Source: Acidobacteriota bacterium
Lineage (GTDB): Bacteria; Acidobacteriota; Vicinamibacteria; Vicinamibacterales; UBA8438
Assembly: GCA_009861545.1 (NCBI GenBank)
Contig: VXME01000006.1
Location: 1-38,253 of the forward strand
Direction: 5' to 3'
DNA length: 38,253 bases
Part shown: piece by piece, positions 1-38,253 of the stretch
Layout: every line of letters begins with the position of its first letter
Position numbering within the stretch: the first letter of the stretch is position 1
Position numbers and translations under genes: made by a program
Notes under the pieces: generated by a model
What the model was told of the DNA's origin: nothing
Database searches by the model: none
Seen by the model: only the letters and a program-made list of their open reading frames with translations

Positions 1-2
1 CC

Positions 3-485
3 GACACGGTCACGGGGCTGTCGCTGGACCTGCGGGTGCGGACGCTGGTGGTGCACCAGGCCGACGGGTTCACCGAGCGCGGGATGTCGCTGTCGCTCGG
101 GTGGGACCCGACGCCGTCGAGCCCGCTGGGGCTGACCGCGCGCGTGGCTCCGTCGTGGGGCGGGCAGGCGCGGGGCGGCGCCGACGCGCTGTGGAACAGC
201 CAGATGGCCTACGGCATGGGCTCGCACCAGATGTACGGAGCCGGCGACCGCGTCGACGCCGAGGTGGGCTACGGGCTGCCGGTGGGCGCCCGCTTCGTGG
301 GAACGCCGAGGGTCGGGCTGACGACCTCGCCCTACGGCCGGGACTACCGGTTGGGCTACGGACTCGGGCTGCTGGAACGGGGACAGGCGAACTTCGATCT
401 GGGCGTGGAAGCGCAGCGTCGCGAGAGCCCGATGGAAGGCGGAGCCAGCAACGGGTTCATGGGCCGGGCGACGCTCGGCTGGTAG
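3..485 (+). CDS. C-terminal end of an outer-membrane beta-barrel (autotransporter-like) protein, partial
   Basis: The frame is open from the left edge of the window, so only the last 160 or so residues are visible and the true start lies outside. The sequence alternates short amphipathic strands with glycine- and aromatic-rich turns (for example GMSLSLGWDP, LTARVAPSWG, VDAEVGYGLP, VGLTTSPYG, YRLGYGLGLL). It ends in GRATLGW, with a terminal aromatic residue typical of outer-membrane barrels recognised by the BAM complex. This fits the last strands of an autotransporter-type or other surface barrel. The missing upstream part would carry the passenger or repeat domains, so its role cannot be given. 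An ordinary secreted beta-rich protein is the main alternative. Confidence 0.7.
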   Translation, partial: DTVTGLSLDLRVRTLVVHQADGFTERGMSLSLGWDPTPSSPLGLTARVAPSWGGQARGGADALWNSQMAYGMGSHQMYGAGDRVDAEVGYGLPVGARFVGTPRVGLTTSPYGRDYRLGYGLGLLERGQANFDLGVEAQRRESPMEGGASNGFMGRATLGW

Positions 486-533
486 CCGGGGGGCGCGGGT
501 GGAGCGAGCCGGGATGCCGCGCCCCGAGCCTTC

Positions 534-641
534 ATGGCCAGCTTCGAGTACCAGGCGGACGGGCACCACGCCGATGACGCGGGGAACCTGATCGCCTGCA
601 GACTGGTAGAGAAAGTCCCCTCACGAGGCGCGAAAGCGTGA
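534..641 (+). CDS. very small ORF (35 aa), first of a chain of small overlapping ORFs
   Basis: ATG at 534 opens a 35-codon frame (MASFEYQADGHHADDAGNL and so on) ending in TGA at 639-641. That stop overlaps the GTG start of the next frame by four bases (GTGA at 638-641), an arrangement typical of translational coupling. No good Shine-Dalgarno sequence precedes 534. The nucleotides starting at AGCTTCGAGTAC recur in diverged form near 957, where a frame change would be needed to recover the same FEY...HxDDA peptide. I recognise no family. It may be a real micro-protein, a leader for the next ORF, or the remnant of a larger gene. Confidence 0.35.
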   Translation: MASFEYQADGHHADDAGNLIACRLVEKVPSRGAKA

Positions 642-910
642 GCGAGCTTCCCTCGGTCGCGTTGACACGGCGGTTCCTGGCCTTGTGCCAGGACTACGGT
701 GCCGAGCGCCTGGCGATCGGGGTCGTCGCCGTCGGCCGGAGCACCGGGGTGGAGAGTCTGCCCGAGAGCAACGACTGGACGACATGGGACGCCAGACAGA
801 TGCGGGCGGCGGTCGAGTACCTGGAACGCAAGCGCAGCACTCGGCCTGCTCCGCAACCGATCCGGTGGAGCCCGCGGGCAGGGTCTCGCTGGCTTAAACG
901 GTCTTCGTGA
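638..910 (+). CDS. small hypothetical protein (90 aa)
   Basis: A GTG at 638 overlaps the stop of the preceding 35-codon ORF (GTGA). A purine-rich GAGGCG lies a short distance upstream. The first 65 residues look like folded protein, with helical stretches (LTRRFLALCQDYG, MRAAVEYLERK) around a short beta segment (AIGVVAVGRS). The last 25 residues are basic and of low complexity. The stop at 908-910 again sits in a GTGA. I do not recognise the family. The chain of tiny overlapping ORFs suggests an accessory region. Confidence is moderate because high-GC DNA produces many spurious frames. Confidence 0.45.
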   Translation: MSELPSVALTRRFLALCQDYGAERLAIGVVAVGRSTGVESLPESNDWTTWDARQMRAAVEYLERKRSTRPAPQPIRWSPRAGSRWLKRSS

Positions 911-1060
911 CGCGCCCAAGGACGGTCGGCGTGCCGAACGGAAAGCCGGCTGCGGAGCTTCGAGTACACGGCGGGGCGGGCGCCACGTCGACGACGCGTC
1001 TGGCCGCCGCCAGCGAGCTCCACGGCGACCGTGGGCGACGGGCTTTGCGAGGAGATGGTG

Positions 1061-1327
1061 ATGGCGACGCGCAACCGGCACCGCAACCTCGACGCCGACG
1101 CGCGCATCGAGGGCCAGCGCGGAATCATCGACCCGACCACGTTGCAGGCAGCGGAAGCACCAGTAGATCCCGACTCAGTCTGTCCCGACGCCCAGGACGA
1201 GGCGTTGCGAAGACTCGCAGTCGGCGCCCACCGCGGCGGGCAGTTCCTCCGTTACCGGGAACGCGCGGTGCCGGGCGGCGGGGTCGAGTTCCCAGCCGGC
1301 GTCCGATTCGAGCGGGGGCGGCAGTAG
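1061..1327 (+). CDS. small hypothetical protein (88 aa)
   Basis: The ATG at 1061 is chosen because GAGGAG at 1049-1054 gives a 6-base Shine-Dalgarno spacing; an ATG at 1055 directly abuts that motif. The protein is charged and has no membrane segment: an N-terminal basic patch (MATRNRHRNLD) is followed by a mixed region (DEALRRLAVGAHRGGQFLRY). The TAG stop at 1325-1327 shares its last base with the GTG start of the next ORF, so translation is probably coupled. I recognise no family. Confidence 0.42.
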   Translation: MATRNRHRNLDADARIEGQRGIIDPTTLQAAEAPVDPDSVCPDAQDEALRRLAVGAHRGGQFLRYRERAVPGGGVEFPAGVRFERGRQ

Positions 1328-1551
1328 TGCGCGTGACGGTCCGCTACCGCTCTGGAGGAACGGAAACAGTGCTGCGGGTGTCGTCGGTTCACGAGAGCCG
1401 GGGCGGCGTGCTGCTGATGCACGACGAGGGCCTCGCCTACTTCCGGCGTCACGAGGTCGCGAGTCTGGAAGTTACGCCGGGGGGCGGTGGCGGCCGGTCG
1501 ACGGAGTTGATCGAGGCCGCACCGTACCTGACGCGGGGTCGGCAATCGTGA
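1327..1551 (+). CDS. small beta-rich hypothetical protein (74 aa)
   Basis: GTG at 1327 overlaps the TAG of the previous ORF by one base (TAGTG). The 74 residues alternate strand-like segments (MRVTVRYRSGG, TVLRVSSVHES, GVLLMHDEGLAYF, VASLEVTP) and look like a compact beta domain. They resemble small proteins in which a side-chain pattern of 'charged-hydrophobic' strands ends in a 'V.SLEV' strand. No signal peptide or catalytic motif is seen. Of the small ORFs here this one and the next look most protein-like. Its function is unknown. Confidence 0.5.
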   Translation: MRVTVRYRSGGTETVLRVSSVHESRGGVLLMHDEGLAYFRRHEVASLEVTPGGGGGRSTELIEAAPYLTRGRQS

Positions 1552-1582
1552 GACTCGCGGGTAGCGCGGTGAGGAGTGACGC

Positions 1583-1804
1583 ATGGAGGATCCGAACTAC
1601 GCGCTGCACGACCCCGATCCCGCAGCCGACAAGCGGAGATGCTACACCGTCAGGCGCTCGGTCGCACTGTCGGCCTATTGGTACGACCGCGTGCGGCAGG
1701 TCGCGACTAGCAGCAACCTCAAGCCGGGCGTGATCCTGCGCAACGCCATCAAGCTGGGGCTGGTCCAGCTCGAGAAGCGAGCACGGCCGGAGGGGAAACA
1801 GTGA
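1583..1804 (+). CDS. small protein, possible ribbon-helix-helix-type DNA-binding protein (73 aa)
   Basis: ATG at 1583 follows GAGGAG at 1571-1576 with 6-base spacing, the best ribosome site in this cluster. After an acidic N-terminus comes a short strand-like segment (RCYTVRRSVALSA), then two helices (YWYDRVRQVATSSN and GVILRNAIKLGLVQLEKRA). A strand followed by two helices is the general layout of ribbon-helix-helix repressors and antitoxins, but I cannot confirm the fold. If correct, it could regulate the small-ORF chain upstream. No toxin-like partner follows; the next 330 bases hold no convincing gene. Confidence 0.58.
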   Translation: MEDPNYALHDPDPAADKRRCYTVRRSVALSAYWYDRVRQVATSSNLKPGVILRNAIKLGLVQLEKRARPEGKQ

Positions 1805-2138
1805 GTTGATGCCTCGCCGGAGGGGGCTGGCGCAGTTAATGGTACGCAAGCTGGTGGGCTGGTTGTGGCCCTGGTTGGCGCGGAGCTACAGCGAGTCGCG
1901 CTGTCGGGTCGGTTCTGGGGCTGGTGTCGCAACGCCGGGGATTCTGTTCTGGCGTGACCCGCCCGGCCCGCACGTCCCGCGGTCCCGCGGCCCGCGGGTA
2001 ATCGTTCGGTGGACCCGGTATGGACATGCGGCTGGCCCAGCCAGACGCGCCGTCGGCGTCCGGAGAAATCAGTGCAGACTGACCAGCTCGGCCTGAGGGC
2101 CAAGGCGTTCGTCGCTCGAAACCGCTCTCCCCGAGCAA
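1805..2138. other. stretch without a convincing gene; contains a GC hairpin
   Basis: No frame here has a credible protein signature. A frame from about 1806 to 2096 is arginine/tryptophan-rich and of low complexity. A perfect 7-bp inverted repeat, CCCGCGG (1976-1982) with CCGCGGG (1992-1998), has a 9-base loop. It lies between the end of the small-ORF chain (+) and the end of the HEPN-like gene (-), so it could terminate either. There is no clear T-run, so this is only suggestive. Confidence 0.4.
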
Positions 2139-3281
2139 TCAACCGTGCGTTCGGTGGCCCGACAGCAGCGCGTCCCACGCCACCGCCGACTCGTTGCCTT
2201 CCACGTTCACGTTGAATTTCGCCGAGTAGTCGACGACCTCGGCCCCTTCGACGGCGACCTCGCTGTCGCTCTGCACGGAGATCCTGTAGTCCAGACCCGC
2301 CACAACGCATTCGTCGAGCAGAACCCGCGCCGACTTGCTGAGGCCCCACACTCGGTCCGTGTCCACCAGCGCGCCGAACGTCTTTTCCCCCAAGGCCTGC
2401 TCGAAGTAGCGCCACTGTCCGAACGTCTGCCGGTTCTCCTCCAGAACAGCTTCGATCTCCCCGGAATCCCCTTCCAGCCGCTCCCGGCAGTCGGCTGGCA
2501 ATGCGGCGTAGAGATCAGCCAAGTCGTGCGTCTTCTCGGCCTGATGGCTGCGCGTCATCAAGATGGCCTTCATGGCCAGTTCGCAGGCGAAGGCCGCCGT
2601 CGAACCGGCCATCATCAACCTGCCCATCCTCGTCTTCACCGCCGCGTTCGACGGCTTCCGGTACCTGCAGGCTATGGTCCCCACCACCCGCAGGATCCCG
2701 TCGTCTCCGCTCGCGGGCTCGACGCGCTGCACTTCCGGCGTCCCGTACTCCACGTCGGCCAGCGACAGCGCCGACATCTCGGGGGGCAATGCGTTCAAGC
2801 CTGCCACGAGCACGCCCGCCTGCGCGAACAGGTACCCCGCTTCGCCCGACGGAAAGTTCCGGCGGTCCAGGTAGTTCCGCCGTCGTTTCAACCGAAGGCT
2901 CGCGGCCAGACCCCGGTCGTACCAGGCCATGTCCCTGTCCATGTCCGGCAGCAGCTTTATCACGAAGCGAGCCTTCCCGCCGTACTTCGAGCCGCGCCCG
3001 ATGCGGGCCAGAGGCACGTTCTGCTCGGCCTCACGCAGCATCCTCGCCACCTCCCGCCGAGCCGCCTCCCCGTCCGTCGACGCCCCGCAGGCCAGACATT
3101 CGACATGGCTGCACGGCCCGTCCTTCCGCCGCAACCCCACGATCGGTCCCCAGCATCGGCGGCACCGCCCGGCGGCCTCCACCGCGCGCGCCGGACCGAC
3201 CCCAGCATCATCCGGCGAGCGGTCGTCGAATCTCAGCCATTTATGGAACTCCACATGCTCGCGCGGCGCTTCTTCGCTCAT
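2139..3281 (-). CDS. zinc-ribbon plus HEPN-like domain protein (380 aa)
   Basis: The ATG at 3281 is chosen because AAGGA lies 7 bases upstream; the open frame continues to 3464 with low-complexity residues. Residues 40-65 hold Cys40, Cys43, Cys57, Cys62 and Cys65, consistent with a CxxC...CxxC zinc ribbon. The middle of the protein is mixed alpha/beta. From about residue 220 the sequence is helical and resembles HEPN domains: AFACELAMKAIL, then KTHDLADLYAALP with His252, then WRYFEQAL. HEPN domains are common in RNA-targeting toxins and defence proteins. The classical RxxxxH catalytic motif is not obvious, so the domain may be non-catalytic. No nucleotidyltransferase (MNT) partner is adjacent. 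The HEPN assignment is inference from sequence pattern. Confidence 0.72.
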   Translation of the reverse strand: MSEEAPREHVEFHKWLRFDDRSPDDAGVGPARAVEAAGRCRRCWGPIVGLRRKDGPCSHVECLACGASTDGEAARREVARMLREAEQNVPLARIGRGSKYGGKARFVIKLLPDMDRDMAWYDRGLAASLRLKRRRNYLDRRNFPSGEAGYLFAQAGVLVAGLNALPPEMSALSLADVEYGTPEVQRVEPASGDDGILRVVGTIACRYRKPSNAAVKTRMGRLMMAGSTAAFACELAMKAILMTRSHQAEKTHDLADLYAALPADCRERLEGDSGEIEAVLEENRQTFGQWRYFEQALGEKTFGALVDTDRVWGLSKSARVLLDECVVAGLDYRISVQSDSEVAVEGAEVVDYSAKFNVNVEGNESAVAWDALLSGHRTHG

Positions 3282-3960
3282 CACCTCGTCCTTGGCCGCG
3301 GAATCCATCAGCCTGCCGCCGTTCACAGCCGTGCGATTCGCCCCGTCCCCGAAAGGCTTGCCGTCACTTCGTCCGACTGCCGCTTCGCGTGGCACGCCGT
3401 TGGCCTGTGCCCCCCTGGGGGGCGCCGTCGGTCTCTGGCTGCCCGCCAAGTTCCGCGGCATCACGAAGATCGGCTATCCCTCCCAGAACTGGAGACTTCG
3501 GCCCATCCTCGTCGAACAGCCAATAGCGCAGGCCCCGAAGCGCCGCGGGACGGGACGATACCCGGCGACGGCAAGAACCGTTCCCTCACCGCCGAGTGCA
3601 CCAGCGGCAGGTTCTCGTGCAGCACGCCGTGGACCAGCCCGCAATCACGATGTCCCGCGGTCACGTCGGCAAACCGGGACTTCTACACGCCGAGCATCTT
3701 CTTGATGTCGTCGATGCCATGGGTACCCTACAATACCGGCTCGACCGAACGGTTACGCCCGCGGCCCGCGGTGAACAACGGCCCCCGGCCGTGGGCGCCG
3801 GTTCCGCGTGGGTGGAATCGTGGGCGTATCCGGCACGCCCTGACAGAAACCCCAATGAATCCGGGTGTTTTTCGCCGCCTTCGTGCTATCGCTGCCGTAG
3901 CCGAGGACGTCATCCGCACAAGGAGCCTCCGGCGGCCGACGCTGAGTGCCGGTGGCGACG
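3282..3960. other. probable degraded intergenic region
   Basis: Nearly 700 bases without a supportable intact gene. On the minus strand, around 3730-3550, the frame GTHGIDDIKKMLGV ends in a stop and is followed in the same frame by KSRFADVTAGHRDCG. In another frame, around 3545-3465, LRYWLFDEDGPKSPVLGG can be read. Neither has a good start, and both look like frame-broken remnants. An inverted repeat (GCCCGCGGCC at 3757-3766 with GGCCGTGGGC at 3787-3796, one wobble) could be a terminator for the protease gene, which ends at 3961. Confidence 0.4.
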
Positions 3961-6042
3961 CTATCGAACCGTGATGCCGGTCATGAAGCTCGAGCGCGTC
4001 ACGTCGGGCTCGTCCGTGTCGTCGGCCTGAACCTTCAAGCTCACCTCGAGCCCGTAGCGGCTGGCCCGATCGAACGTCAACGACATCGAAAAGTGGTTGC
4101 CGGCCGGCTCGTCGCACGTGGTCACCACCCGGATGTCGCTGCCTTCGTCGTCCACGGGACCACCTGTATGGACTTGGTGCACGCAGACCTCGACGACGTC
4201 CGGCGCGTCGCTCGACGTTATCGTGCCGGTGAACATGATCGTCTCTCCGACGGTCATCGAGCCCGGTATTTCGTCGTCGAGCTGCACGCCGCGGAATTCT
4301 CCAGGGTCGATGGGAACGTCCGATACCTGCAGCGGCGGAACGTTGACGATGCGGGATCCGTCGTACCTCTCGACCGTTGTGTCCAGGGTCGCGCGTCCGC
4401 CGGTCGCCTCGAAGAACGCGGGCATCCCGCCGAACGTCGTCGCGCCGGACCGCGCCTCGTGCCGCGCGGCGAAGAAGTTCCAATAGTCCATCTCCTCGGG
4501 TGACAGCAGCGCGTTCCGCGAGACCGCGATCGTCACGCGTCGCCACGCATCGTCTACCGGCCCGCTCCGCGTCCCATGCTGCCCCAGGATGTCGTTGATG
4601 TGGACGGTCGTCGTCTCTCCCTCGACGGCGGTGCCGATGCCGGGCGCCGTCGCGGATTCCTCGTCGAACTGAGCCTGGTCTTCGAAGACAACCATCTCCG
4701 GCACCTCTTCCGCGCCGATGAGCCCCATGCGGTAGAGAAGCGTCGGGTGGTAGACGGACGGAGCGGGCGTCCGCTCTATAACGTAGGAGGCGCTCTCGTG
4801 CTCGTCGCCGCCGCCGGCGCGCGCGACGCGCCGAATCGGCCTCAGGACGGCGCCGAGGAGCACTTCACCGGGAAACAGCAGGGGGGTGTGGCTGCCGGGA
4901 CCCCATCCCTTGCGTTCTATGCCCTCCGTGATCTCGGTCCAGTCCCAGTAGTCGGCCCACTGGTGCCCGATCTCGTGGTTCGAGGTCCACGTGGCGGTGA
5001 ACTGCGCGTCGCGGTAGAACTCGACCGAACGCAGAGCGCCCCTGCTGCCGAAGTAATCCGTATAGTCGAACTCGTCCCTGCCGAGACCCTTGATCGGGTT
5101 CCGTACGTTCCAGTGGTAGGCCGAGAACTTCGAGCTGGGGTGTTGCTCCGCCGTCACGATGGCTATCGAGTCGTAGACGTCGGGAAAGACCTCGTAGAAT
5201 GCCTTCGTCACCTCCTGCAACTCGAAATCGTAATCGTCGCCTCTCACCCGCTCGTTACCGAAGCCGCCGACGACCATGTTCACGACGTGGCTGGCGTACT
5301 GCATGCTGTCGCCGATCCTCACCACGCGCGATTCGGGAAGGTTGAGCGGGGCGACCGGCAGGCGAATGTGTACTCTCTCGAATTCGTCCTCTTCGGATTC
5401 GTCCTCTTCGGTCTCGTTGTCCGCCTCGACCGGCTTCGGGATCTTGAGCGTGCCGAAGTACACGAAGGGACTGTCGAACCCGCGGCGTCGCCGCCCGATG
5501 GCATCCCACAGCTCCGCCCCGGTCCAGCTCGGGTTGAATGTGGTCACGAGACGTCCGAAGAAGGTCCGCGTCTCGGTGCGGGTCCAGTTTTCGGTCACGA
5601 CTTCTCCGGCAGCGCTCGACCAGCGCTCGAATTCCACCGTCTCGATGTCGCCCGCTACCAGGAAGTGATCGAAGGCGAGCCCTTCATTGCTGTCGGCGCG
5701 AATCAGGCGGGGTTGCGGGTCGAACCAGAGCGGTCGCCCGTCCGGCGATTCCTCCTCCTCTGCGTCGGCCATCCGGAGCTGCGGAATCCTGGTGACTCCC
5801 GACCACGTCTGCCGGGCAACCAGCTCGGGCGTACCGCAGACGAAGGCGGGCTCGGGGGGGAGGGCGGCCAGCCAGGCCGCCGAGGCGTCGCGGTCCGCCG
5901 CCGCGATCTCTTCCTGCGCGGCGGGCCGGGTCGGCCACGGTGACATCAGAATCACCGCGGCGCCGGCGCACGCCGCGATCCGTGTCGGCGCCCAGGGAAG
6001 CACCGGACGGATCTCGGTCGTGCGACGGCGGGCGAAGACCAT
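3961..6042 (-). CDS. secreted HExxH zinc metalloprotease-like protein (693 aa)
   Basis: The N-terminus has arginines then a hydrophobic segment (about residues 20-40, ending near RPAAQ), consistent with export. The putative active site is NHEIGHQW, with His356, Glu357 and His360 as the HExxH zinc-binding and catalytic residues. The third ligand is unclear; His385 in GPGSHTP or a downstream acidic residue are candidates. A very acidic run (EADNETEEDESEEDEF) lies near residues 200-225. The last 100 residues look like a beta-sandwich accessory domain. The start lies 9 bases after the stop of the upstream PDLQGVW gene (6052), so the two are probably co-transcribed. The start at 6042 has a weak ribosome site. 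A peptidase role is inferred from the motif; substrate and exact family are unknown. Confidence 0.75.
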   Translation of the reverse strand: MVFARRRTTEIRPVLPWAPTRIAACAGAAVILMSPWPTRPAAQEEIAAADRDASAAWLAALPPEPAFVCGTPELVARQTWSGVTRIPQLRMADAEEEESPDGRPLWFDPQPRLIRADSNEGLAFDHFLVAGDIETVEFERWSSAAGEVVTENWTRTETRTFFGRLVTTFNPSWTGAELWDAIGRRRRGFDSPFVYFGTLKIPKPVEADNETEEDESEEDEFERVHIRLPVAPLNLPESRVVRIGDSMQYASHVVNMVVGGFGNERVRGDDYDFELQEVTKAFYEVFPDVYDSIAIVTAEQHPSSKFSAYHWNVRNPIKGLGRDEFDYTDYFGSRGALRSVEFYRDAQFTATWTSNHEIGHQWADYWDWTEITEGIERKGWGPGSHTPLLFPGEVLLGAVLRPIRRVARAGGGDEHESASYVIERTPAPSVYHPTLLYRMGLIGAEEVPEMVVFEDQAQFDEESATAPGIGTAVEGETTTVHINDILGQHGTRSGPVDDAWRRVTIAVSRNALLSPEEMDYWNFFAARHEARSGATTFGGMPAFFEATGGRATLDTTVERYDGSRIVNVPPLQVSDVPIDPGEFRGVQLDDEIPGSMTVGETIMFTGTITSSDAPDVVEVCVHQVHTGGPVDDEGSDIRVVTTCDEPAGNHFSMSLTFDRASRYGLEVSLKVQADDTDEPDVTRSSFMTGITVR

Positions 6043-6051
6043 GCAGGCGCT

Positions 6052-7080
6052 CTAGCGGGAGGAGTCGTCCTCTTCACTCTCCAGGGCGCCAGCCAGAATG
6101 ACCGCCATCGAGTAGTTCCCCTCGTGGCAGGCGTATTCGAAGATCGGCGCCGGATTCCACTGCATCGGTATTTCGTACGTCCAGGGTGCCGTCCACGTGC
6201 TCGAGTCGTTCACCGTCACCTCGTACAGCATCACCTCGGGTGACGCCCGGGTGAAGCGCTCGGTGAGCTGCAGGTCGGCGGTGGCCCCGCCGCGCATGAA
6301 GCTGGTCTCGCGCAGGAAGTTGACGGTCTCGACGACGAGGGTGTCGCCTTCCCAGTGCCCGCGCGATTCGCCCGCCCACTGCCGCAGGCCGGTGAACGGG
6401 CGGCCGTCGAGGGGAATGACGCGCGGGTTGTGGTTCATCTCGTTGTAGATGACGACCGCGTCGGGCGTCTGGAAGAGCTGCATGTTGTTGTTGTAGCCCC
6501 CCGGGGTCATCGGCGGCCCGGCGTTGAAGCCGACGATGCAGCGCACCTGCAGCCCGTTGGCGCCGAGATCGTCGACCCAGCCGCCCGGCGTCGGCTGGTG
6601 CGGACCCGTGTTCCTGCGCGCCTCGGCCAGCGCGTCGCGTCTGGCCTGCGCCCCCGCCGTCAACGCGGGAATGCGGCCGGAGGGCGGATCGATGACCAGC
6701 GAAGTCCGGTTGGTGGAGACGGCCGAGGTGCCGCGGTCGAACCAGAAGTTGTTGTACGACCCCGGTGCGCCGTCGACTCCCCGATCAACGTTTCCGGACG
6801 GGTCCGCCTCCGTTCGTCGCGCGGGCCGCGCCGCGAGGTCCGCGTTCCGGTCGAGCGCCGCCTGCTCGAGCTCGGCAGCCTCTTCCGCGGTCAGGAACTC
6901 CTGCTCGGCGCGGTCTTCAGGGCGTTCCATTGGCGTGATGGTGCGGAAGTCCCAGACTCCCTGCAGGTCGGGGTGGCCCCACGGCGTGGGGGGCACGCCG
7001 CCCTGCGCGGCGACCGGTGTCGGAGCCAGCGCCACGATTGCCAGGATCGTCAACAAACCCGCGATTCGTCCGCGCCCCAT
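6052..7080 (-). CDS. exported PDLQGVW-family protein (342 aa), function unknown
   Basis: The ATG at 7080 is preceded by AGGAGG with about 7-base spacing. A clear signal peptide (MGRGRIAGLLTILAIVALA, cleavage near VAAQ) is followed by HPDLQGVWDFRT. The core motif ESRGHWEGDTLVVETVNF and the later TVNDSSTWTAPW are shared with the two plus-strand genes at 7930 and 8744, so the three are paralogues. This copy is the most diverged. Such proteins are numerous in Acidobacteria genomes and usually annotated as hypothetical; I know no established function. The adjacent metalloprotease gene follows after 9 bases, suggesting a two-gene operon read leftward. Confidence 0.85.
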   Translation of the reverse strand: MGRGRIAGLLTILAIVALAPTPVAAQGGVPPTPWGHPDLQGVWDFRTITPMERPEDRAEQEFLTAEEAAELEQAALDRNADLAARPARRTEADPSGNVDRGVDGAPGSYNNFWFDRGTSAVSTNRTSLVIDPPSGRIPALTAGAQARRDALAEARRNTGPHQPTPGGWVDDLGANGLQVRCIVGFNAGPPMTPGGYNNNMQLFQTPDAVVIYNEMNHNPRVIPLDGRPFTGLRQWAGESRGHWEGDTLVVETVNFLRETSFMRGGATADLQLTERFTRASPEVMLYEVTVNDSSTWTAPWTYEIPMQWNPAPIFEYACHEGNYSMAVILAGALESEEDDSSR

Positions 7081-7225
7081 CTGAAACCTCCTGCGGAATC
7101 GGTACCGAAGATCGCCTGGTGCCCAGAACGTCACAATAGCACGGGTCGATTGGCTTCCAGAACGCACTCGGCGTCCCCCGTTCCAGGCTGCGGCCGATCC
7201 GACGCGGGACCTTCCGCCCCCGCGA

Positions 7226-7254
7226 TTGCGCTGGCTCCGCCTGGGGTGTAGTCT
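7226..7254 (+). promoter_or_regulatory. possible sigma-70-like promoter for the DUF6152 gene
   Basis: TTGCGC (7226-7231) and TAGTCT (7249-7254) are separated by 17 bases, 41 bases before the ATG at 7296. The match to consensus is only partial, and the region is a divergent intergenic space of 215 bases, so a promoter is expected but this one is tentative. Confidence 0.25.
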
Positions 7255-7295
7255 GCGTACGTCAGGGGTCCGTATGGACGCCGGGGGGGAGACCG

Positions 7296-7709
7296 ATGAG
7301 GACGCTGGCGATTGCGCTCGTGAGTGTCGGTGTGCTGCTGGCCGCGGCAACCGGAGCCGCGCACCACTCGTTCTCGGCGGAGTTCGACATCGAGAAGCCG
7401 ATCACGCTCGAGGGCAGGCTGACCGAGCTGGAGTGGGTCAATCCCCACGGGTGGATCCACATGGATGTCGAGAATCCCGACGGCACGGTGACGAACTGGG
7501 CGGTCGAGATGGGCAACCCGACCGCGCTGCTGCGGCGCGGCCTGCGCCGGGGCGACTTTCCGCCCGGAATCGAGTTCGTGGTCGAGGGGTACGAGGCGAA
7601 GGACGGCTCGCCGACCGCCAATGCAATCACCGTGACGTTTCCCGACGGGCGCGACTTCTTCGCCGGCTCCTCGGGCACCGGTGCTCCGGTGCCGCCGGGG
7701 CAGCGCTAG
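7296..7709 (+). CDS. DUF6152 family exported protein (137 aa)
   Basis: ATG at 7296 follows a GGGGGGGAG ribosome site. A signal peptide (residues 1-22) leads directly into AHHSFSAEFD, then ITLEGRLTELEWVNPHGW, the hallmark N-terminus of DUF6152 proteins. These are small periplasmic beta proteins abundant in Acidobacteria and proteobacteria. The likely fold is a small OB-like barrel. Function is unknown, but in these genomes such genes often sit beside PDLQGxW genes, as here, which suggests a shared process. The stop codon is built into a long hairpin (7706-7742) that probably ends the transcript. Confidence 0.88.
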   Translation: MRTLAIALVSVGVLLAAATGAAHHSFSAEFDIEKPITLEGRLTELEWVNPHGWIHMDVENPDGTVTNWAVEMGNPTALLRRGLRRGDFPPGIEFVVEGYEAKDGSPTANAITVTFPDGRDFFAGSSGTGAPVPPGQR

Positions 7710-7742
7710 GAGTCTGCGCCGTAGAACGGCGTAGACTTCTAG
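7706..7742 (+). repeat. REP-like hairpin containing the stop codon of the DUF6152 gene
   Basis: CTAGGAGTCTGCGCCGT (7706-7722) and ACGGCGTAGACTTCTAG (7726-7742) pair over 17 positions with two G-T wobbles and a 3-base loop. The TAG at 7707-7709 is the stop codon of the DUF6152 gene. The left arm recurs at 34036-34054 on the other strand (20 of 23 bases identical, counting the next few bases), again embedding a TAG stop codon. Related half-copies lie at 7804-7859. It may serve as terminator or mRNA-stabilising structure and may be a dispersed repeat family. Confidence 0.75.
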
Positions 7743-7773
7743 TCAGGCCGGTTGGGCGGCAATCGGATGCCGC

Positions 7774-7796
7774 AGCGCGACCGCAGCGGTCGCGTT
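7774..7796 (+). terminator. strong hairpin in intergenic region
   Basis: CGCGACC (7776-7782) and GGTCGCG (7788-7794) form a perfect stem around GCAGC, extended by an A-T pair and a G-T wobble at the base. It lies 65 bases after the DUF6152 stop. The short TT tail makes a Rho-independent terminator possible but not certain; it may be part of the adjacent repeat array. Confidence 0.4.
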
Positions 7797-7803
7797 CGGC
7801 GAC

Positions 7804-7859
7804 GATTGTCGGGCTAGGAGTCTTCGCCGTAGATTGTCGGGCTGGGAGTCTTGCGCCGC
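7804..7859 (+). repeat. two tandem 28-bp direct repeats related to the 7706 hairpin
   Basis: GATTGTCGGGCTAGGAGTC (from 7804) recurs exactly 28 bases later as GATTGTCGGGCTGGGAGTC (from 7832), each followed by TTCGCCG or TTGCGCCG. The second half of each unit matches the arm of the 7706 hairpin (CTAGGAGTCTGCGCCG). They look like partial or decayed copies of the same repeat. Confidence 0.6.
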
Positions 7860-7929
7860 TACCCGGCGAGCGGAGGGAGTTCTCCGGCGCGCGCTGCGAC
7901 GCGCGCGCCCCGTCCCGGAGGTGATCATC

Positions 7930-8712
7930 GTGTCCACGTGGTCCATGCCGGTTGTCGTCGCGGCCGTCTGTCTTTGTCTGTTCGGGGCGCCGCCGGCGGC
8001 CGCGCAGACGCCATCCGGCGCCGCGGAAGCGTACACGCCGCCGCGCACGCCGGACGGGCAGCCCGACCTGCAGGGCATCTGGCAGGCGCTCAACACCGCC
8101 GCCTGGGACATCCAGGACCACCGGCCGAGCGCCGGGGTACCGGCCGGCCAGGGGGTCGTCGACGGGAACGAGATCCCGTACCAGCCGTGGGCGCAGGCGC
8201 AGAAGCAGGAGAACTACGAGAATCGGCTCACCGCGGATCCCAATCGGCAGTGCTATCTGCCGGGCGTGCCGCGGATCACCTACATGCCGTATCCCTTCCA
8301 GATTCTCCAGTTCTCCGACCGCGTCCTGATCCTGTACGAGTACGTGCACGCCTCGCGCACCGTCTACATGGACGGCAGCCCGCACCCGGAGGGGCACATC
8401 GATTTCTGGATGGGGGACTCGCGCGGGCGCTGGGAGGGCGACACGCTGGTGGTCGACGTGATCCACTTCAACGACCGGACGTGGTTCGACGACGCCGGCA
8501 ATTTCCACAGCGAAGCCCTGCACGTGGTCGAGCGCTACACGCCGACCGGGCCGGATCACCTGCGCTACGAGGTCACCATAGAGGACCCGAAGGTGTTCAC
8601 GCGGCCCTGGACGATGTCCATGCCCCTCTATCGCCGGCAGGAAGCGAACGTCCAGCTCCTGGAGTACGAGTGCTTCGCCTACTCCGAGGAGGAGCTGGCG
8701 GCCGACAAGTGA
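7930..8712 (+). CDS. exported PDLQGIW-family protein (260 aa), function unknown
   Basis: GTG at 7930 is preceded by GGAGGTGAT (from 7917), a near-perfect ribosome site; the frame is open further upstream but without support. A signal peptide (about residues 1-27, ending AAAQT) is followed by DGQPDLQGIWQ. The core SRGRWEGDTLVVDVIHFND and the following RYEVTIEDPKVFTRPWT are nearly identical to those of the next gene, 31 bases downstream, so the two are tandem paralogues and probably one operon. The conserved Arg/Glu/Asp-rich core may be a binding or catalytic surface; no known enzyme family is recognised. Confidence 0.87.
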   Translation: MSTWSMPVVVAAVCLCLFGAPPAAAQTPSGAAEAYTPPRTPDGQPDLQGIWQALNTAAWDIQDHRPSAGVPAGQGVVDGNEIPYQPWAQAQKQENYENRLTADPNRQCYLPGVPRITYMPYPFQILQFSDRVLILYEYVHASRTVYMDGSPHPEGHIDFWMGDSRGRWEGDTLVVDVIHFNDRTWFDDAGNFHSEALHVVERYTPTGPDHLRYEVTIEDPKVFTRPWTMSMPLYRRQEANVQLLEYECFAYSEEELAADK

Positions 8713-8743
8713 TCCGACGGCGCGATTGTCGATGGAGGATCCG

Positions 8744-9712
8744 ATGAGCAGAAGGTGCATCCGAGCCGCGGTCGCGGCAGCGACTCTCGTCGCCACGGCG
8801 TGGCTGGCGCCCCAGCCGGCGGTTGGACCGGGCGGCGCCGGGCAGCTTCTCGCGGTGGTCGAAGCGGCCGGCGCGCGCGGCGAGGGCTCCGGCGAGGGCG
8901 GCGGGCAGGCGACGGATCTGCCGCGCACGGCGGACGGACATCCCGACATGCAGGGCTATTGGGACGGTGGTCCGGCCAATGCTTCGCACAGCATCGAGGA
9001 CGGCTGCTGCGATGCCATCCACGCCCGGATGCAGAGCCGGGGTCCGGAGCGGCTCGGACTGCCCTTCCAGTTGATCGTCGATCCTCCGGACGGGCGGATC
9101 CCCTACCGGCCGTGGGCGGCGGAGAAGCGCGTCGAGTTCCTGTTCGACATGGAGACGCCGACCGAGCTCTCGCACATCGATCCCGAGGACCGCTGCCTGC
9201 TGAACGGGGTGCCGCGCAGCAACTACCGCGGGGACATCGAGATCCGTCAGAACGGCAGCCACGTGGTGATGCTCTACGAGTGGGCCCACGCCTACCGGGT
9301 CGTGCCGATGGACGGCCGTCCCCACATCGGCAGGGACATCGCGCTGTTCAACGGCGATTCGCGGGGCCGCTGGGAGGGCGACACCCTGGTCGTCGACGTG
9401 ACCAACTTCAACGACGTGCCGTGGATCGACTCGCACGGCAGCTTCTACAGCGAGCAACTCCACGTGGTGGAGCGCTGGCGCATGCTCGACGCCGACACTC
9501 TCCGCTACGAGGCCACCATCGAGGACCCGGCGGTGTTCACGCAGCCCTGGACGCTGGCGTTCGACATGGGACGCATCGGCGGCGAGGGCTACGAGTTCTA
9601 CGAAGAGGCGTGCTGGGAAGGGGTCACCAACCGGCGCCGGCTGGCCGCGGGACGGATAGCCGTCGCCAACGGCGAGCGCTTCATGCACACGCACGAGGAT
9701 CCGCAGCAGTAG
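8744..9712 (+). CDS. exported PDMQGYW-family protein (322 aa), function unknown
   Basis: The ATG at 8744 follows GGAGG at 8734-8738 (5-base spacing). A signal peptide (about residues 1-25) is followed by a low-complexity Gly/Glu linker, then DGHPDMQGYWDGG. The family core SRGRWEGDTLVVDVTNFND and RYEATIEDPAVFTQPWT match the upstream paralogue. An insertion of about 40 residues with a Cys-Cys pair (EDGCCDAIHARM) near residue 90 is absent from the shorter upstream copy. This and the preceding gene form a tandem pair, likely co-transcribed. Confidence 0.87.
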   Translation: MSRRCIRAAVAAATLVATAWLAPQPAVGPGGAGQLLAVVEAAGARGEGSGEGGGQATDLPRTADGHPDMQGYWDGGPANASHSIEDGCCDAIHARMQSRGPERLGLPFQLIVDPPDGRIPYRPWAAEKRVEFLFDMETPTELSHIDPEDRCLLNGVPRSNYRGDIEIRQNGSHVVMLYEWAHAYRVVPMDGRPHIGRDIALFNGDSRGRWEGDTLVVDVTNFNDVPWIDSHGSFYSEQLHVVERWRMLDADTLRYEATIEDPAVFTQPWTLAFDMGRIGGEGYEFYEEACWEGVTNRRRLAAGRIAVANGERFMHTHEDPQQ

Positions 9713-9843
9713 GCTGTCCGGCGGCCGTCGGGTTCGGGCACCGGTTGCTCTCGCGTGTGCAGAGCCGGCCCGACCATGTCGGGGCCTGCGCCGCCGTGGC
9801 GTTACGTCCCGCGTTAAGGTGCACCGGGGATCGTTTCGACCCG

Positions 9844-10521
9844 ATGCCGCTGCACACCGCCGACGCGTTGATTCTACGGACCTACAAACTGGGCGAGGCG
9901 GATCGCATCGTCGTGTTCCTGACCGCCGACCGGGGCAAGCGCCGCGGCGTCGCGAAAGGGGCACGCCGGACCCGCTCCTCGTTCTCCGGCGCGCTGGAGC
10001 CGATGACGCGGGGGCGCGTCGCCTACTTCGAACGGGAACGGCGCGAGTTGGTGCGGCTGCGTTACGTGGAGCCGGTCTGCTCGCCGCTGGCCAGCGACAG
10101 CGTGGAGGCGCTCGCTCACGCGGGGTACTTCGCCGAGCTGATCGACGAATGGGCTCCGGAGGCGGATCCCAACGAGAAGTTGTTCCGGCTGGGGACCGCC
10201 GTGGTCGAGTCGCTTGCGGCCGGTATCCCCATCGGCCGGCTCGCGCGCTACTTCGAGTTCTGGCTGCTGCGGCTGCAGGGCGTCTACCCGCCGGTCACGG
10301 CTCCTCCGGACGAGGGCGGCGGGCTGTCGTCCGCCGCGATGTCGTTCCTGGCCGCGGCCCGGGTGGTCGGTCCGATGGAGCTCGGCTCTGTCGAGCTGTC
10401 CGCGGCGGCGGACCGAGAGCTCGTCCGAGTCCACCAGCGGCTGATCAGGACGCACCTGGACAAGGAGCTGAAGTCGGTGCGCGTCGTGCGATCGCTGACG
10501 CGCGCCCCGCGCGGCGATTGA
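9844..10521 (+). CDS. recO: DNA repair protein RecO (225 aa)
   Basis: RecO binds single-stranded DNA and, with RecR, loads RecA in the RecF recombination-repair pathway. The N-terminal OB-fold half begins MPLHTADALILRTYKLGEAD and continues with IVVFLTADRGKRRGVAKGAR, which is diagnostic. The C-terminal half is helical (YFAELIDEWAPE, YFEFWLLRLQGVYPP). Many RecO proteins carry a four-cysteine zinc site after the 'YPP' segment; here it is absent (only one cysteine in the protein), as in some proteobacterial RecO. Length is slightly short for the family but complete. No recO partner genes are nearby; the next gene encodes an unrelated hydrolase. Confidence 0.92.
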   Translation: MPLHTADALILRTYKLGEADRIVVFLTADRGKRRGVAKGARRTRSSFSGALEPMTRGRVAYFERERRELVRLRYVEPVCSPLASDSVEALAHAGYFAELIDEWAPEADPNEKLFRLGTAVVESLAAGIPIGRLARYFEFWLLRLQGVYPPVTAPPDEGGGLSSAAMSFLAAARVVGPMELGSVELSAAADRELVRVHQRLIRTHLDKELKSVRVVRSLTRAPRGD

Positions 10522-10714
10522 GACGGTCTCCCGCCAACTGACGGCGCCGGGCGGGTCGGACGGCTGGCCGATGCCGCCGCCGTCAAGAGGCGCGGACGGG
10601 CTCGCCGTTTCGGCTTCTGTCGCCGGCCGCCTTGACACGTGCCAAGTTGGCGGCAAGACTGCTTTCCGTCCATCCGTGCCTTCGGGACCTCGGCTCATCG
10701 CGGGAGCGTGAACC

Positions 10715-12001
10715 ATGTCGCGGCCTGTCGTCTCGTTATCGGTGGCGTTCGCGATGGCTCTGGGGATGGGCCTGCTCGTGGTCGAGCCCTTCTCGCCGGG
10801 CGCTGACGAAGCGCTGCACGCAGCGGCCGGCCAGAGTGCCGCGGCCGAGGTCGAGCCGTTCACGATCGACGTCTCGGAAGAGATCCTCGTGGACCTGCGC
10901 GAGCGCCTGATGCGCGCCCGCCTGCCGGACGAGCCGGAAGGCGTCGGGTGGCAGCTCGGGATGAACCAGGCCTACCTGCAGCAGCTCATCGAGTACTGGC
11001 GCGACGAGTTCGACTGGCGGGAGCAGGAGCGCCGGCTCAACGAGCTCGAGCAGTTCAAGACCCGCATCGACGGCCTCGACATCCACTTCGTGCACCGCCG
11101 GTCGCCCGAGCCGGACGCGTTCCCCCTGATCCTGACCCACGGCTGGCCCGGCACGTTCGCGGAGTTCGCCAAGGTGATCGGACCGTTGACCGATCCGGTC
11201 GCCCACGGGGGCCGGGCGGAGGACGCGTTTCACGTCGTGGCGCCGTCGATACCCGGCTACGGCTTCTCGGACCGGCCGCCGCGCCTGGGGTACGGCAGGG
11301 ATCGGACCGGCGCCATCTTCGCCGAGCTGATGGCGCGCCTGGGCTACGAGCGGTACGGCGCCCAGGGCGGCGACCTCGGCGCCGGCATCAGCCGCTGGCT
11401 GGCCGTCAACGACGCCGAGCACGTGGCCGGCCTGCACCTGAACCTGTGCAGCGCCGACCCGCCCGATCCGGAGGACCCGACCGCCGGGGTGCCGCCCGAA
11501 GAGGTGGCGCTGATGCGCGAGCGCGCCGCCTTCTGGACCGACGAGGAGCGGGGCTACAGCCACATGCACGGCACAAAGCCGCAGACCCTCGGCTACAGCC
11601 TGAACGATTCGCCGGTGGGGCTGGCGGCGTGGATCGTCGAGAAGTACCGGAGCTGGTGCGACTGCAACGGCGATCCGGAGACGCGCTTCAGCAAGGACGA
11701 GCTGCTGACGACGCTCACCATCTACTGGGCCACGGAGACGGCGACCTCGGCGGCCCGCTACTACTACGAGGGCCGGCACGGGGGCAGCTCGCCGGAGCCG
11801 GCGCGCATTGAGGTGCCGACCGCCTGCGCGGCGTTTCCGGGCGAGTTCCGGTTCACGCCGCGGCGCTGGCTGGAGGCGCGCTACAACCTGGTGCGCTTCA
11901 CGATGATGCCCAGCGGGGGGCACTTCGCGGCGGCCGAGGAGCCGGAGCTGTTCGTCGACGACCTGCGGGCGTTCTTTCGAGAGCTGAGGAATCCGGGGTG
12001 A
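10715..12001 (+). CDS. secreted epoxide hydrolase, EHN-type alpha/beta hydrolase (428 aa)
   Basis: It would hydrolyse epoxides to diols through an ester intermediate, outside the cytoplasm. ATG at 10715 follows GGGAG. An N-terminal hydrophobic segment (residues 5-24) and Ala-rich linker indicate export. The epoxide hydrolase N-terminal domain covers about residues 48-155. HGWPGTFAEF supplies the oxyanion-hole HGWP motif. The nucleophile is Asp220 in QGGDLGAG, and His403 in SGGHFAA completes the charge relay. YSHMHGTKPQT carries a tyrosine typical of this group. The length fits the microsomal-type epoxide hydrolase family, plus a signal peptide. Natural substrate unknown. Confidence 0.9.
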   Translation: MSRPVVSLSVAFAMALGMGLLVVEPFSPGADEALHAAAGQSAAAEVEPFTIDVSEEILVDLRERLMRARLPDEPEGVGWQLGMNQAYLQQLIEYWRDEFDWREQERRLNELEQFKTRIDGLDIHFVHRRSPEPDAFPLILTHGWPGTFAEFAKVIGPLTDPVAHGGRAEDAFHVVAPSIPGYGFSDRPPRLGYGRDRTGAIFAELMARLGYERYGAQGGDLGAGISRWLAVNDAEHVAGLHLNLCSADPPDPEDPTAGVPPEEVALMRERAAFWTDEERGYSHMHGTKPQTLGYSLNDSPVGLAAWIVEKYRSWCDCNGDPETRFSKDELLTTLTIYWATETATSAARYYYEGRHGGSSPEPARIEVPTACAAFPGEFRFTPRRWLEARYNLVRFTMMPSGGHFAAAEEPELFVDDLRAFFRELRNPG

Positions 12002-12009
12002 ACACCCGC

Positions 12010-12031
12010 CGCCGGCTGTCGGTCGCCGGCG
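12010..12031. terminator. hairpin between convergent genes, candidate bidirectional terminator
   Basis: CGCCGGC (12010-12016) and GCCGGCG (12025-12031) form a perfect 7-bp stem with an 8-base loop. It fills the 30-base gap between the convergent epoxide hydrolase (stop 12001) and PQQ dehydrogenase (stop 12032). There is no T-run, so termination strength is uncertain. Confidence 0.45.
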
Positions 12032-14020
12032 TCACTGCGGCAGCGCCATCGCGACCAGCTCGCTCCCCATGTCGTCCCAGCCGACGGTGGCGATGATGTA
12101 CTGGCGGCCGTCGACCATGTAGGTCATCGGCGCGCCGGTGGTGCCGCCCGGCAGCTCGATCTCCCACACGATCTCGCCGGTCGCCTTGTCGTAGGCGCGG
12201 AACGTCTTGCCGCCGGGGCCGTTCCACCACTGCGGCAGCGTCGCCACGCCGGTGTTGCCCCCCTCGCCGAGGAAGACCAGCGATTTGGTCACCAGCACCG
12301 ACGCGCGTCCGCCCTGGCCGAGCCACGGCAGGTCGAGGTCGCGCAGCGCCGGGTGGTCCCGCGGTCCCTCGCCGTTGGGGACCTGCCAGGCGATGTCGCC
12401 GGCGTTCAGATCGATGGCGGTGAGGCGGCCGTACGGCGGCTTGAACATCGACAGCCCCTGCGGGCCGATCAACGGCGTGTACCGCTGACGGACCAGCCGC
12501 ACGTCGGCGCGCGGGTGCTCGGACGGGGTGAGCGCGACCACGTTCTGGCTGTAGGCGGAAGGGACGTAGAGCACGCCGGTTTCCGGATCGAACCCGGCCC
12601 CGCTCCAGCTCGCCCCACCGGCGGTCCCGGGGCTGAAGATGGTCCCCTGCTTCGCGCCGGGGCTCTCTTCGAGCACGATCGGGGCGGTGAACATCGGTCC
12701 CCAGACGTACCGGTCCAGGATCTCGATGGCTTCCTGCCGCAGCTCGGGGGTGAAGTCGATGAGGTCGTCGACGGTCACCCCCTGCAGCTCGAACGGCGGC
12801 GGCTTGGTGGGGAAGGGCTGCGTCGGCGAGAGCTGCTCGCCCGGCACGTCGGACGCCGGAACCGCCCGCTCCTCGATCGGCCAGACCGGCTCGCCGGTGG
12901 CGCGGTCGAAGACGTACACGAACGCCTGCTTGCTCGGCTGGGCGACCGCCTTGATCGGCCGGCCGTCGACGGTGATATCGACCAGCACCGCGGAGGAGGC
13001 GAAGTCGTAGTCCCAGACGCCGTGGTGGATTGCCTGGAAGTGCCAGATGCGCTCGCCGGTCCGGGCGTCGACGGCGACCAGGCTCTCCGAGAACAGGTTG
13101 TCGCCCGGTCGATGTCCGCCGTAGTAGTCGTTGGTCGGCGTCGACAGCGGCAGATAGACGATGCCCAGCTCCGGGTCGCCGGTCGGGTGCGCCCACATGT
13201 TGGTGTTGCCGCTGTACTCCCACGACACGCGGTCGTCGACCGGGTCGACGCCCCACGTCTCTACCCCGAACTCGTTCTCCAGCGGGATGGTGTGGAATGT
13301 CCAGAGGTGCTCGCCCGTCCGCACGTCGAACCCGCGGACGTCGCCGCGCGGCGATTCCTTGTTGGCGACCCGCTGGTTGGTGGTGATGTCCTCGACGTAG
13401 GAGCCGATGACGACCACGTCGTTGACGATGACCGGGGCCGAGTTCCAGTAGAACTCCGGGAACGGGCGGATGAGGCCGAGCCGCAGGTCCACCTCGCCCG
13501 ATTCGCCGAAACCGGCGTCCCGCTCGCCCGTACGGGCGTCGACGGACACGAGCTTCGGGCCCAGCGTGGCGAGGACCCGCGCCTCCTCGCCGTCGGTCCA
13601 CCAGGCGATGCCGCGCGTCTGGCGCACTCGCACGCCGTCGCTCGGCCCGGTGTTCCAGAGCACCTCCCCGGTGGTCGGCTCCAGCGCCGCGATGGTGCCC
13701 AGGCCGGTGCTGAAGTAGAGCATCCCGCCCGCCATCAGCGGGGTAGTTTGCGATCCGACCGGGCCGCGCGTGGCGTCGCCGTCGCGGATGGCGTCGGGGA
13801 TGACCGGTTGCCGCCAGACGATCTCCACGTCGCTCACGTTCTCGGCGTTGATCTGGTCGAGCGCGGAGTACTTCGTGCCCGCCTGGTCGGCCGCGTAGGA
13901 CGGCCATTCGACGGTCTGGCCGGCCGCGGGCGCGGCGAGACCGAGCACGAGGGCCGATGCCGGAGCCAGAACGCGGGTCGCTACGGCGGCCAGACCGATT
14001 CGGGTTGCGACGTGACGCAT
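12032..14020 (-). CDS. exported PQQ-dependent dehydrogenase-type beta-propeller protein (662 aa)
   Basis: Family members use pyrroloquinoline quinone to oxidise alcohols or sugars in the periplasm. ATG at 14020 is preceded by AAAGGAGGT (5-base spacing). A signal peptide (about residues 1-35, ending APAAGQ) precedes WPSYAADQAGTKYSALDQI, the typical opening of the fold. Propeller blades with W-docking motifs recur: AALEPTTGEVLWNT, VAVDARTGERIWHFQ, YDKATGEIVWEIEL. The segment AIHHGVWDYDF lies in the region that binds PQQ and metal in this family. No CxxCH heme site is seen, so electrons must pass to a separate carrier. It is clearly paralogous to the gene starting at 36821. Substrate not deducible. 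Confidence 0.88.
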   Translation of the reverse strand: MRHVATRIGLAAVATRVLAPASALVLGLAAPAAGQTVEWPSYAADQAGTKYSALDQINAENVSDVEIVWRQPVIPDAIRDGDATRGPVGSQTTPLMAGGMLYFSTGLGTIAALEPTTGEVLWNTGPSDGVRVRQTRGIAWWTDGEEARVLATLGPKLVSVDARTGERDAGFGESGEVDLRLGLIRPFPEFYWNSAPVIVNDVVVIGSYVEDITTNQRVANKESPRGDVRGFDVRTGEHLWTFHTIPLENEFGVETWGVDPVDDRVSWEYSGNTNMWAHPTGDPELGIVYLPLSTPTNDYYGGHRPGDNLFSESLVAVDARTGERIWHFQAIHHGVWDYDFASSAVLVDITVDGRPIKAVAQPSKQAFVYVFDRATGEPVWPIEERAVPASDVPGEQLSPTQPFPTKPPPFELQGVTVDDLIDFTPELRQEAIEILDRYVWGPMFTAPIVLEESPGAKQGTIFSPGTAGGASWSGAGFDPETGVLYVPSAYSQNVVALTPSEHPRADVRLVRQRYTPLIGPQGLSMFKPPYGRLTAIDLNAGDIAWQVPNGEGPRDHPALRDLDLPWLGQGGRASVLVTKSLVFLGEGGNTGVATLPQWWNGPGGKTFRAYDKATGEIVWEIELPGGTTGAPMTYMVDGRQYIIATVGWDDMGSELVAMALPQ

Positions 14021-14139
14021 CTCGACCTCCTTTGCCGAACGGAAGTCAGTGTACCGTCAACCCGGACTATGGGAAACGCCGTGGAAGCATCGGTTTCTTC
14101 CGGAACCCGGAGTTCGCCACGGACTCCCGGACGATGGTG

Positions 14140-14757
14140 TCACTCGATCTCCATCGGCAGTCGCACGTCCGTGTCTCCGCCGATGACCAGCGTGTAGGTG
14201 CCTCTCTCCCACGTCCCGGTCGGCGAGGCGAAGTACAGGTGGCCCCGCGCGCAGGGTCCGCTCCGAGCGGCGTAGACCTCCGTTTGTCGGATGCCGTTGT
14301 CGACGAAGAACCGGAAGCCGTGCGTGGGTCGACAGCGGCCGCGGGGAAGGTAATCTGTGACCGGATCCATCGCGAGCGTATGGAGCTGCAAATGCAATGG
14401 AAGCAGCTCGGCACGGGCCCGCCGGTAGTCGCGTTGCGAGGTCAGCGGTACCTCCACGCCGTTCGGCCGTACGATGGAGAAGTCACGGCGCGCGACTGTC
14501 ACCGCGCTACCCGACAGGACTTGTATTCCTACGTCGATGAGCAGCCACTTCGGGTCGTGGTCGCCCCAGGAATAGTGGTGCGCCGCGACGATATGAAGAC
14601 GGTCGCTCTTGTATTCCACCGCGTTGCGCTCGACCTGGTTGGCTGCGTCCGGTCGAACGACCGCGTCGGTCTGCGCGCGAAGCTCGCCGGTGGACGGCAC
14701 ACCGGCGAGCAGGACGGCGACGAACGCGGTAGCGGCCGCGATACCCAGGGCACGCAT
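14140..14757 (-). CDS. exported two-cysteine protein of unnamed family, tandem copy 1 (205 aa)
   Basis: ATG at 14757 gives a signal peptide (MRALGIAAATAFVAVLLAG, cleavage near LRAQT). The mature part follows the pattern shared with the next two genes: AVEYKSDRLHIVAAHHY, DPKWLLIDVGIQVLSG, VARRDFSIVRPNG, FRFFVDNGIRQTEV, FASPTGTWERGTYTLVIGG, ending RLPMEIE. Two conserved cysteines (GRCRP and GPCARG) could form a disulphide in the periplasm. It appears to be an all-beta domain. The gene starts 10 bases after the stop of copy 2 and has a weak ribosome site, so it probably depends on upstream translation. No known family is recognised. Confidence 0.85.
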   Translation of the reverse strand: MRALGIAAATAFVAVLLAGVPSTGELRAQTDAVVRPDAANQVERNAVEYKSDRLHIVAAHHYSWGDHDPKWLLIDVGIQVLSGSAVTVARRDFSIVRPNGVEVPLTSQRDYRRARAELLPLHLQLHTLAMDPVTDYLPRGRCRPTHGFRFFVDNGIRQTEVYAARSGPCARGHLYFASPTGTWERGTYTLVIGGDTDVRLPMEIE

Positions 14758-14767
14758 GGGTTGTGTC

Positions 14768-15379
14768 TCAATCGATGTCGAACGGCAGCCGTATGTCCGT
14801 GTCGCCGTCGATGACCAGCGTGTAGGTGCCACCGCCCCACGCGCCGTCGGGCGCCTCGAAGAACAGGTCGCCCCGGACGCACGAGCCCTGCCAGCTCGCG
14901 TGGACTTCGGTTTGTCGCAGCTCCCCGGTGGGGACGAAGAACCGGAAGTTGTGGTCTGCGCAGGGGACCGGGAAGAAGCCCGCGATCGGTCGCTCTCGCG
15001 TGTGGAGCTGCAGCATCATGGGCCTCAACTGCCGATGGGCGCGCCGGAAAGCGGGCAGGGTGCTCAGCGGCACACGCAGGTCGTCTGGTCCCTCGATGGA
15101 GAAGTCGCGGCGCGCCACCCTGATCGGGTCGCCCGACCTGACGTCCATCGCGACGTCGACGAGCAGCCACCTGGGGTCGTTGTTCTCTGGAAAATAGTAG
15201 TGCACCGCGACGACCTGCAGGCGGTCGCTGGTGTATTCGACGATGTCTCGTCCCGGACGCTTTATTTCATGGGGTTCGTCGACCGTCGCTTCCAGCGCCG
15301 GGTGTTCGGCCGTGAGTGGTGGCGCGGCGAGCAGGACGGCAGCGAGCACGAGGACGGTAGCGATGAGCGGGGAACGCAT
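14768..15379 (-). CDS. exported two-cysteine protein of unnamed family, tandem copy 2 (203 aa)
   Basis: ATG at 15379 follows GGGAGATGA. A signal peptide (residues 1-24, MRSPLIATVLVLAAVLLAA) precedes the shared domain: VEYTSDRLQVVAVHYYF, DPRWLLVDVAMDVRSG, VARRDFSIEGPDD, FRFFVPTGELRQTEV, FFEAPDGAWGGGTYTLVIDG, ending RLPFDID. The two conserved cysteines are VPCADH and GSCVRG. This copy is more diverged from copies 1 and 3 in the C-terminal half. Middle gene of a three-gene tandem array read leftward. Function unknown. Confidence 0.85.
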   Translation of the reverse strand: MRSPLIATVLVLAAVLLAAPPLTAEHPALEATVDEPHEIKRPGRDIVEYTSDRLQVVAVHYYFPENNDPRWLLVDVAMDVRSGDPIRVARRDFSIEGPDDLRVPLSTLPAFRRAHRQLRPMMLQLHTRERPIAGFFPVPCADHNFRFFVPTGELRQTEVHASWQGSCVRGDLFFEAPDGAWGGGTYTLVIDGDTDIRLPFDID

Positions 15380-15453
15380 CTGGTCATCTCCCAACCCAGG
15401 CGCGGCATCTCTCTCCATCGTAGCGGAATTCAGCCGCTACGGACTGCCGAGTG

Positions 15454-16056
15454 TCAGTGGATCTCGATTGGCAGGCGTGCGTCCGCGTCACCGCCGATGA
15501 CCAGCGTGTACGTGCCACTGCTCCAAGTGCCCGTGGGCGAGGCGAAGAACAGGTCACCCCGGAGGCACCCGCCTAGGAAGGCATCGACCACGGTGTGCCG
15601 GATGCCGCTGTCGACGAAGAATCGGAAGTCGTTTATGGCGTACCGTGCGCACCCCCCGCCCGAGAAGTAGTCGCCGATCGCGTCCCGGCGGTCGTAGAGC
15701 GCAAGCAACATCGGCAGCAGCTCGGCACGAGACCGTCGGTACTCGCGCTGCGAGGCCAACGGCAGGTTCTCGCCGTCCGGCCGTACGATCGAGAAGTCGC
15801 GGCGCGCGACGGTCAGAGAGCCGCCCGACGTGACCTTTATCCCGACATCGATGAGCAGCCATCTGGGGTCTTGAGGACCTTGAAAGTAGTAGTGCGTCGC
15901 GATGATCTGCACGCGGTCATTGCGGTACTCCACGATGTCGTCTTCCAGGCGATTCACGGAACTGGACTCTTCGACAGAAGCGTCCTGGGCGCGGGCGCCG
16001 CCAGCCAGCAGGGCACCGGCAAGCACGCCGGCGAAGGCGAAGTATGGGGTCCGCAT
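15454..16056 (-). CDS. exported two-cysteine protein of unnamed family, tandem copy 3 (200 aa)
   Basis: ATG at 16056 is preceded by AAGGAGA with 6-base spacing, the best ribosome site of the three, consistent with being first in the operon. A signal peptide (MRTPYFAFAGVLAGALLAG, cleavage near ARAQD) is followed by VEYRNDRVQIIATHYYF, DPRWLLIDVGIKVTSG, VARRDFSIVRPDG, FRFFVDSGIRHTVV, FASPTGTWSSGTYTLVIGG, ending RLPIEIH. Conserved cysteines: GGGCAR and GGCLRG. Transcription probably starts in the 16057-16357 interval. Function unknown. Confidence 0.85.
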   Translation of the reverse strand: MRTPYFAFAGVLAGALLAGGARAQDASVEESSSVNRLEDDIVEYRNDRVQIIATHYYFQGPQDPRWLLIDVGIKVTSGGSLTVARRDFSIVRPDGENLPLASQREYRRSRAELLPMLLALYDRRDAIGDYFSGGGCARYAINDFRFFVDSGIRHTVVDAFLGGCLRGDLFFASPTGTWSSGTYTLVIGGDADARLPIEIH

Positions 16057-16086
16057 CGGTTGTCTCCTTGCGGGCGCGGCGGCCCC

Positions 16087-16173
16087 GACTGGGCGGCGCT
16101 CCGCATCCACGCCCGCACTCCCGGCGTCGACCACAACCGGAAGCTGTTGCTCGACCGCATCCTGCGCGCGCGC
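16087..16173 (+). pseudogene. relic fragment of the membrane-protein gene found intact at 23083
   Basis: Read on the plus strand, 16087-16173 gives DWAALRIHARTPGVDHNRK followed by LLLDRILRAR. The intact protein at 23083-25269 contains DWLALVDALRIHRRVPGID followed by RNRRLLLDCILRAQ. Apart from a four-codon gap (VDAL), 21 of 29 residues are identical, and the DNA matches closely too (GACTGGCTGGCGCTC against GACTGGGCGGCGCTC). Nothing of the rest of that gene is seen on either side. The fragment sits between the upstream end of the three-gene array and the DUF1552 terminator, so it marks an old insertion or recombination scar. Confidence 0.75.
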
Positions 16174-16313
16174 GGCGCGTGCGGCGATCGACGACCTGGA
16201 GGATCGTGTTGGCGCGGGCGTGGTCGAGCGCGGCACCGATGCCTCCGCGCGCTCGCGCCCGGTCTCGTGGTGGGGACGGTTGCGAACACGCCCGCGGGAA
16301 AGGAAGGAGTCGC

Positions 16314-16348
16314 GGCGGCCGGGGTGACGGGAAAGCACCCCGGCCGCC
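16314..16348 (-). terminator. Rho-independent terminator of the first DUF1592/DUF1552 operon
   Basis: GGCGGCCGGGGTG (16314-16326) and CACCCCGGCCGCC (16336-16348) form a perfect 13-bp stem with a 9-base loop, 10 bases after the DUF1552 stop at 16358. On the minus strand it is followed by a pyrimidine-rich tract (CTCCTTCCTTTCCC), compatible with termination. Confidence 0.75.
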
Positions 16349-16357
16349 CAAGAGGCG

Positions 16358-17731
16358 CTACGACAGGCCGGACAGCTCCTTCAGCTTGCCCGTGCTGTCG
16401 CCGAAGTTGTCCACGCGAACGCCGAGCCGGTGCAGCATGGTGAGCTGCAGGTTGGTCATCGGGTTCGTGTCCGCCGGATACACGAGGTGGCGGTTGCCCC
16501 GGATGGCGCCGCCGTCGTGTCCCAGCAGCAGCAGCGGGACGTTGTTGTACTGGTGGGCGTCGCCGTCCCGTATCGGCGCGCCGTAGAGCAGCATCACGTT
16601 GTCGATCAGCGAGCCGTCGCCGTCCGGCGTGCCGGCCAGCTTGGCCACGAACTCGCTGAAGAGCGACACGTGGTACTCGTTGATCTTCTTCACCTTCTCG
16701 ATCTTCTCGCGGTCCCCGCGGTGGTGCGTCAGCGGGTGGTGCGGGTCGGCGACGCCGATCTGCGGATAGGTGGTCCCGCTCTGCTCGCGGCCGATCATGT
16801 AGGTGAAGACGCGCGTGGTGTCGGTCTGGTAGGCCAGCACGAGCAGGTCGTACATCAGCCGCGCGTGGTCCTCGAACGAGACGGGGATGCCGGCGGGCGA
16901 CTCCAGCAGCGGCAACTCGCGGTCGGCCTGCGATTCGGCGATCTGGATACGCCGCTCGATCTCGCGCACGGCGTCGAGGTAGTTGTCCAGCTTGCGCTGG
17001 TCCTCGCCGGCCAGGCCGCCTTGCAGCTTCGCCACCTTGTCCATCACCGCGTCGAGGATGCTGCGCTGCTGCTTCGCCCGGGCCCGCCGCACGCCCGTGT
17101 CGGTGCTGCCGGCGTCGCCGAACAGCCGCTCGAACACCATGCGCGGGTTCGTCTCGCGCGGCATCGGCGTCGTCTGGTCGTGCCACGAGATGTTGAGATA
17201 CGCGCAACTGTAGCCGGTGTCGCAGGTGCTGACGCCGTTGAACGTGTCGGCGCCCTCCAGCGACAGCTCCAGCGACGGCAGCCGCGTCTGGCGTCCCAGC
17301 ACCTGGGCCGCGAACTGGTCCATCGAGGTGCCGAGATCGAGCTCCGACCCTTGGGTCTGCTCGGCATGGAGACCGGTCAGGAACGCCGCGGCGGGACGCG
17401 AGTGCGACCCGAGCGCCTCGCCGGGGCGGGCGAAGGCGGCGCGGTTGTCCAGGTTCGTGAGAATGGTGAGGTGCTCGCGCACCGGCTCCATCGACCGCAG
17501 CAGCCGCGGCAGCTCGAAGCCGGCGGCCTCGGTGGTCGGCGTCCAGTCGCCCTCCTGCGTGATGATCCCGTTGGGCACGTAGACGACGCCGAGCCGCTTG
17601 GTCGGGTTCGCCGCCGTCTTCGCCAGCGCCGTGAACGCCGGCACCATGCTGTCCAGCAGCGGCAACGCCAGCGCCGTGCCCACGCCCCGCAGCACCGTGC
17701 GGCGCGGGATGGCCTTCTTCGTGACGATCAT
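16358..17731 (-). CDS. DUF1552 family protein, Tat-exported (457 aa), first cassette
   Basis: ATG at 17731 follows GGAGGG and overlaps the stop of the upstream DUF1592-type gene by four bases (ATGA, 17728-17731), so translation is coupled. The N-terminus is a twin-arginine signal (IPRRTVLRGVGTALALPLLD). DUF1552 features include RLGVVYVPNGI, TGLHAEQTQGSELDLGTSMD, ISWHDQTTPMPRETNPRMVF, and the closing GDSTGKLKELSGL. DUF1552 proteins are almost always paired with DUF1592-type heme proteins in Acidobacteria, Planctomycetes and relatives. They are alkaline-phosphatase/sulfatase-like in overall layout, but their reaction is not established. Here it most likely works with its coupled diheme partner outside the cytoplasm. 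Confidence 0.9.
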   Translation of the reverse strand: MIVTKKAIPRRTVLRGVGTALALPLLDSMVPAFTALAKTAANPTKRLGVVYVPNGIITQEGDWTPTTEAAGFELPRLLRSMEPVREHLTILTNLDNRAAFARPGEALGSHSRPAAAFLTGLHAEQTQGSELDLGTSMDQFAAQVLGRQTRLPSLELSLEGADTFNGVSTCDTGYSCAYLNISWHDQTTPMPRETNPRMVFERLFGDAGSTDTGVRRARAKQQRSILDAVMDKVAKLQGGLAGEDQRKLDNYLDAVREIERRIQIAESQADRELPLLESPAGIPVSFEDHARLMYDLLVLAYQTDTTRVFTYMIGREQSGTTYPQIGVADPHHPLTHHRGDREKIEKVKKINEYHVSLFSEFVAKLAGTPDGDGSLIDNVMLLYGAPIRDGDAHQYNNVPLLLLGHDGGAIRGNRHLVYPADTNPMTNLQLTMLHRLGVRVDNFGDSTGKLKELSGLS

Positions 17732-20295
17732 GATCCAACCCTCCTCAACTGAAACGGCGTGCTCTCGATGATACCCATGATCAGGGCGGACCAGCGGTAG
17801 TCGCTGGCCGTCGCGTCGCGCACGATCTGCCGGACCACCGGCCGGTCGTAGTGTTCCAGCCGCCGGCCGAGTCCGTACGTCAGCAGCTTCTCGGTCACCG
17901 TCCGGGTGAACTCCTGCCGCCGGTCCAGCAGGAGCTGCCGTAGCCCGCCCGGCCCCTCGAAGCGCTGGCCGTCCGGGGTGATTCCGGAGGCGTCGATGGG
18001 CGGGCCCGGCTGCCCCGGGAACCGCGGATCGTCGGTGGTCCGCCAGCGGCCGATCGCGTCGAAGTTGTCGAGCGCGAAGCCGAGCGGGTCCATCAGGCGG
18101 TGGCAGACCGCGCAGCTCGGGTTGGCGCGGTGCGCCTCCATCCGCTCGCGCTGCGACCTCGGCGCCGCCCCGGCAGTGGTGTTCTCCTCCAGCGGCGGCA
18201 CGTTGGCCGGCGGCGCCGGCGGCGGTGCCCCGAGCACCCGCTCGAGCAGCCACTTCCCGCGGTTCACTACCGACGTGCGGGTGGAGTAGGAGGTGAGCGT
18301 CAGGATGCTCCCCTTGCCGATGATCCCGGCCCGCTGTTCGTCCGGCAGCGTTACGCGCCGGAAGTGGTTTCCGTAGACGCCCGGAATCCCGTAGTGGCGG
18401 GCCAGCCGCTCGTTCAGGAACGTGTAGTCGGCGCGCAGCAGGTCGATGGCGCTGGCGTCTTCGCGGAGCTGGCTGGCGAGGAACAGCTCGGTCTCGTGCT
18501 GCATCGCCTGGCGCAGGTTCTCGTCGAACGCCGGGAAGATGGTCGGGTCCGGCGCCACGTTGCGGATCTTGTGCAGCTCGAGCCAGCGGTCGAAGAAGTT
18601 GCGCGCCAGTCCGTCAGAGCGCGGATCCGCGAGCATCCGGCGCACCTGCCGCTCCAGGACGGCCGGCTCCGACAGCGTTCCGCGCTCGGCCAGCGCGAGA
18701 AGCTCGTCGTCGGGGATGCTGTTCCACAGGAAGAACGACAACCGCGACGCCATCTCCACGTCGCCGATGCGGTAGACGGCGACCTCCGGATCGGCCGGGG
18801 GACGCGGCACGCGGAACAGGAACTCCGGATCGACCAGCACCCGCTCCAGCACGGTCTGGATGCCGGCATCGAAGTTCCCCGCCTGCCGCCCCGACTCGAA
18901 GAAGCCGTAGAGGTGCTCGACGTCGGGTTCGGTCACCGGACGCCGGTAGGCGCGGCGGGCCAGGGTGCGGATGATCTCCCGGGCGCAGTCCGCTTCGGCG
19001 CCGTCGTCTCCCGGACTGCAGACGAATAACCGCTGCCGGCTGGTCACCTGCTGCGGGGTCATGCCGTCGAACGGGCCGCCGATGACGACGTCGCCCACCG
19101 CGGGATTGCCGTCCATCTCCTCGTCGGTGCTGTAGCCGAAGGTCGACATGTCCACCGGCGGCTGCAGAACCCCCTCTTCGAGGGCCGGGTTGCGCACGAA
19201 GGCGACCCCTACCGTCCGCAGGCCCGCCTGCACCTGGACGCGCACCTCGAAGTCGTCGTCGGCGTGGTTCGCGTACCACTCCCACTCGGCCCCGCCCATG
19301 CCGGAGCTGCCGCAGAAGCTGGCGATGCAGCGCTCGGCGTCCGCGCTGAGGCCGCCGCCGGCGATGAACGTGGCGACCAGGGCGCCGTCGAGCCGCACGT
19401 CGAGCGGATGCGCGCTGTTGCCGATGCCGCGGATGTAGTTGTAGAAGTTGCGGCGCAGGCCGACCCGGATGCTGTACTCCCCGTCGAGCGGGAAATAGTG
19501 GCGCACCGCGATGCCGCCGCGGGTGCCGAACGGCAGGTCGTCGCTGTTGTGCTCGTCCTGGATCTCGCGGTCGGGGACGCGGTAGGTGTCGAAGCGGGCG
19601 CGCAGCCCGGCGTCGCCGATGGCGAGCTGGCTCACCTGGCGGGCCGCATACAGGTAGCGCTCCATCAGCGTCGGCGACACCGACAGCACGTCGGCGATGT
19701 TGTCGAAGCCCTCGTCCTCGTCGTCCGGCGGCAGCAGCGCCTCCGGGTCGATCTCCAGCCCGAGCAGATCGCGGATGGCGTTGCCGTACTCCAGGCGGTT
19801 GAGGCGGTGCACCGTGGTGCGCCCGGGATTCAGGTCGTCGGCCGCGGCGCCGTCGAGCTCGGCCTCCAGCCAGTCCGCCACCGCGTCGTAGGTGGCTTCG
19901 TCGGGGCGCGGCCGGCCCACCGGGGGCATCATCCGGGCGCGGAGCTTCAGCGCCACCGTTTCCCAGTCCGCGGCATGCGCCGCCACGTCGGCCGCGTCGA
20001 TCCCCTGCAGCGAGATGGGCACGCTGCCGGCCGCAGCTCCCCGGTCGCTGTGGCAGCCGACGCAGTAGCGGTTGAGCATCGCCCGCACCTGTGGCGCATC
20101 GACGGACGGCGCCGTCTCGGCCGCTGCGGTCTGCGCGGAGGGCACGTGCGGATTGGCCCCCTCGGGCCCCGCACCTGCCACCCCGACCGACAGGCACAGC
20201 AAACCTGCGGCTGTGAGCCCGAGCCAGGGGTCTGCCCCCCGAATCGCCGTGTGCCGACGCACCGTCGCGATCCGGCTCGCTCTAGCGTGTGACAT
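17728..20295 (-). CDS. DUF1592/DUF1588/DUF1595/DUF1585-type diheme protein (855 aa), first cassette
   Basis: The ATG at 20295 has GAGGTG 5 bases upstream; a GTG three bases earlier is possible. After a signal segment (about residues 25-45), a cytochrome-c-like part carries CVGCH at residues 78-82 and the planctomycete-cytochrome pattern KLRARMMPP. DUF1587-type HRLNRLEYGNAIRDLLGL follows, then FDNIADVLSVSPTLMERYL, a carbohydrate-binding-like beta region, DUF1595/DUF1592 (ASRLSFFLWNSIPDDELLAL), DUF1588 and DUF1585 at the end. A second CxxCH lies at 728-732 (CAVCHRLMDPLGFALDNFD). Two covalently bound hemes are therefore likely, making it an electron-transfer partner for the coupled DUF1552 protein. 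Exact function is unknown. Confidence 0.92.
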   Translation of the reverse strand: MSHARASRIATVRRHTAIRGADPWLGLTAAGLLCLSVGVAGAGPEGANPHVPSAQTAAAETAPSVDAPQVRAMLNRYCVGCHSDRGAAAGSVPISLQGIDAADVAAHAADWETVALKLRARMMPPVGRPRPDEATYDAVADWLEAELDGAAADDLNPGRTTVHRLNRLEYGNAIRDLLGLEIDPEALLPPDDEDEGFDNIADVLSVSPTLMERYLYAARQVSQLAIGDAGLRARFDTYRVPDREIQDEHNSDDLPFGTRGGIAVRHYFPLDGEYSIRVGLRRNFYNYIRGIGNSAHPLDVRLDGALVATFIAGGGLSADAERCIASFCGSSGMGGAEWEWYANHADDDFEVRVQVQAGLRTVGVAFVRNPALEEGVLQPPVDMSTFGYSTDEEMDGNPAVGDVVIGGPFDGMTPQQVTSRQRLFVCSPGDDGAEADCAREIIRTLARRAYRRPVTEPDVEHLYGFFESGRQAGNFDAGIQTVLERVLVDPEFLFRVPRPPADPEVAVYRIGDVEMASRLSFFLWNSIPDDELLALAERGTLSEPAVLERQVRRMLADPRSDGLARNFFDRWLELHKIRNVAPDPTIFPAFDENLRQAMQHETELFLASQLREDASAIDLLRADYTFLNERLARHYGIPGVYGNHFRRVTLPDEQRAGIIGKGSILTLTSYSTRTSVVNRGKWLLERVLGAPPPAPPANVPPLEENTTAGAAPRSQRERMEAHRANPSCAVCHRLMDPLGFALDNFDAIGRWRTTDDPRFPGQPGPPIDASGITPDGQRFEGPGGLRQLLLDRRQEFTRTVTEKLLTYGLGRRLEHYDRPVVRQIVRDATASDYRWSALIMGIIESTPFQLRRVGS

Positions 20296-20343
20296 CACAT
20301 CACCTCAATACCGTTTCGGCTCGGCCTCGCGGCTGGACTCTCG

Positions 20344-21777
20344 CTAGCCGGCGCAACGCACGAGCGTGTCGCCCTCGTAGCACATCATCGACAGCGGGGT
20401 TCGCTCGCGCTCGTTCATCGCCTGCATGTCGCCGCCGTGCTCGACGAGCAGGTCGATGACCCCCGACCACGCCTTGAAGACGGCCGAGTGCAGGGCGGTG
20501 TCGCCGCCGTCGTTGCGGGCGTTCACGTCGGCGCCCAGGCTCAGGGCGAAGCGCGTCGCCTCCAGGTTCGGCCGCTCGTCCGAATGCAGCGCCTCGGCGA
20601 CCTCCGGCGGCACGCGCCGGTAGTGGCGGTCGATCTCGCCGTTGCTCCAGTCGGCGCCGGCCGCCATCATCAGGGGCGTCGTCCCGTCCCGCAGCGGCAG
20701 GTGCGGATCGGCCCCGTGCTCGGCGAGGATGCGCATGATCTCCACGTCGACGTACTTGGCGGCCAGCAGGAACGGGGTGGCCCCGGCGAGCGATGCCGGC
20801 AGGATCCACCAGTGGGTCGCCCGCGGCACGCGGCTGCCCCCGGTGAGGCGGACGTCGGGGTCGGCGCCGTTCTCGATCAGCGTCCTGACCAGCGTCGCGT
20901 CGGCGCGCAGCACCGCCGTGTGCAACGCCGCATAGCCGGCCCCGGCCGCGTTCGGATCGGCCCCTCGCTCCAGCAGGAACGCGGCCAGGTCGCCGTGGCC
21001 GCTGAAGCTGGCGGTCACCAGAGCGGAGGCGCCGTCGGGTCCCGTCTCGTTCACGTTCGCGCCGGCGTCGAGCAGCAGCCGGGCGCTCTCCACCTGGCCG
21101 TGCCGCGCCGCGAACAGCAGCGAAGTGAACCCGCCCAGCGCCAACTCGCGGGCGCGCTCGTCGCCCCGGCCGCCGACGCTCACCAGCAGCGAGCGCGTCT
21201 CGGTGCGCGCATGGACGTCGGCGCCGTTCTCGATCAGGATCCGCACTACGTCCGGATGGCCCTGCGCCACCGCCCACATCAGCGCCGTCTGGCCCCGCGA
21301 CGCTTCCCGCGCGTTCACGTTGCTCGCCCCGTGCTCCAGCAGGGCGGCGACCGCGTCGGCGTTCCCCGTCCGGGCGCAGGTCATCAACGCTGTCTCGCCC
21401 ATGGTGGTGGCGGCGTTCGGGTCGGCTCCGGCGGCCAGCAGCCGCGCGACGAGCGGGGCGCTGCGGTTGATGCAGGCAAGCGACAGGGGCGTGACGCCGT
21501 AGGCGTTGGCGGCGTCGGCGTCGGCATCGGCGCCGAGCAACAGGTCGACCGATTCGGGATCGTCCCACCGGACCGCCCAGTGCAGCACCGTGGCGCCGTC
21601 GGCCTCGGGCGCGTTCACGTCGGCGCCCTGCTCGATCAGGGCGCGGACCGCGGCGTGGTCTCCGCTCCGGATTGCTTCCTTGAGCTGCAGGTCGGCGGCC
21701 TCGGCGGGCAGGCTCATGCCAGCCAGCAGCACGACTGCCAGTAGGCCGACGGTCGGGGCCCCGGCTCCGGTGCGCAT
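20344..21777 (-). CDS. exported ankyrin-repeat protein (477 aa), first cassette
   Basis: ATG at 21777 follows GGGGGGAG. A signal peptide (residues 1-27, ending PAEAAD) precedes about ten ankyrin repeats, such as GATVLHWAVRWDDPESVDLL, GQTALMWAVAQGHPDVVRIL and DTALHSAVFKAWSGVIDLL. A Ser/Arg-rich insertion and a longer non-repeat segment (THWWILPASLAGATPFLLAA) interrupt the array. The C-terminus ends in a Cys pair (MMCYEG, VRCAG). Ankyrin repeats bind proteins, so it may scaffold the heme and DUF1552 proteins in the periplasm; that is inference from position. It is first in the leftward cluster, 48 bases upstream of the diheme gene. Confidence 0.9.
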   Translation of the reverse strand: MRTGAGAPTVGLLAVVLLAGMSLPAEAADLQLKEAIRSGDHAAVRALIEQGADVNAPEADGATVLHWAVRWDDPESVDLLLGADADADAANAYGVTPLSLACINRSAPLVARLLAAGADPNAATTMGETALMTCARTGNADAVAALLEHGASNVNAREASRGQTALMWAVAQGHPDVVRILIENGADVHARTETRSLLVSVGGRGDERARELALGGFTSLLFAARHGQVESARLLLDAGANVNETGPDGASALVTASFSGHGDLAAFLLERGADPNAAGAGYAALHTAVLRADATLVRTLIENGADPDVRLTGGSRVPRATHWWILPASLAGATPFLLAAKYVDVEIMRILAEHGADPHLPLRDGTTPLMMAAGADWSNGEIDRHYRRVPPEVAEALHSDERPNLEATRFALSLGADVNARNDGGDTALHSAVFKAWSGVIDLLVEHGGDMQAMNERERTPLSMMCYEGDTLVRCAG

Positions 21778-21867
21778 GCTCCCCCCTCGTGTCTCGGCTT
21801 CCGCGTATCCGACGGCGCCACCGAACGAACGAGCTACGACCGAACGGGCAGGTGAAGGATGCAGAGG

Positions 21868-21873
21868 ATTATA
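21868..21873 (-). promoter_or_regulatory. candidate -10 box for the first ankyrin/DUF1592/DUF1552 cluster
   Basis: The minus strand reads TATAAT exactly at 21873-21868, unusual in this GC-rich DNA, about 90 bases before the ankyrin start. No good -35 hexamer is found at 16-18 bases; a TTGTCG lies 23 bases upstream. A start near 21860 would give a leader of about 80 bases. Confidence 0.42.
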
Positions 21874-21918
21874 CGTGCAATCTCGCGATCGGCCGACGAC
21901 AATCCTCGCGATTCTCCG

Positions 21919-22323
21919 TCAGGTGGGCGGACAGATCACGGGGATCGTCTCGCGCTTGTTGCGACGATAGACCTGGAAATCGGTACGGTCCACCGTGATC
22001 ACCGGATGATGCGGGTGCAACTCGCTCATGCGGATGAGACAGATGTCGGCCAGATCCGGTCGTCGATCCGCGTAGCGGTCCGCCAGTTCCGCCATCTTGA
22101 CCAGATGATCGCCCGCGACGAAGGCGCTCTCGATGAGTCCTTCTCGAATCATGGCGAGGACGAGCGGCACGCTTTTCAGGTGGAAGGCAGTCTCCGCCAG
22201 CACGGCTTCGCATGTCAGGAGCGGCTTCGTTACCCGCGCGGCCAGGCCCACCGCCCAGTCGTGATAGCGATCCCTCCGGTTGGCGAACGCCACGAGAAAT
22301 CCGGTGTCGGCGATGCCGATCAT
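21919..22323 (-). CDS. PIN-domain toxin, VapC-like (134 aa)
   Basis: PIN-domain toxins are magnesium-dependent ribonucleases that cleave tRNA or rRNA when their antitoxin is lost. The protein opens IGIADTGFLVAF (Asp6). Glu44 lies in CEAVLAETAFHL, Asp90 and Asp93 in RPDLADICLIRMSE, and Asp112 in ITVDRTDF. These are the expected acidic residues of the active site, at normal spacing. The ATG at 22323 overlaps the antitoxin stop by four bases (ATGA, 22320-22323), the standard toxin-antitoxin arrangement. The frame is complete, so the pair is probably functional. Confidence 0.88.
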   Translation of the reverse strand: MIGIADTGFLVAFANRRDRYHDWAVGLAARVTKPLLTCEAVLAETAFHLKSVPLVLAMIREGLIESAFVAGDHLVKMAELADRYADRRPDLADICLIRMSELHPHHPVITVDRTDFQVYRRNKRETIPVICPPT

Positions 22324-22532
22324 TCCGTGGCGAATCCCTTTCGGCTCGAGAGATCGCTCGGCCCGCTCACCGTGCCGGCAAGGCGCATGAACGAGCGGTT
22401 CTCAGCGTTCTCGCGCGCCTTCTCGAGTTGCTCGCGGATGATCTCGCCCTGCGACACGCCGGTCGTCGTCGACGCGTGCTTGAGCCACGCGGCAAGCTCC
22501 GGCGTAAGACGCACAGTGATTGTATGACTCAT
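22320..22532 (-). CDS. ribbon-helix-helix antitoxin of the VapBC-like pair (70 aa)
   Basis: ATG at 22532 starts MSHTITVRLTPELAAWL, the strand that pairs with its dimer partner in ribbon-helix-helix proteins. Helices follow (LAAWLKHASTTTG and SQGEIIREQLEKARE), with the G-x-S-x-G/E turn before helix B (TTGVSQGEI). The C-terminal tail (about residues 50-70) would wrap the toxin. A six-codon longer frame upstream is unlikely, because the operator palindromes cover the start. It would repress its own promoter together with the toxin. Confidence 0.87.
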   Translation of the reverse strand: MSHTITVRLTPELAAWLKHASTTTGVSQGEIIREQLEKARENAENRSFMRLAGTVSGPSDLSSRKGFATE

Positions 22533-22547
22533 ACGCCAGAAGCGTAT
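22522..22547 (-). promoter_or_regulatory. overlapping palindromes at the antitoxin start, putative autoregulatory operator
   Basis: GTATGACTCATAC (22522-22534) is a perfect palindrome with 6-base arms. ATACGCCAGAAGCGTAT (22531-22547) is a second inverted repeat with 6-base arms and a 5-base centre. They share one GTAT/ATAC half-site and cover the ATG of the antitoxin gene. Regularly spaced half-sites are what ribbon-helix-helix dimers bind cooperatively. Confidence 0.6.
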
Positions 22548-22572
22548 CACGGTGCGCGCCGATAGATGATCG

Positions 22573-22842
22573 TCGCCGGGGCATATAGGTCCGGCTGTAT
22601 CCGTTGCGGCCGTTCGTCATCGTGAACGTGCCGTCCGCCAGCACGGACGCCGTCAGCCAGTGGTCCTCGCACTCCTCCGACTCGCCGGTCGGGGCGACGA
22701 TGAGTGTGGCGCCGCCGCCCTCGACGTCGACCCAGTAGATGTCCATCGTCTGGGCCATTACGGGTGCACCCGCGCCGATCATCCAGGTCAGGGCACAAGC
22801 CGGTGCGCCGATGAAGCCGCATCGTGTTCCGGCGTGCCGCAT
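22573..22842 (-). pseudogene. MBL-fold hydrolase pseudogene with internal deletion
   Basis: The frame starts at ATG 22842 with a signal peptide (ending APVMAQT) and then MDIYWVDVEGGGATLIVAPT, the N-terminus of exported metallo-beta-lactamase-fold hydrolases. These should continue into the first beta strands and an HxHxDH zinc site. Instead, after PTGES the sequence jumps to EECEDHWLTASVLADGTFT and TNGRNGYSRTYMPRR, which is the end of the same family. The whole catalytic middle, probably 200 or more residues, is missing. The stop is also lost: the frame runs on into the toxin-antitoxin promoter. The family identity is from memory of the pattern, not a search. Confidence 0.7.
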
Positions 22843-23082
22843 CCTGGCCGCCTTGGTCCCGCGAAGGATGCCAGTCTACCCCACTCGCGCGCGCCCGGGT
22901 CACCATTACATCGGCGCTCTGCGGTCCGGGATTCCTTGTCGATTCTGTCTCTTGGCGGATTCTCTGGGGCGATCGTCGAGCAGGACTCCAGATTGCAATG
23001 GTATGGGGGCGACCGGTACTGTCAGGCGTGCGGTGATCGCGTTTCGCGGGTCCGTGCGAGCGTTCGAAGGAGACTCCATGCG

Positions 23083-25269
23083 ATGGTTCGAATGAGCGCG
23101 CCTGTCGGCTGGATGACCACGGGGCTCGGATGCATGTCGCTCGGCGTCTTCCTGGCCCTGTCGGCGTCCATCGAGATCGGGATGGCAATCGTCCTGCTCG
23201 GCTCCGGCGCGGTCGGCTTTGCGCTGGGCCTCACGCGGTCCCACGCCGCCGACCGCGCGCTCGTGGCCGAGGTCGAGCGGCAGATTGACGAAAAGCGCGC
23301 CCGGGACCTGCGCGAGGCGGAGGAGCGGTGGCGCGCCGAGGGCGTCTCACCGCTCGAGCAGTCCTACCGCGCGCTCCTGCGGCCGGGCGCTACCGAACGG
23401 ACGGAGCCGCTGCCGGAGTTGGACGCGCGCCTTGGAGAGCTGATCCAGGCCCGCTGCGAGCGCGTGTGGCAGGGAATTCGGGAGCGGCGGTACGTGTACG
23501 AGAAGAACGGGCGAATCGTCGGCCTCGATGGGGGGGCAATCTTCGCCGAGCTTCGTGACGTCGTGAAGGAAGTCGCCCGTTTGTACAAGCGGGACGGAGA
23601 CCGAGCCGAGCTGGAGGTACGCATCGGCGACGTCGCGCTGAGCGCCCGTTCCGTCATTGCCGAGCTCCTGCAGGCAGTGCGGCAGACACCGATTGTGGAC
23701 GTCGCCGGCTGGACCGTGGCGGAAGTCGTGACGGCGCTCGAGCGAGTGCAGAAGGTGCGGCATCTCTACCGGAAGGTCACGCCCTGGAAGCACTACGTGT
23801 CGGGCCTGACGCTGGGCTTGCGCATCGTCATGGGCGCCAACCCGGTCACGCTGGCAGCCTGGACCATCGGCCAGGAGGCGGCCACGCGGATCGGGGGACA
23901 TGTCCTCAAGACGTACGGCGAGGTCTGGTTGAAGGAGCTCTTCGAGGGGTCCGTTGCCCTGGTCTATCTGCGTGCGGCGCGCATGTACGACCCGCAGCAG
24001 ACGTATCGGAGCGCCGACTGGCTGGCGCTCGTCGATGCGCTTCGCATCCACCGGCGCGTGCCGGGCATCGATCGGAACCGCAGGCTCCTGCTCGACTGCA
24101 TCCTGCGCGCGCAGATTCCAGACGAGTTCGCGAAACTGGCCCTGCTGCGCGCCCTCGCCGCCGACGCCGAGCCGGACCTCACACTGACGCCGACGGTCGA
24201 CCTCGCGTCGTTGGCGCCGGCGCAGCGACGCGCGGTCGCCGACTGTCTCGCCGCGATCCTGCAGAACATGCACGGATTGAACGAGAAGCAGGCCAGCGAG
24301 GAGATAGAGGCCATCGAGAAGCGGCTGTCGATCAGCTTGCCGCGCGACGAGTGGAGCGGCGGCGCAAGCCGTGCGGAGGTGCGGATCGACGCGGGTCTCG
24401 TCCGGCTCGCAGAGTTGGCGCGCGACCGATGTCGACTCGACATCGAGGAGGCTCGAGACGCGCTCGCCGGGAGTGTGTTCGCGGCGGCAGCGACAAAGCG
24501 ACTCGGTGGCGTTGATGCGCACCGGGCACGGCTGGACCAGGTGCTGACGATGGTCTTCGACGGCGGTGACCGCGATGGGGTCTCTTTCGCCACGGGTGAA
24601 CGATACCTTGTCGATCCGCTGCGCGTGCTGGTCGGCGATCCTCTGGCAGAGCCGCTGGCCGCGTCCATCGCGGATCTGATGGCCTCCGAAGGCCCGACGG
24701 GCTGGCAGGTCGACCACGACCACCTGGTGCTGGACAACGTGTCCGTGCTGCTTCCCGACCGCAAGCAAGTCGAAACGCTCTGGTCGAAGTACCTGAAGGC
24801 GGTTGAGTCCCGACTGCGCGGTCGCCTTCTGTACGGGAAACTGTCGACCGTCCCGCCGGTGTCGGCGCCGACGGTCCTGCGGCAGATCGGCAGCCAGGAG
24901 TTCCCGGCGCGCGATGACCGGACTGCCGCGCCCGTTCCGCCTCCCGCGCCTTGGCCGGTGGCGGTGTTCGAGGCGGAGGACGGCAGCGCGCGGGCGCGGT
25001 GGGTGTTGCTGTTCATCGACCGCGTCGTTGTCGGCGTTGTGCCGAGGCAGGAACTCGCGATTGACGTTGGGGAGCCGCGGACCCATCGGAAGGAAGATGT
25101 CCGTTTCGGGCGCTGGTCCGGCTACGTGACCGATTCCCTCGTGCTCCATTGCGGTGAGCAGCGTCTGACTATCGAAGGCCCTGTGATGGGGAGCTTCATC
25201 GGCCACTTCGGACCCGTGCTCCAGGCGCTGGACCTCGATGCCGGCGCGCTCGAGGTCATCAACCCATGA
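23083..25269 (+). CDS. membrane-anchored protein of unknown family (728 aa), coupled to an AAA/nuclease gene
   Basis: ATG at 23083 follows AAGGAG at 23067-23072; the frame is open upstream to 22660 but over the pseudogene. Two adjacent transmembrane helices (about residues 9-28 and 30-50) anchor it. A charged, probably coiled-coil stretch follows (VERQIDEKRARDLREAEERW). The large soluble part has helical segments and a hydrophobic Gly-rich stretch at 237-272 (VSGLTLGLRIVMGANPV). A conserved-looking element, ADWLALVDALRIHRRVPGI, recurs as a relic at 16087. I recognise no catalytic motif. Its stop overlaps the start of the AAA-ATPase/nuclease gene by four bases (ATGA, 25266-25269), so the two are translated together. 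Confidence 0.8.
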   Translation: MVRMSAPVGWMTTGLGCMSLGVFLALSASIEIGMAIVLLGSGAVGFALGLTRSHAADRALVAEVERQIDEKRARDLREAEERWRAEGVSPLEQSYRALLRPGATERTEPLPELDARLGELIQARCERVWQGIRERRYVYEKNGRIVGLDGGAIFAELRDVVKEVARLYKRDGDRAELEVRIGDVALSARSVIAELLQAVRQTPIVDVAGWTVAEVVTALERVQKVRHLYRKVTPWKHYVSGLTLGLRIVMGANPVTLAAWTIGQEAATRIGGHVLKTYGEVWLKELFEGSVALVYLRAARMYDPQQTYRSADWLALVDALRIHRRVPGIDRNRRLLLDCILRAQIPDEFAKLALLRALAADAEPDLTLTPTVDLASLAPAQRRAVADCLAAILQNMHGLNEKQASEEIEAIEKRLSISLPRDEWSGGASRAEVRIDAGLVRLAELARDRCRLDIEEARDALAGSVFAAAATKRLGGVDAHRARLDQVLTMVFDGGDRDGVSFATGERYLVDPLRVLVGDPLAEPLAASIADLMASEGPTGWQVDHDHLVLDNVSVLLPDRKQVETLWSKYLKAVESRLRGRLLYGKLSTVPPVSAPTVLRQIGSQEFPARDDRTAAPVPPPAPWPVAVFEAEDGSARARWVLLFIDRVVVGVVPRQELAIDVGEPRTHRKEDVRFGRWSGYVTDSLVLHCGEQRLTIEGPVMGSFIGHFGPVLQALDLDAGALEVINP

Positions 25270-26813
25270 CCAGACGCAGACTCCCGATCGGGTTGCAGAC
25301 CCTCCGCGAGTTGCGCGAAGAGGACTGCTACTACGTCGACAAGACCGGCTTCATCGCCCGACTGGTAGACGAGGGCAAGCACTACTTCCTGTCGCGCCCG
25401 CGGCGGTTCGGCAAGAGCCTTTTCCTGGACACCCTCAAGGAGCTGTTCGAGGGCAACGAGGCGCTGTTCACCGGTTTGCACATCCACGACCGCTGGGACT
25501 GGTCGCTCCGCCATCCGGTCGTGCGACTCGACTTCGGTGCCGGACACTTCGGCGAGTCCGGCTACGTGCATACCAATACGATGGCGCAACTGGCGGCGGC
25601 CGGGCAGGATGCCGGGGTCACGGTAGGGCACGACACCGCGCCCGAGCGGCTCCGCGACCTGCTTCGGACGCTGCACGCGAAGACCGGCCGGCGCGTGGTG
25701 GTCTTGGTCGACGAATACGACAAGCCGATTCTGGACGCTCTCGATACGGCCGACGTCGCTCGGGCGAACCGCAACTACCTGCGGGGTCTGTACTCGACCA
25801 TCAAGTCCAGCGACGCGCACGTTCGCTTCACGTTTCTCACAGGGGTCAGCAAGTTCTCCAAGGTGAGCGTGTTCTCCGGCCTCAACAACCTGACCGACAT
25901 CACCCTCGATCCCTGCTACTCCGCAATCTGCGGCTATACCGAGGAGGACCTGGACGCGGTGTTCGCTCCAGAACTGCCGGGGCTGGACCGGGAGCGGGTC
26001 CGGGACTGGTACAACGGTTACAACTGGCTGGGGCCGGAGAAGGTCTACAACCCGTTCGACATCCTGCTGTTGTTCCGCCGACGCAGGTTCGCGGCTCACT
26101 GGTTCGAGAGCGCCACGCCGACGTTTCTCGTGGAAACGCTGTTCCGGCGCCGGGTCAGTACGCTGTCGCTGGACGGGATGCTGACGAGCAGCGAACTCCT
26201 CTCCTCGTTCGACGTGGAAGCCATCGCCACCGAGGCGCTGCTGTTCCAGACCGGCTACCTGACGATCAAGCACGTGCGGGACCGGGGCGGCGTCCGCCGC
26301 TACCGGCTGGGTTACCCGAACCGGGAAGTTCGGCAGAGCCTGAACGAGAGCCTGCTGCGGCTTCTCGTGCAGGATTCGACGCACCAGACCGCCAACAGCG
26401 ACCGCCTGTACGACCTGCTGGAGGCCAACGACTTCGCGGGGCTGGAGACGCTGTTCCAGGCCTTCTTCGCGAGCATCCCCTACGAGTGGTACACGAACAA
26501 CGACATCGCCGCTTACGAGGGCTACTACGCGAGCGTCTTCTATTCCTACTTCGCGGCGACGGGGTTCGACATCACGGTCGAGGATTCGAGCAACCGAGGT
26601 CGCGCGGACATGGCGGTGAGGTTCGGGGGCAACGTCTACCTGTTCGAGTTCAAGGTGGTGGAGCAGGCGACCGACGGCGCCGCGCTGGCGCAGCTCAAGG
26701 AGCGGGGCTACGCGGACAAGTATGGTGCCTCCGGTGAACTCATCCACCTGATCGGTGTGGAGTTCAGCAGGGAGACACGCAACGTGACCGCGTTCGAGGT
26801 AGAGACGGCTTGA
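25266..26813 (+). CDS. AAA-ATPase-like / PD-(D/E)XK nuclease protein (515 aa)
   Basis: This is the architecture of the AAA-ATPase_like plus PDDEXK_9 (DUF1703) family. Walker A is RPRRFGKS (residues 44-51) and Walker B is VVVLVDEYDKP with Asp149/Glu150. The sensor-like segment FTFLTGVSKFSKVSVFSGLN is characteristic. The C-terminal nuclease has Asp448 in RGRADMAV and Glu461/Lys463 in LFEFKVVE, the D...ExK site. All key residues are present, so both domains may be active. The family is widespread, multi-copy in many genomes, and its role is not established; defence or mobile-element functions have been suggested. Here it is translationally coupled to the membrane protein upstream. Confidence 0.92.
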   Translation: MTRRRLPIGLQTLRELREEDCYYVDKTGFIARLVDEGKHYFLSRPRRFGKSLFLDTLKELFEGNEALFTGLHIHDRWDWSLRHPVVRLDFGAGHFGESGYVHTNTMAQLAAAGQDAGVTVGHDTAPERLRDLLRTLHAKTGRRVVVLVDEYDKPILDALDTADVARANRNYLRGLYSTIKSSDAHVRFTFLTGVSKFSKVSVFSGLNNLTDITLDPCYSAICGYTEEDLDAVFAPELPGLDRERVRDWYNGYNWLGPEKVYNPFDILLLFRRRRFAAHWFESATPTFLVETLFRRRVSTLSLDGMLTSSELLSSFDVEAIATEALLFQTGYLTIKHVRDRGGVRRYRLGYPNREVRQSLNESLLRLLVQDSTHQTANSDRLYDLLEANDFAGLETLFQAFFASIPYEWYTNNDIAAYEGYYASVFYSYFAATGFDITVEDSSNRGRADMAVRFGGNVYLFEFKVVEQATDGAALAQLKERGYADKYGASGELIHLIGVEFSRETRNVTAFEVETA

Positions 26814-26854
26814 GCCCTGGTCTCGATTTCGTCGTGGCGATGACTTGCCTGCCG

Positions 26855-28636
26855 TCAGCAGGACACGCAGTTGTCGTTGTTCACCGCGCCGAGGCCCTCC
26901 AGGTAGCCCAGCGTCTCGGGGAACGGCAGCGTCCGCTGGTACGGCCCGTTCGCCATGTCGGCCGTGGTCTGGCCGCGGCGGCTGATTGCCATGACGTCGG
27001 CGCCCTTCTCGACGAGGTAGCGCACCAGCTCCGTGTCGCCGCGCGCGGCGGCGTGGTGGAGCGCGTTGTAGCCGTCGTGGTCGCGGGCGTTGACGTCGAC
27101 GCCCACTTCCTCGATCAGGTACTGCACCGACGGCATCCAGCCGTCCGGCACGTGCCGGTGGGCGTTCGACTCGAAGCCCTCCCCGTAGCCGACGCCCGAG
27201 GCGGCGTGGAGCGGCCAGACGCCGGGACCGCCGGGGACGGCCGGCGGCAGCCCGGAGGGATCCGGGAAGTTGTCGTCCCTGCGCCGCCGCGGCTCGGGCG
27301 CCCGCGTCGGGATGTTCGGATCCGCGCCGTGGGCCATCAGCAGCTTCATCGCCGCGACGTCGGTGGCGTAGGCGGCCCGCCAGAACGGGGTGGCGCCGTC
27401 GACGCTCTCCGAGCAGCAGTGGTTGTACGACATGTACCAGAGGTGGTTGTTGGTCCGCACGTTCGGGTTCGCGCCGGCCTCGAGCAGCGCCTCCATGACG
27501 TCGAGGTAGGTGGCCTCCTGCTGGTCGTGGGCGCGGGGCTGCGGGTAGCGGGCCCGCGGCGCCCACTGCAGGTTGAGCGCGGCGAACAGCGGCGTGGCGC
27601 CGCCGTCGGTGGCGATGTTCGGGTCGGCGCCCCGTTCGATGAGGCGCAACGCCAGGTCGAAGTGCCCGTTCATCGTGGCGATCTGCAGCGGGCTCGTGTG
27701 GTCGCCGCTCACGCGGTCGACGTCGGCGCCGGCGTAGACCAGCGCCATCGCCACGTCGATGTGGCCCTGGCGGGCGGCGTGCAGCAGCGCGGTCAGGCCG
27801 CCCTGCCGGCCGACGCGCTCGGTGTAGTCGCGGGGCGTTCCGCGGGAGAGCCGGCGGCCCTCGTTGTCCTGCTTCGCGGTTTCGGGGAACGCCTGCACCC
27901 GCCGGGCCGCCCGGATCGCGGCCTGGACCTGGCTGGCGGTAGGCTGCCAGCCCGTCTGTTCGTGCGGCGGCGCGGCGGCCCGGAACCCGTCCAGCACCTC
28001 CTGGCGCCGGTAGGCGGCGGCACGGTCCTCCGCGTCGAGGGCGGGCAGATCGACCACCCGGGTCGCGATCTCCAGGCCCGCGCCCCGCTCCATCAGCACG
28101 GTCACCGGGCCGACCCGGTTGGACGCCGCCGCGAACATCAGCGGCGTCTGGCCCCAGGTGCTCTCCCGCACGTCGATGTTCGCCCCGTGGTCCAGCAGGG
28201 CCGCCACCGCCTCGGCGCTGCCCGCCTGCGCGGCCAGATGCAGGGCGGTCGCCCCGCTGGTCGTGGCTGCGTGCGGGTCGGCGCCGGCTTCCAGCAGCGC
28301 GCGGAGGACGCCGGGCTGTCCGGAGCGACTGCCGACGTGCAGCGGCGTATGCTGTCCGATGCGGGTGGTGGCCTCCAGGTGGGCGCCCGCGTAGATGAGC
28401 GTCTCGGCCAGCTCGACGTCGCTTCGCATCGCCGCCCAGTGCAGCGCCGTCATGCCGTCGGCCTGCGCGGTCTGGACGTCGACGCCCCGCTGCAGCAGGC
28501 TTCGCACCGCTTCGACGTCGCCCCGGCTCGCCGCGTCGGCCACCGGCGCGTCCGCCGGCGCCGCCGCCAGCACCGCGAGAAGGACGGGTGCGGCACACAA
28601 CGCCGCCGTGAATCCCCAGCGCAGCGATCCGTTCAT
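26855..28636 (-). CDS. exported ankyrin-repeat protein (593 aa), second cassette
   Basis: ATG at 28636 follows GGAG. A signal peptide (residues 1-29, MNGSLRWGFTAALCAAPVLL) leads into ankyrin repeats, for example GMTALHWAAMRSDVELAETL, ATALHLAAQAGSAEAVAALL and GYNALHHAAARGDTELVRYL. They are split by a 110-residue linker rich in Arg/Gln/Ala and by a Pro-rich insert (EPRRRRDDNFPDPSGLPP). It ends in NNDNCVSC. It is larger than the ankyrin protein of the first cassette and lies at the downstream end of the DUF1592/DUF1552 pair rather than upstream. Confidence 0.9.
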   Translation of the reverse strand: MNGSLRWGFTAALCAAPVLLAVLAAAPADAPVADAASRGDVEAVRSLLQRGVDVQTAQADGMTALHWAAMRSDVELAETLIYAGAHLEATTRIGQHTPLHVGSRSGQPGVLRALLEAGADPHAATTSGATALHLAAQAGSAEAVAALLDHGANIDVRESTWGQTPLMFAAASNRVGPVTVLMERGAGLEIATRVVDLPALDAEDRAAAYRRQEVLDGFRAAAPPHEQTGWQPTASQVQAAIRAARRVQAFPETAKQDNEGRRLSRGTPRDYTERVGRQGGLTALLHAARQGHIDVAMALVYAGADVDRVSGDHTSPLQIATMNGHFDLALRLIERGADPNIATDGGATPLFAALNLQWAPRARYPQPRAHDQQEATYLDVMEALLEAGANPNVRTNNHLWYMSYNHCCSESVDGATPFWRAAYATDVAAMKLLMAHGADPNIPTRAPEPRRRRDDNFPDPSGLPPAVPGGPGVWPLHAASGVGYGEGFESNAHRHVPDGWMPSVQYLIEEVGVDVNARDHDGYNALHHAAARGDTELVRYLVEKGADVMAISRRGQTTADMANGPYQRTLPFPETLGYLEGLGAVNNDNCVSC

Positions 28637-28730
28637 GACTCTTCTCCAGAAGGCCGGCATCCGACGACCGGGTCGGATGCCGGTGGCAAAGCGCGAACTC
28701 CCGCGTCTTCCGTACTGCCCGATTGCGCGC

Positions 28731-30119
28731 TCAGACGTTGAGCGCGAGCTCGCCCGTGCTGTCGCCGAAGCTGGCCCGGTCGTCGTGCCCGAGCGCGTGC
28801 AGCAGGGTGAGCATGGCGTTCGCCATCGGCGTTCCCTCGTCCGCCCGCACGTGACGTCCGCCCGCCAGCCGGCCGTTGGCGTGGCCGAAGACGATGAGCG
28901 GGCAGCGCTTGTGGTTGTGCAGGTTGGGGTCGCCCATCCCGGAACCGTAGAGGATGACGCTCTTGTCGAGCAGGTTCGTGTCGCCCTCTACGGTGCTCTT
29001 CAGCTTGTCGAGGAGGTACGGGAGCAGGCTCACGTGGTAGCGGTTGATCTTGTTGAACTCGAGGATCCCTTCCTCGTTGCCGCCGTGGTGCGAGGCCGAG
29101 TGGAACGGCCTGTCGGTCTCGCTCAACGGGTACACCCGGCCCGACGCGTCGCGGCCCATCTTGAACGAGAAGACGCGTGTCACGTCGCTCTCGAAGGCGA
29201 GCGCCTGCACGTCGAACATCAGCTTCACGTGCTCGTCGAACGAGTCGGGCACGCCGGCCGGGGCCTCGGGCAGCTCCCGGGTCTCGCCGTTCATGTTGCG
29301 TTCCTCGACCCGCTGGATGCGCCGCTCGATCTCGCGGATGTTGTCCAGGTAGCGCTCCATTCGCCGGCGATCCGTCGGTCCGAGCTCGCGCGTCAACTGC
29401 GCGACCCGCGACGTCATCCAGTCCAGGATGCTCGCGTCCGTCTTCCGCCGCGCGGCGCGCTCCTCGGCCGTGCCGCCCACGCCGAAGAGCTGCTCGAAGG
29501 CCACCCGCGGCGAGCGGGTCACCGGGAGCGGCTCGGTCGGCGAGGCCCAACTGATCGAGTCGGTGTAGACGCAGGTGTAGCCGTAGGCGCAGCCGCCCGC
29601 CTGGTCGACGTTCTCGATGCAGAGCTGCATCGACGGCAGCGGCGTGTCCTGCCCGAACCGCTGCGCGTGGAGCTGGTCCAGGGAGGTTCCGGCGCGGACG
29701 TCCGAACCCTGGGTCTGCTTCGGATGCGACTGGGTCAGGAAGACCGAGCTGGTCCGGAAGTGGTCGCCGCCGATCTCGGGAGGCGAGAACGCCTCGGCCA
29801 TCCCGACGTCGGTGTCGCTGATGATGGTCAGGTGCTCGCGGTACGGCTCCAGCGAGCTGAGGGCGCCCTTGCTCAGGTCGAAGTGGCGGCCCGACTCGGC
29901 CGGGGCCCACAGGTGCTGCGTGCCGCCCCAGGCGTTGGAGCCCGCGGCGCCGTGCACCATCTCCATGCAGACCAGACGGGTCGGATCGAGCGCCGCCCGG
30001 GTGGTCGCCGATACCCGTCCCGCCGGATGCATCGCATCCAGGAAGGGCAGGGCGAGCGAGGCGGCGCCGACGTCACGGAGAAACGTACGCCGAGGAATGT
30101 GCTTGCCAGTGATGTACAT
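28731..30119 (-). CDS. DUF1552 family protein, Tat-exported (462 aa), second cassette
   Basis: ATG at 30119 begins MYITGKHIPRRTFLRDVGAA, a twin-arginine signal. Family features match the first copy: TQGSDVRAGTSLDQLHAQRF, ISWASPTEPLPVTRSPRVAF, IREIERRIQRVEERN, HKRCPLIVFGHANGRLAGG and the closing GDSTGELALNV. Between this start and the stop of the diheme gene (30163) are 43 bases, so the pair is an operon but, unlike the first cassette, is not overlapped. Reaction unknown; partner assignment rests on gene order and family habit. Confidence 0.9.
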   Translation of the reverse strand: MYITGKHIPRRTFLRDVGAASLALPFLDAMHPAGRVSATTRAALDPTRLVCMEMVHGAAGSNAWGGTQHLWAPAESGRHFDLSKGALSSLEPYREHLTIISDTDVGMAEAFSPPEIGGDHFRTSSVFLTQSHPKQTQGSDVRAGTSLDQLHAQRFGQDTPLPSMQLCIENVDQAGGCAYGYTCVYTDSISWASPTEPLPVTRSPRVAFEQLFGVGGTAEERAARRKTDASILDWMTSRVAQLTRELGPTDRRRMERYLDNIREIERRIQRVEERNMNGETRELPEAPAGVPDSFDEHVKLMFDVQALAFESDVTRVFSFKMGRDASGRVYPLSETDRPFHSASHHGGNEEGILEFNKINRYHVSLLPYLLDKLKSTVEGDTNLLDKSVILYGSGMGDPNLHNHKRCPLIVFGHANGRLAGGRHVRADEGTPMANAMLTLLHALGHDDRASFGDSTGELALNV

Positions 30120-30162
30120 GAATCTGTCTCCCACCTGTGTCTGTCGGTCCGTCTCCCGGCAG

Positions 30163-32613
30163 TTACTGTGCTTCGGTCGTGTCGCCGTCGGTTTCCGCCC
30201 GCTGCATCCGGAACGCGGGGCTGTTGATGACGCCGAGGATGAACGAGGACATGCGGTAGTCGTTGTCGCGCGCCGCCGCGGTGATGGCCCGGACGGTCGG
30301 CATGTCGTAGTGTTCGACGCGCCGGCCGAGCGCGTAGGCCATCAGGTTCTCGGCGAACGTGCGGGCCAGCGAATCCGGGAGCGCGAGCAGCGCTCCGCGC
30401 AGATCCTGCGGGGTGGACACCTCGGTCCCGTCCCACATCTGGCCGCGCGTGTCGAGGGGCATGCCGTTCTCGCGGATCCGCCACTTGCCGATGACGTCGA
30501 AGTTGTCCAGCGCGAGGCCGAGCGGATCCATGAACCGATGGCAGGCGTTGCAGGTCGGATTCGTCCGGTGAATCTCCATCCGCTCGCGCGTCGTCAGCGA
30601 CCGGCCGTCGATGACCGTGGCCGTTTCGTCGAGGTCGGGCACGGCCGGCGGCGGCGGCGGCGGCGGCACGCCGAGGACCACTTCCATCACCCACTTGCCC
30701 CGCAGTACCGGCGACGTGCGGTTGGCCATCGACGTGAGCATGAGGACGGAGCCGTGACCGAACAGGCCCCGCCGCCGGTCGTCGGCGAGGCGGACGCGCC
30801 GGAACTGCGGTCCCGCGACGTTCGGCAGGCCGTAGTGCCGGGCCAGGCGCTCGTTCACGAATGTGTAGTCGGCCGTGAACAGCTCGAAGAAGCTGCGGTC
30901 CTCGCGCACGAGGCTGTCGAACAGCAGCTCCGTCTCGCGGCGCATCGCGTCGGCGAGCTGCCGGTCGAAATTCGGGAACCAGAAAGCGTCCGGCTGGACC
31001 TGGTCCATGTCCTGCAGGCGCAGCCACAGGGCGGCAAATCGGGCGGCCAGCGATTCCGACCGCGGGTCGGCCAGCATTCTGCGCACCTGCACGTCGAGCA
31101 CGTCCGGGTCCGACAGCTTGTCGTCTGCCGCCAGAGCGACCAGCTCCTCGTCGGGCGGCCCGGCCCAGAGGAAGAACGCGAGGCGCGACGCGAGGGCCAC
31201 GTCCGAGATCCGGTAGTTCTCGCCCGGCTCGACCGTTTCCGCCGGCCGCTCCAGGCGGAACAGGAAGTCCGGGCTGGCCAGCGTCGCCTGCAGCGCCGTC
31301 CGGATCCCGGTCTCCCAGCCGCCGTCGCGGAGGCCCGCCTCGTAGAACGCCATCAGGTCGCCGACGTCCGTCCCGGTCAGCGGCCGGCGGTAGGCGCTCG
31401 TGGCGATGCGCGTGATGATCTCCTCCGCGCAGGGACGCTCGGTCGCGGGGGACGTCGGGCGGCAGGTGAAGACACGCTGGCGGCTCGGCGTTTCCGACAC
31501 GCCGGTCACGTCGTAGGGGCCGTCGACGATGAAGTCGCGCATGTGGGGCAGGGCGGTCACGCCGTACCCCAGGTCGCCGATCTCGGTATCGACGATCGAC
31601 CACTCGTGAGGCGCCAGCACGTCCTCCACCGGTCCTTCGAACTGGCGGACGAACACCGCGGAGACGCGCCTGGGTCCCGCGCGGACGAAGATCGGCTCCT
31701 CAACCTCCAGGTATACGCCGTTGGGGTCGGAGGTCCGCAGCCACTGGTCCATCGCCAGCAGCGCTACCGGTTCGCCGTCGATCGAGATCTCGATCTGCTC
31801 GTTGCGGATGGTCGATCCGGACAGACCGCCGGTGGTCGTGTGCTGGAACGCCATCGTGAAGACGTAGTCGCCGTCGGCGGGGAAGTTGTGCAGCACCGAG
31901 AATCCGCCGCGGCTGCCGTACGGCGCGCCTTCCACCCGGTCCCACTGCGAGTAGGCCCGCGACTTCGAGTAGGTCGTCTGCTTCGGGGCGGCGTTGGGAT
32001 TGCCGATCGCGAGCTGGGCGACCTCGGTCGCGGCTCGCAGGTAGCCGTCGAGCAGCGTCGCCGACAGCATCTGGACGTCGGCGATGTTGTCGAAGTTGGC
32101 GCTCATCGTGTCGAGCGGCAGGTAGTCGCCCGCGTCTATCTGCAACCCCAGCAGGTCGTGGACGGCCCGTTCGTACTCGTACCGGTTCAGGCGTTGGAAG
32201 GTCCGGTAGCCGGGGTTCGGATTGTCCGCGGCCCCCTGGTCCACCACCGATTCCAGCGTCTCGACGAGCGCGGTGAGCGTCCCGGCCGCGGGCCGCCGGA
32301 CGCCCGGCGGGGGCATCATGTTGGCCCGCAGCTTGCGGATCATCTTCTCGGTGCGCGCGGCCTCCTCCGGATTGCTCGCCGCCGTGCCGACGTCGAAGTC
32401 TTCCAGCGAGAGGTTGCCGGTCAGCATGCGGTCGTTGTGGCAGGTCCGGCAGTACCGCTGCACGACCCCGGTCAGCTCCGCGTGGTCGGGGACCGCCTCG
32501 GCGGGCGCGGGAACGGCCTCCTGGGCCGGGGTGCGGGCGGCCGTGTCGACGGACAGGACCGCGGCCGCGAGGAGGACGGCGAGCAGAGCGGCGGGCGCAG
32601 CAAATGTTCTCAT
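30163..32613 (-). CDS. DUF1592/DUF1588/DUF1595/DUF1585-type diheme protein (816 aa), second cassette
   Basis: ATG at 32613 opens a signal peptide (MRTFAAPAALLAVLLAAAV). The frame extends upstream over low-complexity sequence without support, and no strong ribosome site is seen. First heme motif CRTCH at 55-59, followed by KLRANMMPP. Then FQRLNRYEYERAVHDLLGLQ (DUF1587-type), NFDNIADVQMLSATLLDGYL, a beta-rich middle, ASRLAFFLWAGPPDEELVAL (DUF1592/1595), and a second heme motif CNACH at 688-692 in NACHRFMDPLGLALDNFDVI (DUF1588), with DUF1585 last. A run of seven or more prolines (GVPPPPPPPAVPDLDE) precedes the DUF1588 part. Likely exported diheme electron carrier or oxidoreductase. Confidence 0.92.
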   Translation of the reverse strand: MRTFAAPAALLAVLLAAAVLSVDTAARTPAQEAVPAPAEAVPDHAELTGVVQRYCRTCHNDRMLTGNLSLEDFDVGTAASNPEEAARTEKMIRKLRANMMPPPGVRRPAAGTLTALVETLESVVDQGAADNPNPGYRTFQRLNRYEYERAVHDLLGLQIDAGDYLPLDTMSANFDNIADVQMLSATLLDGYLRAATEVAQLAIGNPNAAPKQTTYSKSRAYSQWDRVEGAPYGSRGGFSVLHNFPADGDYVFTMAFQHTTTGGLSGSTIRNEQIEISIDGEPVALLAMDQWLRTSDPNGVYLEVEEPIFVRAGPRRVSAVFVRQFEGPVEDVLAPHEWSIVDTEIGDLGYGVTALPHMRDFIVDGPYDVTGVSETPSRQRVFTCRPTSPATERPCAEEIITRIATSAYRRPLTGTDVGDLMAFYEAGLRDGGWETGIRTALQATLASPDFLFRLERPAETVEPGENYRISDVALASRLAFFLWAGPPDEELVALAADDKLSDPDVLDVQVRRMLADPRSESLAARFAALWLRLQDMDQVQPDAFWFPNFDRQLADAMRRETELLFDSLVREDRSFFELFTADYTFVNERLARHYGLPNVAGPQFRRVRLADDRRRGLFGHGSVLMLTSMANRTSPVLRGKWVMEVVLGVPPPPPPPAVPDLDETATVIDGRSLTTRERMEIHRTNPTCNACHRFMDPLGLALDNFDVIGKWRIRENGMPLDTRGQMWDGTEVSTPQDLRGALLALPDSLARTFAENLMAYALGRRVEHYDMPTVRAITAAARDNDYRMSSFILGVINSPAFRMQRAETDGDTTEAQ

Positions 32614-32857
32614 GGCTAATCGCCCCGGCCATGCGCCGAACGACCGTGCGCAGACGGCCGGATTCTCGAATCGGGACAGTGTATCAGTCTTGTGCGCAAG
32701 CGCCAGCGGAAAGTGAACGGAATCGCGAAATCTGCGCGCTGCAGGCGTTTCCAGCCGGTCGACGCGCGCGTGGCACTGGGGCCCGTTGCGATCGCTTCGG
32801 TCTGCGCCGCCTGGCTGCAGGCTGGACCCCGTCCGCGGCGGGGCGTAGGATGGCGGC

Positions 32858-33385
32858 ATGATGCAGCCGCTGGATCCCCTCCATACCCGCGCCCCGGTCT
32901 TCTCTCCGCGCAGCGGCGCACCGGGGACCGAGGTTGCCGTGGAAACCCCCGATCTCCCGGCCCTGACTCCCGTGTACCTCGGCATGGGGGCGACCCGCTC
33001 CAGCTTCGAGGTCCTCCGCCAGCTCGTCACGAGCGAGCGGGGCGAGATGTCCGCGGTTGTCGAAGTGCCCGACTGGGCCACGGCCGACCGCACCCACTAC
33101 TTCGTGCTCGTCGACGTCTACTTCCGGCCGCTGGCGGTCTCTGCGGCCTTTCACGTGACGGAGTCCGATGGGACGCTGCGGCGCCGCGGACGGATCACGG
33201 ACGCCACGGCCGGCTGCCTGACCCTGAGCGAAGCGGGCGACGGGGAGGAGTTCTACGTGTTGACAGGTGACGTGCAGGAACTTACGCTGGGAGACGAGAT
33301 TCTGGTCGAGGGGACTCTCGGCGAGTCGCCCGGCTGCGGGCAGGGGACGGCCCTGCAGGTCACGCGCGCCGAACGGTTGGACTGA
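32858..33385 (+). CDS. two-domain beta protein, IPT/TIG-like plus OB-like C-terminus (175 aa)
   Basis: ATG ATG at 32858 follows GTAGGATGGCGG. Residues about 12-105 look like an immunoglobulin-like IPT/TIG domain (VFSPRSGAPGTEVAVETPD, then YFVLVDVYFRPLAVSAAFHV). Residues 110-175 (GRITDATAGCLTLSEAG, FYVLTGDVQELTLGDEILVE, SPGCGQGTALQVTRAERL) resemble small OB-like domains such as DUF5818, with two cysteines (CLTL and PGCGQ). No signal peptide is seen, so it may be cytoplasmic or periplasmic by other routes. It is followed 64 bases later by a retropepsin-like gene. Function unknown. Confidence 0.7.
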   Translation: MMQPLDPLHTRAPVFSPRSGAPGTEVAVETPDLPALTPVYLGMGATRSSFEVLRQLVTSERGEMSAVVEVPDWATADRTHYFVLVDVYFRPLAVSAAFHVTESDGTLRRRGRITDATAGCLTLSEAGDGEEFYVLTGDVQELTLGDEILVEGTLGESPGCGQGTALQVTRAERLD

Positions 33386-33449
33386 ACCCCCTCCGTCGTA
33401 CGGAGCGCGCATCATCGGCGCACGAGCGATGCGCGACGAGGAGCGATTC

Positions 33450-33827
33450 ATGGGGTTGACAGGGGCGAAGGTGCGGTTGCGGAACCCCCGGCTTCCGGAT
33501 CTGGAGCCGGTCGAGATCGATGCGCTGGCCGACACGGGATCGATGCACCTGTGCATTCCGCGCTGGCTGCAGCGGCGGCTGCAGCTCGAGGAGTCCGAAA
33601 AGAAACCGGTGACCCTGGCCGACGGCAGGGTCGTGCAGGTTCCCTACGTCGGCCCGCTCGAGTTGCGCTTCGAGAACCGGGTCGGGTTCACGGGAGCGCT
33701 GGTCATGGGCGAGCAGCCCCTGCTGGGGGCCATCCCCATGGAGGATATGGATCTGGCCGTCGTGCCGCGGACACGACAGGTTGTCGTGAACCCGGAGAGT
33801 CCCGACGCGGCCAGGAGCAGGGCGTAG
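33450..33827 (+). CDS. retropepsin-like aspartic protease, clan AA (125 aa)
   Basis: ATG at 33450 is chosen because GAGGAG at 33438-33443 sits 6 bases upstream; an ATG at 33429 is also in frame. The protein has a single DTG active-site motif (IDALADTGSMHLCIP, Asp near residue 30), the second strand pair (VQVPYVGPLELRF), and a closing ALVMGEQPLLGAIPMEDMDL that is typical of bacterial single-domain clan AA proteases. These act as dimers, each chain giving one aspartate. Signal peptide absent. Its stop (33825-33827) is in TAGGAG, like the stops in the two REP-like hairpins. Confidence 0.85.
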   Translation: MGLTGAKVRLRNPRLPDLEPVEIDALADTGSMHLCIPRWLQRRLQLEESEKKPVTLADGRVVQVPYVGPLELRFENRVGFTGALVMGEQPLLGAIPMEDMDLAVVPRTRQVVVNPESPDAARSRA

Positions 33828-33839
33828 GAGCCGCAGAGA

Positions 33840-33863
33840 AGCCCACTTCCGTTGGAGTGGGCT
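33840..33863 (+). terminator. hairpin after the retropepsin-like gene
   Basis: AGCCCACT (33840-33847) and AGTGGGCT (33856-33863) form a perfect 8-bp stem with an 8-base loop, 13 bases after the stop. No T-run follows, so it may act as a weak terminator or mRNA end. Confidence 0.5.
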
Positions 33864-34004
33864 GCAGATCTGGACGGGCCCGGGGAGTTGCTCCACCGGT
33901 GCAGGTGCCGCCGCGGTTGGAGCGGACTCCGGCTCCCCGTCCGCCTCGCGCCCCGAAACGCCTCGCGAGCGCGGCCTTTCGGCCCATCCCGCCCGCTCCA
34001 TGAC

Positions 34005-34054
34005 CTTGCGCCGCAGCACTTCGCGTCGCTGCGTTCTGCGGCGCAAGCTCCTAG
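34005..34054 (-). repeat. second REP-like hairpin, containing the stop codon of the amidohydrolase gene
   Basis: Read on the minus strand, CTAGGAGCTTGCGCCGCAG (34054-34036) is followed by a 19-base loop and CTGCGGCGCAAG (34016-34005), giving a perfect 12-bp stem. TAG at 34053-34051 is the amidohydrolase stop. The first arm is a close copy of that at 7706. The element lies in a convergent intergenic space. Confidence 0.7.
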
Positions 34055-35493
34055 AACGGAGGCTCCTGCCACGGCTCGCGCCGCACCAGCTCGCCGCTGC
34101 CGGCGATGCCCAGCACCGCGCCGTCCCGGTACACGACCTCGCCACGCCGGATCGTGAGCTGCGGCCAGCCGGTCACCTCCCGTCCCGCGTGGATCGAGTA
34201 GCCGCTGCCCGAGAACATGTCCTCGTCGCGGATCGTGCGCGTTTCGTTCGCGTCCCACAGCACGAGGTCGGCGTCCGATCCGACGGCGATGGTCCCCTTG
34301 CGCGGATACAGACCGAACAGGCGGGCCGGGTTCGACGAGGTGACCTCCACGAACCGCTCCAGGGAGATACGCCCGTCGTTGACGCCGTCCGAGTAGAGCA
34401 TCGGCAGCATCACCTGCAGGTTGCTCATGCCGGCCCGGTGCTGCGCGACGTTCTGCGCCGGGTCGAGCTTCTGCTCGCGCGTGTAGGCGACGTGATCGGT
34501 GGCTACCACGTGGACGGTCCCGCGGGCGATCCCGTCCCAGAGGGCGTCCAGGTCGCTCTGCTCGCGCAGCGGCGGCTGGCCGATGTACAGCCCCGGCGTG
34601 GGCCCTTCGAACCGCTCGCGGGTCAGGTGCAGGTAGATGGGGCGCGTCTCGACGTAGACCGGCAGGCCGCGCTCCTGCGCCGCCTCGGCCACCCGCAGGG
34701 CGCGTTCCGACGACAGGTGCACGATGTACATCGGCACGCCGGTCGCCTCGGCCATCGCCACCGCGCGTTGCGTCGCCGCTTCCTCCGCCTCCACCGGCCG
34801 GGCGTCGGCGAAGTAGGCGAGCGAGCCGCGGCCCTCGGCGACCATCCGTTCCGAGGTGACTCGCACGATGGCGGCGTCCTCGCAGTGCATCATCATCAGC
34901 ACGCCGTTCTCCCGCGCCGCGTGCATCGTGGTGACGAAGCCGGGAGCTCTGGCGTCGAACGTCGGCCGCACCATGAACACCTTGATGGTGGTCTGGCCGG
35001 CGGCTGCGAGCGCCGCCAGCGAGTCCGTCGTGGCGCTGGCCGGATCGGAGACGATGGGGTGGAAGATGACGTCGGCGATGGTTTGCGCCTCTATCTCGGG
35101 TGTGGCGCGCGCCAGCGTCTCCGCAGGCGTTTCCCCGTCGGCGACGCCTCCGAAGTTCGAGATGGTGGTGATGCCGCCGGCGAGCGCCGCGCGCGATCCG
35201 GAGGTGTAGTCGTCCATCCGGATGCCGCCGAGATGCACGTGGGGATCGATCCCGCCCGGCAGCACCAGCAGCCCGCTCGCGTCGATATCCTCCGTGTCGG
35301 CGTCGCGCGCCGCGAGGCCGGTTCCGATCTCCGTGACGGTCGCGCCGACGATCCGGACGTCGGCCGCCCGCAGTGCGCCGTCGGTGAAGACCTCGCCGCC
35401 CCGGATGATGATCTCCTGTTCCGATTGGGCCGCGGAGACCACTCCGATCACGACGAGTCCGGCGCTGGCGACGAGACTGCGCAGCCAGTTCAT
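34051..35493 (-). CDS. exported dihydropyrimidinase/hydantoinase-like amidohydrolase (480 aa)
   Basis: Enzymes of this cyclic amidohydrolase family hydrolyse ring amide bonds of dihydropyrimidines, hydantoins or related imides with a two-metal centre. ATG at 35493 follows GGAGG with 6-base spacing. A signal peptide (residues 1-22, MNWLRSLVASAGLVVIGVVS) is unusual for the family, which is normally cytoplasmic. Metal ligands all appear: His85 and His87 (GGIDPHVHLGG), the Lys171 to be carboxylated (TTIKVFMV), His203 (MMMHCED), His259 (YIVHLSS) and Asp333 (ATDHVAY). Length is typical. Substrate is unknown; a periplasmic location suggests a scavenging role. Confidence 0.9.
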   Translation of the reverse strand: MNWLRSLVASAGLVVIGVVSAAQSEQEIIIRGGEVFTDGALRAADVRIVGATVTEIGTGLAARDADTEDIDASGLLVLPGGIDPHVHLGGIRMDDYTSGSRAALAGGITTISNFGGVADGETPAETLARATPEIEAQTIADVIFHPIVSDPASATTDSLAALAAAGQTTIKVFMVRPTFDARAPGFVTTMHAARENGVLMMMHCEDAAIVRVTSERMVAEGRGSLAYFADARPVEAEEAATQRAVAMAEATGVPMYIVHLSSERALRVAEAAQERGLPVYVETRPIYLHLTRERFEGPTPGLYIGQPPLREQSDLDALWDGIARGTVHVVATDHVAYTREQKLDPAQNVAQHRAGMSNLQVMLPMLYSDGVNDGRISLERFVEVTSSNPARLFGLYPRKGTIAVGSDADLVLWDANETRTIRDEDMFSGSGYSIHAGREVTGWPQLTIRRGEVVYRDGAVLGIAGSGELVRREPWQEPPF

Positions 35494-35610
35494 GACACCC
35501 TCCACTGCATCGCGTCCGCGGCTCTGCCGGGACGTGCAATCTTTCCGGAGCTTCCCATCGCTACGCGCTCCGCCGATTCGGCCCCCACGGCAAGGCGTGG
35601 TGCGGCACGC

Positions 35611-36204
35611 TCACTCCGACGCACGGCTCGCGGCCCCGTTGCCGCCGGCTCCTTCTTCGCCTGCCGCGTCCCAGCGCTGGCGCCAGGATCCCCGCAGGGC
35701 ATCCATGCGCTCCCGGTACTGCTCGGCGAGCTCCTCGGGCACGACGGCGTTCGCGAGGTCCGAGAAGAGCGTGACATAGGGGGCGAGCACGGAATCGCGC
35801 AGCAGCCGCTCGCCGGTCGGGACGTAGGCGATCACCGGCAGAACGACCAACGCGGCCGCGAGCAGCGCGGCGACGAAGCCGGCCGCGGCGCCGGCGAGCC
35901 GGTCCGCCCACCCGAGCATCGCCGCCTTGAGCAGTCCCCGCATGATGCGCCCGGCCAGCGCGCCGGCCAGCATCGTGCCCAGGAAGATCGCCAGGTAGCC
36001 GATAAGGTTCGCGGCCGGCGCCGGGATGTCCATCGCGCCCAGCACCGCCGCGGCGGCCAGTCCGTGGAACCGGGCGGCGAGGATGAACGCGGTCACGAGC
36101 GCTCCGATCCCGATCAGCAGGCGTGTCAGTCCCTTGAGCAATCCCAAGAGCACCAACAGCCCGACGAGGACGAGCAGGAGGAGGTCGAACGCGTTCAGAT
36201 CCAT
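35611..36204 (-). CDS. cvpA: CvpA-family integral membrane protein (197 aa)
   Basis: ATG at 36204 follows GTGAGG. It starts MDLNAFDLLLLVLVGLLVLL, the usual CvpA opening, with a predicted four transmembrane segments (about residues 5-27, 30-48, 64-90 and 103-130). The GLLKGLTRLLIGIGALV loop is a CvpA signature. A cytoplasmic tail rich in Ala/Glu/Gly ends at residue 197. CvpA was first named for colicin V production and is also linked to envelope stress resistance. It follows a small unknown gene after 6 bases, so both form an operon. Confidence 0.82.
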   Translation of the reverse strand: MDLNAFDLLLLVLVGLLVLLGLLKGLTRLLIGIGALVTAFILAARFHGLAAAAVLGAMDIPAPAANLIGYLAIFLGTMLAGALAGRIMRGLLKAAMLGWADRLAGAAAGFVAALLAAALVVLPVIAYVPTGERLLRDSVLAPYVTLFSDLANAVVPEELAEQYRERMDALRGSWRQRWDAAGEEGAGGNGAASRASE

Positions 36205-36210
36205 CGCGCC

Positions 36211-36546
36211 TCACCGCTGGTCGACGGGATCCCGGTGATCCGCGCCCAGCATCGCGTGGCTTACCTGGCGGGCGATGTCGCGCGCGCGGCGAGATGCGTC
36301 CCGCGGCGTCCGGCTCGCCAGCAACCGGTCCAGAGCCTGACGGCCGAGACCGGGCAGCGCGCGGCTCCGATCGGTCTGCGTGAACGCGCCCTTCGACCCG
36401 GTTCCGGCTACCCAGATGCGCACGCCGTGGCGGTCGTAGAGGCCGCGCGGCATGGCGACGTCGACCCGCACCGGCGCGTCGGGGTTCAAGGGTGTAATCG
36501 GTTGCGGGGCGGCGTCCGCGTCGTCTGTCCGAAGGTCGTGAGTCAT
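36211..36546 (-). CDS. small hypothetical protein upstream of cvpA (111 aa)
   Basis: ATG at 36546 follows TGGAG with about 7-base spacing. The frame is open further upstream but that part is low-complexity and overlaps the divergent promoter region. The N-terminus is acidic/proline-rich, followed by a strand segment (VRVDVAMPRGLYDRHGVRIW) and an Arg-rich helical C-terminus (ASRRARDIARQVSHAMLG). No membrane segment or family is recognised. Its stop lies 6 bases before the CvpA start, so they are probably co-transcribed. Confidence 0.6.
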   Translation of the reverse strand: MTHDLRTDDADAAPQPITPLNPDAPVRVDVAMPRGLYDRHGVRIWVAGTGSKGAFTQTDRSRALPGLGRQALDRLLASRTPRDASRRARDIARQVSHAMLGADHRDPVDQR

Positions 36547-36587
36547 GCACCACTCCAGGGAGCGGGCGTTCGTCGGGGAGCACGTCC

Positions 36588-36614
36588 AGTATAGCGCCGC
36601 CCAACCCGTTCCAA
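36588..36614 (-). promoter_or_regulatory. candidate promoter for the small gene/cvpA operon
   Basis: On the minus strand, TTGGAA (36614-36609) and TATACT (36593-36588) are separated by 15 bases. The -10 matches five of six consensus positions. Transcription would start near 36581, about 35 bases before the ATG at 36546. The spacer is slightly short. Confidence 0.45.
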
Positions 36615-36757
36615 GGCTCGGTGCTCGACACCGGGGGACCCGGCCCGGGCAGCCGGGCTTCAGAACGCACGTCGTTGCGTGCCACGGTGCAAGTGCCCGG
36701 CCCCGCACGGCAGCCGTTGGCGGCACGCCTCCGCACCGGCTTCGATTTCCGCCGCGC

Positions 36758-36763
36758 TATGAT
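36758..36763 (+). promoter_or_regulatory. possible -10 box for the second PQQ dehydrogenase gene
   Basis: TATGAT (36758-36763) matches five of six -10 positions, 58 bases before the ATG at 36821. No clear -35 hexamer is present, so this is tentative. Confidence 0.3.
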
Positions 36764-36820
36764 CGACCCCTGTTCCGACACTTGCGGAGAGCCGGCAAAC
36801 GGCCGGGAAGGGATGTTCCG

Positions 36821-38253
36821 ATGACCCAGAGCCTGCAGCGTCTGGTTCCACTCGCGGCGGCGGTCGTCCTGACGGGTTGTGGGTCCGCCTGGGCGCAGAC
36901 GTCGGTGCCCGACGGCGAGTGGCACGCCATCGGCCGGGACGCGGCCAACACCAAGTACTCGCCGCTCGACCAGATCGACGCGGACAACTTCACGGACCTG
37001 GCGATCGCGTGGCGCTGGACGTCGCTCTCCACCGCTGTGGCCGAGGCCAACGAGCGCATCCGTCCCAGTCAGTTCAAGTCGGTGCCATTGATGGCGGGCG
37101 GGCTGGTCTACGTCAGCACCGCGCTCGGGCAGGTGGCGGCGCTCGACGCCGGCAGCGGCGAGCCGGTCTGGACCTATGACCCGCAGATCTACGCGTATCT
37201 CGACCGGCCGCCCAACATGGGCTGGCACCACCGCGGGGTCTCGTATTGGAAGGACTCGCAGAGCGACGACGCGCGCATCTTCATCGCCAGCCACGACAAG
37301 CGGCTGGTTGCGCTGAACGCGCGCACCGGCCGGCGCTATCCCGACTTCGGCACCGGCGGCTACGTCGACCTGACCGCCGGCTTCGAGCGCGAGATCGACG
37401 CCTCGCGGATGACTTGGTCGTCGCCGGTCGCCATCGCCGGCGACACGGTCATCGTCGGCAGCATCGTGCAGGACACCCGGCTGACCTTGCGCGAGGCGTC
37501 TCCCGGCCACGTGCGGGCTTACGACGCGCGCACCGGCGAAATGAAATGGATCTTCCGGACCATCCCGCGCGGCGACGACTTCGGCGCCGACACCTGGGGC
37601 AACGAGTCGTGGCGTTACAGCGGGCACTCCAACGTCTGGTCCTACATGGCGGTCGACGAGGAGGCGGGCTACGTCTACCTGCCGACCGGCACGCCGTCGA
37701 ACGACTGGTACGGCGGCATGCGGCCCGGGGACAACCTGTTCGCCGAGAGCATCGTTGCGGTCGACGTCGAGACGGGCGAGCGGGTCTGGCACTTCCAGGC
37801 GATCCATCACGGGCTCTGGGACTGGGACTTCCCGACCGGGCCGAACCTGTTGGACGTCACCGTCGACGGCCGCCCGATCAAGGCCATCGCCCAGGTGAGC
37901 AAGCAGGGCTTCACCTATGTGTTCGACCGGATCACGGGCGAGCCGGTCTGGCCGATCGAGGAGCGGCCGGTGCCGCAAGGCAACGTGCCCGGCGAGTGGT
38001 ACTCGCCCACGCAGCCGTTTCCGACGAAGCCGCCGCCGTTCGACCGGCAGGGCTTCGCGATCGAGGACGTGATCGACTTCACGCCGGAGCTGCGCGCCGA
38101 GGCGCTCCGGATCATCAACAGCCGGGCGCGGTTCGGGCCGCTCTTCTCGCCGCCGGTGGTGCGCGGGGCCGAGGTGCCGTTCATCCAGGTGCCGGGGGCC
38201 GGAGGCGGCGCGAACTGGCAGGGCGCGGCGGTGGACGTGGAGACGGGGCAGCT
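36821..38253 (+). CDS. exported PQQ-dependent dehydrogenase-type beta-propeller protein, partial at right edge
   Basis: ATG at 36821 has a GGGAAGGGA ribosome site about 8 bases upstream. The reading frame stays open to the window end (477 codons so far). MTQSLQRLVPLAAAVVLTGC ends in a lipobox (LTGC, Cys20), so it may be a lipoprotein, or be cleaved further on at AWAQ. It then opens WHAIGRDAANTKYSPLDQID. Blades recur, for example AALDAGSGEPVWTYD, VRAYDARTGEMKWIFR and VAVDVETGERVWHFQ. The segment AIHHGLWDWDF and VSKQGFTYVFDRITGEPVW match the protein at 12032-14020 closely (AIHHGVWDYDF), so the two are paralogues. The C-terminal part is outside the window, and it is unknown whether a heme domain follows. 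Confidence 0.88.
   Translation, partial: MTQSLQRLVPLAAAVVLTGCGSAWAQTSVPDGEWHAIGRDAANTKYSPLDQIDADNFTDLAIAWRWTSLSTAVAEANERIRPSQFKSVPLMAGGLVYVSTALGQVAALDAGSGEPVWTYDPQIYAYLDRPPNMGWHHRGVSYWKDSQSDDARIFIASHDKRLVALNARTGRRYPDFGTGGYVDLTAGFEREIDASRMTWSSPVAIAGDTVIVGSIVQDTRLTLREASPGHVRAYDARTGEMKWIFRTIPRGDDFGADTWGNESWRYSGHSNVWSYMAVDEEAGYVYLPTGTPSNDWYGGMRPGDNLFAESIVAVDVETGERVWHFQAIHHGLWDWDFPTGPNLLDVTVDGRPIKAIAQVSKQGFTYVFDRITGEPVWPIEERPVPQGNVPGEWYSPTQPFPTKPPPFDRQGFAIEDVIDFTPELRAEALRIINSRARFGPLFSPPVVRGAEVPFIQVPGAGGGANWQGAAVDVETGQ

What the first reader, a model, noticed from the sequence alone, without database searches (positions are those of the whole stretch)
7706..7742. REP-like hairpins that embed the stop codon of the upstream gene
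The 17-bp wobble-paired hairpin at 7706-7742 begins with the TAG of the DUF6152 gene. A close copy of its arm (CTAGGAGxxTGCGCCGxAGAACG, 20 of 23 identical) begins with the TAG of the amidohydrolase gene at 34053 on the other strand, 26 kb away. A TAGGAG also follows the retropepsin gene at 33825. A dispersed repeat that supplies stop codon plus RNA hairpin is unusual.
Basis: seen in the sequence. Interest (0 to 1): 0.6.

Follow-up and report, generated by a model that had tools for sequence, protein, structure and literature searches.

The report
CTAG-targeting mobile repeats at stop codons
The hairpins belong to a family of about a hundred or more small mobile DNA repeats that sit in the rare four-letter site CTAG, and because CTAG in this genome is so often the end of a gene (a TAG stop codon), the repeats end up on stop codons without breaking genes.

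Summary
The arm CTAGGAGNNTGCGCCG is a real dispersed repeat: 76 exact copies of TAGGAGNNTGCGCCG in the window's genome, none for the reversed control. Many copies begin at the TAG of an upstream gene. However, the repeat does not supply the stop codon; the stop codon was its target.

The arm equals the terminal inverted repeat (GAGTCTGCGCCGCAGAA) of an IS1182-family DDE insertion sequence. Intact copies in a related genome lie between duplicated 4-bp sites, CTAG or CGAG. A sister IS1182 group shows unambiguous 4-bp duplications. CTAG is depleted about eight-fold here, and half of the repeat-free CTAGs are stop codons (23 of 45), against 14 of 18 repeats flanked by CTAG on both sides (p=0.09). 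A relative from another genus has the empty site: the same gene ending ...CGCTAG with no repeat.

The window's copy (7706-7817) is one unit of two hairpins bounded by CTAG. Its pairing is conserved by compensatory change. No REP-type tyrosine transposase was found in the genome. GTAG-REPs supplying TAG stops are already published.

Verdict: new variant of a known kind. What moves the asymmetric two-hairpin unit remains open.

The parts
7296..7709 (+). DUF6152 gene; its stop codon is the TAG of the CTAG site
   Evidence: Pfam PF19649, E 5.5e-30; coding score 54.7 against negative scores in the other frames tested
7706..7742 (+). hairpin 1 (hp1): CTAG + GAGTCTGCGCCGT / AGA loop / mirrored arm + CTAG; the arm differs at one of 17 positions from the IS1182-family terminal inverted repeat
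7743..7813 (+). hairpin 2 (hp2) of the same unit, long-loop variant with an inner GCGCGACCGCAGCGGTCGCG hairpin
   Evidence: covariation measured on the short-loop copies
7706..7817 (+). whole repeat unit, 112 nt, bounded by CTAG at 7706-7709 and 7814-7817; the closest full-length copies elsewhere (82.9-97.4% identical) match from about 7691-7705 to 7812-7819
7814..7845 (+). internally deleted second copy sharing the CTAG (CTAGGAGTCTTCGCCGTAGATTGTCGGGCTGG)
   Evidence: reading of the sequence
7846..7859 (+). truncated third arm (GAGTCTTGCGCCGC)
   Evidence: reading of the sequence
33945..34054 (-). family D unit (hp1 + a different hp2), 110 nt, left CTAG 34054-34051, right tetranucleotide CGAG
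   Evidence: row L037
34051..35505 (-). amidohydrolase gene whose TAG stop is the CTAG of the D unit
   Evidence: Pfam PF01979, E 1.5e-25; score 209
33267..33827 (+). aspartyl protease (retropepsin-like) gene; the TAGGAG at its end is not a copy of the repeat

Best explanation
The hairpins are copies of small non-autonomous mobile repeats that share their outer ~20 bases with an IS1182-family DDE insertion sequence and that insert, like it, into CTAG. Steps shown: (1) the autonomous IS has the arm as its terminal repeat at both ends and is flanked on both sides by the same 4 bases, CTAG or CGAG. (2) The small units lie between CTAG sites, form tandem arrays that share a CTAG, and keep their two-hairpin fold by compensatory change. 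(3) CTAG is strongly depleted in this genome and half of the repeat-free CTAGs are stop codons, so an element confined to CTAG lands on stops. (4) At the DUF6152 stop a relative of another genus keeps the empty CTAG. Inferred: the 4-bp duplication leaves the stop intact, so such insertions are nearly neutral and survive; the IS1182 transposase moves the small units in trans; after insertion the hairpins become the 3' UTR of the upstream gene and may affect mRNA stability, but they lack the U-run of an intrinsic terminator.
For: Arm equals IS end: 11 contig ends and contig C122 carry CTAGGAGTCTGCGCCGCAGAA followed (in C122) by the start of an IS1182 transposase, and 4 contig ends carry a second end. 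Intact 1581-1583 bp IS in G006 with this repeat at both ends and flanks CTA/TAG in 4 copies and CGA/GAG in 2, of the 6 whose both ends were seen. Its transposase scores 363 bits against a cut-off of 270 for NF033551. Sister IS1182 group: 4-bp duplications CTAG, CTAG, CTAC, GTAA, CTGA, TTAC in 6 of 6 copies. The same end and CTAG target recur in IS with 50-82% identical transposase in records titled Gammaproteobacteria and Rhodothermales, among others. CTAG: 48 in 400 kb against 372 expected from trinucleotides; CTAG is a coding stop in 26 of 94 strand readings against 123 of 2,494 for other NTAG. Stops: 26 of 60 repeat sites, 14 of 18 doubly CTAG-flanked units, 23 of 45 repeat-free CTAGs. Empty site in G005. 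Hairpin covariation: 60 double-changed cells against 20.5 +/- 3.8 shuffled. IS left end detected in 7 of 15 repeat-bearing and 0 of 13 repeat-free family genomes.
Against: The two-hairpin unit is not a classical MITE: only its 5' end carries the terminal repeat, and hp2 shows no convincing similarity to the IS (best hits 8-12 nt). Only 18 of 50 complete copies have CTAG on both sides, and non-CTAG copies do not show direct 4-bp repeats. Four repeat-bearing genomes (G013, G018, G021, G023) have no IS1182 hit, and IS1182 hits of any kind do not separate the groups (11 of 15 against 8 of 13); drafts lose IS copies, so this is weak either way. The stop excess over repeat-free CTAG (14/18 vs 23/45, p=0.09; 26/60 vs 25/90 per strand, p=0.055) leaves room for an added preference for stops or for selection.
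Confidence: 0.77

Rival explanations
1. A REP/BIME system moved by a REP-associated tyrosine transposase: short palindromes tagged by a tetranucleotide, cut and joined as single strands.
For: Size, copy number, palindromes, tandem and mixed arrays and conserved complementarity resemble REPs. In GTAG-REPs the tag also provides TAG stops (PMC3733652 passage). The unit is asymmetric, as single-strand elements are (for the lack of a second terminal repeat; the comparison is recalled).
Against: No Y1_Tnp in G000 or in 13 of 15 repeat-bearing family genomes; it is commoner where the repeat is absent (8 of 13). The tag is CTAG, not GTAG or CGTC (49 CTAG, 2 GTAG of 78). The arm is a DDE transposon end.
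Confidence: 0.07
2. The repeat is kept at gene ends by selection because it provides a useful stop plus 3' hairpin (mRNA stabiliser or terminator); mobility is secondary.
For: Both hairpins covary. Where C-type copies have CCAG in place of CTAG, the frame CAG GAG TCT GCG CCG TAG meets a second in-frame TAG inside the arm (reading). The DUF6152 stop carries a repeat in three congeners. There is a slight excess at stops.
Against: No U-run after the hairpin: the scan finds no terminator at 7706-7817. Half of the repeat-free CTAGs are stops anyway. Neighbouring genes show no excess of convergent pairs (4 convergent, 4 divergent, 16 tandem, 22 unclear, 4 not scored, of 50). G005 and others do without it.
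Confidence: 0.1
3. The hairpins are pre-existing palindromes that an IS1182-family element uses as landing sites, as IS1272 targets and replaces stem-loops; hp1 would be target, not relic.
For: IS1272, an IS1182-family member, targets and replaces hairpins (PMC5678879 abstract and passages; PMC4923244 passages).
Against: The copies here keep 4-bp duplications in plain CTAG or CGAG sites, and the flanks shown do not read as hairpins. [quoted passage not shown]
Confidence: 0.06

Closest known systems
IS1182-family insertion sequences and their MITEs (ISMac2-derived MITEs listed for Methanosarcina acetivorans, one with direct-repeat size 4; PMC3852290 table passage)
   Same: Same transposase family (NF033551, Pfam DDE_Tnp_1 and DUF772), shared terminal repeats, 4-bp duplication; TIR-TIR elements of about 112 bp occur in G006
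   Different: The window's units carry the terminal repeat at one end only as a whole, are built of two hairpins, and reach high copy number
MITEPsy1 / IS5-group elements (100 nt; duplicate CTAG or YTAA; PMC3189936 passages; IS5 duplicates Py-T-A-Pu, most often CTAG, PMC5493358 passage)
   Same: Small element duplicating a 4-bp site, CTAG preferred; CTAG noted there as under-represented in bacteria
   Different: Other IS family, both ends inverted repeats, few copies; stop codons as targets not discussed in the passages seen
GTAG- and CGTC-tagged REPs (PMC3733652 passages)
   Same: Tetranucleotide tag at a palindrome; tag often provides a TAG stop; dimers and arrays
   Different: Tag CTAG; no Y1 transposase in this genome; end shared with a DDE insertion sequence
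IS1272 (IS1182 family, stem-loop replacing; PMC5678879)
   Same: Same broad family
   Different: IS1272 replaces hairpins without target duplication; the IS here duplicate 4 bp at CTAG-like sites

Membership tests
REP / RAYT system | GTAG or CGTC tag next to the palindrome | tested here: not met
   Of 78 exact arm matches found without using the tag: 49 CTAG, 13 CCAG, 4 CTGG, 2 GTAG, 10 others
REP / RAYT system | tyrosine (Y1) transposase in the genome | tested here: not met
   PF01797: none in G000; 2 of 15 repeat-bearing and 8 of 13 repeat-free family genomes
REP / RAYT system | short palindromes, about 100 or more copies per genome | tested here: met
   76 exact; 210 with up to 2 mismatches, control 17, each palindrome may count twice
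MITE of an IS1182-family IS | terminal repeat shared with a co-resident autonomous IS | tested here: met
   in G000 itself only IS ends and the N-terminal part are assembled
MITE of an IS1182-family IS | terminal repeat at both ends of the unit | tested here: not met
   3' ends of C, D and D' units are GATTGTCGGG, TTTCGGGGCG and TTTGGCGGCG; met only by hp1 taken alone and by the ~112-bp elements of G006
MITE of an IS1182-family IS | same target duplication as the IS | tested here: inconclusive
   CTAG is its own reverse complement; 18 of 50 complete units have CTAG on both sides, and the rest show no direct 4-bp repeat
IS1182 family (the autonomous IS) | transposase over the curated NCBIfam cut-off | tested here: met
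   NF033551, 363 bits, cut-off 270; the sister group scores 170, below the cut-off
Intrinsic terminator | U-run directly after the stem | tested here: not met
   one search lists one site, at 7949-7966, none at 7706-7817
Rfam structured RNA | match to a covariance model | tested here: not met
   only one chance-level hit, E 0.99, 16.5 bits against a gathering score of 80

The most novel reading that the evidence does not exclude
A third tag class of REP-like repeats, CTAG-tagged, in which an asymmetric two-hairpin unit is moved by a DDE (IS1182-type) transposase recognising one terminal repeat plus a structured second end. The transposase's preference for a strongly avoided tetranucleotide works as a safe-site guide to stop codons, and the system has spread across several phyla of host-associated bacteria.
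Probability: 0.3. Interest if true: 0.65.

Novelty: new variant of a known kind. Interest (0 to 1): 0.42.

Why it matters
It gives a simple, testable reason why mobile repeats in GC-rich genomes sit on stop codons: a target site that is rare inside genes but survives in C+TAG gene ends. It also shows a REP-like repeat tied to a DDE transposon end rather than to a tyrosine transposase, and it warns that 'the repeat supplies the stop' can be read the wrong way round. The end sequence is shared by transposons in records from several phyla.

Tried and rejected
IS5 family: suspected from YTAR-like targets. DUF772 had no hit in G000, but the IS body is missing from that draft; the intact IS in G006 is IS1182 by NCBIfam.

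Hairpin-replacing insertion as for IS1272, intrinsic terminator and Rfam RNA: rejected or unsupported.

hp2 as a piece of the IS: only 8-12 nt matches. Of 115 distinct hp2 hits there, 109 passed a loose test for an arm upstream and at least 4 of the other 6 show a diverged one by eye; most loci were fetched through the arm, so this is biased.

A direct test of hp1 outer tetranucleotides (duplication or paired stem) is inconclusive: left/mid pairs such as CCAG/CTGG (7) and CCGG/CCGG (2) suit a stem, but CTGG is also the common mid form (18 CTAG/CTGG).

My first codon model (used for the stop or strand scores) was trained partly on antisense ORFs, as made plain. The old figures were similar or higher: 26 of 60 sites; background 14 of 28 and 32 of 45; 13 of 18. 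The tetranucleotide counts and the flanks do not depend on the model.

Dropped before counts: one search listed 100 of 210 places, and only these 100 were fetched; 22 of the 96 C copies (length, long loop or N) were left out and 7 more before the alignment (67 used); copies without both ends were left out (50 kept), and CTAGs within 600 bases of a stretch end were left out of the background. In one search the reading frames for L350, L352, L354, L355, L357, L358, L360 and L361 are not reliable; one search was used instead.

Full report
What is there. The hairpin at 7706-7742 is real and very stable and its first TAG is the stop of a DUF6152 gene. The copy of its arm on the other strand at 34054-34032 matches 20 of 23 bases and its TAG ends an amidohydrolase gene. 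In the whole genome (G000, 6.35 Mb in 174 contigs) the arm TAGGAGNNTGCGCCG occurs 76 times exactly, with 0 for the reversed control. A pattern that leaves the CTA out, GGAGNYTGCGCCGYAGAA, occurs 78 times exactly and 210 times with up to 2 mismatches, control 17. So the tag could be read off without bias: of the 78 exact matches 49 are preceded to give CTAG, 13 CCAG, 4 CTGG, 2 GTAG and 10 others. In an unbiased 400-kb sample CTA precedes 2 of 4,100 GGAG.

Families. The 100 listed places were fetched with their flanks and fall into groups that share the 5' end and differ beyond it: IS ends A and B, a two-hairpin unit C (window 7706), and two-hairpin units D and D' (window 34053 is D). C is about 88 bp, or 112 in the long-loop form of the window; D and D' are about 105-112 bp. 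The window's unit runs from CTAG at 7706 to CTAG at 7814-7817. Its closest full-length relatives among the fetched copies (82.9-97.4% identical) match from about 7691-7705 to 7812-7819, while the copies with the short loop align only up to the loop. A deleted and a truncated copy follow directly (7814-7859). Tandem units sharing one CTAG are common (for example L293 and L328; L360 and L252 share a related tetranucleotide).

What the arm is. Eleven contig ends carry the identical sequence CTAGGAGTCTGCGCCGCAGAA-AACAGATGCG..., the mark of a multi-copy element that breaks the assembly. Contig C122 runs further into it and encodes the start of a transposase matching NF033551, IS1182 family. G006, a three-contig genome of the same family, has whole copies of 1581-1583 bp. 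Both ends read GGAGTCTGCGCCGCAG or, in two copies, GGAGTCTGCGCCGTAG on the left; of the 6 copies with both ends seen, 4 have flanks CTA...TAG and 2 have CGA...GAG. This is a 4-bp duplication of CTAG or CGAG; a 2-bp duplication inside C..G would look the same. The transposase scores 363 bits against the cut-off of 270 for IS1182 and has DDE_Tnp_1 and DUF772 domains. A second IS1182-like group in G006 (1457 bp, other ends, 170 bits) shows duplications CTAG, CTAG, CTAC, GTAA, CTGA and TTAC in 6 of 6 copies compared, which settles the 4-bp length for that relative.

Why stop codons. In 400 kb of this genome (20 stretches chosen by position) CTAG occurs 48 times against 372 expected from trinucleotides. 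A codon model trained on GC3-filtered ORFs and checked on three window genes of 94 CTAG strand readings a coding stop, against 123 of 2,494 for the other NTAG (p about 3e-12). Of 45 repeat-free CTAGs, 23 are the stop of a coding ORF on one strand or the other. Of 18 complete repeats with CTAG on both sides, 14 are at a stop on one side or the other, and 26 of 50 complete repeats of any tag are. By the left site alone, 26 of 60 CTAG-tagged places are stops. The differences from repeat-free CTAG are not significant (p=0.09 and 0.055). Target choice therefore accounts for most of the association, with room for a modest extra effect of selection.

The stop came first. At the DUF6152 stop, 12 loci from the family were compared by reading the sequence after the gene. 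The window's genome, G001, G003, G013, G019 and G006 have a repeat at a TAG. They are not the same repeat: C in the window, hp1 with a D'-like hp2 in G001, a diverged copy in G003, C-like in G013 and G019, and an element of the ~112-bp TIR-TIR kind in G006. G005, of another genus, reads ...CAGCGCTAGACACG..., the same CTAG stop (in frame) with an ATG 15 bases after it and no repeat. G015 ends in AATAG and G018, G011 and G026 in GATGA, all without the repeat; G023 has CTAG without the arm. The frame was verified for G001, G005 and G015 only, besides the window gene itself.

Two hairpins under constraint. In 67 C units from several genomes the proposed 29 pairs are formed in 89.9% of cells, with 60 cells changed on both sides against 20.5 +/- 3.8 in shuffles and 17-37 when slid. 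The shuffle control does not remove relatedness, but six hp2 pairs change on both sides, some in ten or eleven sequences. This can reflect RNA function, a folded single-strand or cruciform stage, or recognition of a palindrome by the transposase; the data do not decide.

Mechanism and its weak point. The shared end and shared CTAG site make the IS1182 transposase the likely mover. But the C and D units carry that end on one side only, and hp2 has no convincing similarity to the IS. Classical MITE status is therefore not met, and trans-mobilisation is an inference. The IS left end was detected in 7 of 15 repeat-bearing and 0 of 13 repeat-free family genomes (p=0.007), whereas IS1182 hits of any kind do not separate them (11 of 15 and 8 of 13). 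Y1_Tnp, the REP transposase domain, points the other way (2 of 15 and 8 of 13, p=0.016).

Spread. Among 60 genomes (own and 59 relatives) the repeat is in 15, all of the same family and none of 32 genomes of other families in the order. The 80 listed titles include Vicinamibacterales/Vicinamibacteria and Acidobacteria but also Gammaproteobacteria, Nitrospirales, Chloroflexi, Gemmatimonadetes/Longimicrobiales, Rhodothermales, Latescibacterota and Aminicenantes. Among the fetched loci, transposases 50-82% identical to the G006 one carry the same end, in records titled Gammaproteobacteria (L251, L285, L235, L237), Nitrospirales (L281), Longimicrobiales (L286, L288, L289), Latescibacterota (L282) and Rhodothermales (L292), and in L348, whose title was not listed. 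CTAG lies on both sides in L251, L292 and L348; L285 has CTAG on one side and CGAG on the other. Some of these records are MAGs whose binning may err. That they come from marine-sponge communities is my recollection of such record names, not a tool result. The G006 contig has the same length as OY282382.1, so G006 is probably that record.

Literature. GTAG-REPs 'often provide' TAG to flanking ORFs (PMC3733652, passage). IS5 duplicates Py-T-A-Pu, mostly CTAG, and CTAG is under-represented (PMC5493358, passage). MITEPsy1 duplicates CTAG or YTAA (PMC3189936, passages). IS1182-derived MITEs are listed for Methanosarcina (PMC3852290, table passage). IS1272 replaces stem-loops (PMC5678879, abstract and passages; PMC4923244, passages). 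No paper of the library holds GAGTCTGCGCCG as text, and the searches listed none that, by title and abstract start, describes CTAG-targeted repeats at stop codons. Subscription papers are not covered.

Noticed in passing
L210-L215 (G006): A second IS1182-like group (1457 bp, ends CAGCCCGTGGTGAAAGTC) duplicates 4-bp sites; one copy sits directly against a GAGTCTGC element at a shared CTAG (L212).
   Followed up: partly
L223, L227, L228: Other IS1182 relatives in G003, G017 and G011 show inverted repeats of the CAGCCCGTGG type, preceded by CTAG in L227 and L228, so the CTAG preference may be general in this clade.
   Followed up: no
L230-L349: The same 21-base transposon end occurs in MAGs of several phyla with transposases 50-82% identical to the Vicinamibacterales copy: possible exchange within a symbiont community, or an old conserved end.
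   Followed up: partly
L286, L288, L289, L326 and L261, L303, L254, L305: Other internal sequences behind the same end (AACCACGACTGCTATC..., ATGATCGTAGCGAG...) suggest further related elements not described here.
   Followed up: no
L293, L328, L360, L252: Tandem arrays of C units share a single tetranucleotide (CTAG or a variant) at each junction, as expected for repeated insertion into the tag.
   Followed up: partly
window 33828-33866: A separate hairpin (AGCCCACT...AGTGGGCT) follows the retropepsin gene; unrelated to the repeat.
   Followed up: no
L221, L222 (G003): A 1790-bp IS1182-like element with ends TAGTGCCAGCCAGAAAACCCC / GGGGTTTTCTGGCGGACACTA; target site not worked out.
   Followed up: no

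Follow-up and report, generated by a model that had tools for sequence, protein, structure and literature searches.

Does a membrane protein gene that overlaps the gene of an ATPase-nuclease form a dedicated defence system with it, or have two independent genes come to lie side by side? The question is raised by a locus in the window, by which we mean the whole 38,253-nucleotide stretch of Acidobacteriota DNA that was analysed (contig VXME01000006.1). Our best reading is that the pair is a juxtaposition at the level of one genus, probably co-transcribed, rather than a widespread system. We refer to the 728-aa membrane protein as P1, to the 515-aa ATPase-nuclease as P2 and to the window's own genome as G000. 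The genus was sampled by four species, G000-G003, and g4 denotes another genus that includes G019 and G013. The features of the window are as follows.

23083..25269, plus strand: P1, 728-aa membrane protein with an N-terminal two-helix anchor, a helical core and a C-terminal PH-like beta domain (~622-728)
25266..26813, plus strand: P2, 515-aa AAA-ATPase_like (PF09820) + PDDEXK_9 (PF08011) protein of the DUF1703 family, catalytic residues intact
25266..25269, plus strand: ATGA overlap of the P1 stop and the P2 start
22568..22842, minus strand: metallo-beta-lactamase-fold gene reduced to a remnant by an internal deletion; G001 and G003 have it intact
22320..22550, minus strand: RHH antitoxin-like gene (Pfam RHH_3/RHH_1 above cut-off)
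21919..22323, minus strand: PIN-domain toxin-like gene (Pfam PIN above cut-off)
16081..16173, plus strand: remnant (~31-35 codons) of a second P1 copy, at a site with a truncated or broken P1 in G001 and G002

The sequence-only reading, which had proposed the two-gene system, gave both open reading frames, their lengths and the ATGA overlap exactly. Read by eye, AAGGAG precedes the P1 start (ATG at 23083), and GAGG lies ~10 nt ahead of the P2 ATG, within the 3′ end of P1. Since P1 lies directly ahead of P2, the two genes would probably be co-transcribed and translationally coupled. The toxin-antitoxin pair and the pseudogene that had been noted beside them are also real. The former is a VapBC-like RHH/PIN pair at 21919-22550, antitoxin gene then toxin gene with a 4-nt overlap, and the latter is the metallo-beta-lactamase-fold gene, which has lost ~760 bp internally so that its ends join at ~22678-22687.

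Judged by its domains, P2 adds a member to DUF1703, a family already known. It matches PF09820 in its N-terminal part (E 4.4e-60) and PF08011 in its C-terminal part (E 1.5e-22), both above the gathering score, and it has in common with the family the domain order, nuclease motifs I-IV, lineage-specific expansion, and the Walker A variant RPRRFGKS and Walker B DEYD that have been described for it (PMC1913061). Expansions of DUF1703 with the AAA + PDDEXK_9 architecture are likewise already described (PMC6387759, PMC1913061), and such genes occur widely, with expansions in several bacterial lineages. The catalytic residues that had been reported as kept are all intact: Walker A is 44-RPRRFGKS-51, Walker B is D149/E150, and motifs I-IV of the PD-(D/E)XK nuclease are represented by E418, D448, E461, K463 and Q476. 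Among 70 aligned P2-type copies, Walker B and the nuclease E, D, E and K are present in every one and the Q in 69. P2 is an intact, strongly constrained protein with predicted ATPase and nuclease activity. What sets P2 apart from other DUF1703 copies is that its start overlaps, by ATGA, the gene of a membrane protein lying upstream. Of the 70 copies, 66 have no adjoining P1, yet they keep Walker B and the nuclease D, E and K. G000 has ~12 near-full-length P2 copies as well as fragments, P2-type genes are multicopy in many relatives also, and in these genomes, where the family is expanded, a member usually stands singly at some other gene's 3′ end. P2 is most likely a self-sufficient ATP-dependent nuclease.

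P1 had been described as anchored by two N-terminal helices and as matching no family known to that reading, and both statements are borne out. The structure model has two hydrophobic helices at residues ~9-50 followed by a long charged helix, and none of the family libraries searched (Pfam, NCBIfam, PADLOC, PHROGs) gave a convincing match; comparison of the sequence with solved structures yielded chance-level matches only. At residues ~622-728 a PH-like barrel and helix are modelled, the criterion being a seven-strand barrel with a C-terminal helix, with pLDDT of ~77-90 over most of the domain. The likeness to PH-like domains is one of structure, at fair model confidence, with a best Foldseek E of 1e-3 and a VIA Z of up to 7.6, both borderline; a sequence match is absent, and the rest of P1 is at low pLDDT. 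AlphaFold models of the whole protein are poor outside the C-terminus and those of the core alone are worse, and we therefore propose no fold for residues 80-600. We infer that a two-helix hairpin anchors P1 in the inner membrane and that its body, mostly helical and ending in the PH-like domain, is presumably cytosolic. P1 would most likely be a scaffold or adaptor bound to the membrane, with no need of P2.

The distribution of the two genes bears most directly on the proposed system. Within a single family of Vicinamibacterales (Acidobacteriota), 11 of 28 genomes have P1, and searches of 193 genomes from the class and 396 from the phylum gave none outside that family; phages, plasmids and viral contigs gave no match either. 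Scanning contigs with the single P1 sequence returned nothing, while the P1 alignment returned six relatives in named contigs, which are Acidobacteria/Vicinamibacterales MAGs. Across these collections P1 is a membrane protein without a family, restricted to one lineage. Each of the four species sampled from the genus has it directly ahead of P2 at one place, site B, with a spacing of -4 nt in G000 and of +3 nt in G001-G003, where the N-terminus of P2 is different. This conserved order is a part of the two-gene proposal that stands. The expected pairing across unrelated genomes did not appear, adjacency being confined to one genus: it involves 4 of the 11 P1-bearing genomes and 4 of the 70 P2-type genes of the family genomes whose neighbours were read, one per sampled species. 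The sequence-only reading had itself held that membrane-protein homologues found mostly alone or with other partners would speak against it, and in 7 of the 11 genomes P1 does adjoin other genes. A lipase-maturation-factor gene adjoins it in G006, G019 and G013, and two family-less genes, or one of them, in G011, G026 and G023; in G008 it lies next to other genes again, in a genome without any P2. Because P1 and P2 are apart in most genomes, a dedicated two-gene defence system, although possible, is unsupported by distribution, and it is unsupported by co-evolution as well. Ten of the 11 P1-bearing genomes do contain a full-length P2 (Fisher p 9e-6), an association that is confounded, as three genera carrying both genes explain most of it. 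Within the genus, P1 is intact at site B and decayed at a second site, site A, where G001 and G002 have truncated or broken copies and the window has only the remnant at 16081-16173.

Genes of 233 aa and ~97-122 aa recur beside type II P1 (L041:6804-8116 and L044:4579-5888). They have no Pfam or NCBIfam match and are possible partners of P1.

Site B records different pasts for the two genes. In g4 (G019 and G013) a P2 orthologue, ~81-85% identical, sits at the same site, with the same metallo-beta-lactamase-fold gene on one side and the same ankyrin neighbourhood on the other, and P1 is absent; P1 was therefore either gained ahead of P2 in the genus or lost in g4. The P1-less order is at least as consistent with P1 having been inserted ahead of an older P2, in which case P1 would have come to lie directly ahead of one old P2 copy in a single genus. 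Chance insertion of P2 behind P1 is not preferred, because the P1-less P2 of g4 hints that P2 may be the older resident. Between G000 and G003, P1 is 47.9% identical with a dS of 0.85 and P2 is 87.4% identical with a dS of 0.44, while two flanking genes have dS values of 0.30 and 0.24. In the tree the P1 of the window groups with that of G008, and a tree that unites the P1s of the genus as a monophyletic group is rejected at a p-AU of 0.0046, a value only as good as the model, for eight sequences of which some have long branches. The P1 of G000 therefore looks replaced or separately acquired, and the evolutionary histories of P1 and P2 appear discordant. G000 is also unlike G001-G003 in its upstream region and in its P1/P2 junction.

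Taken with the distribution, this makes us moderately confident that P2 is a self-sufficient DUF1703 copy and P1 an independent membrane protein, the two being juxtaposed in one genus. The reading that survives best beside it, which we consider possible but distinctly less probable, is a genus-specific module in which P1 tethers or restrains P2 at the inner membrane until a trigger such as entry of phage DNA or membrane damage frees it; a membrane-tethered nuclease is possible. The ATGA overlap or 3-nt spacing in all four species is consistent with such a module, as is the intactness of both genes, with dN/dS among the genus copies of 0.38-0.57 for P1 and 0.16-0.20 for P2. The best argument for a functional link is that two distinct P1 alleles, ~48% identical, are found ahead of the same P2, each ending within 4 nt of it. 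Against it stand the discordant histories, the many P1s without an adjacent P2 and P2s without P1, the lack of a P2 in G008, and the absence of a match for P1 or P2 among the models of PADLOC-DB v2, a library that covers systems described by 2023. Moreover, gene order around site B is conserved anyway, so the kept adjacency of P1 and P2 is weak evidence. A bolder form of the same idea, to which we give somewhat less credence still, is that P1 founds a family of membrane adaptors that recruit a DUF1703 ATPase-nuclease to the inner membrane in this genus, the P1 alleles being swapped while P2 stays, as in defence recognition modules.

A further alternative takes its evidence from the P2-type genes at large. 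These genes might be mobile or selfish elements the size of one gene that settle at gene 3′ ends, the coupling to P1 being one instance. In 46 of 67 cases the downstream neighbour of P2 is convergent, where the background pairs at the same loci (215 same-strand and 36 convergent) would give ~25%; orthologues are among these loci, which are therefore not independent of one another. Copies that are not orthologous have almost no flanking sequence in common, apart from a 3′ flank shared by those of G019, G013 and G026, and plasmids carry full-length homologues up to 59% identical. However, shared termini were looked for around the P2 copies and none was found, neither terminal repeats nor a transposase was seen, several copies occupy orthologous places across species, and the P1-less P2 of g4 suggests that P2 preceded P1 at site B. 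We regard this alternative as unlikely. Much the least probable is that P1 guards, or senses through P2, within a larger defence cluster that includes the RHH/PIN pair: the adjacency of that pair and the anecdotal occurrence of P2-type genes elsewhere beside PglW, type I-G Cas and sacsin/TmtA-like genes favour it, but the loci of genus-mates that were compared contain no match to the pair, and the remaining neighbours of P1 and P2 are cytochrome/HXXSHH and ankyrin genes.

The juxtaposition of independent genes that we prefer can be set beside other contacts of P2-type genes, as P1 is not the only neighbour that overlaps such a gene. In L089 a 346-aa gene without a Pfam match lies upstream of a P2-type gene and overlaps it by 4 nt; in the neighbour clustering it falls with a type I-G Cas56g gene. 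In L093 the gene close upstream (<=30 nt) encodes a DUF4143 ATPase, and three more close upstream partners were found besides these two and P1. In G019 the site-B P2 orthologue overlaps by 1 nt a downstream gene whose product matches the PADLOC TmtA models across its ATPase region. This sacsin/TmtA-like operon resembles the window in the overlap and differs in its partner, a 2533-aa sacsin-like ATPase, and in the absence of P1. A literature search on TmtA/Tiamat found nothing. Stubs of the 5′ end of the sacsin-like gene lie behind P2 in G013 and G026; a candidate stub behind P2 in the genus of the window was rejected after comparison with shuffles. One DUF1703 copy is thus coupled to different partners by lineage, P1 in one genus and a sacsin-like ATPase in another. 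Site B is in effect a small natural experiment, in which one nuclease occurs with either of two highly divergent P1 alleles while its orthologues elsewhere have none, and it therefore makes testable whether DUF1703 nucleases act alone or through their neighbours.

Several other arrangements of P2-type genes were seen. In G019 the P2 orthologue, the sacsin/TmtA-like ATPase gene and a 914-aa SNF2/helicase gene stand in a row, the first two overlapping by 1 nt (L144:578-12494, contig C426), and this row looks a better candidate for a defence system than P1 and P2. Three loci belong to G000 itself. A tandem of three P2-type genes, the first truncated, is present at L084:5405-10180 (C102). At L078:661-7934 (C92) the series Cas8g, a third gene, Cas56g (type I-G CRISPR-Cas models) precedes a P2 paralogue by 561 nt, and a convergent gene with weak similarity to GajB comes after the paralogue. 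At L076:2228-8174 (C144) another paralogue lies 136 nt behind a PglW-like gene (PADLOC E 0), at the contig end.
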